A stretch of DNA of 64,000 nucleotides from Amyelois transitella (Eukaryota > Arthropoda > Insecta > Lepidoptera > Pyralidae), in the NCBI RefSeq assembly GCF_032362555.1, contig NC_083510.1, forward strand, positions 9,699,501-9,763,500. The letters run 5' to 3'. Shown here piece by piece: positions 1 through 64,000 of the stretch (positions are counted from its first letter, which is position 1; each line of letters opens with the position of its first letter). The notes beneath the pieces were generated by a model that was not told where the DNA came from, searched no databases, and worked only from the letters and a program-made list of their open reading frames with translations. The position numbers and the translations under genes were made by a program.

Positions 1-3000
1 TGTCGTGGCACGCAGACTTGGCAGTAAATTCGCGCGTCGCAGGTCTCTCGTCTTCAATCTTACATTCCAGTTTAGGTTCCTCTTTAGGCTCTTCTTTAAT
101 AACATTTTCTTCAATTTTGTCCACTTTCTCTGGCTTCTCCTCATCCGAAAGAACTTCGTCAGTTCTCAAAACAGGGTCACTGTGCTCAACAATAGCCTTA
201 GATTCCTCAACCACTGGTTCTATTGCCACAGTTTCTTCTTTTATCGGTTTATCAGCTTCTTCCTCTTTTACAACCTTTCTCTCTTCAACTGTTTCTGTTT
301 TTACAAATTCTGGCTCATCTATCTCAGGCTTTAACTCTTCTTTAGAGAGCAAATCTATCTCAGATTTAATTTCTGGTAAGAGTATTCTGTCATAATTGTA
401 AGGTATGGTTTTTTTGATAGGAGACATTGGAGAGAACTCCTGTTTGATGGGTGATTTCTTCTCAGCTTTGATAGGCAGACTCGAAGGATATTCTTTGACA
501 GGAGTAAGTGGCGGCTCGGGAGGTGGAGACATTGGAGAGGAACTACTGAAACATCTATTTCTACTTCTCTTCTCCCTTGGAGGATAATCCACACTCTTCC
601 TAGACATTTTGGTGTCATAATTCAATCCATTCACTTTACAATGCTTTGGATTTCCACAAGCACAAGGCTGCTTGCTACCATCAGAGTCATGACCAACAGT
701 TATTTCAGTGTCAGATTGAATTACTCCAATTGTCACTAAATAAACATGTAGAGTGCCTTTAACGATACAGTGTTGCAGTTCAGCATTAGGTTTACATGAT
801 CTCCGTACGAACCTAGCTTCGTTACCATATGTTCTTGTGTCGATACAGATTTGCGTGTTGTCTTTCGGTAATCTATAGAAAAATACGAAAGGACCCGGCT
901 TCTGACTGCCGGCCCGCGCAGAGTTCTGTAACTGCGGTCTATGCTGATTAGACAACATATACTTGCCCCTTAGTTCTATGATAGGTGTGTTTTCTTTCAA
1001 TTCTTTTATTGCAATCAAAATTTTGCCACCAGCGTGAGGCACTGTTGTACATAAATGCGCAGTAATAGCTGACGCCATATTCGGTGAATTACCAAGTTTA
1101 CTGCTGTATTTCATAATCTTAGCTCGCAGCTCTGGACTGTAATGATTTGTCACAGCTAGTTCATAAGATTCTTGCCAGTGTGACTGATTAGATACATTCA
1201 TGTTGTATTTGCTTCTATTCATCATAATTTCTTTCTTTCGTTTTACTCTCTTTTCTGTTAACTTTCTCTTAGGTCCTTTCCGCACAACTTCCGTTTTCTT
1301 AGGTCGCTTAGGACCTCTTTTAGGAGGCAAAGGTTGCAGCGGGGGTTGCGTCAGAGGCGGGAGCACCGGCACGGAGCTTGAATTGTAAGTGGTCACGAAG
1401 GAACCACTTGTATTGGTGTATGTGGTAACAGTCAACAAACGTTTTCTTTTTTGTCCTGGCGGCCGGCCGGTTTCAGAAGAATCTGAGTCTGACGCCGCCC
1501 CCAAGGCATTCAGTTCCTCCCGCTTTCGCATTTGAATCGCTCTGGCGTGGCGCCTATCAATAGGCCGCGGTAAGCAGAGTTCGCACATGTAAGTATCTGG
1601 TATGTTGTTCCTATCAATGCCCATGCAGTCGACATGTTGCCATTCCCCACATCGATCGCAGCATATCATATAGCCGTCGTCATGAGTGTAATCGCAAATG
1701 CATCTAGTTTTGCCTTCTTCTTCACCTTCGGGCGCAGTCTCTGTGTCGCTGCCGCCTCTGTTAGCCTGTGCACGGTCTCCGTCTAAGGACGATATTACCG
1801 AAGCCGCATCATCATCTGGCGGTGGTATTGGCAAGGGTTGTGGTTTGTAAGTTAAAGCTGCCATCGGAATGGAAGTGATAGGAATCGGGGGGCCGACCAC
1901 ACTGCTGGTTGGTACAGTAATTGGTAGGTCATATGATGCTGTGGACATAATAACTGGAGAACTCCTTTTCAATGGGCTAACTGGTGTAGCTGGAGTAGGC
2001 GAGACATTAGACGTCGGGGATAATGTCGATACCACCGTTGTAATAGCAGGAGGCGAAGGTGAGGGTTGTTTCTGTGCTGGTAATGCATATGTATGGTCGA
2101 GCATCACAAAAGCCAGCGCTTGAAAAGAGTAACGGCGGAATTCCTCAGTCAGATTAGGTCTCTCTTCCATTCCAATTATATCATCTGCTGTCTGTAGCGT
2201 CGTCTTGTCGCCACTGAAATAAAAGCAATTTAATTATTATACATGATAAGCCTTGACAATGTAATAAAAATGTTATTGAACTTATAAAATGATTTAATTG
2301 TATGCAATACTTACAAAACAATCCTCTTTTGGTTGTTCGGTTTAACTGCAATAATCTCTTCTATATGAATTGGGGTAGTTACATTTGCTACTATAGGAGC
2401 TGGGTTGGGATGTAACATTAATTTTGGTTGTGACAAAGACTGCAATATTTGTGCCGTCAATTGCTGGTTAGCTGATACTTGCGAAACTGTAGAGAGCTGA
2501 TTGTCTGATGTGGCATAAGTTTGAACATATCGTAAATTCGGAGTAGATCCTGATTGAACATAATGTGGCCCTTTAGGCAGGCTTGTACTTATTGGAGCAG
2601 TAGAAATCAACACTGGGCCACATGGGGATTGGAGCACTAAGCGTTCACCTTTTTGAGGAAATTTCATCTGATGTTGTATACTTGGCTTATGAGTGGGACT
2701 TCCAATTTTTTGTATAACTTTAGAACTATTGGTATCTAAAGTACTGTAAGTAGGTTGTGTCTGGTTTTTATAAGTAGTATTTGTAGAAGCACAAGGCTTA
2801 GTATCCGATTTTTGGGTAGAACCAGTTTGCTGTATTATCTTTATTGCTCTTGATTGATTTTTCTGTCCAGACACTTGGCTAGAATTCTTAGATCCTTTGA
2901 ATGTGTTAACAGATTTCTTCCCAGAATGTACTGACATTTTGTTAGGTCCAGAAACTACACGGGACAAAATATGGCACTGAGTGCTGCCTGATGATGCTGC

Positions 3001-5002
3001 AACCATAGCATTTAAGTTAGCACCATTGTTAACCTTATTCAATGCTTTATTTAAGTTTGTGCCTTTTGCAAATGTATGACTATAAGATACATTCTTAATG
3101 GGGCTGCTTATTACATTAGGCGAAACAGAGCAACCAATCAGTGATTGACTCTTAGGGGGTTTAGTACAAAGCACTGAGTTATTTACATGTTTCTGTGACA
3201 CTACATTTGTGCTCCATTTATAGAAATGACTTTGGGTGCCATACACCGGTGCTATTTCTTTACCCTGAGTGATGTATTGTTGTGAATAAGTAGTATTTTT
3301 TGGTATAGATATGTTGCTTAATATCTGAACCTTTGAATTTTTAGGTCTATAACTGGTTTCATTGATAATATTAGCTCTTCTGGTTGGATTTGTATCATTT
3401 ACATAGCTTTCACTAGTGATTATTATCTGTGAGACCGCAGCCTGTGACTGTTCTTCTTCACTTTTATCTGCAGTGGCACTTGTAGCAAGAACTGCTGGTA
3501 ACCACAATGTCTGATTGGTAGGAACATCTTGTGATACATTCTGTATAGTTGTTAGGTTACCAACCGCTGCATCAACGTTGATTGTAAAGTTCTGCGGCAG
3601 TTTAGTAACATTTTGAACTATTGCTGTGTTCAAAGGGGCTTGTATTATAGTGGCAGAGTTATCAATATAATTAGCATCACCTGAATCTTCAGTTTCTTGT
3701 ATTATGGGGTATGCAATGTTGCCTTCATTGTCAATGGTAGGTTCCTCTAACCTTATTATTCCTGGGAGTGAGTCCACTGACATATCTTGTTCACAAATTT
3801 TCTCTGCGATATGATACTCTACTTCCTTGTCTGCTTTATTATGAGCAGAGTGGACAACACTCTCAATGTTAGTGGAGTCTGGTTCGGTACCACCCTCAGT
3901 AGGAGATAAGGGCACAGCCCTAAGGACAGGAGTACGTATACTGGGTACATTCATAGTATCTGTTAGTTTTTGTTCCAATACTTGATCAAACACATTTTCA
4001 CTGGAGGTGGTCGGCCCGTAATCCTACAACAAAACAGAAACTATTATCATATGGACATAACACAATGTTTGAACATAATTTGCTGAAGGCAGTCTATTTT
4101 AAGAGCTCCTGTTAATCATATTAAAACAAAATTTACTGTTTTATATATTACAACAATGACATGGGTAGGCAGATATGCTGTTGTCCATCTAACGAATTTA
4201 TTATCATAAAATCAACATATATTTCTGTGGACTTGAATAATTGAATAACAGTCATATCAAATGCCCTCATTCACTTGTGATAGCCACTACCATGAACGTA
4301 CATGGGAAAAATCACATTATCTACTTACCATGAACACAAAAGCTGAAAGTCTTAAACTAAAGGACAATAAGTACACAGAAAGATTTATTGCATATTTACC
4401 AGAAAAGAAACAAATACATTGCATTTTCCAGAAAAAAAAGAAGATAAAAGTAATTCGCTGCAAAATTTCATAAACACTATATATACATAGCTGTAAGATT
4501 ATTTACATAATGTCTTCATTTAGGTAAGTAAGTTTATCTTTCTCTTTTCATATTTCCTGTATGTTTCACCACTACAACCTGGGATAGTTTTCTAACATTT
4601 CTCACTAGGATGCTTCATATTTTTATTTAAAGAATCAATCCAAAAAGAACATAGGTATGAAAGATATCAGAATCTAATAAGAAAATCTTGAGTCAGCTTA
4701 TATTATGTATTACATATCCATCACCTATGCAATAGTCTAAGCAAATACATGAAGCCTAACTTGGAAGAAGTATAGGAAGCTAACTGATGATAGCTTTAAA
4801 ATGTCCCTATTCAATGAATGATTTTGATGGTGTAAGAAGGTTGATATGGGGTAGGAAAAAAAGCAGTGTAAAATGAACTTACTTGCCGGGCCGCAGGTTC
4901 ATATTCTGATGTAGATGACATACCGTATAAACTATCATCTTGGGTCAAACCCGAGATGACGCTTTGGAGAGCTCCTCGGCCTCCCAAGTTTATTTCATGT
5001 GA
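1..5002 (-). CDS. upSET: upSET / MLL5 (KMT2E)-like PHD- and SET-domain protein, 3' end beyond window
   Basis: The coding exons are 4921-4883 (within exon 5002-4883), 4023-2315 and 2213-1, joined by GT-AG introns in matching phase (0, then 2). At least 1,320 residues are present and the frame is still open at the left edge. The N-terminal 750 residues are low-complexity Ser/Thr/Gln/Asn-rich. A PHD finger lies at about residues 754-796 (nt 1576-1702), with CIC, CCDRC, HVDC and CELC zinc ligands. A basic linker and a SET domain follow (about 960-1090, nt 690-1060), with FVRRSCKPNAE where active SET enzymes have NHSCxPN, then a Cys-rich CACGNPKHC segment and an acidic Lys/Glu-rich tail. This order and the divergent SET core are typical of fly UpSET, human MLL5/KMT2E and yeast Set3, which act with histone deacetylases at open chromatin rather than as strong methyltransferases. 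I chose the start at 4921 because the upstream frame holds a stop and no ATG. Identity with upSET is inferred from domain order. Confidence 0.9.
4024..4882 (-). other. upSET intron 2, no further feature
   Basis: This intron separates the start-codon exon from the long second coding exon. It is AT-rich, with a GTAAGT donor at 4882-4877 and a TTGTAG acceptor at 4024. Small open frames on the plus strand look random, and I see no mobile element. Confidence 0.6.
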
Positions 5003-5657
5003 CTGCAATCGAAAATTGACTCTTTATCCATATATCTTGCAAATCGACGCTATAACGTATTATGTACACCATTATGATGTTGGTAAAAATATTTTTAGTA
5101 GACTACGATATGGACGACCCTCGAGGTCATTGTTCCAGAAACAAGTAGAAAGTCCCTTGAATTGTTGCCCTACGATCAAATATATCAAGTAGAGACTATT
5201 TCGATTGCAATAAATACAACAATGCCTAATTATGATGCATTTATTAAGTGGATAGGTTAATCCACTGCCGCCATTAATGTCGCTCGGAAACTGAAATGTA
5301 TCGTTACTAAACATCAAAAAAAGTAAACACTAACCTAAAATAAGACTTAAATCCAAAACATCGCAGAAAAACAATTAAAATTAATGTATTTTACATGACT
5401 TTAAATTAAACCGTGCCCCATAGTAACAAAGGGACGTAAAATAGAAGTACACACAAAAATGAGGTTTGTATATTTTTTCTCAAAGTCTTATTAGGTATTC
5501 TAAGAATATAAGTAGAAAAGTTCATAATAAAAGAGTGAAGAGCTAGAAAAATAAAGAATATTTAACCAATACAATACGACAACATCACAAAGCTATGAAA
5601 TACTAAATCCAGATGTAAACACTTTTATAGAAAATGCATTTAGAAATAGTGACTTAC
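5003..5657 (-). other. upSET 5' UTR intron
   Basis: This intron has a GTAAGT donor and a TTGCAG acceptor on the minus strand. Its content is unremarkable AT-rich sequence, and I see no coding potential or repeats. Confidence 0.5.
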
Positions 5658-5800
5658 CTGCTTACAAAAAAATTAATATCACCTACAATGTAGCGAAAGT
5701 ATTCCCATCAAATAATTGCATAGCACAAACAAAATAGGCCTCAAAGTTCGAAACTACGACCAAAACATTCACAAGAGTTGAAGATGGCGGCCATTGCATA
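5658..5800 (-). promoter_or_regulatory. Probable 5' UTR exon and promoter-proximal YY1/Pho site of the upSET gene
   Basis: On the minus strand a good splice donor (GTAAGT, 5657-5652) closes an exon that can join the acceptor just upstream of 5002. The exon has no start codon in frame with the protein, so it would be 5' UTR, with one short upstream ORF. At 5781-5794 lies AAGATGGCGGCCAT, an almost ideal YY1/Pleiohomeotic motif of the kind found just downstream of start sites of housekeeping genes. The transcription start is inferred to be near 5800; no TATA box is apparent. Confidence 0.5.
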
Positions 5801-6227
5801 TTCTTATACAAAACAACGGGGTTTCACGAAACATGTCCAAGTACTTTGTACTTCCGGTCAAATGCAATTAATATTATGTTGAAATGATTTCACTTCAATG
5901 AAAATATTTCAAAAATATTTTATGTTTATTCATTTTTACATTTTATAAATATAATGAGTACAATTATATGTAGCTTAATTGTAATATATAATTAATAGTA
6001 TCAGTTTGTTGAAAATTGTCTATAGGAAATCTTCCGTTTGTCCATAATTATTTTTTCTATGTCTTGTCTTTAATCAAGCATAGTCAATTGTACTTTTAAA
6101 TGAAATGCGGACTAAAGAATAAAATTTTATTGGGACAAAAGACCTTACAACCAGTCACTCACGAAGTGAACAGAAACACAAAGAGTGTATTAATTATTAA
6201 CCGTGTTAAATACTGTGATATAAAAAA

Positions 6228-6330
6228 GTATATACATATCCCCTGAAGAGTTGCAGGGTAGACAGAGCCAACAGTCTTGAAAAAACTGAAAGACCACGTA
6301 CAGTTGTCTAGCTAAATGATTAAATTTGTT
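6228..6330 (-). repeat. SINE-like family A fragment
   Basis: This is a degenerate copy of the commonest repeat in the window (full-length copies at 15575-15825 and 50581-50850). It keeps the GTAGACAGAGCCAACAGTCT block and is oriented with its tail to the left. Its head is truncated. Confidence 0.7.
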
Positions 6331-6475
6331 GCTAGCATAGTGATATTTAAAGAAGATAAATTCAGTAGATTACCTGTGAAAAGGCAACAAACAAACAAAT
6401 AAAGACAAAGTTAAACCTCACGAGTCTTAACTTGGCAATGTTCTCGAATCAAGACTGCATAAGGGCCGGTGCAGC

Positions 6476-6670
6476 GTGCCGCCGACTTCATCCGACTTAG
6501 GTCTCACCGACTCGGACAGAGTGGATTGAACGTATTTAACTCAACGGCATAATGTCTTTGGCAACGAACTATTAACAAAAAAAAAAACGGGATGTCAGAT
6601 GCTGCCAGTGTGAATATATCTGTCTGTTCAAGTCGGTCAGGCCTATGTAAGACGAAGTCGGCGGTAGCCC
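6476..6670. repeat. Foldback (inverted-repeat) element
   Basis: Two arms of about 50 bp, each starting GCCGACTTC and running to GGACAGA or GAACAGA, face each other about 100 bp apart. A half-copy of the same family occurs at 6855-6995. It shares the right arm and the inner segment containing CATCCCGTT and GTTAATAG.CGTTGCCAAAG. This looks like a non-autonomous DNA element. I could not define a target duplication. Confidence 0.55.
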
Positions 6671-6854
6671 TAAGGAAATAAAAATATATTTTAAGTCTAA
6701 ACAAAAATTGAAGCTGCCGCTAGTACTTATAGGTCAGGAAGTAAATGTCAGTTCTTAAAATTTCTAGAAAAATGCTAATCATACAAGTCTTATGACACGA
6801 CACTACCCATGTAGCGTGTCGTCGAACGATGACTAGCGACTATCAGTCGGTTTC

Positions 6855-6995
6855 CCTTAGGTCTTGTGCAGCGTGTCGTCGACTTACCTATCTAGGCCTG
6901 ACCAACTCGAACAGACACATACTCAAAGGCAGCATTCAACATCCCGTTGTTTTTGTTAATAGATCGTTGCCAAAGTCATCCGCAACGTTTGCATA
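6855..6995. repeat. Half-copy of the 6476-6670 foldback family
   Basis: It begins with the GCAGCGTGTCGTCGAC-type terminus and runs through AGGCCTGACCAACTCGAACAGAC to the GTTGCCAAAG inner block. It is homologous to the reverse complement of about 6530-6665. Confidence 0.5.
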
Positions 6996-7047
6996 ATATG
7001 AGTGCTACAAGGTCTTAAATTTAAATAACAGGTCCTTACATATGAAA

Positions 7048-7410
7048 GGCGGTTTGGACTGCCCTATCGGAGTTAAATTTTTTCTTTGGAAGAAGTTATC
7101 CAAATTTGAAAAAAAAATTGTAATCTGTTGGAACAAGGTCCGGGGAGTACAGTAGATGTCTTAGACATTCCAATTGAAGCTCCTCTAATTTGGTAGATGT
7201 CTGTTGTGCAGTGTGTGGTCTAGCGTTTTCGGGAAGCAGCAGTGGTGTGGAGCGATTTACCAGCCTCGATTATTTAGTAGCTAGCATTTCCATCATCTTA
7301 ACATCCAAGCCTTAAGCTAACTCGGACTTGGTTACGCTTTTACAATAGCCTTCAATTCTTTATTATCAACTAGGGTCTCCAGCCGTCCAAAGGGCTTGTT
7401 CTGTAGGTCG
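7048..7410 (-). pseudogene. Degenerate mariner transposase remnant with large internal deletion
   Basis: The minus strand reads a block ending in VDNKELKAIVKA, matching the N-terminal region of mariner transposases. Only about 100 bp on, the C-terminal catalytic block follows: NRSTPLLLPENARPHTAQQT, KLEELQLECLRH, YSPDLVPTDY, and after an in-frame TAA, KKKFNSDRAVQTA. The middle of the protein, with the first catalytic Asp, is missing, and the usual HDN has become PEN, so the second catalytic Asp is lost. The third Asp survives in the PTDY motif. It is a dead fossil. No terminal inverted repeats could be assigned. Confidence 0.85.
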
Positions 7411-7603
7411 AAATTTTCAGAACGAAAATTTTGTAAACAGAAAAATCAGACAGAAATAAACAAATGAATGACGGTTAACGAAACACAAATACATGTGTGA
7501 ATAGCTGTATTTTGAATTTGGAATTCCTACCCAAGAAGAGAAATTTATGATTAAAGTGGCCAATAGAACAAAACGCCAATTTCATATATTATGTATATTA
7601 TGT

Positions 7604-8040
7604 ATATATACATACATAAAACACGCCTCTTTCCCGGAGGGGTAGGCAGAGACGGTAGTCTCAAAGAGGTATCTTTCCACTTGCCACGATCTCTGCATAC
7701 TTCCTTCGCTTCATCCACATTCATAACTCTCTTCATGCAAGCTCGGCGGTTTCGGGTCCTTTTGACCTGACCCTAATATATAAATATTTTGTAGCGGGAG
7801 CGATGATTCGGCTCGACCGCCACCAAAGGGAAGATCTTCCGCCAGGCTAGGTGTTATGCCTGGGGAACCGCGGCTCCAACAATGTTGTGTCGGAGGTTGT
7901 ATTAGCTCCAACCCGTGAAATCTCTGAAATCGCGATTTAATTTCTTCTCTGCTATTGGTTGAGCGCGTCAATTTCTTCGAGATGATTGACAGTTGTTGTG
8001 AGATTGGATGTTGTGACGAGTGGCGTAGAGATGTCACCAC
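7604..8040 (-). repeat. Non-LTR retroposon tail (family B)
   Basis: Read on the minus strand, the element ends in TATGTATGTATG-like sequence. Just before this it can be read as KRVMNVDEAKEVCRDRGKWK, resembling the very C-terminus of a LINE reverse transcriptase ORF. Other copies lie in EBP2 introns (10233-10400, 11638-11810) and at 59035-59135. The upstream 250 bp (7790-8040) may be the head of a composite SINE, with stretches that read openly on the minus strand. It is not a host gene. Confidence 0.65.
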
Positions 8041-8426
8041 AATTTTATTAATTTTTTCAAGAGAATCCTTAACTTTTGTTTACTTTTAATGTCTTTGAGC
8101 TCTTGCAGCGTGCCGTCGTATAATCTTAATCTTAATCGTACTTTGTAGTCAATTAATAAGTACCTATTCCGTACACCCTTGGTCGTGCCGTCTCGAACTG
8201 ACTGGGTTAAACCAATCGGCCGGCGATGCGACGCGACAACCAGTTGTTGTCAGTGTTGCCAACTCGTTGTGACGAGAAGGCGCTAAATCTATCTCGCGCT
8301 CAATTGCCAAAATTTGCAAAAACAAAAGCGTAAGGTGTCCCAATAATGATTCCTAAACAGATCGATAAAGACTTTTTTTTCTATTCCTGTCACTATATCT
8401 TCTAATGTATAATTTTTTTTCACATA

Positions 8427-8544
8427 CTTGCAAAGAATTAATTTCAGGTTACAGCGGCCGGTCGGCAAAGGGTTTGTGCAGCGTGCCGCCCACTTCGTAT
8501 GAGCATGGCCTGCCGTTGCAACCAGAAATTAATTCTTTTGCAAC
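8427..8544. repeat. Foldback element with 30-bp arms
   Basis: The left arm (from 8427, GCAAAGAATTAATTTCAGGTT) and the right arm (to 8544) are inverted copies with few mismatches. The inner part contains GTGCAGCGTGCCGCC, shared with the elements at 6476 and 6855, so it is probably the same broad family. Confidence 0.5.
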
Positions 8545-9004
8545 TTGCCTACTTTCTGAGCAATTTGGTCCTGCTGAGATCAAACCAAGTCGCAGGAACT
8601 TATTGCGAACCCCGGTAACATAACATACCGGTGTTTCATTGACATAACATATGTCAATGTCAAATAGCTTCCAAAAAAAAATATCACTCAACACGTTTTA
8701 AAACTCTAGGTTGAGGTTATGTGGAGTAGTATATTTTAGGGATGTGACATTGCTGATAAAAAATCGATTTTTATATAATCGATTTATTTTTTAAGTATGA
8801 AAAATCGATTAACAAAAAATCGATTTTTCTTAAGAAAATAATCGATTTTATTATATTGATAGATTTTTTCCTAATTTTTCAATTTATGTCAAAATAAACG
8901 CCATATACATTATATCAATAGATTTATTCATTAAAAATAAACAACAGAAACAGTAAGTTCTTATATAATCAACACAAATTAAAGTTTTTAACAATTGATT
9001 GTTG

Positions 9005-9066
9005 ATTCGTTGCTGAAACTTAATTTTTCAAACTTGAGTTTGAAAAATTAAGTTTCAGCAACGAAT
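9005..9066. repeat. Perfect 30-bp palindrome inside hAT-like copy 1
   Basis: Arms 9005-9034 and 9037-9066 are exact reverse complements around a 2-bp spacer. In the other hAT copy (around 41390-41440) only one arm is present, so the second arm was gained here or lost there. Confidence 0.9.
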
Positions 9067-9141
9067 AATGAATAAAATATCAACCGAATGTCGGTAAAAT
9101 ACTGTTCATCGACTAATTCCATCTAGAGAATGTTTGATTAA

Positions 9142-9820
9142 CCTCTCAGATGCTAAGCGCCCGTACTACCGAGACACTAGAACTGCGGCGGATTTGAACG
9201 AAAAATTAAGCGCGCGACTTGTTTCAGAATTTGATGAAAATATAGGAATATTTCCTTTGAAGTTAATAAAACACTTTTGTACAGTCAAAGCTATATATGT
9301 ATGTATTGAGTATTGTAACACCATATTATAGCAAATAAATTAATTTCATTTTACTTTATTAGACCTTTAGTTACAACTTTCAACAAAAAAACTTGCGCGA
9401 TCCATAGTAGTCTTATTTCCACATTATAACCACATAAAATTAGTTTTTAGGTATTATATGATCAAGATGAACATCATATTTATCTTATTTTTAATAAATA
9501 ACACAGTTTTTGCAATTAAATCATGTTATTTCTTTCAAAAATCCAATATTTTTCAAAATAAATCTCTCCAGGTCACGCACTTTTGAAACAGGGTCTGTTT
9601 TGAACTGATTTTCAACAATTTTTATTTTATACTAACAGTGTAATTTCTGTTGTCTGTGGTTGCTGAGTATGTTTGGGATGTAAATTAAACAATTTTAAAC
9701 CATAACGATATGTATTTTAAGCTTAAAATCGAGTTTTAAGTTGTCTCGGACAGTTGGCGCACATGTGCGCCACAGCAGATTACGGTATTGGCGCATATAT
9801 GCGCCACAGCAGCTGAGAGG
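9142..9820. mobile_element. Nested TTAA-target (piggyBac-type) non-autonomous element
   Basis: This 679-bp insert begins CCTCTCAG and ends CTGAGAGG, and is flanked by TTAA at 9138-9141 and 9821-9824. The matching site in the second hAT copy (around 41305-41321) has a single TTAA in otherwise identical flanks, so it is an authentic empty site. The right end carries palindromic GCGCACATGTGCGC and GCGCATATATGCGC motifs. One 65-codon frame (9134-9331) crosses the left end and matches no transposase I recognise. Confidence 0.88.
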
Positions 9821-10163
9821 TTAAATTAATCATAAATAAACTGTTTTAAGAGCATAGAAAGAATGCACAGATGGCGTTAATGTAATATTATGGAGCTATG
9901 ATAGTATTCTTTGGCAGTTTGCGTTCCGGGCTCCAAGCCAGAAGACAAAAACGTAATGTCGGAGTGCATTTATTGTATGATTATAAAAATCGATTTTTAA
10001 TCGATTATTAATTTAAAAAAAATCACATACAAAAATCGATTTTTACTTTAAAAAAAATCGATTTTTAATCGATTTTTTCCATAATCGATTTTTTTTTCAC
10101 ATTCCTAGTATATTTATTTTTTTGTACTTTTGTGATTAAGTTGGAATCTGCTCATTTACTAAA

Positions 10164-13082
10164 ATGACTGATTTTGTTTTGAATGATAGTGACACTGAAA
10201 CGGACTCTGATGAGGAGGCAAGTATACCCACACCATACATACATAAAATCACGTTTCTTTCCCGGAGGCGTAGGCAGAGACTATCTCTTTCCACTTGCCA
10301 CGATCTCTGCATGCTTCCTTCGCTTCATCCACATTCATAACTCTCTTCATGCAAGCTCGGCGGTTTCGGGTACTTTTGACCTGACCCTATACCAGGACGT
10401 CCTTAATTTGATCAAGATACGTTCGTCTAGGTCCACTGTACCCACACCATTAATGTAAAAATTGTTTCTTACCATCAAACTATTACTAAACATAAGATTT
10501 TAATTTCAGCTACAAGAAGCGTTTGCCAAAGGTCTATTGAAACCAGGTTTGAATGAAGAAATCGAGAGAGTAGAAAAGACATACGTTAATAATGTTGCGG
10601 ATTTAAAAGCAAAGTTGAAAGAGTTCAAATTGAAGTTGCCATGGGTAGAGACATTGGATTTGGTGACAAGTGTAGCACCTATGGCTCCAGATGTGGCCTT
10701 GCAAATGCAGGAAACTGCTCTAAGAAGAAAGTAAGATTTTCTGTTATTAAATACTTTTGTCTATTGTTATGGCATCCAGCTGAATGTGTCCTTTCAGTCT
10801 TTTAGAGAGTATTGGCCCTGTGATCCATATAGGACTTATAGTGATATATTTCAGTATGTAAATTATGTTTTTGTAGTGCGACATAAATATTGGATTAATT
10901 GCCATGTGTGAACCACTTGTGATCAGGGCCACTCAGGTTTTAATTGACCATACAGCTTTTGTTCCTATAGCATAGCCTTAGGATCTTCCTCAATAAATGA
11001 GCTTAGGGTACAACAAATCCTATATTTTTAGTTCAAATTCCAGGCTATATTACTATGACACTGCAAGTTAAATTGTTTTCTATAATTATTTTAGGTATAA
11101 CCTATGATGGTGTCAGTACTATAAGAGTAACCTGTAAGGTTTAATTATTAAATCTCACATTTTTCACATTTCCAGAAACATAAAAGAGAATAGTAAAGGA
11201 AGTCGTGAATATGACCCAGCTCAAGATCCTGTACTGAATGAGTTCAAACGAGAGAACTTGATCCACAGACAAGCCCAGGCCGCAGTCGTTGAAGGTATCA
11301 AAAGACTGAAGGAACTTGGAGTACCCACTAGGAGGTAATAACATTATTAGTTATTCACATGTTATTATGTTGAATGGGTTTAATGGTTGCTTTTACTGGG
11401 CAAAGTACAAGGGGCAAGGTCCTGCTGACACTGGATTGCCAAATTTTTCGTCTGATCAAAACATAATCTATGTACTTTTCCGTACTTGAAGAATGGATCA
11501 GTGGTTTAACTGGGAAGATGTAACAAACTTTCGCGTTCATAATATTAGTATTATTTAAGTGATGGGTGTATCTATGCCCTTAGATCATGTAATAGTTATT
11601 TGAGCAGATGGACCATTGACAACTTTTTTCACCATTTCACATACATAAAATCACACCTATTTTCCAGCAGAGACTACATCTTTCCACTTGCCACGAACTC
11701 TGCATACTCCTATGTTTTATCTACATTCTCATAACTCTCTTCGTACAAGCTTATCAGTTCTGGGGTACTCTTGACCAGACCTTTTGCCAGATCTTCTTAA
11801 ATTTGATTTACCATTTTATTTAGCTAAAAGCACACAGAATACATAATAACTGACTAAAATATATATTCTAAAAATATATACCATACCTAATGATAAGTAT
11901 TCCTTTAATTTGCATATGGTGATGGGCACTGTCAAATAGAACCACTCTATATTTTTCCCATAGTATGGTAGGGTAGGTTTATAAACTTGAAATTCCTCTT
12001 GTAAGCAATAGAAAGAAAGAAAGAAAGAAAAATATTTTATTTGATATCACAAACTTAACTATACTAAGTAACAGATTTTACAATTTGTGCGTTTTTGTGA
12101 ATATCAATTTTTGTGAATATTAGCTAGCAACCTGTCACTATTTGAAACTGAATTCCATCATAAAGCCATACAGCTGATTGTGGCCTTTCGATCTTTTCAA
12201 GACTGTTATTTCTGTCTATCCCACAAGGGATATAGATGTGAGCATATGTATGTATTCCTTTAATACTTTACAGGCCAGATGACTTCTTCGCCGAGATGGC
12301 AAAGACAGATGAGCACATGCAGAAGGTTCGGAAGAATCTTATGGCGAAGCAAGCTGCACAAGCGCGCACTGAGAAAGTTCGTCAGCTCAGGGAACAGAAG
12401 AAGATTGCTAAGCGGGTTCAGGTAATGCATAAAATTGTACACAGAGTACAATTATATGAACTCGATAGGTAACATTTGAGTTACCTTTTTATTTATGGTA
12501 TACAATTATGCGTTGAATGTAGCCTTTCAGTCTTTTTCAAGACTGTTTGTACTGTCTGTCAGACGTGATTATTATGTATGTTTACCTTCCTCCACAGTAA
12601 CCTACACCTCTGTTATTTTCTGTGCAATATTTCCGTTATAAATCATTCAGTTTATCATATTGTTGTATTTGTTTTGGTAGGTATTTATATGAATGTTTTT
12701 GTTCTTACAGATTGATACGAAACTGAAACAGGCTGCAGAAAAACGTCAAATGCTTGAACAGTTGAAACGGGTGCGTAAAGGGAAATCTGCAGATTTGGAC
12801 TTTTTAGATGACAATAAGGGTAATAACAAGAATAAAGGTCCACCAAAAGGAGCTCAGAATAAAATCAACAAGCGGAGAGCTATGAAAGATAAGAAATTCG
12901 GTTTTGGAGGCAAAAAGAAGGGTTCTAAATTAAACACGAGGGATTCGTCAAATCAAATGGATGGTTTCAACAGTTCCGCTAAGAAAACATTCAATATTAA
13001 GAATAAATCTTTCAAACCGAATAATAATAAAAAGAAGAATCTTAGACCTGGAAAGTCAAAGCGACGAAATGCTAAGAGATAA
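10164..13082 (+). CDS. Ebp2: EBP2, nucleolar rRNA-processing / 60S ribosome biogenesis protein
   Basis: Five exons join in phase: 10164-10217, 10510-10730, 11176-11334, 12274-12421 and 12711-13082. They give 317 residues, close to human EBP2 (306). The N-terminus is short and acidic (NDSDTETDSDEE). The family core follows: LQEAFAKGLLKPGLN, LKEFKLKLPWVETLDL, HRQAQAAVVEGIKRL, GVPTRRPDDFFAEMAKTD and a Lys/Arg/Gln-rich coiled coil. The tail is very basic and ends RPGKSKRRNAKR, suiting nucleolar RNA binding. EBP2 acts in 27S pre-rRNA processing and 60S subunit assembly. Intron 1 starts with GC rather than GT (GAG|GCAAGT), the only choice that keeps the frame. A poly(A) signal AATAAA lies at 13120-13125. 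The gene converges on SRP72. The promoter is unclear because a transposon sits just upstream of the ATG. Confidence 0.95.
10233..10400 (-). repeat. Family B retroposon tail in EBP2 intron 1
   Basis: It contains CATACATACATAAAATCACG, then the cleavable block with CCACTTGCCACGATCTCTGC and CTTCATCCACATTCATAACT shared with 7604-7785. Its tail points left. Confidence 0.75.
11638..11810 (-). repeat. Family B retroposon tail in EBP2 intron 3
   Basis: This degenerate copy keeps CTTTCCACTTGCCACGA, CTCATAACTCTCTTCGTAC and the downstream GGTACTCTTGACC, with the ACATACATAAAATCAC tail to the left. Confidence 0.65.
11935..12255 (+). repeat. SINE-like family A copy in EBP2 intron 3, interrupted by a (GAAA)n-headed insert
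   Basis: The head block (11940-12000) and body block (12120-12255, GCTAGCAACCTGTCACTATT to CATATGTATGTATT) belong to family A. They are separated by about 110 bp beginning with an AGAAAGAAAG microsatellite (about 12008-12117), which looks like a second retroposon inserted into the first. Confidence 0.6.
12505..12582 (+). repeat. SINE-like family A 3' fragment in EBP2 intron 4
   Basis: It keeps the CCTTTCAGTCTTTTTCAAGA block and the ATTATGTATGTTT tail only. It is 5'-truncated. Confidence 0.55.
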
Positions 13083-13204
13083 ATACATAAGATAAGAATA
13101 AGATATAAGAATTAGTTATAATAAAATTGCATATTGCAAGAATGTGTTTTTATTTTATTGGAGTTTTCGTTATCTAGACAATATTTGGCATTAATAATTA
13201 ATCA

Positions 13205-13297
13205 TTAAGCCAAAAAGCTGAACGAGGCCTTTCAGTGTTTTCAATACAGTTGGCTCTGTCTTCCCCGCAAGGGATACAGACGAAAATTATATGTATT
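13205..13297 (+). repeat. SINE-like family A 3' fragment between EBP2 and SRP72
   Basis: It contains AAGCTGAACGAGGCCTTTCA, TTGGCTCTGTCTTCCCCGCA and the ATATGTATTA tail. It is a 5'-truncated member of the family. Confidence 0.65.
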
Positions 13298-13363
13298 AAC
13301 ATATTGTTGTACATTACTCTCGGGGAACCCCACTTCGTCATCGCCCTTATTTTACTATAACAG

Positions 13364-13793
13364 ACGGCCCTTTCCAACGACTGTCCAGTTCTGCGGCTAG
13401 TTTTTTACTGGATCCCGCCAAAACCATTGGTATGTTTACGCACAATAGTTTGCATCCTGTTTTAAGCGGTAGAGCAACGAGCGGTGTAGATTGGACAGAT
13501 TAAAACGAAAATTCAGACGCGATGGACGTCAATACGCTCGCGATATTGTGTTGGTATTATCGCTGCCGCTGCCAGTTCATAAAAACAATTTTGGGTTCAC
13601 CCAATTCTGAAACAACGATCAAAATTTGGTATCTTTCGTTATCTCGTGGGCGATTTGAGAAAAGATGAATACAAATTTTGTAATTACTTTAGAATGTAAA
13701 CACTCGGGGAACTCCCCGCTACCCGGTACACTACTAATAGGGACCCTGTAAAAAACTACCTGCAAAATACGGGATTATTGGAAAAAGGGCCGT
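13364..13793. repeat. Inverted-repeat DNA element (about 430 bp) in the tail-to-tail intergenic gap
   Basis: The left end from ACGGCCCTTTCC to TAGTTTTTTACTGGATCCC is an imperfect inverted copy of the right end (ACAGGGTCCC through GTAAAAAACTACCTGC to AAAGGGCCGT), giving arms of about 53 bp. No ORF lies inside. I could not fix a target duplication, so the superfamily is unknown. Confidence 0.55.
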
Positions 13794-13794
13794 A

Positions 13795-13925
13795 ATTTAA
13801 TAAAACACCGACGTACATAATAGAAAATATTTTTAACCCCTTCAACTGCCTACCACTTGCGGCCCTTCTGCTGTTGTTTAGCATTGCCATACGCTTTCTT
13901 TTGTCCCTTTGCCCGCCAAGGATTA
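13795..13925 (-). pseudogene. Degenerate duplicate of the SRP72 terminal exon and 3' UTR
   Basis: This stretch aligns with the functional terminal exon and its 3' UTR immediately to its right (13926-14060). Both carry CTGCCTACCACTTGCGGCCC and CTGCTGTTGTTT. Read on the minus strand it still ends QQQKGRKW and a stop, nearly the same C-terminus as the real gene, but no acceptor site is evident and the upstream part has decayed. It is a local tandem duplication of about 130 bp. Confidence 0.7.
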
Positions 13926-13983
13926 AAAATAAAACACCTATATAATAGATTATAAAACTTTTATTCTTAAACCCGTCTACTGC

Positions 13984-16900
13984 CTACCACTTGCGGCCCT
14001 TCCCCTTCTTTTTCTGCTGTTGTTTGCGTTGCCACGCGCTGTCCTTCGTCTCTTGTACGCGAGGACTCTTGGCCGCGGCCGCTGTAGTACTAGCCAATGG
14101 CTGCTTGCTCATGTCACTGAAAATAAATTATTTCACATTACATCTTAATCCCTTATAGGATAGACAAGAGTCAATAGCCACAAGAATCTAAGGCCACGTT
14201 CAGTTGAGCCCATAGTTAAAAACTTCAGCTATGCATTGCAATGAGAAGACCAGTATTATTCACGAACGTTGAAAAAGCCAAGGTAATATCATCCATCTGT
14301 TTGTCATTTCGGATAACCAAATAAATAGAGTGAAAAGAGCTGCTAAACTGTACATTCAATTCTGTTCCAAATTAAAATTTAAAAAGGTAATTTTTTTGTT
14401 GTGTGTCTGCCAGTTACATGTCATTTCGTGTTGGCCACATACTGGTTCTCGAAAGTATTATTTTCAGTTGACTTGCTCAGAAGAATAAAAATAAAGTAAT
14501 ACTCATTATACTCATTACTCACTATTGGTCAGTGGCCGTGGAAGTCATGCCCTGGCTGCCCTTGATGACGTCACGCCGCACGCCGCGTCGCTTGCGGTAC
14601 GCTGTGCGTTCGTATTTCGGCAACCACCTGTTAAAACATTTATTTCTTTTGAAGGTCAGGGAATTAAAAATCCATAAGGCTAAGACACACTTTTTTTCAC
14701 TTTTGTTTTAAATGGATGTTCTTTTTTCATATTATATCGGCAATCAGCCTAGAGCTTTAGTCAGATTTGTTGATTATATAAAAATCTATAAAGAAAAATC
14801 TTGTCAGTTCTTGATTAATTGTATACCTCAATATATCCCTATTTACATACACTGCACATCATTTTCATTACTTAATAAAATATGCGGTTTTGCTATATAT
14901 AAAGGAACTTATTATTTAACTTGATAAATTGCCAATAGGCATAAAAAATAACGCAGTTCATGATTTCAAACTCTAATTTTATCTCTCTTATACCCTCTTT
15001 ACCTTTCTGGATCCGGAGGTCTGGATAAGTCGGCATTGGGAGGTAATTTCGTCTTCCGTTTGCGCTTCGCTTTCTTGGTTTGACCAAGTTCCGACCCGGG
15101 TGTTCTGTAAGGGTGTAATTTTAACACGAATTAGACATGTTTGTTTCCCAAATAAAATCAGGCTAATTTTGCTTCTCTGCACTCTTTCTTATGTAACTTA
15201 TATTTCATGTCATTGAGAGAAAAAGCTTCACTTGAAAGTAATTTCTCGATTTTCGATTCATACAAAAAAAAAATTAAAATTAAATTTAACAGTGAACCTC
15301 ACCCAGGCGATTGTTCCTGCTTGCTGACAGTCTTCTTCACCACTTTGGCTCCCATCATCCACTTGGACGATTCCAGAGCGTCGATGTCTATTTTGGTCTG
15401 AAAAAAAAAGTGTTAGAAGTACATGTCTGTGTATGATTGATCTATAGACAGAATAAAGTCAAATATTTTATTGATATATTTCCGAGAATGTGGCCTTTCA
15501 GAGTTCAAGACTGTTAGCACTGTCTACCCCTCTAACTAAGATTATATCTTTATTGTTCGTGTTATATAACTTACCGTGTGGTTCCCGGCACCAATACAAA
15601 AAAGATATATCCACTCCATATCTTTCCCATGGATGTCGTAAAAGGCGACTAAGGGTTAGGCTTACAAACTTGGGATTATTTTTCAGGTGATGGGCTAGCA
15701 ACCTGTCATTATTTGAATCTTAATTCTAACATTAAACCAAATAGCTGAATGTGGCCATTCAGCCTTTTCAAGACTGTTGGCTCTGTCTACCCCGCAAGGG
15801 ATATAAACGTGACCATATGTATGTATATAACTTACTTCCAGCTGATCCAATCTGGGCAGTTTCTTGGCCAGTTGTTTGGCCTTGGCGGGGTCCACGTTGG
15901 CCAACGCCTTCACCAGCCTGGCCAGGCTTCTTGTATCATCCGACTCTGACTAAGATTATATCTTAATTGTTCGTGTTATATAACTTACCGTGTGGTTCCC
16001 GGCACCAATACAAAAAAGAATAGGACAACTCCATATCTTTCCCATGGATGTCGTAAAAGGCGACTAAGGGATAGGCTTACAAACTTGGGATTCTTTTTCA
16101 GGCGATGGGCTAGCAACCTGTCACTATTTGAATCTCAATTCTAACATTAATCCAAATAGCTGAACGTGGCCATTTAGTCTTTTCAAGACTGTTAGCTTAG
16201 TCTACCCCGCAAGGGATATAGACGTGACCATATGTATATAACTTACTTCCAGCTGATCCAATCTGGGCAGTTTTTTGGCCAGTTGTTTGGCCTTGGCGGG
16301 GTCCACGTTGGCCAACGCCTTGACCAATCCGGCCAGTCGTCTTGTATCATCCGACTCTGACAAAGATTATTATCTTAATTGTTCATGTTATATAACTTAC
16401 TTCCAGCTGATCCAATCTGGGCAGTTTCTTGGCCAGCTGTTTGGCCTTGGCGGGGTCCACGTTGGCCAACGCCTTCACCAATCTGGCCAGGCTTCTTGTA
16501 TCGTCCGGCTCTGACTAAGATTATCATCTTAATTGTTCATGTTATATAACTTACTTCCAGCTGATCCAATCTGGGCAGTTTCTTGGCCAGCTGTTTGGCC
16601 TTGGCGGGGTCCACGTTGGCCAACGCCTTCACCAATCTGGCCAGGCTTCTTGTATCGTCCGGCTCTGACTAAGATTATATCTTTATTGTTCGTGTTATAT
16701 AACTTACTTCCAGCTGATCCAATCTGGGCAGTTTCTTGGCCAACTGTTTGGCCTTGGCGGGGTCCACGTTGGCCAATGCCTTGACCAATCTGGCCAGGCT
16801 TCTTGTATCATCCGGCTCTGACTAAGATTATCATCTTAATTGTTCGTGTTATATAACTTACTTCCAGCTGATCCAATCTGGGCAGTTTCTTGGCCAACTG

Positions 16901-19900
16901 TTTGGCCTTGGCGGGGTCCACGTTGGCCAATGCCTTGACCAATCTGGCCAGGCTTCTTGTATCATCCGGCTCTGACTAAGATTATCATCTTAATTGTTCG
17001 TGTTATATAACTTACTTCCAGCTGATCCAATCTGGGCAGTTTCTTGGCCAGCTGTTTGGCCTTGGCGGGGTCCACGTTGGCCAATGCCTTGACCAATCCG
17101 GCCAGTCGTCTTGTATCATCCGGCTCTAACTAAGATTATATCTTAATTGTTCATGTTATATAACTTACTTCCAGCTGATCCAATCTGGGCAGTTTCTTGG
17201 CCAGCTGTTTGGCCTTGGCGGGGTCCACGTTGGCCAACGCCTTCACCAGCCTGGCCAGGCTCCTGGTGTCGTCTGGCGCTGCTCTAGCCAGGGCTTCGTG
17301 CGCGGCGGCGGTGGCGGAGGGATCTCCGGCGCGCCGATGGATTTCGGCGGCCGCTCGCCACACGTCGCGGAGAGACGCGAAACGCTGATAACATATATAG
17401 GTATATGAGTTATAATAGGCTATTTTACACCATGTAAAAAAAAATATAAAAATGCACGTATCTTATAGATTTTGTAAAAAATAAAAGAAAAACATCGATC
17501 ATTATTCATAAAAGTGCAATATGGATTTTATAATTCAATTTAAAAAATTCTCTTTTTTAATCTGTTCTTCAAAAGTCGAAAACGCTATCCGCCATGTTGG
17601 GTACTGACGTGACGTCATACTTTTAGTAAACAAATATCGAATCGAAAACTTATTGATGATGTCAGGCTCTGTTTATTTTGAAATTTTAAAATTTCTATCA
17701 CGTTTTTGGGTTTTTACTCTTTAATAATTTAATAGAATCATGGAAGACGGTTTTGTGAAAGCAGACAATATAAATCTACCGAGGATTAATACGTTGATGG
17801 TTTCTCATTTTAATATCACTTGGCAGTGGAATCCATAATTTTTCTGGTGTTTTTATACTTGTATTCTTGCATTCAGGAACAAGACACCAACAATATGTAT
17901 TGTAATTCATTATTACAAAAATCTTTTTACTTTAGTCTTACGTAGAGCCGTATTGTTTACTAAAAGTATGACGTCACGAGTCAAAACAGCATGGCGGATG
18001 GCGTTTTCGCGCGAAAATACAAAATCATAAATAATAAATCGTTTTTAGAGCACTTTTCGGCTTCAAAAAATTTTAATAAAAATTCTATAGGTATAACACA
18101 GTCTCAGGATTGATTAAAAACAGTTTTCAAAAAAGAGTGTAATAGCCTATTATTTTTTTAAAGATTGTTCGGTGGAAAGGTGAATGTAACTGGCAGGAAA
18201 ATAGGAGCAGTAGAAAAAGATTATAGAAGAAAAAAAATTTTTAAATTGTTGGGTGGAAAGGTTTTCGGTTTAATTTTTTTAATGAATGGAATAAGAAAGT
18301 AATCTTCCACTTGACATAATTCCCGATGGTTTGTCTCTATTGAGTTATGGTATCGGAGAGTTTCATCACAACTTTAGCCTATGCTTGAACAAAGTCGCTT
18401 TGAATCAGTAGTTAAAAAAGAACATGTAAATATTGTAACATGTTACGAGAAATGATATACATATTTAAACAGTGAGAGAAATATTTAATAGAAGAGGACC
18501 ACTCTAACACGTGGATGTCGTAAAAGGCGACTAATGGAACGGCTAATGAGCTTGGGTTTTTCTTGTAGTTAATGGGTTAGCAATCTGTCACTATCTGAAT
18601 CTCAATTCCATCATAAAGCCACTCAGCTGAACTGGGCCTTTCAGTATTCAAGACTTTTGGTTCTGTCTACCCCGTGAAGGATATAGACACGACTATATGT
18701 ATGTAAGTATGCTACATCAAATGATGCATATTCTTGAATGATGATGGAATAAAATGACTATGTTGTTAATAAAATACCTAAAAAAACCCTTTAAAACGTA
18801 CCTTATCATCCTTATAATAATTGTAGACATCTTTCATCATATTGGATGCACGTTCCGTTTCACCGTCAGCACAGAGCAAAGTACAAAGTACTCCGATAAC
18901 GCCAGCACGATATTTATATTCACTCTCTTCTAGTAATTTCACTGCGGCTTTTCTGTCACCCTAAAACAAAATACAAAGTTAATACATTTTTGAGATGTCT
19001 AAACGGGGATTTTTTTAAACGAATAGCTACCTTCTCTCGTAATAAGAGATGATATTTTTTTTTCAAAACCTTTTTGCTACGGGACTTTTTTGAGTACCAT
19101 CAGCGCAGTATGTTTCTGTCAAATCCATCAGACTAATAATAAAAAGAAAAGAATTGTATTTTTGTATGTTTGTAATGAATAAACGCAAAAACTGCTGAAC
19201 CAATTCAAAAAATCCTTACACCATTTGAAATAAAATCTTTATTTTTCTAAATTGAGGTCTTACTTCACAATTTGTTAAACTAATCCCAACTGCCCAACTT
19301 TATGTACTGAGATATTGTACGTCGAAACCGCTTACCGCCGAGTATGTACAGTCATGTACTCTCTCTTTCCCTCCTTGGTCAAATATTAATTCACAATTTA
19401 TTCAGTTTTACGTGTAAATACTTATTTCGGTGAGTTCACTTGCCTGTGCCAACAAAACTTGAACTGCTGCGAAAATTAACGTGTCGCCATGTTTGAGCAA
19501 CAATGCGACGGCTTGCTGTCTCTTTCCCTCCTTGGCCAAAGATGACGCCTCCACTAAAGCGGCTCTTCGCTCTTGGCCGAATTCCCTCACGAGTTTCACG
19601 CAGCATTGTTTGCAGAAATCCGGCTGGAAGAATAAAATGTAGTGAGAATACTGTACATTCATTAGTAAATCTAAAATAAAAAATATGCAGAAAATTAAAG
19701 AATAAAAATTAAATTAAATTGGGCTTCTTTAGATTTCTCATATCGATATTTTGCCAATAACTTTCAAGTACTAATTTCTTATATGTATAGAATACGCATT
19801 TGCGTGAGACTTCGCTCCCGTGGGAAACAAAAAAAGTCTATATAATCAATGCCCAAGTGAAAATCAATCCAGTAGTTTTTAAGTTGATTCTTTACAAACT

Positions 19901-22608
19901 AACAACAATACAAATCTTTGCTCTTAATTGAAAGTGTGGATATAGATGTATCCTTACTTGGTTGGAGTATATAGCGAGGATGGCCTGGTTGTAAGCGATG
20001 GCGGCGCGCTGGCGCGAGTTCAGTTTGTGCTCGAGTCCGTCCTGAGTGGCCGCCTTCATGCGTTTGCGGGAGTCAAATACGTTGGTGTCCCTAAAAGGTG
20101 AAATTAATTTTAGGTCTTAGAATTAGGACAGGTAATTTATACTCGTACTAATATATGCCTTCATTCCGATTATCATTACATTTCTTAAAACTTAATTCTA
20201 TAATTTTTGCTTAGAGTCTGAGAGAGATCAAGGACACGTAATTAAAGAAATTAAATATGTATTTAAAATATATATATGAGTCCCATACATTTGTCTCAAT
20301 GCCAAATCGTTGTACTCATTGCAAGGGTGAACATTACGAGAAACCTGGATTTGAAATCATAATTAAAGCTGAGCTAGCCTTTTAAGACTCTAGGTTTTGT
20401 GGAGTCACTATTTAATATGAGGTCTCACTGAGTTTTCCACTTGACATGTAGTAAGTATGTTTACTCCATCCCTCTCTAACTATGAGATAAACCAAATAAA
20501 AGAAAGAGAGGTTCTAATAAAACTTGATTGAATCAAAAGTCTTACCTATTGATGACTACAAGATTATTGCTTGCAATAGCAACTAAAGCCTGATCGGAGG
20601 GCTTGTCCTTCAAAACGTTCTGGTAAATGGAGGCCGCTTCCTTCTCCTTGCCCATTTGTTGTAAGCAATACGCTTGTTGAACTCTGTAAAAAAAATTGTA
20701 TTTTTATTTTATAACACAGCTATTTAAAACGTAACTCGGGTTGCTGAAAACTACTGAACTGATTCTGAAACCTTAAGGATAATTTAGGCTATTATTCTAA
20801 GGAAATTTCCACGGGGGGCAAAGCCCCGCGCAGAAGCTGGTGGCCAGTAAAGTCGAAGATTGAGAATGAGAAACGATTTAATTTTCAAATCAAGAAATCC
20901 TTGGTAAGATCTTGCACAAGTTTATGTGATAAATCCTTAAGAATCAGGGGACTATTTCTTTAAGAAGTGCTCAATATGTTTGCAAAACTGCTTTCGTATT
21001 ATTATTTGTATTTAACTGACACAAAATTATTTATCTGCCCAGTTATTTTTTCAGGCAATTATATAGCGAAAAATTTATGTTATGCAGTATTGCTTCAAGA
21101 CTAACCGAATAATAGCAGCCTCTTCTTTAGCTTCCTCCTCGGTGCCACCATCATCGATCACACTCTCGGAACACGCTTGCTCAGCTCTCTTCAACACTGG
21201 TAACGCCTCATTGTACTTCCCACGCATGGCCAGCGTACTGCCAACGTTGTAGGAGAGTTCGTACGTGCTCTCTTCAAATTGAGGGAGGTCTGCAGACTGG
21301 GAAATAAAATATTTATGGTTCAACCTAGAATACTGCAGCACATTAAGCGTCATCTTACTTACCACCAGGCAAAGTCAAACACTCTCAAATTGTGAAATAA
21401 TTTCTATTGAATTATAATTTCTTCTTTTTTGAAGTGTATAAGTTAGCATTAAAAATACTCACTGGATTCAATGCTGCTAGGTTGGCGACAACAGAGGCCA
21501 TGTTGGCCTGTCTCTCGTCTTCATATTCATCTGTTGTGTTCTTCACAATTTCTCGGTACAGATTGTAGCAGTCTTGATACTGCTCTAGACGGTATAAAAT
21601 TTGAGCCCTGAAAAAACCAAAGCATGTATTGTTTAGTGTTATAAAAATTAAAGCTTTTATTACTGTTAATCTTGTTTCCATCACAATGACACTTAATTCC
21701 TAAGTATTCACTTATTATATAATCAACTTTTAAAGGAAACTTTTAATTGTGCTGGTATCAACTTCCTTGGCATGGCAAGCAATGCCTTTTGTGAAATTGA
21801 GCTTAGATTGATATTATAACAGACACAAAGTAAGACATTATAAAATTTTAATCTTACCTTAGTTCTTTTAAAGCTGGGGTCATTTCGGGTGCATTGTCAA
21901 CTGTTTGCAATGCATCATTAGGACAGTTAAGACGGTACTGGGTGTACGCCTTTTCGAAATGCAAGTCTGCCGCCAGCGCTGCATTTTTAGGGTTACACAA
22001 GATGGCAAGTGCTTCCTTGAAGTTGTGCAGTTGGATGAAGCAGACCACTTTGCAGTGGAACGCCTTTTGCTCATTGGGTGCGATTTGCAGAACTGAAAAA
22101 ATATATATACATATCTACACTATTTTGAAAATATAAAGATATTTCACAATATTAATGAAAATACACGACAAAGAAAAAAAAAGGAAACAAATTTCACGTA
22201 TACTTTAAAAAGAAGTGTGTTAAAGGTGAAATGAATGTAAAAAGATGGATTATGTGTGAGTTAAATATTGATGAGTATAAGTTTATATGAACTGAATTTC
22301 CTTCTAAAAGTATATAGTAGGCTTAGGAGAATAGTACCCTAGTATAGGAAAATGGAACGACATAGGTAATTCAGGGGATTATTCACTGAACTTATACAAT
22401 AATGTGATGGGAAACTTGCCTTCGAATACGTTGATTCTAATTGACATTTAGGAAGTAGTTTAACGATAAAGGTAAAAATTATTGGAATGAATATAATGTT
22501 CTTACCTTTGCCAGTTGCTTTTAACGCTCTTTCATAGTCACCGCTTTGGCAAAATTTATTTAATTCGATATATGCCTGAACAAGGTTATTTTCCTTGTTG
22601 GCTGACAT
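13984..22608 (-). CDS. Srp72: SRP72, signal recognition particle 72-kDa subunit
   Basis: Thirteen exons join in phase: 22608-22506, 22092-21858, 21607-21463, 21296-21106, 20683-20546, 20090-19958, 19623-19444, 18960-18802, 17384-17169, 15397-15303, 15104-15003, 14627-14523 and 14116-13984. They give 644 residues (human 671). The N-terminal two thirds are TPR-like helical repeats, such as CQSGDYERALKATGK, LHNFKEALAIL, YRLEQYQDCYNLYREIV and MRGKYNEALPVLKRAE, which bind SRP68. The C-terminal RNA-binding signature follows: KKAKRKRKTKLPPNADLSRP then PDPERWLPKYERTAYRKRRG, and a tail ending KKKGKGRKW. SRP72 with SRP68 binds 7SL RNA and is needed for protein targeting to the ER. Intron 7 has a GC donor (CAG|GCAAGT). 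Exon 9 is followed by a tandem array of partial copies of itself. A poly(A) signal AATAAA (minus) lies at 13965-13960. Confidence 0.95.
14149..14212 (-). repeat. Possible family A fragment in SRP72 intron 12
   Basis: It retains GGATAGACAAGAGTCAATAG and GGCCACGTTCAGTTGAGCC only, and is heavily diverged. Confidence 0.35.
15478..15530 (+). repeat. SINE-like family A fragment fused to the exon array
   Basis: The sequence GAATGTGGCCTTTCAGAGTT to CACTGTCTACCCC is family A. It changes abruptly at about 15530 to the array spacer (TCTAACTAAGATTATATC), marking a rearrangement breakpoint at the edge of the tandem array. Confidence 0.65.
15575..15825 (+). mobile_element. Full-length SINE-like family A retroposon with 10-bp target duplication
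   Basis: This copy begins CGTGTGGTTCCCGGCACC and ends CCATATGTATG. It is flanked by TATAACTTAC at 15565-15574 and 15826-15835, so the element is about 250 bp, with (ATGT)n as its 3' tail. The family is present at least fifteen times in the window, commonly truncated at the head, as expected for retroposition. The duplicated target includes the GTAAGT donor of the exon unit (minus strand). Confidence 0.85.
15989..16236 (+). mobile_element. Second full-length family A SINE in the array, flanked by the same 10-bp repeat
   Basis: It is flanked by TATAACTTAC at 15979-15988 and 16237-16246, the same target as the copy at 15575-15825. Two insertions at the same base are unlikely, so this copy most likely arose by tandem duplication of a unit that already held the SINE. 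Confidence 0.85.
17412..18154. repeat. Long inverted-repeat MITE in SRP72 intron 8
   Basis: Ends AATAGGCTATTTTACAC (left) and GTGTAATAGCCTATT (right) are inverted. Further in, CGCTATCCGCCATG with TGACGTCATACTTTTAGTA (17585-17630) is mirrored by TACTAAAAGTATGACGTCA and GCATGGCGGATGGCG (17955-18005). There is no transposase. The flanks are AT-rich and the target duplication is uncertain (possibly TAT or TA). Confidence 0.65.
18510..18715 (+). repeat. SINE-like family A copy in SRP72 intron 8
   Basis: It runs from GGATGTCGTAAAAGGCGACT to the ACTATATGTATGTAAG tail. The head is truncated. Confidence 0.75.
19150..19240 (+). repeat. LEP1/Helitron-like fragment in SRP72 intron 7
   Basis: It resembles the middle of the element at 57690-57892: TTTGTATGTTTGTAATGAAT, then AAAACTGCTGAACCAATTCA. 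Confidence 0.35.
20738..20850 (+). repeat. LEP1/Helitron-like fragment in SRP72 intron 5
   Basis: It contains GAAAACTACTGAACTGATTC and a GC-rich end (CCACGGGGGGCAAAGCCCCG, CAGAAGCTGG), like the 3' end of lepidopteran LEP1-type elements. Confidence 0.45.
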
Positions 22609-22720
22609 TTTTTGACAACTTGGCAAATGTCAATTGCCAACCAGCCGTACTTACGTCAGCGTCGTTTTGTTTTTGCTAGTACTTCATCACTTACAGTACT
22701 TCTTTATAAATATTTCTAAC
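22609..22720 (-). promoter_or_regulatory. Probable SRP72 promoter and 5' UTR
   Basis: The 100 bp upstream of the SRP72 ATG are more GC-rich than their surroundings and carry TTACGTCAGCGTCG (22650-22665) and a small inverted repeat (GGCAAATGTCAATTGCC). No TATA box is seen. The exact start is unknown. Confidence 0.35.
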
Positions 22721-25090
22721 AGTTTCAGCGACAGGCTTTGGACTAAGTATCCGGGATTTTGAAATAAAATTTTCACCTAAGTATGTATGTAGTTATGAAG
22801 ATAGATCCATGAGACAATGTTCAGAAAGAAAATAATCACCAAAGAAAAAACTGTTAAATTTTGCCACAAACTTTTGTTAAGTTTTGCAAACTCACTGCCC
22901 ATTATTGAGAGCCGTACGACCTCTCGATATTTAGTTTAGCTAGAGAGACATATTGGTGTCAAGCTGTTTGTGATTTGATCCGTGCCGACCAACTATATGT
23001 ATGGTTTTCTTGATGATGAATGAATTAGGAACTAGATAATGTAATTTTATAATATATATATTTTTTTATATAAAATACCTTTCTACAACTCACGTTCCTG
23101 TGGTTTAGTCTCTATATAACATCATAAAACATACAATACAAAATAGAAAATATGTACCTACATACAGTAACTTAAAAGAAAATTGAAGACAAAATTCCAA
23201 AGTTAGAAAAGAAGCGATTGTCATTTCTATTGTGTAGTCGGGAGCTTTCGTCGTGTGTCGAACTCATCAAAGTTTTCCGTCTTTGAACTTTCAGCGGTCT
23301 GTTGTTAAATTTTAAAACCGGACCCGATGTACATTTGCATTGAATAAAATTGCCTACTCACTTCTTTTATCATGTCCTACATTTTATAATTCGATTTTAA
23401 ACTTTTCTCCCTAATTTCTCTCTTATATTATATATGTATAATTTTTAGTCTCTTTAATAAATTTTAGTAGATATTGCAACGCGAGAGAAATTTGAATATT
23501 TATTATGTATTTACTTTTCTGAATGCCATAAATATGGTTGACTCAAAGATTATAGGTACTAGGTATTACTATTAACACGGCACCAATTATTCCAAAAAGC
23601 CTTAACAATTAGTTCGGTCAATGTTGAGCTGCTAAAAAAATGTTCAAAAGTCAAATCGTCTTATCCTTTTGGCTTCTTCTTTTCGGAAAATTATTTTGCA
23701 AAACAAATTACCTACTCTTTTATTCAACGTCAAAGAAAAATAAAGTTGGTTTACCATTAAGAAGTTTGGACGTCATCAAGCCAGCCGCATTAGAGGCATA
23801 GTTCGAACAGTGCTAGGAAAACAATGTTAAAGTAACATCTATTGTCGGGCGACGGGGACAACTTCGACTTTTAATCGCATTACAAGAAGCGGTGTGGACT
23901 TGGCACCCAGCTCGGTCTAAACTTTGTCACTGGCCGGCAACAGACGGCTTTCGAATGTGACTGGCAGCTTTATTACTTTCTGGTTTTAAATTTTAATACT
24001 ACTTAAATTTTTTTTAGGTAAGTTCTTTACCTCTTGTATGGTCGTGGCTTCTAGATAATACAACAGTTACAGGCAGCATTAATTATAACTAGTCAAATAA
24101 AAATCGCCCAAAACGAATCGGTGTTTAATAAGAACTCGACCATAAGAACTTTACTGTCAATTTGAACTGCTACAGTGCAAAAACCAGAGGATTTGACTAA
24201 CCCTTCCCACGCTTGCAGAGCAGGGTAGGAGTAGGTACGACATAAAGTTAAAGTGACTTGAGGACCTAATCTTCTTAAATTAATTTTGACAGTTTTGCGC
24301 GACGATTGTATTTTTTCCGTTAAGAATCTAGCAAATTTCCAATGCTCCATTTAATAAATAACTGTACACCCTTCGCGAATTAAATTGTTCGAGGGGGGAT
24401 GTACCGTATTTTATCAGGGCCCGGCTGATAAATTGCGCGAAATTCAATTTAAAAGGGTAATGTTTGTGTCCCTATTACGTCGTCATTCGGCGCTGGCTAT
24501 AAACTGGTCCGGTCCGCTGAACAATTGAAATATCGAGCCTTCACGCACCTCGCCCATAAAAATATAGGCCTGTTTGTAACTAAGCGTTCTTGAAAGCTGT
24601 GTGGTTTCCGGGAACTTTGTTAACTTGGGAATAGTATCCTTTTTTGGGCACCTTTTAGGGAAAATAGGAAAGGATTAATATTTATGTTTCCAGATTAGAT
24701 GTGTGTGTATACTGAGCAGTGCCTTTTTTAGGCTTAGGTGTCTTTTTTCTCGCAAGTCTCAATTACGTTTATACCTTCAACCGACCTATTATTTTTTATT
24801 TTAATTTACAATAGTTTGCCTGCAAAAGTCTATACTACCAATTTTAGCAGTGAACTGTCAATATCGATAAGTTTTTTCTAGATCCAATCTGCGGTCTAAA
24901 CATATGAAAATGACCATCGCCCAGGTTCGCCTGTCGTTGGCCGCCCGCCAAGAGGCATATAGCGTGCCATCGGCAGCTGACACCTGCTGATGCATGGCTG
25001 CCCTTCCAGAGCTCAGCGTCATGTTTGAACTAACCCAGTTAAATTACTTATAACCCAAGGCCCTTTGGTGATTTGATGACATTATAGCTC
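22720..25090. other. Intergenic, no gene seen
   Basis: There is no ORF with recognisable protein content. The stretch 23800-24600 is less AT-rich, contains compact motif clusters (for example CAATTTAAAAGGG and GGCTATAAACTGG), and could be regulatory. A GC-rich patch with E-boxes (CAGCTGACACCTGC) lies at 24930-25020. Confidence 0.4.
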
Positions 25091-25094
25091 TTTG

Positions 25095-25365
25095 TTACTT
25101 ACATACATACATACATATGGTCACGTCTATATCCCATGCGGGGTAGACAGAGCCAACAGTCTTGAAGACTAAATGACCACGTTCAGCTATTTGGCTTAAT
25201 TAAAGAATTGAGATTCAAATAGTGACAGGTTGCTAGCCCATCGCCTAAAAGAAGAATCCCAAGTTTATAAGCCGTTAGTCGCCTTTTACAACATCCATGG
25301 GAAAGAGATGGAGTGGTCCTATTCTTTTTTGTATTGGTGCCGGGAACCACACGGCACCTTGTTAC
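25095..25365 (-). mobile_element. Full-length SINE-like family A copy
   Basis: Its (CATA)n tail is on the left at 25101-25117 and its head GGGAACCACACGG on the right. It contains every family block, including GTTGCTAGCCCATCGCC. Confidence 0.85.
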
Positions 25366-25414
25366 TTACTGTTTTGGTTTTTTCTCAAGCTTATATTGTA
25401 TCCATGATACGGAT

Positions 25415-25605
25415 TAGGTTTTCCTGCAAAAGGTTGCGGAGGTCAAATGGAAGTCGCTTCGTGTTAAACCCCCTTCTTCAGAATTGGGTGAGTCACAATC
25501 CAGGATCCATGGCTAAAGGCCTAACCCGGGCTTCTCAACAGATTGTTGGAAATGCCATCAGGACTAAAGCCAGGGGGAGAAGAAGAATAAGAAAGAGACT
25601 AGTAT
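25415..25605 (+). repeat. Retroposon-like repeat (family C)
   Basis: It contains AAAGGTTGCGGAGGTCAAAT, TCGCTTCGTGTTAAA, TTGGGTGAGTCACAATCCAG and CAGGGGGAGAAGAAGAA. Related pieces lie at 33033-33175, 46690-46790, 60275-60355 and 63635-63775. The type is unknown. Confidence 0.55.
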
Positions 25606-25609
25606 GAGA

Positions 25610-27110
25610 TCAATTTGCTCTACCAAAACCACACAATACCTTTTTTTTCTTCAGTTTTTCTTAAAGTATTCGATAAAGATCTTCGATACCCTTATAAAAT
25701 AGCAAAAGACAAGTTTATGAAAGTCAATTGGGGCGACGAAAGCTTCCGTTATAGAGCTTTTATTTATTTTATACGACGTAAACGATAATACTCTAGTTGA
25801 TAAGAATATAGTGAGAAAGTATATATTTTTAACCAACTCTAAACTTATGTTAAGGTAATGTACAAAAGGCAGCATTATTGAATTATGCAGTCTCTTCCAG
25901 GCAACATATGTGTGTAATTTATTTATTTGGCCAGTCGTTAAAGTTTCCAATTCCAATGTAGAAGTTGTTAAAAACACTCGATTCTTTCTTTAGTACAAAA
26001 GCGATGGTCCATTTGTTCTACTGGACACTTTTCCCTGACAAATCGTCCGAAAGTAATTTTGAACTAGCATCAGATATTTATGTGCCTTTGGATTTGTGCT
26101 CTAAAGCTTTTTCTCTTATTACGTTTGAGGCAGTAACGTAAAAACAGGTGTATTTATATAACTCGGTCGGAAAAATAGAGAATATACCTACTCTTTATAC
26201 ATAAGCGCAGTAGATAGTGTCAATCTAGCAATTTCCTAAGTTAAAAACAGGATCTATATAGTTTAAGTGCTTAATCAATATTAAATTTACTACCCTCATA
26301 ATTATGTCAACTATAAAATTATTTTGAAATGTTTTTGGTAATTTTCTTTTATGTTCTTCACACAAAAAAATGTGGGGTGGTGTTAATGTTAAATAAGGGC
26401 CTAACATACCTACAACGATAATCAGTGACAGGTTGATAAGAATTAAATTACAGATTTAATAATCTTTAAAAGTTGGTTAAATGTAAAAGGATCCCTCATT
26501 ACTTTACCTACGTAACAAACTTGTTTAAAACGGATAATTTTCCAAAATTAACATTGTCATGGATCCAATGAACTTCAAACAAGTCCCTAACAAAGTTCAA
26601 AGTGCAATTTTCTTAATTCCATTTGTGATGTCACATTGAGGATGGAAATAGTCTTGTGTGTGTGTCTGTGCGGGCATTTGACGCAAATTGGACAGGTGTC
26701 GGGCTCTGAAATTCGTCTCGTCGTTAGTATACTAGATTTAACGAGTTTGGCTCTTGAGTTCATGTAGGGCTGCGTAAAACTTCAACATATTTATTATATA
26801 GCATACTGAACTGAATTGAAATGGCATAAGGATGAAAATTAATTTCGGCCTCGTCTTGGTCCCATTTAATACGTAAATTTAATTTAGCTGACTAAATTAG
26901 GTATATTTTCACTAGCTTTCCTCCAGCGGCACCTCCAAAAATACCCCGTACTAATAATATCGCAGTACCTAAACCTACGTTTGTTAGCAAAATTTCATGG
27001 AGATCGCGGTTTAGTGATTTTGAGAAGATGAACAAAATCAAACACACTTTTAATATTAGCATTTTTGTATCCTTTTTTTGGCTAGTGGCTTTGTTTACCC
27101 ATAAAGGGAT
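25610..27110. other. Intergenic, no gene seen; a small repeat at about 26915-27060
   Basis: Open frames here are short and AT-driven. Sequence at 26915-27060 (CACTAGCTTTCCTCCAGCGG to AGAAGATGAACAAAATC) looks like the reversed 3' end of a common lepidopteran LEP1/Helitron-type element. Confidence 0.35.
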
Positions 27111-27114
27111 ATTT

Positions 27115-27375
27115 CATAATACATACATATAATCACGTCTATATCCCTTGCGGGGTAGACAAGGCCAACAGTCTCGAAAAGACTGATAGGTCACGTTCAG
27201 CTAATTGGCTTTAAGATAGAATTGAGATTCAAATAGTGACAGATTGATAGCCCATCGCCTAAAAGAAGAATCCCAAGTTTATAAGCCTACCCCTTAGTCG
27301 CTTTTTATGACATCCATGGGAGAGAGATGGAGTGGTCCTATTCTTCTATTGGTGCCGGGAACCACACGGCACATC
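27115..27375 (-). mobile_element. Full-length SINE-like family A copy
   Basis: It runs from ATACATACATATAATCACGT through GACAGATTGATAGCCCATCG to GGGAACCACACGGC. It is similar in length to the copies at 25095 and 15575. Confidence 0.85.
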
Positions 27376-27807
27376 TTCGTGATATACGTAGGTATGATAA
27401 CTATAATAAAGTAAACTTAACTCCACCGACAAGAGTTAGCGCTTAAATTTAAGAAGAAGAACAATTTTTAAGTGATTCTTTTATCCGTGTATGTAAATCT
27501 AAGAAGCCAGCCCTGTCGTGCAGGCAGTAACCCTTGAGAGCCGACGATAGCTCGCAATAGCCTAATAAAGGCTCGACATATGAGATTTCAATTTGGGACT
27601 CATGGTGGGGTCTCACAAAAGTGCGCTGGCATGATTAAATCTGCCAATTTGTCATGAGATGGAGGCCATAACTTCTTTTATGTTTATAATCACGTTGCTC
27701 GAGTTGAAATCTGTGAAAAATGTAGGCTAAGCCCTCGTTGTTTGCAAATGAAGTAAACAAAAAAAATATATATAAGTATTGATTTCTTGCATACCGAAAT
27801 TATACAT

Positions 27808-27892
27808 ACAGAACGTGACCTTTTTTGTCTTTTAAAGACTTTTGACTTCTTCTATCCCGTTAAGGATAAAGGTTATTATATGTATGTATGTT
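27808..27892 (+). repeat. Diverged SINE-like family A 3' fragment
   Basis: It keeps AGAACGTGACCTTTTTTGTC, AGACTTTTGACTTCTTCTAT and the TATATGTATGTATG tail. Confidence 0.5.
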
Positions 27893-27894
27893 TT

Positions 27895-30800
27895 TATTGT
27901 CCCGTAATTTCAATACGACTTTCTGCACTGCAATAATGCCATTGCTATTACTAACATGAAAAAAGACAAAATTTTTGATTATCTCTTAATTTAACACGGC
28001 TATCTGCAGTGCAATCCTGGCAACTCTATTCCTCCATACATGCAATGACCTGGAAGGCAATTCCACGAGCAGGTACCCAAACTCATCGCGAGCCTAACAG
28101 TTCAATTATTGGGTCGAGCCTTGGAATCGAACTACATCTAGATTTGATTCGTTCTAACTAGGATCGCGATCCGTTTACCGCATGCGACTATTGAAAACTG
28201 TTCCACAGTGGCTACATTTGTTATATTGGATGTTTTTAGAATAGTCAACTATGTGATCCATACAGGATGTACATAAGTTGTGTCTCCGTAACCATTATAC
28301 ATTTATCTTTTTTGTCAACTTATGCTAGAATAGTAACCACTTAATCCTTCATTCAATGCAGTTAGGCTGTAAGCACAAGGTTTTTCCCAAAATAAATGCT
28401 GTCTAGAAAAGGTGCAAATTAAGCCCGTAAACAGCTGTTGCAGTTGATTTGGACGTATGAAATGATAAACCTAGTGTGTAAGAGAATGTTGGAAATCTGA
28501 ATATTAAATCGAATTCAGAACAAACACAGACAAAATTATAATCTATTCGTATGTACAAAAATGTTCTTATGTTCTTTTGTACCAAAAGAACCTTGAGAAA
28601 GAAAAAGGTGCGATGCGGAAAATAATGATAAGATGGAAAATCCCGCTTATATTTTATATGAAAAATGCATCTACTGTGGAACATCCCTGCGAGTTAATTC
28701 GTACGATATCGTTCGACGTTGGCGCGCGCTCGTACGGAAAATTGGTCTCCTACTCTATGAGATTACGTATCAAGATCCCTTGTGAGAATTCGACGACTCT
28801 TACTGGAAATTCAATTGTAAAATGCGATTGGATGGTAAATAAATCATTTCAAAATTGATTCCGGGACCCTCGCTACACATGAGTGCATTAGTTAAGTGCT
28901 AGTTGGAATGCTCTTTTGCGTTTTGTCGGACGTTGGGATAAGTTCGGGTTTAAATGTTGGTTCAAACCTGTAATTGACCGGAGTGATAAGGGTTGCGATT
29001 CATTGGAAAACTTGGATTATTTTAAGGGTTTTGATTCATTTTTAGTTTAGTTTTGAAATTGAATTCTTAAGATGATGATATTGCTTGACTGCTTCTTATT
29101 AGACAAAATTTAACTATGTAGATATAATGAATATTAGACATGCATTCATTTTATCCAAAGCTTTAAAGCTAAGGGATACTTTGCACAATCTGCGGAAAAC
29201 TACTCATATATTCTTGAATGTCAATAAGTACCATTCAACTTGGAAAATTTACATTCAGTCTAATCTCGCTTTAAATGGAAAGATAAAATGGTCCTATTCT
29301 AAACTGAATACGACAACTTAACACATTGTCCTTTAATTTAGCTTAAACTTAAATAAAACGAGTGTTTATATCTCATACTGTCCAAGTTACTGTTGAACAC
29401 AAATATGACATTCTCCCTCCTTTGACAAATACTCAACAATAATTACGGATCGACAATAGCTAGGTGTTAATAACAGGCACCATAGACACAAGTTGTCTCG
29501 TTATAAAGTTCGACTGACATGGCGGCGGTTGGAGTTGTCGCTCCGTAAATAATCAGCCGCTTGTGATTGTCTGCTTCTAACTTATTTATGTTAATAACAT
29601 ACCTACGCTCGCTTGTCATACCTCTAGACAAGCCGATACCTAGGTAAATATATATTTTGAAAGTACCTAGGTTAACGAAGGTATTTTTATCGTGTGTGTA
29701 AAGGCCGGAGCACACCAAACACAAATCAGAAGCCGCGCTGGTTGAAAACTGGACCGCAACAAGTTGTAGTACAGGAAAATCATTAAAATCATCACGCGAC
29801 ATTAAATTACAAATCCACTCTGACTTTCATGACATCATTAACCTTATCCAGATTGAATCATTGTTGTTGCTTTATGGACAGATATAGAGAAATCCCAGAG
29901 CTGGGAAGCACACGGTACGGCTTTAGCTCTGATTTATTATTGGAATTGTAGTGTAAAAAAAATTTACCTATTATTTTTATTTTCCAATATCAATGCACGT
30001 AAATAACAAAACTTATAAAAGTAGGTCAGTGGCAGCATTTATAACATTAGATCATAACTGAAAATATACAACAAAATACAGAGGTAAATCCGAGTATTCC
30101 CGGCAATCATAATAAGGACAAGAGTCCCACAATGACGGTTCCGAATTACATTATAACGCGGGAATTCCGGCTCGCAAACAAACTCTCATCTCCTGCTGGA
30201 AACAAGGAATCTCCTACCATGGTAAACGGGCGGGTAAAATTATTCTAATAGGTTTATAGAGTAAGTATTGTCATACAAATTTATATCATCATTAAGCACT
30301 TGATGACGCGGCTCCACCTGCCTGTTTGAATTACCCATAATTCTCTCTCAGGGATTTTTTCCCACTGTTGCTTACTTTCTTGTTACTAACAGCGTGATAA
30401 TAATAACATTTTTTCCGTCACAAAATGAAGAAGAACACTGTACGTTCTAAAAGTTACGAGTCATGCTGAGAGATTATGTTGTATAAATAAATACCTACGT
30501 CTGAAAAAAAATAGGTATGTAAAAGTTGTTTGGTTTTCAGTAGAGTAGAATAGGGCTTCTAATTATTATTTTTCAGTAGTTAATCGAAAATTCTCAGGGT
30601 AGATTTGGTTAAGTCAGTAACAAAGTCTCATTAATAAATCTTATTAGTACCTATACAAATGATTCAAAGGTTAACAACATTATTTTTTTTCCAAATTGGG
30701 TAACCAATATTGAACTTTTGAGAGAACCTTTACTAGTGTTTTAAGAGATTAAAAGAGAACGCTATGATTATCACGACAAAAGCATCTCATATATAAGCAA

Positions 30801-31815
30801 GAGCGTAAAAAAATCGAGTTTCAGTAGTAGAGGCCCAGGCATTTCGCATAACATAGCAATGCATTGTCTTTTGCCCGTCCCTTGCATCTCGAGTCACTAC
30901 AACTTCTTAGAACTTGCTCGACGTATTTGAAAAATTATTTCGCTGCGGCATCTCAGTCCAATAGCGAGGAAAATCGTCGGACAATTTTAGTTTTATGGAC
31001 TTGTCCTTCCACTTGTCGGTGTATTTTCTGTTTTGTACTATTAAACTTCTGCCTGGGGTTTTGCTTTTTTGGGCTATTAAGAATCTCTTTTTATCATCTA
31101 TCAAATTCACCTTCAACTTTTTGTAAAATAATGGTGTATTGGTTTTTTCATCGTCATATTTTTTAGTCTGATGAGGAGATATAGTTTATGGCGCTACTTA
31201 ATTCCGATAATCGTAAATTCTCTTTAGATATATACCTACATAGTTTACTTCACAATATCACGGGGAATTTTCAGACTGTATTATTATCCTACAAAAGTTA
31301 AGGTGCTTAATACAAATTTCATACAAGTCTGAAAATTTACCCGCCAGACTTCACACCTAACCAAAGTATTCTTTTTTTTCTAAATTTCATTTTAGAATTT
31401 TTTCAATACCGAGAAGTATTCCAAACTGCCATCTAAAAAGCAGGTACTCCATCCATCGCCGCAGCCCTTATTAAATAACTGGCCATCCTGGAAACACGGC
31501 GGCAAATTAAATTGGGAGTGAATTCACTGGCGACAGCTGACGAAGGTTGGACCGGGAATATGGAATACCTTCCAAGTCGGAAGTCCCAATAGTTTTGAGT
31601 TGCGAAGGGTTCACGATGGGAAGTAAAGTTTTATGCTAGCTGAAAAAACGACTGATGCGATTTTTGGGTTAATTTACGTAGAATATTATGGTTGTTGGTA
31701 TGTTTTCTGAATCAGTTACAATTCAGATTTATTTTGATTTTGTTTCGGTCATCCAAAATGACACAGTTAAATTTAACTGCCCTATGCATACTCCTTTTGA
31801 GGCGGAGTAGAGTAA
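27895..31815. other. Intergenic, no gene seen
   Basis: There are no coding exons I can support. Frames of up to 111 codons (such as 29467-29802 minus and 30864-31166 plus) lack recognisable domains. A tRNA-like B-box remnant may lie around 28110-28190 (reverse strand GTTCGATTCC). Confidence 0.4.
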
Positions 31816-31819
31816 TCTA

Positions 31820-32355
31820 CTTACATATAATCACGTGTATATCATTTGCGGGGTAGACAGAGGCAACAGTCTTGATAGACTGATAGGCCGCACGTTTGAA
31901 AGAAAGAAAGAAAAATCGTTTATTTGGCACATTAATAAAATATAAATTGGAAATGAAAATTTTTAAATTACATGCATGCACCAAAAATGGCCCTCGCTCA
32001 GCATGTGTCATGGCAGAGCCATGACGCTGGTTTTCTGCGAGTACCATACCAAAAAAATAAAATAAAAAACTAAACATTAAAACTTATAACTAGAGTTACA
32101 CTAAATTATATCATTAACAAAAAAAAATTAGAGTCATTATAATCATAAAATAGCATTATATACAAATTGCTGCAAAATTACAATAATTGTGTACTAAATA
32201 AAAATTTCTTTAGATTCGCCTTAAATTTAATACGTACGTAAATAATTTAATACGTTTAGCTGTTTGGCTTAATGATAGAAATTAGATTTAATAGTGACAG
32301 GTTGCTAGCCCATTGCCCAAAAGAAGAATCCCATATTTATAAGCCTATAACTTAT
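31820..32355 (-). mobile_element. SINE-like family A copy split by another retroposon (31893-32257)
   Basis: Family A sequence 31820-31892 breaks at CACGTTT and resumes at 32258 with AGCTGTTTGGCTTAATG. The insert begins with a GAAAGAAAGAAAG microsatellite, is otherwise AT-rich, and ends with ACGTTT, suggesting a short target duplication. It looks like the reversed 3' end of a LINE. Confidence 0.6.
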
Positions 32356-32359
32356 GCAT

Positions 32360-34970
32360 ATACGTAGTATACATACCTTGTGGTCTTAAAATTTCTCCCA
32401 GTTAAAATTTGCCTTTAAACCTCCTTAAAACCTATATAGTTTAACGTTTATTCAATTTAAATAGTATCCAAAGCTAGCCAGACATAGCACACTCTGATGT
32501 AATGCAACCAATTTACAAATCGGACATCCCATTCAGTTTGGTTAACTTTACCTCAAAACACCCACACTGCTTCCGTGCTGGCGTTGGGTCCAATTTCAAG
32601 TGAGAAGAGATAATTAATATTTATTGGTAAGAATAATTATCGCTCTCTATATGTAATTGAAAAGAGAAAAAGTATATTTATTTTTCTCTATTTATAAACA
32701 TAGGAAGGTATCGCTTATTATTTTTAATATTACTAATAAATAAAGTGCTCCCAATGCGCAAGTTTAGAAAAGCAGCAGTAAATACATAGGTATAGTGCAA
32801 TGTTTTCGGTCTCCTGTCCCCATTTATTCACCTGTCTTCTCACGGATCCACTGGAAGATATATCTATTGTAATAAGCAGCACCCTAATTATCAGATTTAA
32901 GCAACAGAAGCTAAGCTAGCTTTACCCATGGTGATGCATCCAGAATATGAAAGTTCACACGAGATGGTGAAATCCGCACGTTCAGGAAACTGGATGTGTA
33001 ATTGTGGTCCGATATGGATAAGGTTTTTAAAGGTTGCAGATGTCAGATGTAAGTCGCTGCGTGTAAAGACCTGGTTCGCCCAATCCAGGATATTGGTCAA
33101 TAGTGCACCCTCTGCTCTCCAGAGAGGTGAGGACGTAACTGAGACTGACGCCAGAAGAAAGAAAAATCTGGTGCAAAATAATAGGTATAAAGATTTCTGT
33201 TACACATAAAGACCGACATTAAGTACTGTAGTACCTATTGCAGTAGTATAAGTAATTAAGTCTGCACATTATTTTCCCGCTAAAGCGCTTATTTTGGACC
33301 ACACCCAGTAGCAGAGTTGTTGGATAAATTTCTAGATCCAGACGAGGATCGAGTAAAATCGATTAAGCCGCAGTCGAAACTCTAATACATTTTAGATGAG
33401 TGAAAGTTCCCCCGATAGACGTTGATAGCACTTTTGGGAATTACTCTGAGCTGTATGAGATTGATGAGTTCTATTGCAATTTACAAAAATTGTTACAGTT
33501 AAATGTATTGCTTTCTGATTTTAGATATTTGAAATGGTGACAATATAATTTAATTAAATTTTAGGGACCAAAGAATTCATATGTCGGTGTTCCAGTTTCT
33601 CTATTATACAGAAGATCGTAGCAGAATTTTGATGCAACGCTTCACGATCTGTCCTTAGTATAACTTCAGTAAGTCTTTTCCTTACAAGTGAGGATCATCA
33701 AATTGCTTTACATCAATTAAGATAAATTGTGTTAATTATCAAATGCAAATAAATCATTATGAATTTTGAATCAATCGCCCCTCCCCGACGTGTGGCGAGC
33801 GTGATGTAGGTCAGAAGCCAAAAGAAAAACATAAATGCGCCCAAAAGAGATTCAGCCTTGGTTGTGTGGTGGAAAGACTTGTTTTTATTCAAAGAATTTT
33901 ACGTGGATTTAGTTGCTAGAATTGTGTGCTAAATAGGAAAAAAGAAGGTCTAACAAAAGTAATACCGTGACCGGGAATAAAAAATGAATAAATTCTAAGA
34001 TATCCACCCACACACATGGTGTATATCAAATTGTCATATTCAAAAGCGTCATCATAATTTGACTATCAAATGTCTTAACTACTTTACGTACACGGGTTTG
34101 TCTACTCACAATCAGGAATTCAACAACAAATCTTGAGTTTTCGCAATTACCATGTAAATTTACGAAGTTCGCGAAATAATTTAACGCGGTGTAGTCGGAT
34201 TCAAAACAATTTATATGTTAATCTCGTAGGTATGAACTGGGCTCCGTGCAGGCGAATTACTCTTGACTTGAACAGAATCGGGGCACCGGAGTAGGTATAG
34301 GCAGAGTCTCAGTTACAAAAAGTGACGTAGATATCTATTTAGTATCAGCGGCGTCCTGATGAACTACGTAAAGGGTTACCATAATATGTTTTTCCATCGT
34401 CTTCTCAGCATATTGACATCCACTGTAACACACATGCCTCGCTTCCATGCCTATAAATTTAAGTTTTGTTTTTTGAGGTTGTATTGTTATATTTGTATTG
34501 TTATTGTTATATTTTTACTTCCTTTTTCCATATAAACGTCAAATCATTTATTTGGAAAAGACAATAATTATAAATAAAAAAATGTAATCTAATCAAAAAA
34601 CACTTTAAATGCAATCTTAGGGGGCGATAGATTGAAGCTAAATTTTCATGTGCGGTTACAATGTAAATTTAAAAGGGGGTTATACGCTTGATATTTTTGT
34701 TTGAAACAGAATCTCAGATTCAAGTCTGTTTTTTTAAGAATCGCATATCCAGAAATGTAAACACACAATCGAGTTTGAATTGTTAATGAAGATTAATATT
34801 ATTTTGAAATAGAAGTATAAGACTAGGTCTCTGTACATAATCTAGTCCGTAGACATGCCAACACAGTCAATCGTTGAGTTCGTGTTTATTAGTAGACTAA
34901 CTCCTTATTTTGTTGTTGATTCAAAGCTCATAAATACTTACACAGATTTTACATTTTATTTTAATTTCAT
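32360..34970. other. Intergenic, with a family C repeat at 33033-33175
   Basis: The only recognisable content is the family C block (AAAGACCTGGTTCGCCCAAT, GAGAGGTGAGGACGTAAC). No exons are supported in the rest. Confidence 0.4.
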
Positions 34971-34975
34971 TTAGG

Positions 34976-35068
34976 TAAGTCAGACAACAGAATGAGGAGG
35001 AAGTCATTGGAGGAAGCCTATGTTCAGCAGAGGACGTCCAACGGCTGAAATGATGATGATGAAGTCTT
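34976..35068 (+). repeat. RTE-type LINE 3' end
   Basis: GGAGGAAGCCTATGTTCAGC, AGAGGACGTCCAACGGCTGA and a short ATGATGATGATG tail match the well-known 3' end of lepidopteran RTE-like LINEs. Only about 90 bp remain. Confidence 0.7.
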
Positions 35069-35929
35069 AATCAGCCAAATCGTAGGTAACAATCAGTCGT
35101 ACTCCCTAAACAGATTTTTTCTATATGTTATGTTGGTTACAAAGTCATGAAAATTATCTTTGTATTGTAAAAATATATTTCAGTGTTTGAGGAAATCTGT
35201 CTAGGCATAATTAGGTTTTCAATTCAATTATGGATAAAGTGTCTTAAATTTGTCCAATCTAGACTGGCTCAAGACTAATTTTTAGGCAGTAGAAATTAAT
35301 ATAGATTAGATTGTAATGTACAATTTCATTTATACATAAGACATATTTTTGGCGATTATAGGACCTGCCTTTTAAGAGACTGCCCAGACTGCCGTCATTT
35401 TGTATCAGTTTATATTCCACGAACTGTACTATATAATCAACATATATTACACATTTCGTAAAATTATTATATTTGTATTAAAACGTCAGAACACACCCGA
35501 TCGCATATCGAATATTACTGAATCAGTTAAAACATTTAATCGAATCGAATCAAATCTGCAACCGCATTCGGAACGCTGAATCAGAATCGATTAACGAGAG
35601 ATTTCAAGCTTAATCGATTCACAGCGGAATCTTGGCCGAGTGAGGTTCTCAAACTTTGGTGAGTTAGTTAATGGTCGCTGATTGTATTACTTTCTATATG
35701 GAAGTGTGTATGTTACACATAGAAATTGGATTAAAATAAGACAACTGAAGAAGGAGAACACAATACTAATAATATCAGCAGAAAATAGCCTTTTTTCTTT
35801 ATGGTTAAATAACCGTAGTAAATGTAATTGCAAAAATTAAGTTGCTCATCAATTTCTCGCAAAATATAAATATTACATTTAATTCACAAAAAAATATGGA
35901 TTATGTACTTAGCAGTAAGTAATTACTTA

Positions 35930-36060
35930 AAAGAAGTAATAACATCGCGTAGCAATTGCTACGCTGTTGCGTGCGTAGTACTTACTTGCTACGAAGAACA
36001 CTTGCGTAGGCGGCGCGTAGCGCATTTATTTTCGTAGCTGTGGTTACGTAGCTCTGTGTA
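35930..36060. repeat. Cluster of GTAGC/GCTAC palindromes
   Basis: The stretch contains GCGTAGCAATTGCTACGC and several further GCGTAG/CTACG units in both orientations within about 120 bp. It lies between the odorant receptor stop codon and the intergenic region. It may be the end of an unknown repeat. Confidence 0.4.
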
Positions 36061-36300
36061 TTTTTAGGTTTTTAAAATGAAGTCGGTTAAACACGTCAAA
36101 TTATAAAATGTGAAAGGGACAAAAATATCAATTCTTATATTCTAAAAAGTATATGTGAAAATAAACCACATAAATACAATAGAATTGAACTATTTTTTTT
36201 CATCATGAGTATGTTTGTATTGTATACTGTGCCTTTTCCAAAAATATAAATGAATAATTATAATATGTATGTATGTTTGCAGGTACTATCGATCGATGAT

Positions 36301-39211
36301 TTATTTGGTTTTACTTAGCAAAGTGTAGAAGCTGTAGCTTGCTCGGAGAATCTGTCAAAATAAATTTGATATTAATATAGAAGCTAGTTACGATAAAATG
36401 GAAAAAAATGCATCAACATTGTTTCACAATACAATAGTTGGAGGCAGACTCAGATAAAACAGGTTTTAACATATAGGCAAATAAGCTAAATGATTTTGAA
36501 AACTAGAACACCTGATGGAGAATCATGCATGATAGTGATGCTAAACTTTAAAAGATATAGAAATGACGCCCGCCGGCATCAACTAATTACCGATACATTT
36601 TGCTTCCAATATATCTACCGAACTCACCGCAATAAATGTTTGCAAAGACATTTCATTGAAAGGTCCGGCTCTGAATACCAGTTTCTTGTTAGTGCTAAGA
36701 CCTAGTATCGCCACCTCCTTCTGGATTTTAGCTGTGGACTGTGGCCAGTTGCTCTTGAAAGTGCTGTAGCTGACTAGAGTACTCTGCGAAGCGAGGATTT
36801 TATGAAAGCCTAATCAGCTACACCTGACGTTTGTTCCGCGTCCTCGCTTAAATTGAGACTTATTTTTTCTCGGTAGGAGAAATCCTTTTTACGGACTGCC
36901 TTCTGGGTCTTCACCCGTGAGAGTGTGGGACTCCTGGCATCTGATGTGCCAGCCTACCCACTAAAACCCCTCCGGTGCGCCCTTTTCGCCATTTTGAGGA
37001 CATCATGAGATCGCAAAAGTCCGTCAATGATCATGTAATTATTTAAAGTGATCCCTGACCTCTGGGCTGTGATCAATGGCAACGTATAAGGAACCTAACC
37101 TAAAACTCGGCACATATTACCATCATAAATTTGGGTTTGTATCCATCATCATGATAAGAATATTATTAGAGCTAAAGCTATGCCGTTGAGTTTTATCGAT
37201 TTCAATTGTTTTTTTTTTAAACAGAATTGAATTATATTATGATAATAACAGCTTGCCCAGTAAAATCCATTCCTTATTTGTTAGAAGTAATAAATAGGAT
37301 ATTGGTCAAATTTATTTACATAAAATTATTTCGGTACAACCTGCAATTCTAATTATGCAAAAAGCAAACAAATATTTTAGCGCAGTCGAGTTAAAATTAA
37401 AAATCTTGAGTGCACAAAATATGCTTTATATTTGAACCTAGAAATTTTATTTCCGAAGTTGCGCAAGCTCAGCCAATTATGTAGAAATCCAGTCAAAATC
37501 TGCGTAAACTCGACTCGGCGAAAAAGTTGCCAACTAATTTTTGCTGAAAGTTTCATGCAGCGTCGCTGTTTGATAGTTCCCGGAAGAAACTTGTTTTACG
37601 ATGTAGGCATAATCTCGTATCGAGAAAATGGGCTGCCGCCCATCCATTTCGATATTAAAGAGTAAGAACCAGCGAGGTTTTCAATGTAGTTGTACCTTAC
37701 TTACATTAAAATTCCACTGGATTCTTGGGCCTAATTTGTCAAACAACTAAAAGGAAGAACAGCGGGGCGATGGATTTTTGAAGTTTTTAAGTTTATTGAA
37801 GTGCAGTTTTCAAAAGTGGTTGCTTAAAGTATACCATATTAGAGTGCTATGATAATAGTTACCTCAACCGTGACTTCGTTAGCGTGCCAGTAGAAAAGTA
37901 GCAGTTGTATCAAACAAGCCATCACGAACAAACAACTTGCTATTAATGTCGTGACGTCGTCTTGCATCTAGGTAAAGTAAAATAGAATTGAGGTTTTTGA
38001 TTGAAAAAAAAATATCAAGCAGGGGGTTTGTTTAAATGTGATTTTTTTTTCTGTTCTTGAATTAACTTTTCCAGTAATAAAAAAAAGTTCTATGTTACGT
38101 AAGCTGTGCTATAGGTTTTTGACATGTGCAATTAAATATGTTATTACAGGTACAAACTTGGGCAATTTGAATAATACAAACTCCAAGGTTGACGGAAATT
38201 ACCACCAAGTACACATACATAACCGGAGATATCAGCTCGTTGAACAGCTTTTGGTATCTGAAAAAAATTATACACACACATGATACGGTCAGAGAACTTT
38301 CGAATTATTCACGAACTTTGATTATGAAAAAGTACCCTTGTTAAGTTTATTGAATAGCCCGTATAAGAAATGGCAAGACGTTGGCCGATGAAGTTAAGAT
38401 AGACTTGCGGCTTATTTTACTTACAATTATCAACTTACTTGACCAATTTAGTGTGATGTCGATGACAGTACGCAATATTTTCGTGACTTTCATTATCATC
38501 ACGATCTATGATCATTCTTTCGCAGTTAATTCGAGCAACCTTCAGTTGTCCGGCGAGAAATATCATAATAGTTACGACCAGAGTATCCCAGGCCACGACA
38601 TAAGCACTAACTATGTGACCTAATACAGTTTGGACGATCAAGGAGACATAATATCCTGGCGGTTCATTGCTGTAAGGAATGTAGCCATCAAAGATGTTCT
38701 TATACGTATTAGTTCCATCATCATTTTCCTGGTTTAGACGGTATGGCTCAGAAAAGATGTTGAAATTGGAAAAGAAGGCCAGCGCCCAGAAGAAATAGGA
38801 TACTCGACGGCTTTGTTTGATATACTTGTTTATTTCCAGGCTTTGTTCGTTTTTCTTTAACAGTTGATCACGTTCTAGAGACGATACGTAGAATATGACA
38901 TTCTCCCATTTCTTATAATCCTTTTGAAAGAAGCAGCTCTTTACTATGCCCATGTGGAACGGTGCATACTGCAGTATTAATGTCAGCGATTCTCCGTCAC
39001 ATTTAATGAGGCACCTAATGTACTGACTGCAGAAAAATGCTACCGTGATATAGAAGAGATACAGTTTGAATTTTTCAATTTTGGTATTATTTGGGTGCCA
39101 TAAACCAGTAAGACTTAAGAGACGAAGGTGGGGACCTACTGAAGGGTACCTAGGGTCTTCAAGGTATGATAATATTTTTTCAAAGCAACATGGACTATTT
39201 TTTCGGAACAT
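36301..39211 (-). CDS. Insect odorant receptor (7tm_6 family), complete
   Basis: Five exons join in phase: 39211-38439, 38257-38158, 37967-37863, 36783-36628 and 36351-36301. They give 394 residues, the usual length of insect odorant receptors. The family's C-terminal signature is complete: an exon ending ISVNLGVCIIQIAQ, one with LLLFYWHANEVTVE, one with VSYSTFKSNWPQ and FRAGPFNEMSLQTFIA, and the last coding ILRASYSFYTLLSKTK and stop. Hydrophobic segments include LYLFYITVAFFCSQYI, VSYFFWALAFFSNF and YVVAWDTLVVTIMIFLAG. Such receptors pair with Orco to form odour-gated cation channels in antennal neurons. The ligand cannot be inferred. The frame is open upstream of 39211 but has no ATG, so MFRKNSPCC is taken as the start. 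The 1.1-kb third intron (36784-37862) has no identifiable gene. Confidence 0.93.
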
Positions 39212-39339
39212 TTTTACGATGTGTATTCTTGGCGTTCCCTTGTTTGAATGAAAATAATTTCTATAAGTAGATATTTTGTCGGTGTAATATGAATAATTTG
39301 CGAGTGATAATAACAGGTTACGGACTTGCACTGTGTAAT

Positions 39340-40895
39340 TAACGGCAATTTGTCGTAACGATATGATTGCAACCGCGGTTAATTATATATTTTAAAGGGA
39401 AATTAACATTTTAGTTAAAACGATCACGATTCTGATTTTATGTAATGCTCCAAATTGTTTTATTATTTCAGTGTACTTAGGTACAATATAAAAGTATTAA
39501 TTAAATAGAGCAATTTAATATTTGCACATTTTTTTAAACTTTTTTTTCAACTGTTCTTTGTTTTTCAGGAAAGAATTAAAATTTCTTGATTAAAATCAGC
39601 CGGAACTTAAACTTGCAAACTATTAGAATGCGAGCTACTATTATTATGCAAGTTCTTATAAATTTTTTTTAGAATGTACCCCTAATAGGTATAACTTAGA
39701 ACCAAGGTTTTTTTATGAAAAAAAGCTTATCTGTTATAAAAAAACTCCATTATAAAAACTCAATATAATAAATAAATATCTACTTTTTTTTCTTTTTAAT
39801 AAGTAGTTTTAGTTGTAGTAGTAATAACATACTAGTTATAAAACATTTATTCATAAAACAGGTACTTGCTAAATTGCGCCATTGTGTCATAATAAAACTT
39901 TCAAAAAGTCGCGTTAAATATTGCGACAAACAGAGAACTTCTTTCTTTTTTGACGTTGATTAAAAATAATAGGTACCTATTTATGTACCAAATTTAATCA
40001 CAATTAGACAATAAGAACTCCTACGCAATGATTTGTCCCCTTATCTATTTCGTCGGACGTAGCTAATGTAAGTAGTTCAGTGAACAATGTCAATGGAATT
40101 CCCGTTTCCGAAGTTTTAGTGAGAGTGCTGGTTGAATGCTGAACCCCCTTTATGTCCAGATAGCATCGCCGCCGGAAATTAAAAGGAAATTGTATTTGTT
40201 TCTTATACAGCGACGTTCTCACAATAAGACGCCGTCCCTCCGTTGTGTAATATAAATAATACTTAATTCGCCTTAGGATTAGGGGGTTAATTAAGTAAGC
40301 GTTTGGACGAAAATAATTAGTGGAAATCTAATAAACACTTTTGTCTGTGTATAGTGTGATTGATAAAATCTATGAAAGCTTTTGAACTTGTTGTTTTATT
40401 TATATAGGCTTCTAGTAAATTCCATGACCGATGACTGTAGGTCCTTTCCTTAAAGATATTGATACCTTTTAGCTAAAAATCAGGTTTTCAAAAATTTCTC
40501 CCCTCATCCTTCTAATGGGCAATGCAGGAAGGTCATCTTTGAAGTGCATTTGTACGGCGAACGAAGTGGTGAGCAACAGCCAACTAAATTAAGAATAAAT
40601 TTTTAAGTAACTTACCAAGTTACTAAGTGCTGCTATAAGTCCGACATTACAAAATAAAAGACCATCTAGTTAGGTCTTAAGAACATACAAAAAATACCTA
40701 AAGAGATTTATTAAAAAAATAATCTTCATAATAAAATAAAAAATAAAGCAGGTCAGTTTCACCGGTAGGCGGTAGGTAGCTACTTATTTTTCTTCAAAAC
40801 GTATTTGCTGGTCCTTTCTATTTGTGGATAAAGGAATTTATATTTAATTATTTTTATTTTCCATCGTAGAAGATATTCATCAATTAAAACTTGTT
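39340..40895. other. Intergenic upstream of the odorant receptor; no gene seen
   Basis: It is very AT-rich with poly-T runs (39530-39800). The receptor promoter must lie near 39220-39500, but I see no clear core promoter motif. The frame at 40004-40222 (minus) has no recognisable similarity. Confidence 0.4.
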
Positions 40896-40900
40896 TAAAT

Positions 40901-41677
40901 TAGGAATGTGAAAAAAAAATCGATTATGGAAAAAATCGATTAATAATCGATTTTTTTAAAGTAAAAATCGATTTTTATACGTGATTTTTTTTAAATTAAT
41001 AATCGATTAAAAATCGATTTTTATAATCATACAATAAATGCACTCCGACATTACGTTTTTGTCTTCTGGCTTGGAGCCCGGAACGCGAACTGCCAAAGAA
41101 TACTATCATAGCTCCATAATATTACATTAACGCCATCTGTGCATTCTTTCTTTGCTCTTAAAACAGTTTAGATACATACATACATACATACATATGTTCA
41201 CGTCTATATCCCTTGCGGGGTAGACAGAGCCAACAGTCTTGAAAGGACTGAATGGCAACGTTCAGCTATTTGGCTTAATGATAGAATTGAGTTACAGTTT
41301 AGATGATTAATTTAATCAAACATTCTCTAGATGGAATTAGTCGATGAATAGTATTTTACCGACATTCGGTTGATATTTTATTCATTATTCGTTGCTGAAA
41401 CTTCATTTTTCAAACTTGATTGTTAAAAACTTTAATTTGTGTTGATTATATAAGAACTTGCTGTTTCTGTTGTTTATTTTTAATGAATAAATCTATTGAT
41501 ATAATGTATATGGCGTTTATTTTGACATAAATTGAAAAATTAGGAAAAAATCTATCAATATAATAAAATCGATTATTTTCTTAAGAAAAATCGATTATTT
41601 GTTAATCGATTTTTCATACTTAAAAAATAAATCGATTATAAAAAAATCGATTTTTTATCAGCAATGTCACATCCCTA
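40901..41677. mobile_element. hAT-like non-autonomous DNA transposon, copy 2 (inverse orientation)
   Basis: Bounded by the perfect 8-bp duplication GTTTAAAT (40893-40900 and 41678-41685), it starts TAGGAATGTGA and ends TCACATCCCTA. It is a reverse-oriented relative of 8737-10107, sharing the AATCGATT clusters at both ends and the CTGGCTTGGAGCCCGGAACG block, but lacks the nested TTAA element and one palindrome arm. Confidence 0.9.
41174..41293 (-). mobile_element. 5'-truncated SINE-like family A copy inside hAT-like copy 2
   Basis: It is flanked by the 11-bp duplication ACAGTTTAGAT (41163-41173 and 41294-41304). The (CATA)n tail lies on the left and the head is lost after GATAGAATTGAG. It shows retroposition after the hAT element inserted. 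Confidence 0.88.
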
Positions 41678-41999
41678 GTTTAAATCGGAGATGGAAACTA
41701 TGTAGGTACCTACCTAATTTTTTAAAACATTACAGCACATACATACTACATGAAGTTTTCCCGCCTTATAGTTCTGCTCCAGAAAGAATCATATTTTGGC
41801 GCGTGAAGTGACGCGACCAGTGTAGCCAGCTCCCTAGGCGTCCTAGTCCTAGGTAAGGTTTAAACTAGTTCCTAGTAGACCGTGTTCTCGATATTTTTAC
41901 AATTTTTAATTTATAGTTATGTTTTCAATGAACTTCTAAATCAAAGTTTTGTATACAATTTTAAAGAATGTAAGTACACATTACAATTTTTAAAGCTGT

Positions 42000-42329
42000 T
42001 TGCATTTGCAGTTTTACTCTCATTGGGGTTGGCGACACTGTGCGCGACGCGCTGCTAACGTCTGACTGACATGACGCCGCACATGTTGTTTTGCTGTTGT
42101 TGTCAAAGTGTCAATTCAAAAACTGACGGTTATTTTGAGTTGAGCACTAATTCAAAATAATTGACTCATCGTCTGTTTATTTTAAATGTTTTTAATTGAA
42201 TAAAAGTCTTGTGACCAAGGGAGATATAGATAGATATTTCCGTTACAGTTCGTAGTGAAGTGCAGTTGAAGAAAGTTTCGGATTAATCTATTTGCTCAAT
42301 GAGAAAAGTTTTATTGAGCGTCTGTGAAA
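42000..42329 (+). promoter_or_regulatory. Probable kinesin-8 promoter and 5' UTR
   Basis: This is a relatively GC-richer stretch (GCGACACTGTGCGCGACGCG, GACATGACGCCGCACATG) upstream of the ATG at 42330. There is no TATA box. The start site is not determined. Confidence 0.3.
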
Positions 42330-45300
42330 ATGGTTAAAATAGAAAGAAAGCCTGGCCAGGCCGGTAATTTAGTACCTTCTAAGAGTGGATCTACACAGAA
42401 CATGGCATCAAATATCAAAGTTGTGGTGAGAGTCCGACCTTTGAACGATAGGGAACTGGGCCAAAACAGTCGCATAGTGGTGGACGTTGTTGACGATAGG
42501 ATGCTCGTGTTTGACCCCAAAGAAGAGATTCGACCGTTTTTCTATCAAGGAGTTCAGCAGCCAAACAAGAACTTTTTGAAACGTGCCAATAAAGAGTTGA
42601 AATTCGTGTTTGATAATGTGTGTAGCCAGAATGCATCAAATAAAGACGTTTTTGAAACTACAACAAAGGACATGTTGACTTCTTTGATGGAGGGATATAA
42701 CTGTTCAGTGTTTGTGTACGGTGCTACTGGTGCTGGGAAAACATTCACGATGATTGGAAGCAAGGAAAATCCGGGTATAACTTACTTGACAATGGAACAT
42801 TTGTTTTACACTATAAACTCATATGAAAAAGAAAGAGAGTTTGACATAGGTGTTTCTTATATTGAGGTGAGTTTCACTATCATGCTATTGTTGCTTAACA
42901 CTTAATTATGTAGGTTGTCACATATTTAATTGACCATTTAAGTTATAACATAAATTTCTTTCTTCAGTTAAAAATAAATACAATACTTGGAAATCTACAT
43001 TTTGTCACAATAGTAGTTATATTTTTACAGGTGTACAATGAGAATGTATATGATTTACTAAAGCCATCAAACACCCCATTACAACTCCGAGAGGACTCCA
43101 AGTACGGGGTGATGGTGGCAGGGCTCACTCTGAACAACATCAAGACGGCCCGGGAGCTTCTCAACATGCTGGAGGATGGAAACAAGAACAGGACTCAGCA
43201 TCCGACTGATGCCAATGCAGAAAGCTCTAGGAGTCATGCTGTTTTTCAGGTACATTGATTAATAACACATCTTATAAAAATTTTATTTTGTGACTATTTG
43301 AAATGCTTTTTGAAGTTTGTTTATATTCCGAAGAATATGTTTTAAAGAATTTTTATGTCTGATGAAAATGATGAATAAAATTGTTTTTGTTAAATAATAT
43401 AATAAAAAAAATATTCAAATTAAAGGTCTTTGCCATGCTAATTCAAAAATATTAGTATTTTATTTAACTTCTCAAACTTAACTTCTCAGAGTCAAAGTTC
43501 AAGGTCTTTTTAGACAGCCAGATAAGAACTATAAAGTGAAGTAATATTAACTTATTTCTTCTAGGTGTATGTTAAGATGCGTTACAAGACGAGCAGCCAG
43601 CTGCGTCTTGTCAAACTGTCTATGATTGACTTGGCGGGTAGCGAGCGCGCTTCAGCTACGGGCTGTGTCGGTGAGCGGTTCAAAGAGGGTGCTAACATCA
43701 ACCGCAGCTTGCTGTCTTTGGGAAACTGCATCAATAAATTGGCAGACGGAAGCAGTTATATTCCATACAGGTAATATATGACAATGTTCTTACAATCATT
43801 AATTTATTTAGAATAAGTCCCAGAACAACAATGATTTGGTTTTAGGCATTTTGTCAAGGCCAGAATTAGGCCTGTCCTGTGGTATTTATGCGACTTACCT
43901 TGCCAATTTTTAGTGCTTATACTATATATAATATATATATGCATATACAGTGGGTTGCCAAATTAATAGGGACAGTCGAAAAATATTGTTTTTTTACACT
44001 TTATTGGTCCATAACTAATTAAAAACGTTGTTTTGAGTTATAATTATATTTAATAATATTAGACACACATCTTACAAGTAGTTTAAACAAAAAAATAACA
44101 GTCTTTGGGTAATTAGAAAATATTAGCAGGTATTACGAAAATGGCAATGAGATATTGCTAATATTTTGTCACATTTCCTTTAGCCTGAATGAGTGCTTCG
44201 ATCCGCCTCGGCATACTTTCTATGCACTGTTTGGCACTTTCCTTTATTTTAGGGTTGTGGTGCCACACATTTATTAATTTTTCGATCAGTTTTACCTTGG
44301 TGGTTATCACTTCCTTGGCAATTTCCGCCTTGGTAATTTCCCATAAGTTTTCGATGGGGTTCATGTCTGGAGAATTGCCAGGCCAAGGTAAAACTGGTAT
44401 ATTGTGGTCTGCTAAAAATTTTGTTACACTCCTTGCTTTATGGCATGGTGCTGAGTCATGCATGAACATGAATTCCTCCCCCTCTGAGAACCATTCCCGG
44501 AGTTGCGGCAACAAGCGAGTTTCTAGGACCTGCCTGTATTGGTCCTGTCTCATGGTTCCCTGGACAATGTAGAGACGCCCAACCCCTTTAGCACTTATGA
44601 CAGACCATACCATTATTTTAACAGGGTGTTTAACGCGTTCCACAATGCAGTCAGGGTGAAATTTCTCGCCTGGGCGCCGCCTGACAAAGTTGCTTTTGTC
44701 GGCAAGAATCTCAAATGTTGATTCGTCTGAGAAACACACCTGAAAAAAAATATTTATAACTTATATGAAAATATTTTTAGATAATATACCATAATATTAA
44801 TATAAATTATCAATTGACATTAAAACTGACCTTGCTCCAGTCTTCAACACTCATCAGACGGTGTTCACGAGCCCAAGCAAGTCGTTTCTTCTTCATCGCC
44901 TCTGTCAGTCGCGGTTTTTTAGCTGGGCGATGTCCGGTCAGGCCTTCCTCTGCCAACCTACGCTGTACAGTTCTCTTCGAAACTTGTATTCCAGACTCCT
45001 GTACCATCTGGGTTAACAATCCAGCACTTTTCTTCCTGTTTTGCAAACACATATCCCTGATTTTCCTATCGGACCGTGGTGTCGTAATCCGTTTTCTTCC
45101 GCATTTGCCTTTTCTTTTGGGCAAAAGTGGCTGATCTTGATCCAGATTTATTTTTATTTTATTTACTACCGACTTAGAAACACCAGCCAGTTCTGCTATC
45201 TTCCTCTGAGAATGACTTGTGTGCAAAAGAAGGGTTTTAACCTCAGATTTTTTTCTTGGAGACAAATCTACCCCTCGACCCATAGTGAAAGCTGTAAAAA

Positions 45301-48300
45301 TAAAAAATTAATTAATTTCGTCCTAAAATCAGCCCCAAAATACTTAAGATTTAATAAAAATAAAGTAATACTTACTTGCAGTCAATAATAATTTCACAAA
45401 ATCACAAAATAACTTTTTAAAATAATTAGTTACTTATTTTACTTTTACACGTGTGAAGGACTGCGCGTCTCTCCCGATAATAAAATATTTTTACAAAATA
45501 AACAAATCCCATAACACTTGAAATTTACTTTCAAGTTGATCTGTAGAGGTGCTGTGAACATAAAAATACATTCCAGGACCACTTACACCACTTGAAATAG
45601 CAGTCAAACGCGCCTGAAGAAAAAATATGATAAAAAATGTGACTGTCCCTATTAATTTGGCAACCCACTGTATACTATATATAGTATATACTATATATAA
45701 TGTAATAATATTAATACTTCCATTGACTTTTCAATAAATAAACTCCAGAGCCAATATTTGCACAATTTTAAAGTAAATTAATTGTATACAAATAAAAAAA
45801 AATATTTGTTCCAGAGATTCAAAGCTTACGCGCTTACTCAAAGACAGTCTCGGCGGTAACTGCAAGACGGTTATGATAGCAAACGTCTCCCCGGCACATA
45901 TCAGTTATGAAGACACTTACAATACTCTTAAGTACGCTGCTCGGGCTAACAAAATACAGCTTAGTATAAAGAAGAACATAGTCGATGGAGATATGAGGTT
46001 GTCTCAATATGTGAAGATAAATGAGGAATTGAAGAAGAAGGTGAAGGAATTGGAAGCCAAGTTGTCACTGTCCAGTGTTAAGGTGGTGAATAAGGAGCCG
46101 GATCTGGCTAAAGAGAAAGGTTTGTTGATATAGAAATGTTTGCATAACTTAGGTATAGAGTTTTGAGTTCAAAGACTTCAGTTGACTTGAGGTGATCTGT
46201 TTAAATACAGGAGAAAAGAGAACTCATCTTTTTTCTAAATAGTTACAACTAGGTACCCATACAGATATAAAATATTTTTTAACACAACAGCATTTACTTG
46301 GTTCCTGACCTGACATCAAAATTAAACAAAACAAAATGTCATTCACATCACATGTCTATTTTGTTAAAAAAAGTGCAAAATCTAATTGAATTGAAGACTA
46401 TTAAAAAAATAAATGCTTCTATCAGAAACGGAAAATAAATTAATCACAATGATAATTTTTTCAAACAGCAAAACAAGAATGGCGTCGCCGCCTAACTGAA
46501 GAAAACTCTACACACAGCAAGTTGGAAGATCACCTGCTGTCTCTGATGTCTCGCCAGAGGGTGCTGGCGCTGCGGCAGCGGCTCAGGACGAGGGCCTTCA
46601 CTCATGTCGCCGACTTAGCGCATAGGTCCTCTTGTGAGGCCATGGAGCAGGTATGGACTTGTTTTCTTTCTAATATTTATAGCTAATTTTTCCCGGGTAC
46701 ATCCTCACATCTCCGGAGATGAGCTCGGGAAGCGCCTTTTGACTATGATCGTGAATTGGGTGAGTCAGGTTTTAACACGAAGTTTATTAAAAAAACGGAG
46801 AAGAATGATATTAAATACTAAACTAATAATGAAGTGATAAATTAATAATTAACATAAACTTTAAGATTTCTAACCAATAACAACATTGATGAAATCATAT
46901 TTTCTCCCTGTTTAGATGTGCACCGAAGACATACCTCGACAAGAGCGCGCACTCGAAAGTTACATGAAACAATCTGTCAGCTTGGATTCTAAAGTCATAA
47001 TTGCCTGGTCGAAATGGGATGACAGTAGGAAGAAACTGAAAATCATCTGTGACCAAGCTACCTCTGATTGTCCAGAACTCTCAGATTTCGTCGAAAATAT
47101 TCAGTTACAGAACGAACTGAGGTTTATTAAAGCGAGAGACGATTTAAGGCAAAAACTTCTCTTAATAGAACATGAGGAAATTAACGCTTTCACTGAATAT
47201 ATGAGCGATATGCCTAGCATGTTGAAAAAACTGTACCTGACTCTCAAAGGTTACGACAAAGTGACGCCAGCATTAAAAACAGAATACCTTGACCTGATGA
47301 AGAAAGCCAAATTGGCTAAAGGGATATCCTGGTCTGATAAGGACGTAGAAACTGACGCTCACTTCAAATTCATTTCAAATCTAGACTTAGACAATCCAAC
47401 GACGTCTCTAGACTTTAGTAATACTAAGAATGACGATATTAATGCTACCGTAGATATAGTAACTGATAGTGATGATTTGACAGACGTAGAAAATAAAGAA
47501 CCGGTTAAAGTGTGCGCTAAACGGAAAGGCACTCCTATCAAATTGGTGAATAATGAAACTATTGTAATTAACGATTCATTCGAGCTAATGGACACAACGA
47601 GAAATATTAACTCAGCCAAGAAAGTGAAGAGGGAATATGGTATTGCACCTGAGGTGGAGAATTTTATTGATCCGAATGACTTGAATTCCACTTTCGTGCT
47701 GGGGGGTAAAGTTGAGATCACCAAGAAGCAAGTGAAGGTGGAACCGAGACCGGAACCAATTAAGAGAGGACTCACAGACAGGACAAATACGATACAGAGG
47801 ACTATCACCTTCAACGACCGAAATGGTAAGTATTTAATTAAATTAAAAAAAAGACATTTGATTTCTTTTTCGTATTTTCGTGTGTGTATTCGTAATTGAT
47901 TTGGGTGTATTATTGAGTTTTAAGTTGAATCCATAAATAATGTTTTTTTAAATATTAAAAGCACTGCACTTTGTTGTTTAACTAGTCGCAAGTACACACT
48001 AACATACAAAACTTGTCAACACCGCCAACTGACAAAAATACACATCACATTTCACACAGGACAAATAGTAAAATAATTAGTAGCTTCAAGCACAAAGTTT
48101 GCTAATATTATGCACAAAATAATGATAGTGCAAAAGTGTAGTAATAGATCGTATTGTTTAAAAATATAAAAGGTCTGAGGTGGAGTGATTAAAATTTTGC
48201 GAAATTTGTTTTAAGCAGGTTTTATGCATATTAATCGTCGAGGGTTATGGAGAACTGCCGCTTTCTTAACACTAACTTGAATACGATACTGGAGTGCAAT

Positions 48301-51131
48301 TTTTGCTTGTAATAATCATTCACATTATGAAGTTAGGTCACTATATCGAGAAATATATTTATTAAATGCGGTTTCATATCTGTACACTCGTGCTTGTATA
48401 CATTGCATGTCGGATTCTAAAAGCATTTGTGTGAATATCGTGCGGCCACGCTACGCCCGCGCACTTTCGCGTTTGTAAATTGGTGTAATCCAATGGGGAT
48501 TCACTTGATTACCCAGATTGTTACATGACCTAGGTTCTAATCCAATTCCCGGTTCTATGCACCTAATATGCAAATCAGTTATTGTCTGGTTCATATTCAC
48601 ACTTGTATAGGAAATTGGAATGATAATACAAGTATTTTGTTTTCCACTAATATTTTATAGTATTGTTATTTTATCGTTGGTCTAAAATCGTTGCTTTTTA
48701 TCTCAAATTAATACTCATACCAAATCAAGCTTGGCCCAATTTTTTGCATCTAAGAAGACCTCTTTAATGCCAATGCTAAGAATGTTCATATGAGCAAATA
48801 TTGGTATGGGTTTAATGTCATATAGCAACTCTCTCATTTAGCATATAGGCCGACGCCGGTAGCCCACTGTAAAAAACTTTGTCATGGCTTATTAAGACGT
48901 TAAAGGCATTGATAAATTGTAGTTTAATGCCCAAGCTTTGGAGCTACTAACAACCGAAAATGAATGCTTTTTTTAAACAACTGCGCTGACATATATCTTA
49001 TATAGCATTTGAATCGATGTTAGAAATTCGTCATTACCTATATTACCAGTAGCCATTATGACACTACAAGAAGAAATAACGTTATATGTTTTGGTTCAGC
49101 GAAAGTTGTGAAGCCGGTAATCGGCAAGGCGATGCCGTTCCGGCGGCCGGCCGCGCCGCCCCGGAGCACGGCCGGCTTCGGATCCAGTTTGTCAAGGGAC
49201 GGTACACCATTGCAGAGGAATGTACAAGGTAAATAAACATATTCTTCTATGTCTGTTAACTAAGTTTTCTAGTCCATAGCGTGTTTGCTGTTTTGTAGCA
49301 TAGTGCATCTATATTGTTAAATTTTGAATTGTATTTCTCCTTTTGGGTTGAGGTTATGTTCGGTCAAGTTATTAAGATATTTAAATAATAATAAGGGTAA
49401 CGCAAATACTTCTAAAAGTCCAAAGTTTTAGCTGATAAACTTTTCTCAACGTTCTCATGTATATTGGTATTTAAAGAATGAATGGAAATTAAACCTTGAA
49501 AATCTAGCAAGTAGAGCTTCAAATATATTTTCCGACTTTTTGTTGTCTTGGGAGCTTCCATAATTAGTAGACTCCTACGTGCATAACTATATCTATGCCT
49601 AATTTAAACGAAAAAAAGAAAACTTGTATAAAATAAAGCCAAGAAGAATCTAGTCCCAAATAAATCTACTTAAAAATACACTCCTCTCTCCAAATGAGGG
49701 TAGGATTTGGACAAAATTTTTCGTATGTATTACGCTCCCAAAAGATAAAACATTTGAAAGAAAGTGCTTCCCTATTATCCCGGATTTACCCGGATCGCCG
49801 CTCGCAATTAGCAGGGGCGGGCGTCGTACAAATATTTAACCGGCTAATTAACTTGACCGAACATTTGATATGTGTTAAGGCGGCCTAACATGACTAATTT
49901 GAGGTATCGGATGATGGTGTAATTAAGTTATCTTGATTATAATTTTAAATATTTGTACCGACCTTGATAATGGCGGTAAAACAGTGTCAAGTCATGAAAT
50001 CGGCCGATGTTTTGTCTGTAGCCTTATTTAGCGAATCTGTGCCAGATCAATAAAAACCCTGTTAGAATTTCTAATCTTAATGTTTGCCCAGAGACCTTTT
50101 CTCAAAAACAATTAAGAAGTAATTACATATAAACCTCGTCAAGGAAAATGTCAGACTTTCGATCGGAATATAGCTCTGAACTTTATTAATAAAGGATAAT
50201 GTGTCCTAGGGTAAGTAAGATATTAATGCCCTTTTGGTTACTATGACCAGGAGGTTTATTGCGTAACCAGTGAATTTCCCTCTAATAGTTATAGTGACGT
50301 TATGCTATATACATACATACATATAGTTACGTCTACATCCCTTGCGGTGTAGACAGAGATAGACCACGTTCAGCTATTTGAATTGATGATAGAATTGAGA
50401 TTCAGATAGTGACAGGTTGCTAGCCCATCGCCTAAAAGAAGAATCGCAAGTTTATAATCCTATCCCTTAGTCGCCTTTTACGACATCAGGAGGAAAGAGG
50501 AGTGGTCCAATTCTTTTTTTATTGGTGCCGGGAACCACACGGCATAAACGGCTATATGGTACAGCAATATCCATTATACATGCCGTGTGGTTCCCGGCAC
50601 CAATACAAAAAAGAATAGGACCACTCCATCTCTTTCCCATGGATGTCGTAAAAGGCGACTAAGGGATAGGCTTACAAACTTGAGATTCTTTTTTTAGGCG
50701 ATAGGCTAGCAACTTGTCACTATTCGAATCTCAATTCTATCTTAAAGCCAAATAGTTGAACGTGGCCTATCAGTCCGCTCAGGACTGTTGGCTCTGTCTA
50801 CCCCGCAAGGGATATAGACGTGATTATATGTATGTATGTATGTATATCCATTATACATAACACCACAGGGCTCCAAATCCCATATCAACAAAGCGATAGT
50901 CACCCAAAGTTCACCTGTCTCATACTCTCTAACATATTTAACATATTGGTGTGCGCACTAACCACTAACACTTCGTTCCATGTACTGTCCCGTGACGTCA
51001 TACTAACAGATTTCGGCCGTGGTAAGACAAACAATGAAAGATCAGTTGGTTACAAAGCAGTGCGCGCCCGAGAGAGGTTCCAGAACCATCCATACAGCAG
51101 GCCGCCGGGATCGCTGCATGCCAGGAAATGA
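42330..51131 (+). CDS. Klp67A: Kinesin-8 motor protein, Klp67A / KIF18 type
   Basis: Eight exons join in phase: 42330-42866, 43031-43249, 43565-43770, 45815-46119, 46469-46650, 46916-47825, 49100-49228 and 51010-51131. They give 869 residues (fly Klp67A 814, human KIF18A 898). An N-terminal motor domain (about 28-372) has the P-loop GATGAGKT (131-138), SSRSH (244-248, switch I) and DLAGSE (274-279, switch II). The extended loop 2 ([20 protein letters not shown]) and the GATGAGKT form of the P-loop are kinesin-8 traits. A neck and coiled coil ([12 protein letters not shown]) and a charged tail follow, with a basic Pro/Arg-rich segment in exon 7 ([14 protein letters not shown]). Kinesin-8 motors walk to plus ends and limit microtubule length in mitotic spindles. 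The last small exon is assigned by phase only and is less certain. The poly(A) signal AATAAA is at 51282-51287. Intron 3 holds an intact Tc1 element. Confidence 0.93.
43948..45670 (-). mobile_element. Complete Tc1-type transposon in kinesin intron 3
   Basis: The element is 1,723 bp, flanked by TA on both sides. Its perfect terminal inverted repeats of about 30 bp begin CAGTGGGTTGCCAAATTAAT. It lies antisense to the kinesin gene within an AT-rich TATA palindrome. It encodes one complete transposase (see 44158-45283). Identical ends and an uninterrupted frame suggest a recent insertion. Confidence 0.96.
44158..45283 (-). CDS. Tc1-family transposase (DD34E), two exons, apparently intact
   Basis: Exon 1 (45283-44831) and exon 2 (44739-44158) join through a 91-bp GT-AG intron (AAG|GTCAGT ... 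TTTTCAG|GTGTG) to give 344 residues, the normal Tc1 transposase length. The joint restores [12 protein letters not shown], the universal Tc1 motif with the first catalytic Asp. The N-terminus has helix-turn-helix DNA-binding modules ([19 protein letters not shown] and [20 protein letters not shown]) and a GRKR AT-hook-like link. The second Asp lies in [11 protein letters not shown] and the third catalytic residue is the Glu in [12 protein letters not shown], 34 residues on, so DD34E. It cuts and pastes the element at TA sites in the nucleus. No stops or frameshifts are present. Activity is inferred, not shown. Confidence 0.94.
46690..46790 (-). repeat. Family C repeat fragment in kinesin intron 5
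   Basis: CCCGGGTACATCCTCACATC, GAGATGAGCTCGGGAAGCGC and TGGGTGAGTCAGGTTTTAAC match the reverse of the blocks at 25415-25605 and 63635-63775. Confidence 0.55.
47826..49099 (+). other. Kinesin intron 6, no feature recognised
   Basis: The intron is 1.27 kb, AT-rich, with a GTAAGT donor and a GGTTCAG acceptor. I see no repeats of the window's main families. Confidence 0.5.
50306..50545 (-). mobile_element. SINE-like family A copy in kinesin intron 7 (reverse)
   Basis: The ACATACATACATATAGTTAC tail is on the left and the head GGGAACCACACGGCA on the right. It has a small internal deletion in the GACAGAG region. It faces a forward copy at 50581-50850. Confidence 0.85.
50581..50850 (+). mobile_element. 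Full-length SINE-like family A copy in kinesin intron 7 (forward)
   Basis: It runs from GCCGTGTGGTTCCCGGCACC to the ATTATATGTATGTATGTATG tail and keeps every block of the family. Confidence 0.88.
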
Positions 51132-51156
51132 ACAAGGACTTCGTGAGGAAGAAATC

Positions 51157-51237
51157 TGTACAGTCAACACTACATCATATCAAGTTAACCTACATTTGCA
51201 GTGGATTCGGGTAGGTTTATGTGGTGTTGACTGTACA
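51157..51237 (+). repeat. Strong hairpin in the kinesin-8 3' UTR
   Basis: The outer stem is 19 bp (51157-51175 with 51219-51237, TGTACAGTCAACACTACAT against ATGTGGTGTTGACTGTACA, one G-U pair). A one-sided bulge and a second stem (AACCTAC/GTAGGTT) follow, closing a loop of about 17 nt. It starts 25 nt after the stop codon and ends before the poly(A) signal. Confidence 0.8.
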
Positions 51238-51299
51238 AATGAGTGATTGTGTAAAAAGAAAATGTTTTATGATAAACGCCAAATAAATAATGTTTAGAC

Positions 51300-52450
51300 T
51301 TTTTGCGTAAGACATAACGGGATAAAAATGACAAATTAAGTTATTGTATTTTCTAAATGTATATTATAATATCTAGAGCATATTTCGAACCTACATTTAA
51401 TTAGGCTCAGTTCAGCTCAGCACGTAGGCACAGCAGCCGCGGCATTATTAATGTGTAGCTTTAAACAATTTCAAGCCTTTTCACAACAACCTTGATCTAG
51501 ACTGGATTAGGTTCCCTTGTTAACAGTATAGGTCATACGGGAGTAGCTTTGTTTTGAGTTTCTCACTTGAAAATGAAGGCCAAAAGCTAATAAGCTAAGG
51601 CTATATTCAAATTTTTTGTTGAATGATTGTACAGTCGGCCTAGAGCACACCTGTGCCAACTCGCCTTAACGTTAGTCCAGGTATCTTCCAGGCCCATTGT
51701 GCTATTGTAGATTGACGAATAACAAAAATTAATCACAATAATGTCTTTGGATTTTCTACAATTTTATTAATATGACGGTCCTTTTAAAATAAATATAATT
51801 TGCCTATTTCAAATACAGTCTTAATAGAAAATTTATCACCCGAAATAAAACGAAACTAACATTAATATTTTGAAATTTTGCTTAATCTTACTTCTGCAAG
51901 TCACATTTGGTATTAAATAACGAAAGCGAAATATTTTTATCGAGAAAAGACTTACGAAAGTGTTCAATAATATTAATTCGTGTGATTTCAACGTCGTATG
52001 AAATACGGTTAGCTGTTATAAGAATTAATTTTATTTCAGACTTTAAATTGCTAAGGGTTTTATTAAAACAATTATTCCGTTGTGAAAATTGTCATACGCA
52101 TATAATTTTCACGAATAATTCACATATAAAAATTTATTCCAATAACTTATGTTTTCACCGCGTATTAATTAAACATGTCATAAAATTAACAAAAGCGACA
52201 CCTGTCTAAACTCGTTTTAATTGAAAGCGAGCTACCAGTGTCTGTTTTCAAACGGCCAGAGCTTTAAATGCCCTAGTGTTTCCCGGTATAACTACTGAAA
52301 CTAGTTTCTGAGTACTGCGTGTAAATTCTGAATGTAATTTACATTATATCGTCGTGTAACACGGAAAACTATTTGATATGCTTGCACATATTAAGTTTGT
52401 GTTTTCTCGGTGTTATATTTGAAAACTTACTGAATATAAAGATTGCATAT
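51300..52450. other. Intergenic, no gene seen
   Basis: AT-rich. The 100-codon frame at 51907-52209 has no recognisable domain and ordinary non-coding composition. Confidence 0.4.
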
Positions 52451-52458
52451 ATGATCAC

Positions 52459-52839
52459 CAGAGATCGGATATTCGGATGCATATTTACCTAAAGTTGGGG
52501 TGTTGGGTTAGTATGGAACGTACTTCTGTACCTCAAGAATTCCGGGATTCGGCATTGATACACTTAATGTTCTAATTATGTATTCGAATGCAAATTTACC
52601 TAAAGTTGAGGTGTTGGCTTAGTATGAAAACCATTTTTATAGCACAAAAATTCCGGGATATGATCATCCATCACTTATGTTTATAAAGGTGTTTATCATA
52701 CCGTAATATACGATAAGTTTCAATTTCTTGTTTAATAAAATTTCCGGGATTCAAAATAATTCGAATCCCGAAAGCAAGAAGCCGCCTCCATACTATTTTA
52801 GCCAAAATATTAGTTTTGCACCCGATTATCCGATCTCTA
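52459..52839. mobile_element. hAT-type MITE with 8-bp target duplication
   Basis: The ends CAGAGATCGGATA and TATCCGATCTCTA are inverted and are flanked by ATGATCAC on both sides (52451-52458 and 52840-52847). It is 381 bp with no transposase. Inside, two diverged direct repeats (about 52469-52550 and 52578-52660) share TTTACCTAAAGTTG, GGTGTTGG and TTCCGGGAT. Confidence 0.88.
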
Positions 52840-52854
52840 ATGATCACACCTTTT

Positions 52855-55800
52855 TCCCCGAGTACGCAAGAGTCTATCTTGCCATTTGTCAAGATCTTGC
52901 GCACATCTTACTTCGCTTCATCCACATTTAATTTAATATCGACCGTTTACTTTTACGTATGTTTTTATTCGTAAACGTAAGTTGATTCAGAAAAAAAAGA
53001 CAACGGCGATCAACTTTATTATTTTTATGAAATAATAATATAGTTGTTATATCTGTTCCATATAAATATTAAACAAAAAATACTATGAAAACATGTGTTT
53101 AGGCACAAGTAATTTGGATTTTTCCAGTAAAAATATTCATTTATATTGTTTTATTATTTGCCACAACTAGGTACTTACATAGAAAAAGATATTATTGGCC
53201 CTTTTAAAAAAAGTTGTTAAATGACGATAAATAAGTTCATCAAGACATAAGGAAACTAACTTTTCAAGCGAATCTTGCAGACACACTTTTAAATATAGAT
53301 GTAATTTGAACACTTTCATAAAGTTTTGGCAAAGGCATTAATTATTGTATAATGCATATAAAGTTTAAAAAAAATATAACTAACATTTTTAATAAGACGC
53401 CGAGGTAAGGCCAGTAAATATTGCAATTGTTGGTAACATTTTGGGGGTAATGTTTATTGAATATAGCTTATAGCAATTTGAATGATGGTGTTATAATCGC
53501 CATTTCTACTTATTAATAATTTCATTTATATATTTTAAATTTTTTTGGTGACTTTGTAACTAGTGTTTTAGATGTAACTTAGTTTTTGATTAATTAAACA
53601 TTATAATTAAGCATTTATACTAAGTTTGTAGCTTTAATATTTGTAGCTATTTTGTACGGAAAAATGTATTTTCTATTTATTTTTAACTGATGTAATGTTT
53701 TAAAGTTGTAATATTTTTATAGCCTATTTCGATTTTTATGTACAATTACTGAATACAAATAAGTATGGATTAAAGTCTGTCGTCAAAGGAAAGTTTCTTT
53801 GTTGCTTCATAGTTTCGAATTTTAGAGTTGATTGCGAAGTCAATCATATAACTTGTTTAACAATTACTGTTTAAATCCATAACAATAATGTAGACTTTGA
53901 ATTTGCAAGTACTGGTGAATGTGACGGCGCAACAGATTTTGACACTATAATGTTCATCTCAACACATTATTCCTTAATATTAAATTCGGGATTTATATCC
54001 TTATATTTCGCATTTTAGGCTTACAGCCTATAAGTAAGATTTAACACCCAGTCGAAGATTATTGTTACTAACTTAAATTGAGTAGAATGCTATGTTATAA
54101 CAATTATTTACTAATTATGCTAATGACTGATTTATTTTCTAGGCGTTTTTCAATATTATTTGTAATTGTATAATATATTCTAATTATGATTGTGTGGAGG
54201 TTTGATTAAAGAAATGATGTAAATATTACATTGTTTAATTTATAAAAGATTCCTTAAAACGCATACTCATATATTCTCATAGGAATTAAAAAAGTCGTGA
54301 AAAGCTTTTTCACAATAGGCAACTAAATTTGACACTATGATCCTACCGGGTTAGGTAGATGAACCTCTTAACAGTATAACGGAGGTCAGGCAGGAGTTTC
54401 TTCGTTTAGGTACCTAACCTGACTTGCCAGTCCAGAAACGGGCTGGGCGGTCGATCGGCAAACCCTAGGCTCCAATCGAAAAAAAAGAACCCAGGACAAC
54501 AAAGGATGATGAATTAACGGCGTCCCAAAACCCTAAGCGACAACCATAGTGAAATTAATTTATTTCCTCGAATCCCTCGTAATTTTTTAAGCAAAAACAC
54601 GACAAGAAGGTTAATTAAAATTGGCATCGGAGGGTCCTGGAGGTGATAAAAAGCGGGTCCAAGGTGTCAATAAAAACCCCACACCGCAAATGAATTGATT
54701 CAACGCAATCAATTTTTTCCCGCTCTCCTGGACTCAAGGACAAGGACTTCAGAATCAAATGGAGTTAGCGCTAAAATATATTACGTTTGTAATTACAACT
54801 TAATTATCACTTCCTAGAAATAATTTACCCACCAAACCATTTGTACTAGACACTAGACTATCAGTACAGAATATAACAGAAATTTTGCACGTAACTATTA
54901 TTTGACAGGTGATTGAAGATTAAAATCAGTTCATTTTGTCTTTAAATTTTTACGTTACTGACCAAGAAAGTGCTTCTGTATTCCAACTGCTGGGCAAAGG
55001 CTTCCACATTTTTCCTCCACTATCTGAAGTATAGTTTTGCCATCCACTGAGAACGGTGTCAATGTCGCCCCGCCATCTTCTCCGTGCCTACGACTACCAA
55101 CCGATGAGCGTAGACCTAAGGAAAATCCACGGACAAGATGGCTGTACCTAATATAACAACAAAAATAGTAAGTTCCGTGTATTTTTTCTAACCTCGGCTC
55201 TGAACTCTCACCGATCCGTTCATTCACTTGGGCTCTGATTAAATCGGTCAATCATTCGGTCTTACCGTTCAGTTAACTGGAAAATTGGTAATTAGATGTT
55301 GTAGGTGATAAAGTGATGAATTTTCGTATGGCTCACGAAATCAATTTTCCTGGCAAAATAAAGACAATTCACGTGTTTTTAATTGAGGAAATAAAAAAAA
55401 GTGACGGTAATTTTACTTTAAAAATTACTTACTTGCTCTTCGCATGCATGCTGTTTCTGATGCAGTTTTTACTAATATTCAGATAAATGCAAGTAGTTAA
55501 CTACTTATAAAGTTTAAAAAAGACGTCTTAATTCCATTATATGGATGGATGGCTTAAATGATTTTCGAGGCTCGCGGCCCATTGGCCCATTGGCTCTGTC
55601 TACCCCGTAAGGGATGTAGGATCGTATTTAAGTGTATAGATTCCTACCTTATTTTAGTACCTACTTACCTTACCTCAAACCTGAGCCGTCAAATATATTG
55701 GTATAAGATATAACGCTAATAAATCTGTGATAGTAAATACCTATGTACTAAGTTGTACCTAAAATTATATTAATGTTAAATTATAGCTACCTATTTTGCT

Positions 55801-57660
55801 TAATAGTAGCATTGACAGGTCCATATAAACCCGTGATTACGTCTGTCATCGGAAGATAATTAATGAGCGGCCGAAAATAGGATTTCCAATTTAAAATTGT
55901 GTTTTGATAGGAAATTGTGTGTATCCGAATTTAAATTTCTCATTGGATGTGTTTGTTTAGTCCTCAATGAATCTCGTGTAACACCAAGCATATAAGTAGG
56001 TACTGTGTAAATCAGGTTTGTTTATGTAAGGAAGGCAGAATTTATTTTTAAATAATATTGATAAGAAACTAGGTAAGTACCCACATACAAACTTTTAAGG
56101 TGGCGTTTAAATGTGCGTTAAAAGTAATTTAAAAAAAAAAAGAGCTTTACTTATTGGCATCAAAACCAAGCATTTAGAGCCCGTTTTAAGATTAGTAGCT
56201 TGAAGCCAGAAAAAAGGTATTCCCCAAGTACTTCTACAAATGATCCTTTCCTTTGATTGGCCTTAACGATGTGCGTGGGATGACAGTTGGCATGACACAT
56301 ACTTGTATTTTTTCGCTATCGTCCTAGCATGAAATATGCTTTGAAAATTGTTAAGTGTTAAAACGGGTTTTGCAAAGAAATGTAACAGTTACATTACATA
56401 TAACTAATATACTTAATTAACCTACGCTAAACTATAGGTAGGTACTTTGCGCTTAGTAATTTACGAAATCGACTTCTTAAGTAAAACTTTAATTAGTCAA
56501 CGTCAAGTTTCCTAACAAATTGAATCAGTTGGCAAATTCGGGAATACCAATGGAATTTTCCAGGAACTACTTACTTAAGCCTCTTTGAAGAATATTGACC
56601 TACAACGAAAGAAGTCAGTTCCCTGTGAGTCAATAAACTTAGCGGTTTAATATCCGCTTTATGTTTTATTTTTTCCACGAAATAAAGACGATATATCTAC
56701 CTACAACTACTAAATATAGGAGCTGAAATCAAAGTGCTTAACTTTGCCGCATTCTTATAAAGATGTATTTAGTTCAGTGTGGTCCGGCAATGGCTTACGC
56801 ACTCTTCATTCCGTGAAATCGCAGCATGTTTTCTAAGTTAAGGAAAATATTACTACAACACAATTTCAGCTCCCTTTGCATCGGAAAAAATTGTCATATA
56901 AAGTAAGTAGGTATTGACATTAAGTATCTACTTGTAAGACATATGGCTGATTTCAAGTTAAATGATGGATCAATATAAAAATTTAACCCATGCAAATTAT
57001 ATGTATATATCAAAAAAGCCAAATATCACAAAACTAGAGAGTTATTACAATATCTATCCTATACCTATATGTACCTAAATAAACACAAATATTTGCCTAC
57101 CTGGAAATCAAACATATGACCATACCGCAATAGCTAACACGCCACTGAGATCTGGAAGTCCCCAACTCCCGGATTTGATAGTCATGTTCCCGAGGGAGCA
57201 GTCACGATCTCCACAGACCACTGGTTTCCATTTTCGGGAAACTTCTCCCCTAAATAGTGTTTACAGTGACGCGTCCCGCATCTTTAAATCCCAAATGGGA
57301 TATAATCGGGATAACTATTTATTTGCTGTCAAAATGCAAAATGCTTTTGTTAAAACGAGGTTTTAATTGAGTATTTTGCAGACAAAAGGGTTATTTATGT
57401 GTGCCAATTGATTATGTATTAGGTATATAACGGACGTCTAAAACTGAATAAATGAATTAGTTTTAATCGTAATACGTATGTAAAAAGCTTAGCTTACTAT
57501 ATATCCCAGCAAAGATAGTTATGGATTTACTTAGGTAGTAAATTTAACCAAGTATTGCCTAATTGACAAGAATTTTAATAAAACTCCTCAAAATAACTTT
57601 TATCTGAACTACACATTTCAATCAGAATTCTCTTCATCAGGTCTTTGGTGGTCTATCAAA
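52855..57660. other. Intergenic, no gene supported; small repeat fragments
   Basis: 52860-52930 resembles family B (CTTCGCTTCATCCACATTT) and 55576-55640 is a family A fragment (GGCTCTGTCTACCCCGTAAG). 53000-54250 is very AT-rich, with several AATAAA-like motifs. 54640-54760 is GC-richer (GCGGGTCCAAGGTGTCAATA) and could be a conserved regulatory block. Confidence 0.4.
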
Positions 57661-57689
57661 TCCTACTTATATTATATCCTACTTATATT

Positions 57690-57892
57690 ATAAATGTGAA
57701 AGTTTGTGAGTATGTCAGGATGTCAGTATGGATGTTTGTTACACTTTCATGCAAAAACTACTGAACAGATTACAATGAAATTTGGTATTTAGGTAGCTGA
57801 AGACCCAGAATAACATAAAAGCTACTTTTTATCCCGGACTTCCCGCGGGATAGATTCCACGCGGACGAAGTCGCGGGCGGCCTCTAGTGGTA
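57690..57892 (+). mobile_element. LEP1-like Helitron-type element
   Basis: It begins in TATTATAAATGTGAAAGTTT, passes through CAAAAACTACTGAACAGATT and ATGAAATTTGGTATTTAGGT, and ends in a GC-rich hairpin region (CGCGGACGAAGTCGCGGGCG) followed by CTCTAGT. This layout is typical of a very common lepidopteran non-autonomous element. CTAG at the end followed by T fits Helitron insertion. Confidence 0.65.
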
Positions 57893-57899
57893 AAATAAT

Positions 57900-59030
57900 G
57901 AAGACCTTACTTCCATTAAAATTAATACCTGTAACACTGTTCTTTACAAACTCAAGTACCTCTTTGCAATGACAGGATCGCGCAACAAAAAGACAAAATA
58001 CTCGTAAAAGCCACTTGACATGCTGCGCTTGGCTGCCCTAAAAGATTTTAATGACTTTCAACTCTGGGACATTAATTTATTACACGAATTTAGCATAAAT
58101 GAAAGAATAAGTATGCTAAATAAGTGCATACTCTAAATGATTTTCATAAAAATTTGAGAAATGATAATTTCTCCAATTTTAATTAAGTTTGACCGTTATT
58201 TAATCTAATTTAAATTGAAGAAATGATCGTCTCTAGATATGATTGAATATCTTTTGTTTATCAAGTAATAGGTGTGTGATCGATGATGCAGTTTTCATAA
58301 AAACGGGTAGGTAAGCTGAAAGTAATTAATTGTTTATATTTCCTAATTTGTTTTTGTAAAGGCTTAATAAGAATAATCTACAGATATTATGAACGTATCG
58401 AAACATAAGATAAAAACAGTACCTACATAAAAAAAAAACTTTCGACGTATTTATGTAAAGAAAAAGTTAGTCCAGCATTATTTATTATTAAAGCTTTATT
58501 TAGTCTTCAGACTACAAGAGATGAACTCAATGCTACATTATGTTGCGTCAGTGTCTTCAGATTATTAAAAAATTGGGTTTCGGGTGTTAAATTAAAATAC
58601 AAATAATTCACTACATATTCACAGCATATACATACAGTTTTTGAAAGAAAAACAAGTTTTATTTTGGGTATTGAGATCCAAAGAAAGTAAGAAATACAAT
58701 GAAGATAAAATTTACTACAAGGACAATAGAAAAGTTTTGACTTTTTACGTACGTTTGTCTGTTCACTTATTTATCTCTCTGTAATTTGAAATATACGGGC
58801 TTGGGACAAAGTCGGCAAGGCTTCACATCGATGGATTTTGGCCTGAGATTTTTTTTAAGTTATTTTTGGGAACGGTGGATTTTACATGAAGACCCTTGAA
58901 TTTTGTATTGTCGTGTATTCCTGATAAGTCTGTTGTTCGGGTAAAACGAAATGCTTTTTGACGAACGTAGGTATACCTTGATCCAATCCGGGACGTTACA
59001 CTAGATTGACTGAGTTTGCACGAAGTGAAT
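57900..59030. other. Intergenic, no gene seen
   Basis: AT-rich single-copy-looking sequence without exons I can support. Confidence 0.35.
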
Positions 59031-59034
59031 GATG

Positions 59035-59135
59035 AATGAAGGATGGATAAAGCAGATGGAGAACGTAGGGTTCGTAGCAAGTTGAAAGATGTAGTCTCTG
59101 CTTATCCTTTCGGAAAAGAGGCTTGATTTTATGCT
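59035..59135 (+). repeat. Family B retroposon tail
   Basis: ATGAAGGATGGATAAAGCAG, GTAGTCTCTGCTTATCCTTT and GAAAAGAGGCTTGATTTTAT correspond to the 3' end of family B in forward orientation. Confidence 0.6.
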
Positions 59136-59310
59136 GTTCGATGTAAATTTATAATGAACTTAATTAGTTTTTCTTGGTAGGGTTAGGAAATTTTCTTTCA
59201 ATTTAGTACTCAATTACTTATACGTATTTCGAGAAAAAACAGTTTCTTCTTTTACAAACGGATAGCGAAAGGCAGATGGAGTGTACGAAATTTTTTTTGT
59301 TTAACATCAC

Positions 59311-59470
59311 AAGACGTTCAGTGAACTCACGTGCACAATAAACAATCGTTGAGTTTTCCGCGCGAATCATCCCGGGCCGACAAATATCGCGCGAGCAGCC
59401 AGCGAGACACGGAACGCAAGCAAACAGCGAGCGATGCGCACCGGTGCGGACGAACGCGATTTTTTGTTTG
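59311..59470 (+). promoter_or_regulatory. CpG-rich promoter-like island
   Basis: In an AT-rich desert, about 130 bp are unusually rich in CG dinucleotides (CCGCGCGAATC, ATCGCGCGAGC, GCGCACCGGTGCGG). Just upstream lie an initiator-like TCAGT (59318-59322) and an E-box CACGTG (59328-59333). A 20-codon ORF starts at 59434. This may be the first, mostly untranslated exon of a gene that continues to the right of the window, but no downstream coding exon is seen. Confidence 0.35.
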
Positions 59471-59811
59471 ACAAGGCAAATTATATGAATGTTTAAAAAA
59501 GTATCGTATATTTTGTGTGTATGTGGGCCGTCTTATATTCTTGAGATGGCATTTTATTCCCGGGTTGAAGGGTTTAACAGTAAAACTTTAACTTTTCTCT
59601 GCTGCTTAACAGCAAATTACGATGTAAGTGGTCCAGGAGACACCCATAGAAAATGAGGAGACAGATAAATATATTTAGCCCAAAAATCTACTAGGTATAA
59701 CAAAAGAGCAGTTAAAAAATATTAAACAAGCAATATAACTATTGCGTCGACACTTCTTGTAAAAGTCAATGGAACGGAAAGGTAATACGTACGTATATAA
59801 ATTTCGGATTC

Positions 59812-59956
59812 ATCTTTTAGACGATAGGCAATTAACCTGTCACCATTTGGATCTCCATTCCATCATTAAGCGATACAGTTGAGCCTTTCAGTCTTTACGA
59901 GGTTGTCGGCTCTATCTATCCCACAAGGGATAAAAACGCAAATATATGTATGTATG
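59812..59956 (+). repeat. SINE-like family A copy, 5'-truncated
   Basis: It runs from CATCTTTTAGACGATAGGC to the CAAATATATGTATGTATG tail, with GGCTCTATCTATCCCACAAG. Confidence 0.75.
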
Positions 59957-60196
59957 AAACCTTTACGTATGAATTTATAACAGAATTTAAGCCCTTATCA
60001 TTATTATTGTGGGAAGCTGGGCGCGTCGGTTGGCAACAAGTTGTCGATTCCTATCCATGTTTTATGAGCGAAGATTATAAAAAGTAAGTACGGAACCACT
60101 TGGGAGCGTTTAGTTTAACTTGCTATAAAAATTAAGGTTATAAAAAAAAGAATATTATTATCCTATTGATTTACTAAGTTTAAGAAGAGAGAAGAG

Positions 60197-60248
60197 GAAG
60201 GTGAATTTTATTATGCTCATGTAACTTAGCATAATAAAATTCACCTTC
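60197..60248. repeat. Perfect 21-bp hairpin with 10-nt loop
   Basis: Arms 60197-60217 and 60228-60248 are exact reverse complements (GAAGGTGAATTTTATTATGC plus T). It is not part of any repeat I recognise. Confidence 0.9.
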
Positions 60249-60274
60249 TTAATCCTTGTTACATTACACATTTC

Positions 60275-60355
60275 ACCTTTCTAGATAGGAGTCCGGGGTG
60301 CGCCTTTGACTATGATTTTGTTTTGGATAAGTCAGGTTTTATAGGAAGTGACTCC
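60275..60355 (-). repeat. Family C repeat fragment
   Basis: GTCCGGGGTGCGCCTTTGAC, TTGGATAAGTCAGGTTTTAT and GAAGTGACTCC match the reverse of family C. Confidence 0.5.
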
Positions 60356-60973
60356 GTTCTGCTATTCGCAAACTTTGTAGGGAAAATTAACCCATTTTGA
60401 ATCAAGTTTATAAATCCAGTTGCCTCGGTGTTTTCTCTAAATGTTTTCCCTCATTGCCGAAAAAATCGGTTTGAACACCAACTAATGCACATATCTACTT
60501 CAGGAAAGTGTCATTGGTAGGCCTGCCTACATGACCGACGCAGGATAGTAGTAGGAATAACAAGATTATGTAAGAGTTTAGTTCAATGAATTATAGAAAA
60601 GATTACTCAGAAGTGGTATATGAATTCCTGTATTTCATTCATCTTTCATCTATTTTTGGTCGCGTAAAAGTGTTTTTTTTTTCTATAAAGTATTTTTTCG
60701 GCTAGGTTACCGACCGCCCACTATAGAGTTAATGTACTAAAGGTTGATTGAGTGGGTGTGTATGAAGGTTTAAGGAAAACCAGGGCGTGTTCGTTGAGAG
60801 ATTTCAGTAAGAATACGTAATGGACACCGACATCAAAGGTTGTATGAGATACCTACGAGTACTTAAGGTCATTGTTTCTTTTTGAGGATGAACAAGATTA
60901 GAAGCATGGTCGGGTAGCAAAAAAAAAGCAGATTGTAAAGTCAATCAAGGGAAATGAACAAACTGAGGATTTT

Positions 60974-61119
60974 TCTCTTAGGCGATGGGCAAGCAAGCTG
61001 TAACTATTTGAATCTCAGATCCATCATTAAGCCGCAGTTGAACGTAGCATTTCAGTCTTTTCGATACTGTTGGCTTTATCTACCCCGCAAGGGAACAAGA
61101 CATTATATGTATGTATGTT
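60974..61119 (+). repeat. SINE-like family A copy, 5'-truncated
   Basis: It runs from TCTTAGGCGATGGGCAAGC to the ATTATATGTATGTATG tail. Confidence 0.75.
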
Positions 61120-61471
61120 TAAGCGTATAAAAAACAGAGCATAAGCTTAGTCTCTTTATAAAGGTAATTAGTATTAGTAAAAAAAAAATTCACCTTTTGA
61201 AGGATATAATTCAAACCCGGGGCGTTTGATTAAACATACATTAATAAAATAGGAACCGTCCGATACCGGTACCAATACTTAATAAAAATTGTTGTGGGCA
61301 ATAATTGAAGTCAAAAATGTGATTTAACAAATCTTCCAGTCTTTCTGGCTGTGCCTGTATGTAGGTTGGTTTTTACTCGTATCACGCGAAAACTGTTACT
61401 CCAATTTGAATGCCATTTTCTCTGATGTGGTTTGATACGATCCAACTTAACAACTGGTATACAAAAATTTG

Positions 61472-61725
61472 TGCCGTGTGCCCACCAATAAAAAAAACAA
61501 TAAGACCACTCTTTTTCTTTGCCATGGATGTCGTTAAAAGTGACGAAGGGATAGGCTTATAAACTTGGGATTCTTCAAGCGATGGGCTAGCAACCTGTCA
61601 CCATTTGAATCTCAATTCTATCATCAAGCCAAAGAGCTGAGTGCTGAGTGGCCTATCAGTATTTTCAAGAATGTTGGCTCTGTCTACTCCACATGGGATA
61701 TAGACGTTACTATATGTATGTATAC
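61472..61725 (+). mobile_element. Near full-length SINE-like family A copy
   Basis: It starts GTGCCGTGTGCCCACC and ends ACTATATGTATGTATA. It has a few small deletions and an extra GTGCTGAGTG. Confidence 0.8.
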
Positions 61726-62111
61726 AAAAATTTCTTCTCCCAACCCTTTAAGGCAGTGAGATTGTTATATTCGTTTTTCATGCTAGTACGTGAATTAAAT
61801 TGATTTAAATATATCCCAGTAAATTATATTCCGAATAATTGAAGAAAATCGTACAATTACCTAGCATTATGTTGGGAAGGTTTCGTCTTTTTGTCGTAAT
61901 CAAAGGGAAGGGTGATCAAGGCAATCACGAAATTAGACCCTGGAACAGCGGTTGCCAAACTGTCGCCAATTTTTCTTTTTCATTCGATAATTTTCATTAG
62001 CTTTTGAATTATTCTTATACTATCTCTGAATAAAATAATTCTTTGGTACCAGTTAAATAGTTAACGATTGGAGTACCTCAATGAAATTGTGTATTAAATA
62101 TATATTGAGGT

Positions 62112-62325
62112 ACCGTGTGGTTCCTGGCATTGGAAGAATTGGAAGGATAGTTGTAAAAAGCGACTGAGGGAAAGGCTAATAAAGTCTTCTTGTAGGCGAT
62201 GGGCTAGCAACCTGTTAGTGTTTGCATCACAATTCCATCATGCACGTGGCTTTTTAGTATTTTCAAGACTGTTGGCTCTGTCTACCCCGCAAGGGATATA
62301 GACGTGGATATATGTAGGTATGTAT
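62112..62325 (+). mobile_element. SINE-like family A copy with internal deletions
   Basis: It starts ACCGTGTGGTTCCTGGCA and ends GGATATATGTAGGTATGTAT. A separate head fragment (GTGCCGTGTGGTTCCTGGCA) follows at 62359-62381. Confidence 0.75.
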
Positions 62326-62639
62326 ATTAAGTTTTCTTTGTATATTTACGTACTAATGTGCCGTGTGGTTCCTGGCACTTTATATATTTTTAAAATAAAA
62401 TCTTTTGATTGTTAAAAAATAATATCCTCTAGTTTGATTATATCAGACCAGCTTTGACAAACGAAGGGTAGGCGATTCATTTAGGCTCACTAGTAAGGTG
62501 ATTTTTGATCGGCTACACAATCTTTTTAAATTTGTGAATTAAGGAACTTGTACCTACTAAAGATTAAAAATAATTCATTTTTAGCAAGTTATTAAAATGT
62601 GGCAAAAATTCCAAATGTGGATGAACCTAAACAAGTATA

Positions 62640-62715
62640 CAGGTACCGTGGCAAGATCTAGTCTCTGCCTACCTTACCAAAAAAAAAGTTGATTTTATGA
62701 ACCTATGTATGTGTA
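62640..62715 (+). repeat. Family B retroposon tail fragment
   Basis: CCGTGGCAAGATCTAGTCTC, TGCCTACCTTACC and the ATGTATGTGTA tail match the end of family B. Confidence 0.45.
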
Positions 62716-62719
62716 TTCC

Positions 62720-63630
62720 AACAGAGCTTTAGCGACAAAAAATCTGACCAAATGCCTATTTAAGTCCATAACTGAACTATTTCACAAAGATATTTTGTAA
62801 ATTTATGCGTATATAAATAAATTAAACTTAGATCAGCTATTTAAGATTATGATCTAAAACGTGACCTGAACGTGAAAATGGAAATTCAATGAATATAGTT
62901 AAAAAAGTCTCTTTCTTTCGCCAAAGGTCAACTAGACACTGGTTTAGTTTAGTTTAGACCTGGTAAACCTTCTTAATGAATTTAAGGTAATAATGTAAAA
63001 AAAAAAACAGTTTTTATTCCAGTATTCTTGGTCTTTTAATAGGTCTTTTAATTTAACCACTGTTAAAAAAATCTTACCGTAATCATTGTTTGAGCAACTG
63101 GGCCCCTGAACATCGGCTTTACAAACGAGGCACGTTTTGCGCCATTCATTCGCACGTGTAATTAATGATTAGCGACGATTATCTTGCTAAATATGCGCGG
63201 CAGTGCATTGGACACACCATTGCTAACTGAAAGGTTAATTAGTTCATTATTTCCTACTCTATCGCCATCATATTTACCGAGCAGCATATGCAGAGCAATA
63301 CACGGTGTAATAATAATTTCCCTATTTTTATGTAAGTCGAAGATACTTCTGTTATAATTTTTGGCATAATTTTAATTTAATAACGAATAGTTAGGTGAAA
63401 TTAATTGTTTGAGGGACATATACAAAATTAATCGAAAATCTGTTTTAGATACATTATTTTGTACCAACCACAATAATTAAATTGGTGAATAACGCAATTA
63501 CTAAATAAAAGTTTCAATTGAAATAAAATCAAATTTAGTTTGAGTACTAACCGATGCTCTTATGGTGAGGGAAAACATTGCGAAGAAATCCGCCATTCAG
63601 TCAACAGGATATGTAACGATGATTCAAAGT
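62720..63630. other. Intergenic; possible conserved regulatory block at 63090-63250
   Basis: I see no exons. Sequence 63090-63250 is GC-richer and carries TAATTAATGATTAG (homeodomain-like sites) and GCACGTGTAATTAATG, which suggests an enhancer-like element. This is inference only. Confidence 0.3.
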
Positions 63631-63634
63631 GGAT

Positions 63635-63775
63635 TAGGTTACCCTGTGAAGGTTGCGGAGATCATGGGACTAGCTTCGTGTAGAAACTTGACACTGGGTG
63701 GTCCAGGATCATGATCAAACGACGTAATCCCGGCTCGTCTGCAGAAAGGTGAGGATGTAACCAGGAGGAAGAAGA
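63635..63775 (+). repeat. Family C repeat copy
   Basis: GGTTACCCTGTGAAGGTTGC, GCTTCGTGTAGAAAC and GAAAGGTGAGGATGTAACC define the same repeat as 25415-25605. Confidence 0.6.
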
Positions 63776-64000
63776 AAACATTGAAAACACACAAAAAGTC
63801 TGACACTAATTCCATACTTCATTGCTAATAAACTTTAGAACATTTCAGTGTACAGTACGCTTGAAAGTAACCCAATTCTATTTATTTATCAAACTCCGAA
63901 CAACTCGTAAATCCATCATTCGGAAATTCATCCTTATTATTGCGGCAACAAATCTATTAAAGGACGTGGTGGTACATAAATCAATTAACGGGACAACTGC

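Follow-up and report, generated by a model that had tools for sequence, protein, structure and literature searches.

Mosaic in-frame copies of the end of exon 9 form an array in intron 9 of the SRP72 gene of Amyelois transitella

Intron 9 of the SRP72 gene of Amyelois transitella contains repeated exon sequence, which raises the question of how the end of an exon came to be copied into the following intron, and whether the copies can serve as exons themselves. The exon-9-derived array is real. We give about an even chance to the proposal, made from sequence, that it arose by tandem duplication across the exon-intron boundary and yielded weak in-frame cassette exons that are normally spliced out. 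Features are listed in the table by their position in the window, i.e. the whole 64,000-nt stretch that was analysed.

Table. Exons, array units, spacers and SINEs at the SRP72 array (positions in the window)
Feature	Position	Strand	Remarks
SRP72 exon 9	17169..17384	-	216 nt, phase 0/0; source of the array; exon 9 of 13
First intron-like spacer	17130..17168	-	39 nt, GTAAGT...CTTAG, exon 9 to copy 1
Copy 1	17016..17129	-	114 nt; CTTAG acceptor, donor 17015; LEPDDTRRLAG...
Copy 2	16862..16975	-	Donor 16861; 114 nt same as copy 3
Copy 3	16708..16821	-	Donor 16707; 114 nt same as copy 2
Copy 4	16555..16668	-	Donor 16554; 114 nt same as copy 5
Copy 5	16401..16514	-	Donor 16400; 114 nt same as copy 4
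Copy 6	16247..16360	-	Donor 16246; CTTAG acceptor mutated to CTTTG
SINE after copy 6	15989..16234	-	Full; in spacer
Copy 7	15836..15949	-	Donor 15835
Second SINE, after copy 7	15575..15823	-	Full
Terminal (eighth) spacer remnant	15530..15574	-	GTAAGT...CTTAGTTAGAG; no exon behind
Older SINE fragment	15486..15530	-	Behind array; one G in common with spacer remnant
SRP72 exon 10	15303..15397	-	Acceptor with CTAAC branch-like motif and T-tract

The host gene is complete and lies on the minus strand, with 13 exons encoding 644 aa and introns of 166-1771 nt (n=12). Both tested marks of SRP72 were present in its protein, the SRP72 RNA-binding domain (Pfam PF08492, E 2.8e-14, 53.6 bits, cut-off 25) and TPR-like repeats (SRP_TPR_like, 55.7 bits, cut-off 35), and PDB chain 7obq_z (SRP72) aligned with residues 13-643 (E 4.4e-122). 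The repeated part is the last 114 nt of exon 9 (17282-17169). Because a Pfam TPR_14 match at residues 435-476 overlaps the start of the unit, and given the alignment to SRP72, one unit of 38 residues would correspond to about one TPR-like repeat; the 38-aa unit of copy 2 alone matched no Pfam family at E 0.01.

As the initial annotation had claimed, seven extra copies of the exon end (~114 nt each) were found in the following intron, each with a GTAAGT donor (17015-15835). They are homologous to the exon, run head to tail and lie in the adjacent intron, as in tandem exon duplication. The exon was not copied whole; the units hold only the last 36-38 of its 72 codons, and the unit acceptor derives from intron 9 sequence and not from the acceptor of exon 9 itself. 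The TRF call (16235-17261, period 154, 96% matches) agreed with the period of 153-154 bp described at the outset, but the two SINEs flanking copy 7 interrupt it, and its nucleosome-like length looks coincidental in our opinion. The terminal spacer remnant probably marks the original intron-side breakpoint.

The reading frame, said earlier to be preserved, is indeed kept without stop or indel in all seven copies. Each unit is preceded by two AGs, the first of which (CTTAG, intact in 6/7 copies) gives a 114-nt exon of phase 0/0 that adds 38 in-frame residues, while the second gives a 110-nt exon and a frameshift. The upstream AG first pointed out is thus present in doubled form, but not as TTAGTCAG in every unit, the pair reading TTAGTTAG in copy 1 and TTTGTCAG in copy 6. 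Any single copy inserted as 114 nt left an open protein of 682 aa (7/7, copy 6 lacking that AG), and insertion of all seven left one of 910 aa (copy 6 again counted without the AG). In contrast, inclusion of 110 nt shortened the protein to 511 or 539 aa in all seven copies, and extending exon 9 as far as each extra donor, with nothing spliced out in between, met a stop at codon 506 (7/7). The initial prediction of a 110-nt insertion with a frameshift therefore holds only for the second AG, and a frameshift as the sole outcome was rejected since the 114-nt acceptor keeps the frame. Likewise, the proposed poison exon fits the 110-nt form and not the 114-nt form, which is open in 7/7, and the proposed decoy donors are possible. 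The symmetric in-frame cassette of 114 nt moves the main hypothesis from a poison exon to a coding cassette. The exception is copy 6, where loss of CTTAG leaves only the 110-nt frameshifting acceptor TCAG.

The splice signals of the units are uneven. All seven unit donors match the true donor 17168 across 12 intron bases. The 12 true acceptors had a median score of 7.8, and the six intact TTAG acceptors scored between -1.3 and -5.9, although the TTAG sites of copies 2, 3 and 5 (-1.3) outscored the weakest true acceptor (exon 8, -1.8). As 16-34% of 237 background AGs scored as high as these six sites, acceptor strength fails as proof of use. The 110-nt acceptor of copy 6 is fair (4.3, top 3% of the 237 background AGs), and the second AGs of the six other copies scored -2.5 to -7.9. 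Six of the seven gaps between successive units, counted from exon 9, measure just 39-40 nt and so do not exceed the known lower limits of intron length; the spacing of copy 7 is the most normal (297 nt in front, 438 nt behind). ATAAC occurs at -27/-28 in 8/8 spacers and TTAAG at -14/-15 in 6/8. With strong donors, weak acceptors and mostly 39-40 nt gaps, the units would be at most low-level cassette exons, and a non-adjacent donor, at least 193 nt away, would probably reach them more easily than the donor next to them. In the present default transcript, donor 17168 is most likely joined to 15397 and the array is lost with the intron.

The two SINEs in the array differ at 15/256 sites and are flanked by the same 12-nt target-site duplication, GTAAGTTATATA, found at 16246-16235 and 15988-15977 for the SINE after copy 6, and at 15835-15824 and 15574-15563 for the second. 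In seven alignment columns the two agree against the majority of nine other copies in the window (nine of 17 further SINE places were used), and only two of the seven states are absent from all nine. The first SINE is 92.7% identical to the second but also 90.7% to a copy at 25114, so that the common target site carries most weight. The identical target duplication and the seven jointly held states speak against two independent insertions and favor a single insertion followed by duplication, the second SINE probably having been duplicated together with a unit.

The high similarity initially reported was borne out, with 0-10 of 114 sites differing between copies, and copies 2 and 3, as well as 4 and 5, being identical. 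Differences from exon 9 are more numerous (8-16 of 114) and unevenly placed, so that the units are mosaic: codons 16-38 nearly equal exon 9, and codons 3-15 differ from it at 6-12 sites. Third positions differ at 5-9 of 13 codons in the former block (3-15) versus 0-2 of 23 in the latter (16-38; Fisher p up to 0.016), and the differences are clustered in 7/7 copies (permutation p 0.0005-0.014). The start of the exon-9-type stretch varies among copies (staggered breakpoints), and copy 7 is of exon 9 type at the last four of nine diagnostic sites (codon 11 onward). The idea that the diverged 5' block came from another SRP72 locus was rejected: a 562-base DNA query (exon 9 end plus copies 1-3) against 327 Mb in 33 contigs gave five matches, all at the SRP72 locus, a result that holds for the best candidates scored (one here) and does not prove absence elsewhere. 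The mosaic breakpoints and the identical exon parts support the earlier view of an exon-derived tandem array shaped by amplification and homogenisation. The description as young may suit the most recent copies, but the paired SINEs have already diverged, and codons 3-15 of the units are far more diverged from exon 9.

All differences from exon 9 in codons 3-15 are synonymous in copies 2-5, with nine synonymous and no nonsynonymous differences in copies 2 and 3 (pS 0.78, pN 0), a count that excludes junction codons 1-2, which would add two nonsynonymous differences in copies 2-5. Amino-acid changes occur in copies 1, 6 and 7, namely S to R and R to G in copies 1 and 6, P to S in copies 6 and 7, and S to L in copy 1. 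In simulations the unit branch was neutral and equal in length to the exon branch, which had an omega of 0.05; runs were conditioned on 8-10 synonymous differences. Neutral units never lacked nonsynonymous differences (N=0 in 0/181 and 0/245 runs) and had N<=3 in 1.1% and 0% of runs. With both branches neutral, the probability that nine of nine changes are synonymous was 1.2e-5 to 5.2e-5; for 9 or more of 12, as in copies 1 and 6, it was 0.001-0.004. Neutral units are rejected at 5% only if the unit branch holds at least 0.14 of the nine changes, a share that rises to 0.38 when three nonsynonymous changes are allowed for; when the unit branch takes up 20% of the time, neutral units gave N<=3 with probability 0.08-0.145. 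Half-relaxed units (omega 0.5) showed N<=3 in 6-40% of runs and are thus compatible with the data, and even strong constraint (omega 0.05) is expected to give N=0 in only 15-23%. Copies 6 and 7 differ at 7/114 exon sites, three of them sites of exon-9 exchange; this is no less than the divergence of their SINEs, and therefore no recent constraint is visible. The absence of indels in the copies was not significant (p 0.14-0.23, assuming 15 exon substitutions; the 13 variable sites among copies would weaken it further), and indel scarcity was thus discarded as proof of constraint.

We infer a tandem duplication of a 154-bp segment that spans the 3' end of exon 9 and the start of intron 9, by which the intron, cut after TTAGAG, was fused to the exon at codon CCA. 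Each unit accordingly has an intact 5' splice site, 38 in-frame codons and an intron piece of 39-40 nt, which ends in AG in all units but one. The old duplicate was probably translated for long as an in-frame cassette, a past that the synonymous-only differences in codons 3-15 would fit. Amplification would have followed later and brought the number of units to seven, a SINE being copied along in one of the steps, while the 3' part of the units was repeatedly reset by crossing-over or conversion with exon 9.

A substantial but smaller chance belongs to the view that the array is a functionless exon-derived minisatellite, always removed with intron 9 and evolving by unequal exchange within it. 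Intronic minisatellites have tandem units that exchange sequence and are homogenised, and the identical copies, the duplicated SINE and the staggered breakpoints indicate such exchange here; unlike the usual case, the SRP72 unit is coding-derived, in frame and has a perfect donor. The weak acceptors and short gaps, the lost acceptor of copy 6, the tolerated SINEs and the similar divergence of SINEs and exon copies 6 and 7 all agree with this view. The synonymous-only differences would then mostly have arisen in the selected exon 9, the copies retaining the older state, and a GC gain in exon 9 would fit its GC3 in codons 3-15 (0.92, versus 0.54 in unit 2). However, most of the nine synonymous changes must then fall on the exon 9 branch, and the near-zero synonymous change in codons 16-38 is left unexplained by this view alone. 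That the array is an assembly artefact is scarcely credible: the exon parts of copies 2/3 and 4/5 are identical, but many private differences mark the other copies and both SINEs, and the assembly, of 33 contigs, places the locus at 9.7 Mb of contig C6.

Other readings give the units a role in the transcript. It is unlikely, though conceivable, that they form a growing protein solenoid, in which TPR-like cassettes of phase 0/0 before the SRP72 RNA-binding domain would produce isoforms of graded length; neighbouring units are mostly too close, and spacing would force the use of none, one or non-adjacent units, a rule that exempts copies 6 and 7 (297 nt apart). Slightly less probable again is that decoy donors or poison exons lower productive SRP72 mRNA through premature stops and decay. 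Eight equal donors facing one strong acceptor, the stops after donor extension or 110-nt inclusion and the fair acceptor of copy 6 would suit this, but the second AGs of the other copies are poor and an in-frame alternative exists with the frame kept throughout; since unit donors have no good acceptor upstream, exon definition would presumably favor the first donor. Joint splicing-in of several units, giving SRP72 up to seven extra TPR-like repeats, is very improbable. The seven-unit protein is open, but six of the seven gaps would have to act as 39-40 nt introns with a donor-to-branch distance of ~25 nt, under the fly minimum of ~35 nt given in the cited part of PMC5762160, and the acceptors are weak or, in copy 6, missing. 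Weak cassettes from a boundary duplication remain our preferred reading.

Tandem exon duplication with mutually exclusive splicing is known from Mhc, among other genes. Dscam is among the examples in the cited passages of PMC6071210; such exons, like the SRP72 units, lie head to tail, are frame-compatible and mostly too close to their neighbours for joint splicing, whereas the SRP72 units copy only the 3' half, encode near-identical protein and have 39-40 nt spacers. In a potato RdRp gene, as described in the cited part of PMC4974935, an intron was gained by tandem duplication across an intron-exon boundary, and there too the duplicated segment spans the boundary and passes splice signals to the copy. 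That duplication involved the first-intron/second-exon side, occurred once and gave a detected new intron, whereas the SRP72 array involves the exon 9/intron 9 side (the 5' splice site), comprises seven extra copies and has as putative acceptor a weak AG near the intron start. Novel Drosophila introns also arise from tandem duplication and have weak splice sites (cited passages of PMC2891723, PMC2809761); duplicated coding sequence supplies new splice signals in both cases, but the Drosophila ones are single duplications within coding sequence and the SRP72 array lies in an existing intron. As for length, the cited sections report that Drosophila introns of 40-50 nt are spliced, but slowly and with weak acceptors (PMC5762160), and that a human intron of 43 nt is spliced (PMC4463651). 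The SRP72 spacers resemble these in their ~40 nt, weak putative 3' splice site and TTAAG 14-15 nt before the AG (6/8), but at 39-40 nt are at or below the lengths described there.

No comparable SRP72 array was found in the literature on SRP72 in Lepidoptera or insects, splicing and isoforms, judged by search records. Here nature has set eight identical 5' splice sites, on near-identical exon ends, in competition for a single strong acceptor, and the locus is also a SINE-tagged example of how an exon-intron boundary becomes an array of potential in-frame exons. If the solenoid were real, ongoing conversion with exon 9 would preserve the function of its repeats. The array could be used to test how tandem duplication makes exons and introns, the minimum length of insect introns, and the lengthening of a repeat protein by exon-unit amplification in a housekeeping gene.

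The SRP72 gene reads as complete on the minus strand of the window (C6:9699501-9763500 in a genome of 327 Mb and 33 contigs) and would encode 644 amino acids followed by a terminal stop, with 13 predicted exons delimited by manual inspection of reading frames and splice-site consensus. The protein passes the Pfam cut-offs for PF08492 and SRP_TPR_like, and a solved SRP72 structure matches it across residues 13-643. Its 12 introns measure 166-1771 nt; eleven are GT-AG, and intron 7 has an apparent GC-AG pair with the donor CAG/GCAAGT at 19443 (minus strand). Neighbouring genes in the window are an EBP2-like gene, with one piece above the Pfam cut-off (at 12693) and one below it (at 10504), and an odorant receptor of the 7tm_6 family, on which basis the host is treated as an insect. 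A 570-aa open frame had no Pfam match at E 0.01.

Features in and around SRP72 (window positions)
Feature	Position	Strand	Remark
SRP72 gene	22608 to 13984	minus	
SRP72 exon 9	17384-17169	minus	phase 0 at both ends
SRP72 intron 9		minus	1771 nt, houses the array
SINE 1	16234-15989		spacer after copy 6
SINE 2	15823-15575		spacer after copy 7
EBP2-like rRNA-processing gene	10504-13079	plus	convergent with SRP72
Odorant receptor-like ORF (7tm_6)	38438-39382	minus	315 aa, Pfam
Open frame	2314-4023	minus	570 aa

As the initial annotation had observed, seven copies of the end of exon 9, each with a donor, lie within intron 9. On the 3' side of the true donor at 17168 the final 114 nt of exon 9 recur seven times (copies 1-7 in the direction of transcription), GTAAGTTATATA follows each copy, and the spacers are 39 or 40 nt long except for the two that carry SINEs. 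The final spacer passes via CTTAGTTAGAG into an older SINE fragment. CTTAGTTAGAG is also found in copy 1, where it precedes CCGGATGAT; copies 2-7 have TCAGAG instead. The simplest origin of the 154-bp unit would be a single tandem duplication that joined the intron after TTAGAG to the exon at CCAGAC.

The two array SINEs, which we take to resemble Metulj-type SINEs of Lepidoptera, occupy the identical point of their spacers and are flanked by GTAAGTTATATA repeats. Of 256 aligned sites, 15 distinguish one from the other, and the alignment has 7 gap columns in addition. The pair has in common seven states that depart from the one prevailing among nine other SINE copies in the window, two of these states occurring in none of the nine. 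The simplest reading is one insertion, which would then have been duplicated along with its unit. Outside the array, 17 more copies or pieces of the family occur in the 64 kb (e.g. at 25114, 27126, 50584 and 61483; BLAST E up to 1e-5). Perfect GTAAGT donors at 15988 and 15574 (minus strand), rebuilt by the SINE target-site duplications, have no exon ahead of them.

The initial annotation was sound in its observation of the array and erred in one key inference about the frame, namely that a copy used as an exon would add 110 nt and shift it. This applies to the second AG of each unit, but not to the AG four bases upstream (TTAG), which gives a 114-nt exon of phase 0/0. In conceptual translation, insertion of any one of the seven 114-nt copies left an open protein of 682 aa, and insertion of all seven together one of 910 aa. 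The 110-nt form truncated SRP72 to 511 or 539 aa with every copy, and lengthening exon 9 to any of the seven downstream donors introduced a stop at codon 506. In copy 6, TTTG makes the 114-nt acceptor unusable. The 38 residues of a unit comprise the tail of a TPR (Pfam TPR_14, residues 435-476) and the next segment, alignable to SRP72, and a unit may correspond to one TPR-like repeat.

The true donor and the seven unit donors are identical across 12 intron bases. Acceptors were scored with a small weight matrix built from the gene's own 12 acceptors, a tiny sample that makes the scores only indicative. True acceptors had a median of 7.8 and a minimum of -1.8 (leave-one-out), the six intact TTAG acceptors scored -1.3 to -5.9 (equalled or exceeded by 16-34% of 237 background AGs), and the second AGs in the copies other than copy 6 scored -2.5 to -7.9. 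The best unit acceptor was TCAG in copy 6 (16360-16365, minus strand; 4.3, top 3% of background AGs), which would lead to the frameshifting 110-nt exon. The acceptor of exon 9 itself (17384, minus strand) is nearly devoid of a pyrimidine tract and scored 4.4 against the median of 7.8.

In PMC5762160 (section 7), fly introns of 40-50 nt are described as slowly spliced; their acceptors are weak and their branch points lie near -14, and the minima are given as ~35 nt from donor to branch and ~15 nt from branch to acceptor. Six of eight array spacers have TTAAG at -14/-15, yet only ~25 nt from the donor, and this shortfall makes splicing over the six 39-40 nt gaps doubtful. The SINE widens the gap between copies 6 and 7 to 297 nt, and copy 7 lies 438 nt from exon 10. 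Introns from non-adjacent donors are at least 193 nt long and could use ATAAC, present at -27/-28 in the array spacers, as a predicted branch site. Since the exon 10 acceptor region contains a branch-like CTAAC motif along with a T-tract, the default splice would be 17168 to 15397.

Differences between unit and exon 9 are clustered in all seven copies (p 0.0005-0.014), with third positions differing in 5-9 of 13 codons over codons 3-15 and in 0-2 of 23 over codons 16-38. At nine diagnostic sites, which separate unit-type from exon-9-type sequence, copies 1-3 are unit-type throughout. Exon-9-type states occupy only the last site in copy 6, the last two in copies 4 and 5 (which also have one early site of this type), and the last four in copy 7. 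Such a pattern would be the expected residue if the units had exchanged sequence with exon 9 repeatedly, almost always at their 3' side.

Over codons 3-15, synonymous and nonsynonymous differences from exon 9 numbered 9 and 0 in copies 2 and 3, 6 and 0 in copies 4 and 5, 5 and 1 in copy 7, 10 and 2 in copy 1, and 9 and 3 in copy 6, counts that are non-independent because the copies are related. Codons 1-2, left out because of the junction position, add two nonsynonymous differences in copies 2-7 and three in copy 1. When a neutral unit branch was given the length of the exon branch, conditioned simulations yielded no nonsynonymous difference (N=0) in 0/181 and 0/245 runs, and N<=3 in 0-1.1%. 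For a unit branch with one fifth of the time the share of runs was 0-0.6% for N=0 and 8-14.5% for N<=3; half-relaxed units (omega 0.5) gave N<=3 in 6-40%, and strongly constrained units gave N=0 in 15-23%. Judged from these simulations, the units were probably coding during much of their past, unless exon 9 took most of the changes; the GC3 contrast between exon 9 (0.92, codons 3-15) and unit 2 (0.54) fits change in either direction. Between copies 6 and 7, differences fall at 7 of 114 exon sites, as much as between their adjoining SINEs (15/256), although three of the seven are diagnostic exchange sites. This divergence, the lost acceptor of copy 6, and amino-acid changes in copies 1, 6 and 7 that are absent from the other copies count against present constraint. 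The zero indels of the copies, compared with SINE and spacer, were non-significant (p 0.14-0.23, counts entered by hand).

On sequence grounds, the array is best read as a duplicated exon-intron boundary that expanded into weak candidate in-frame cassettes of SRP72 bearing a past coding signature.
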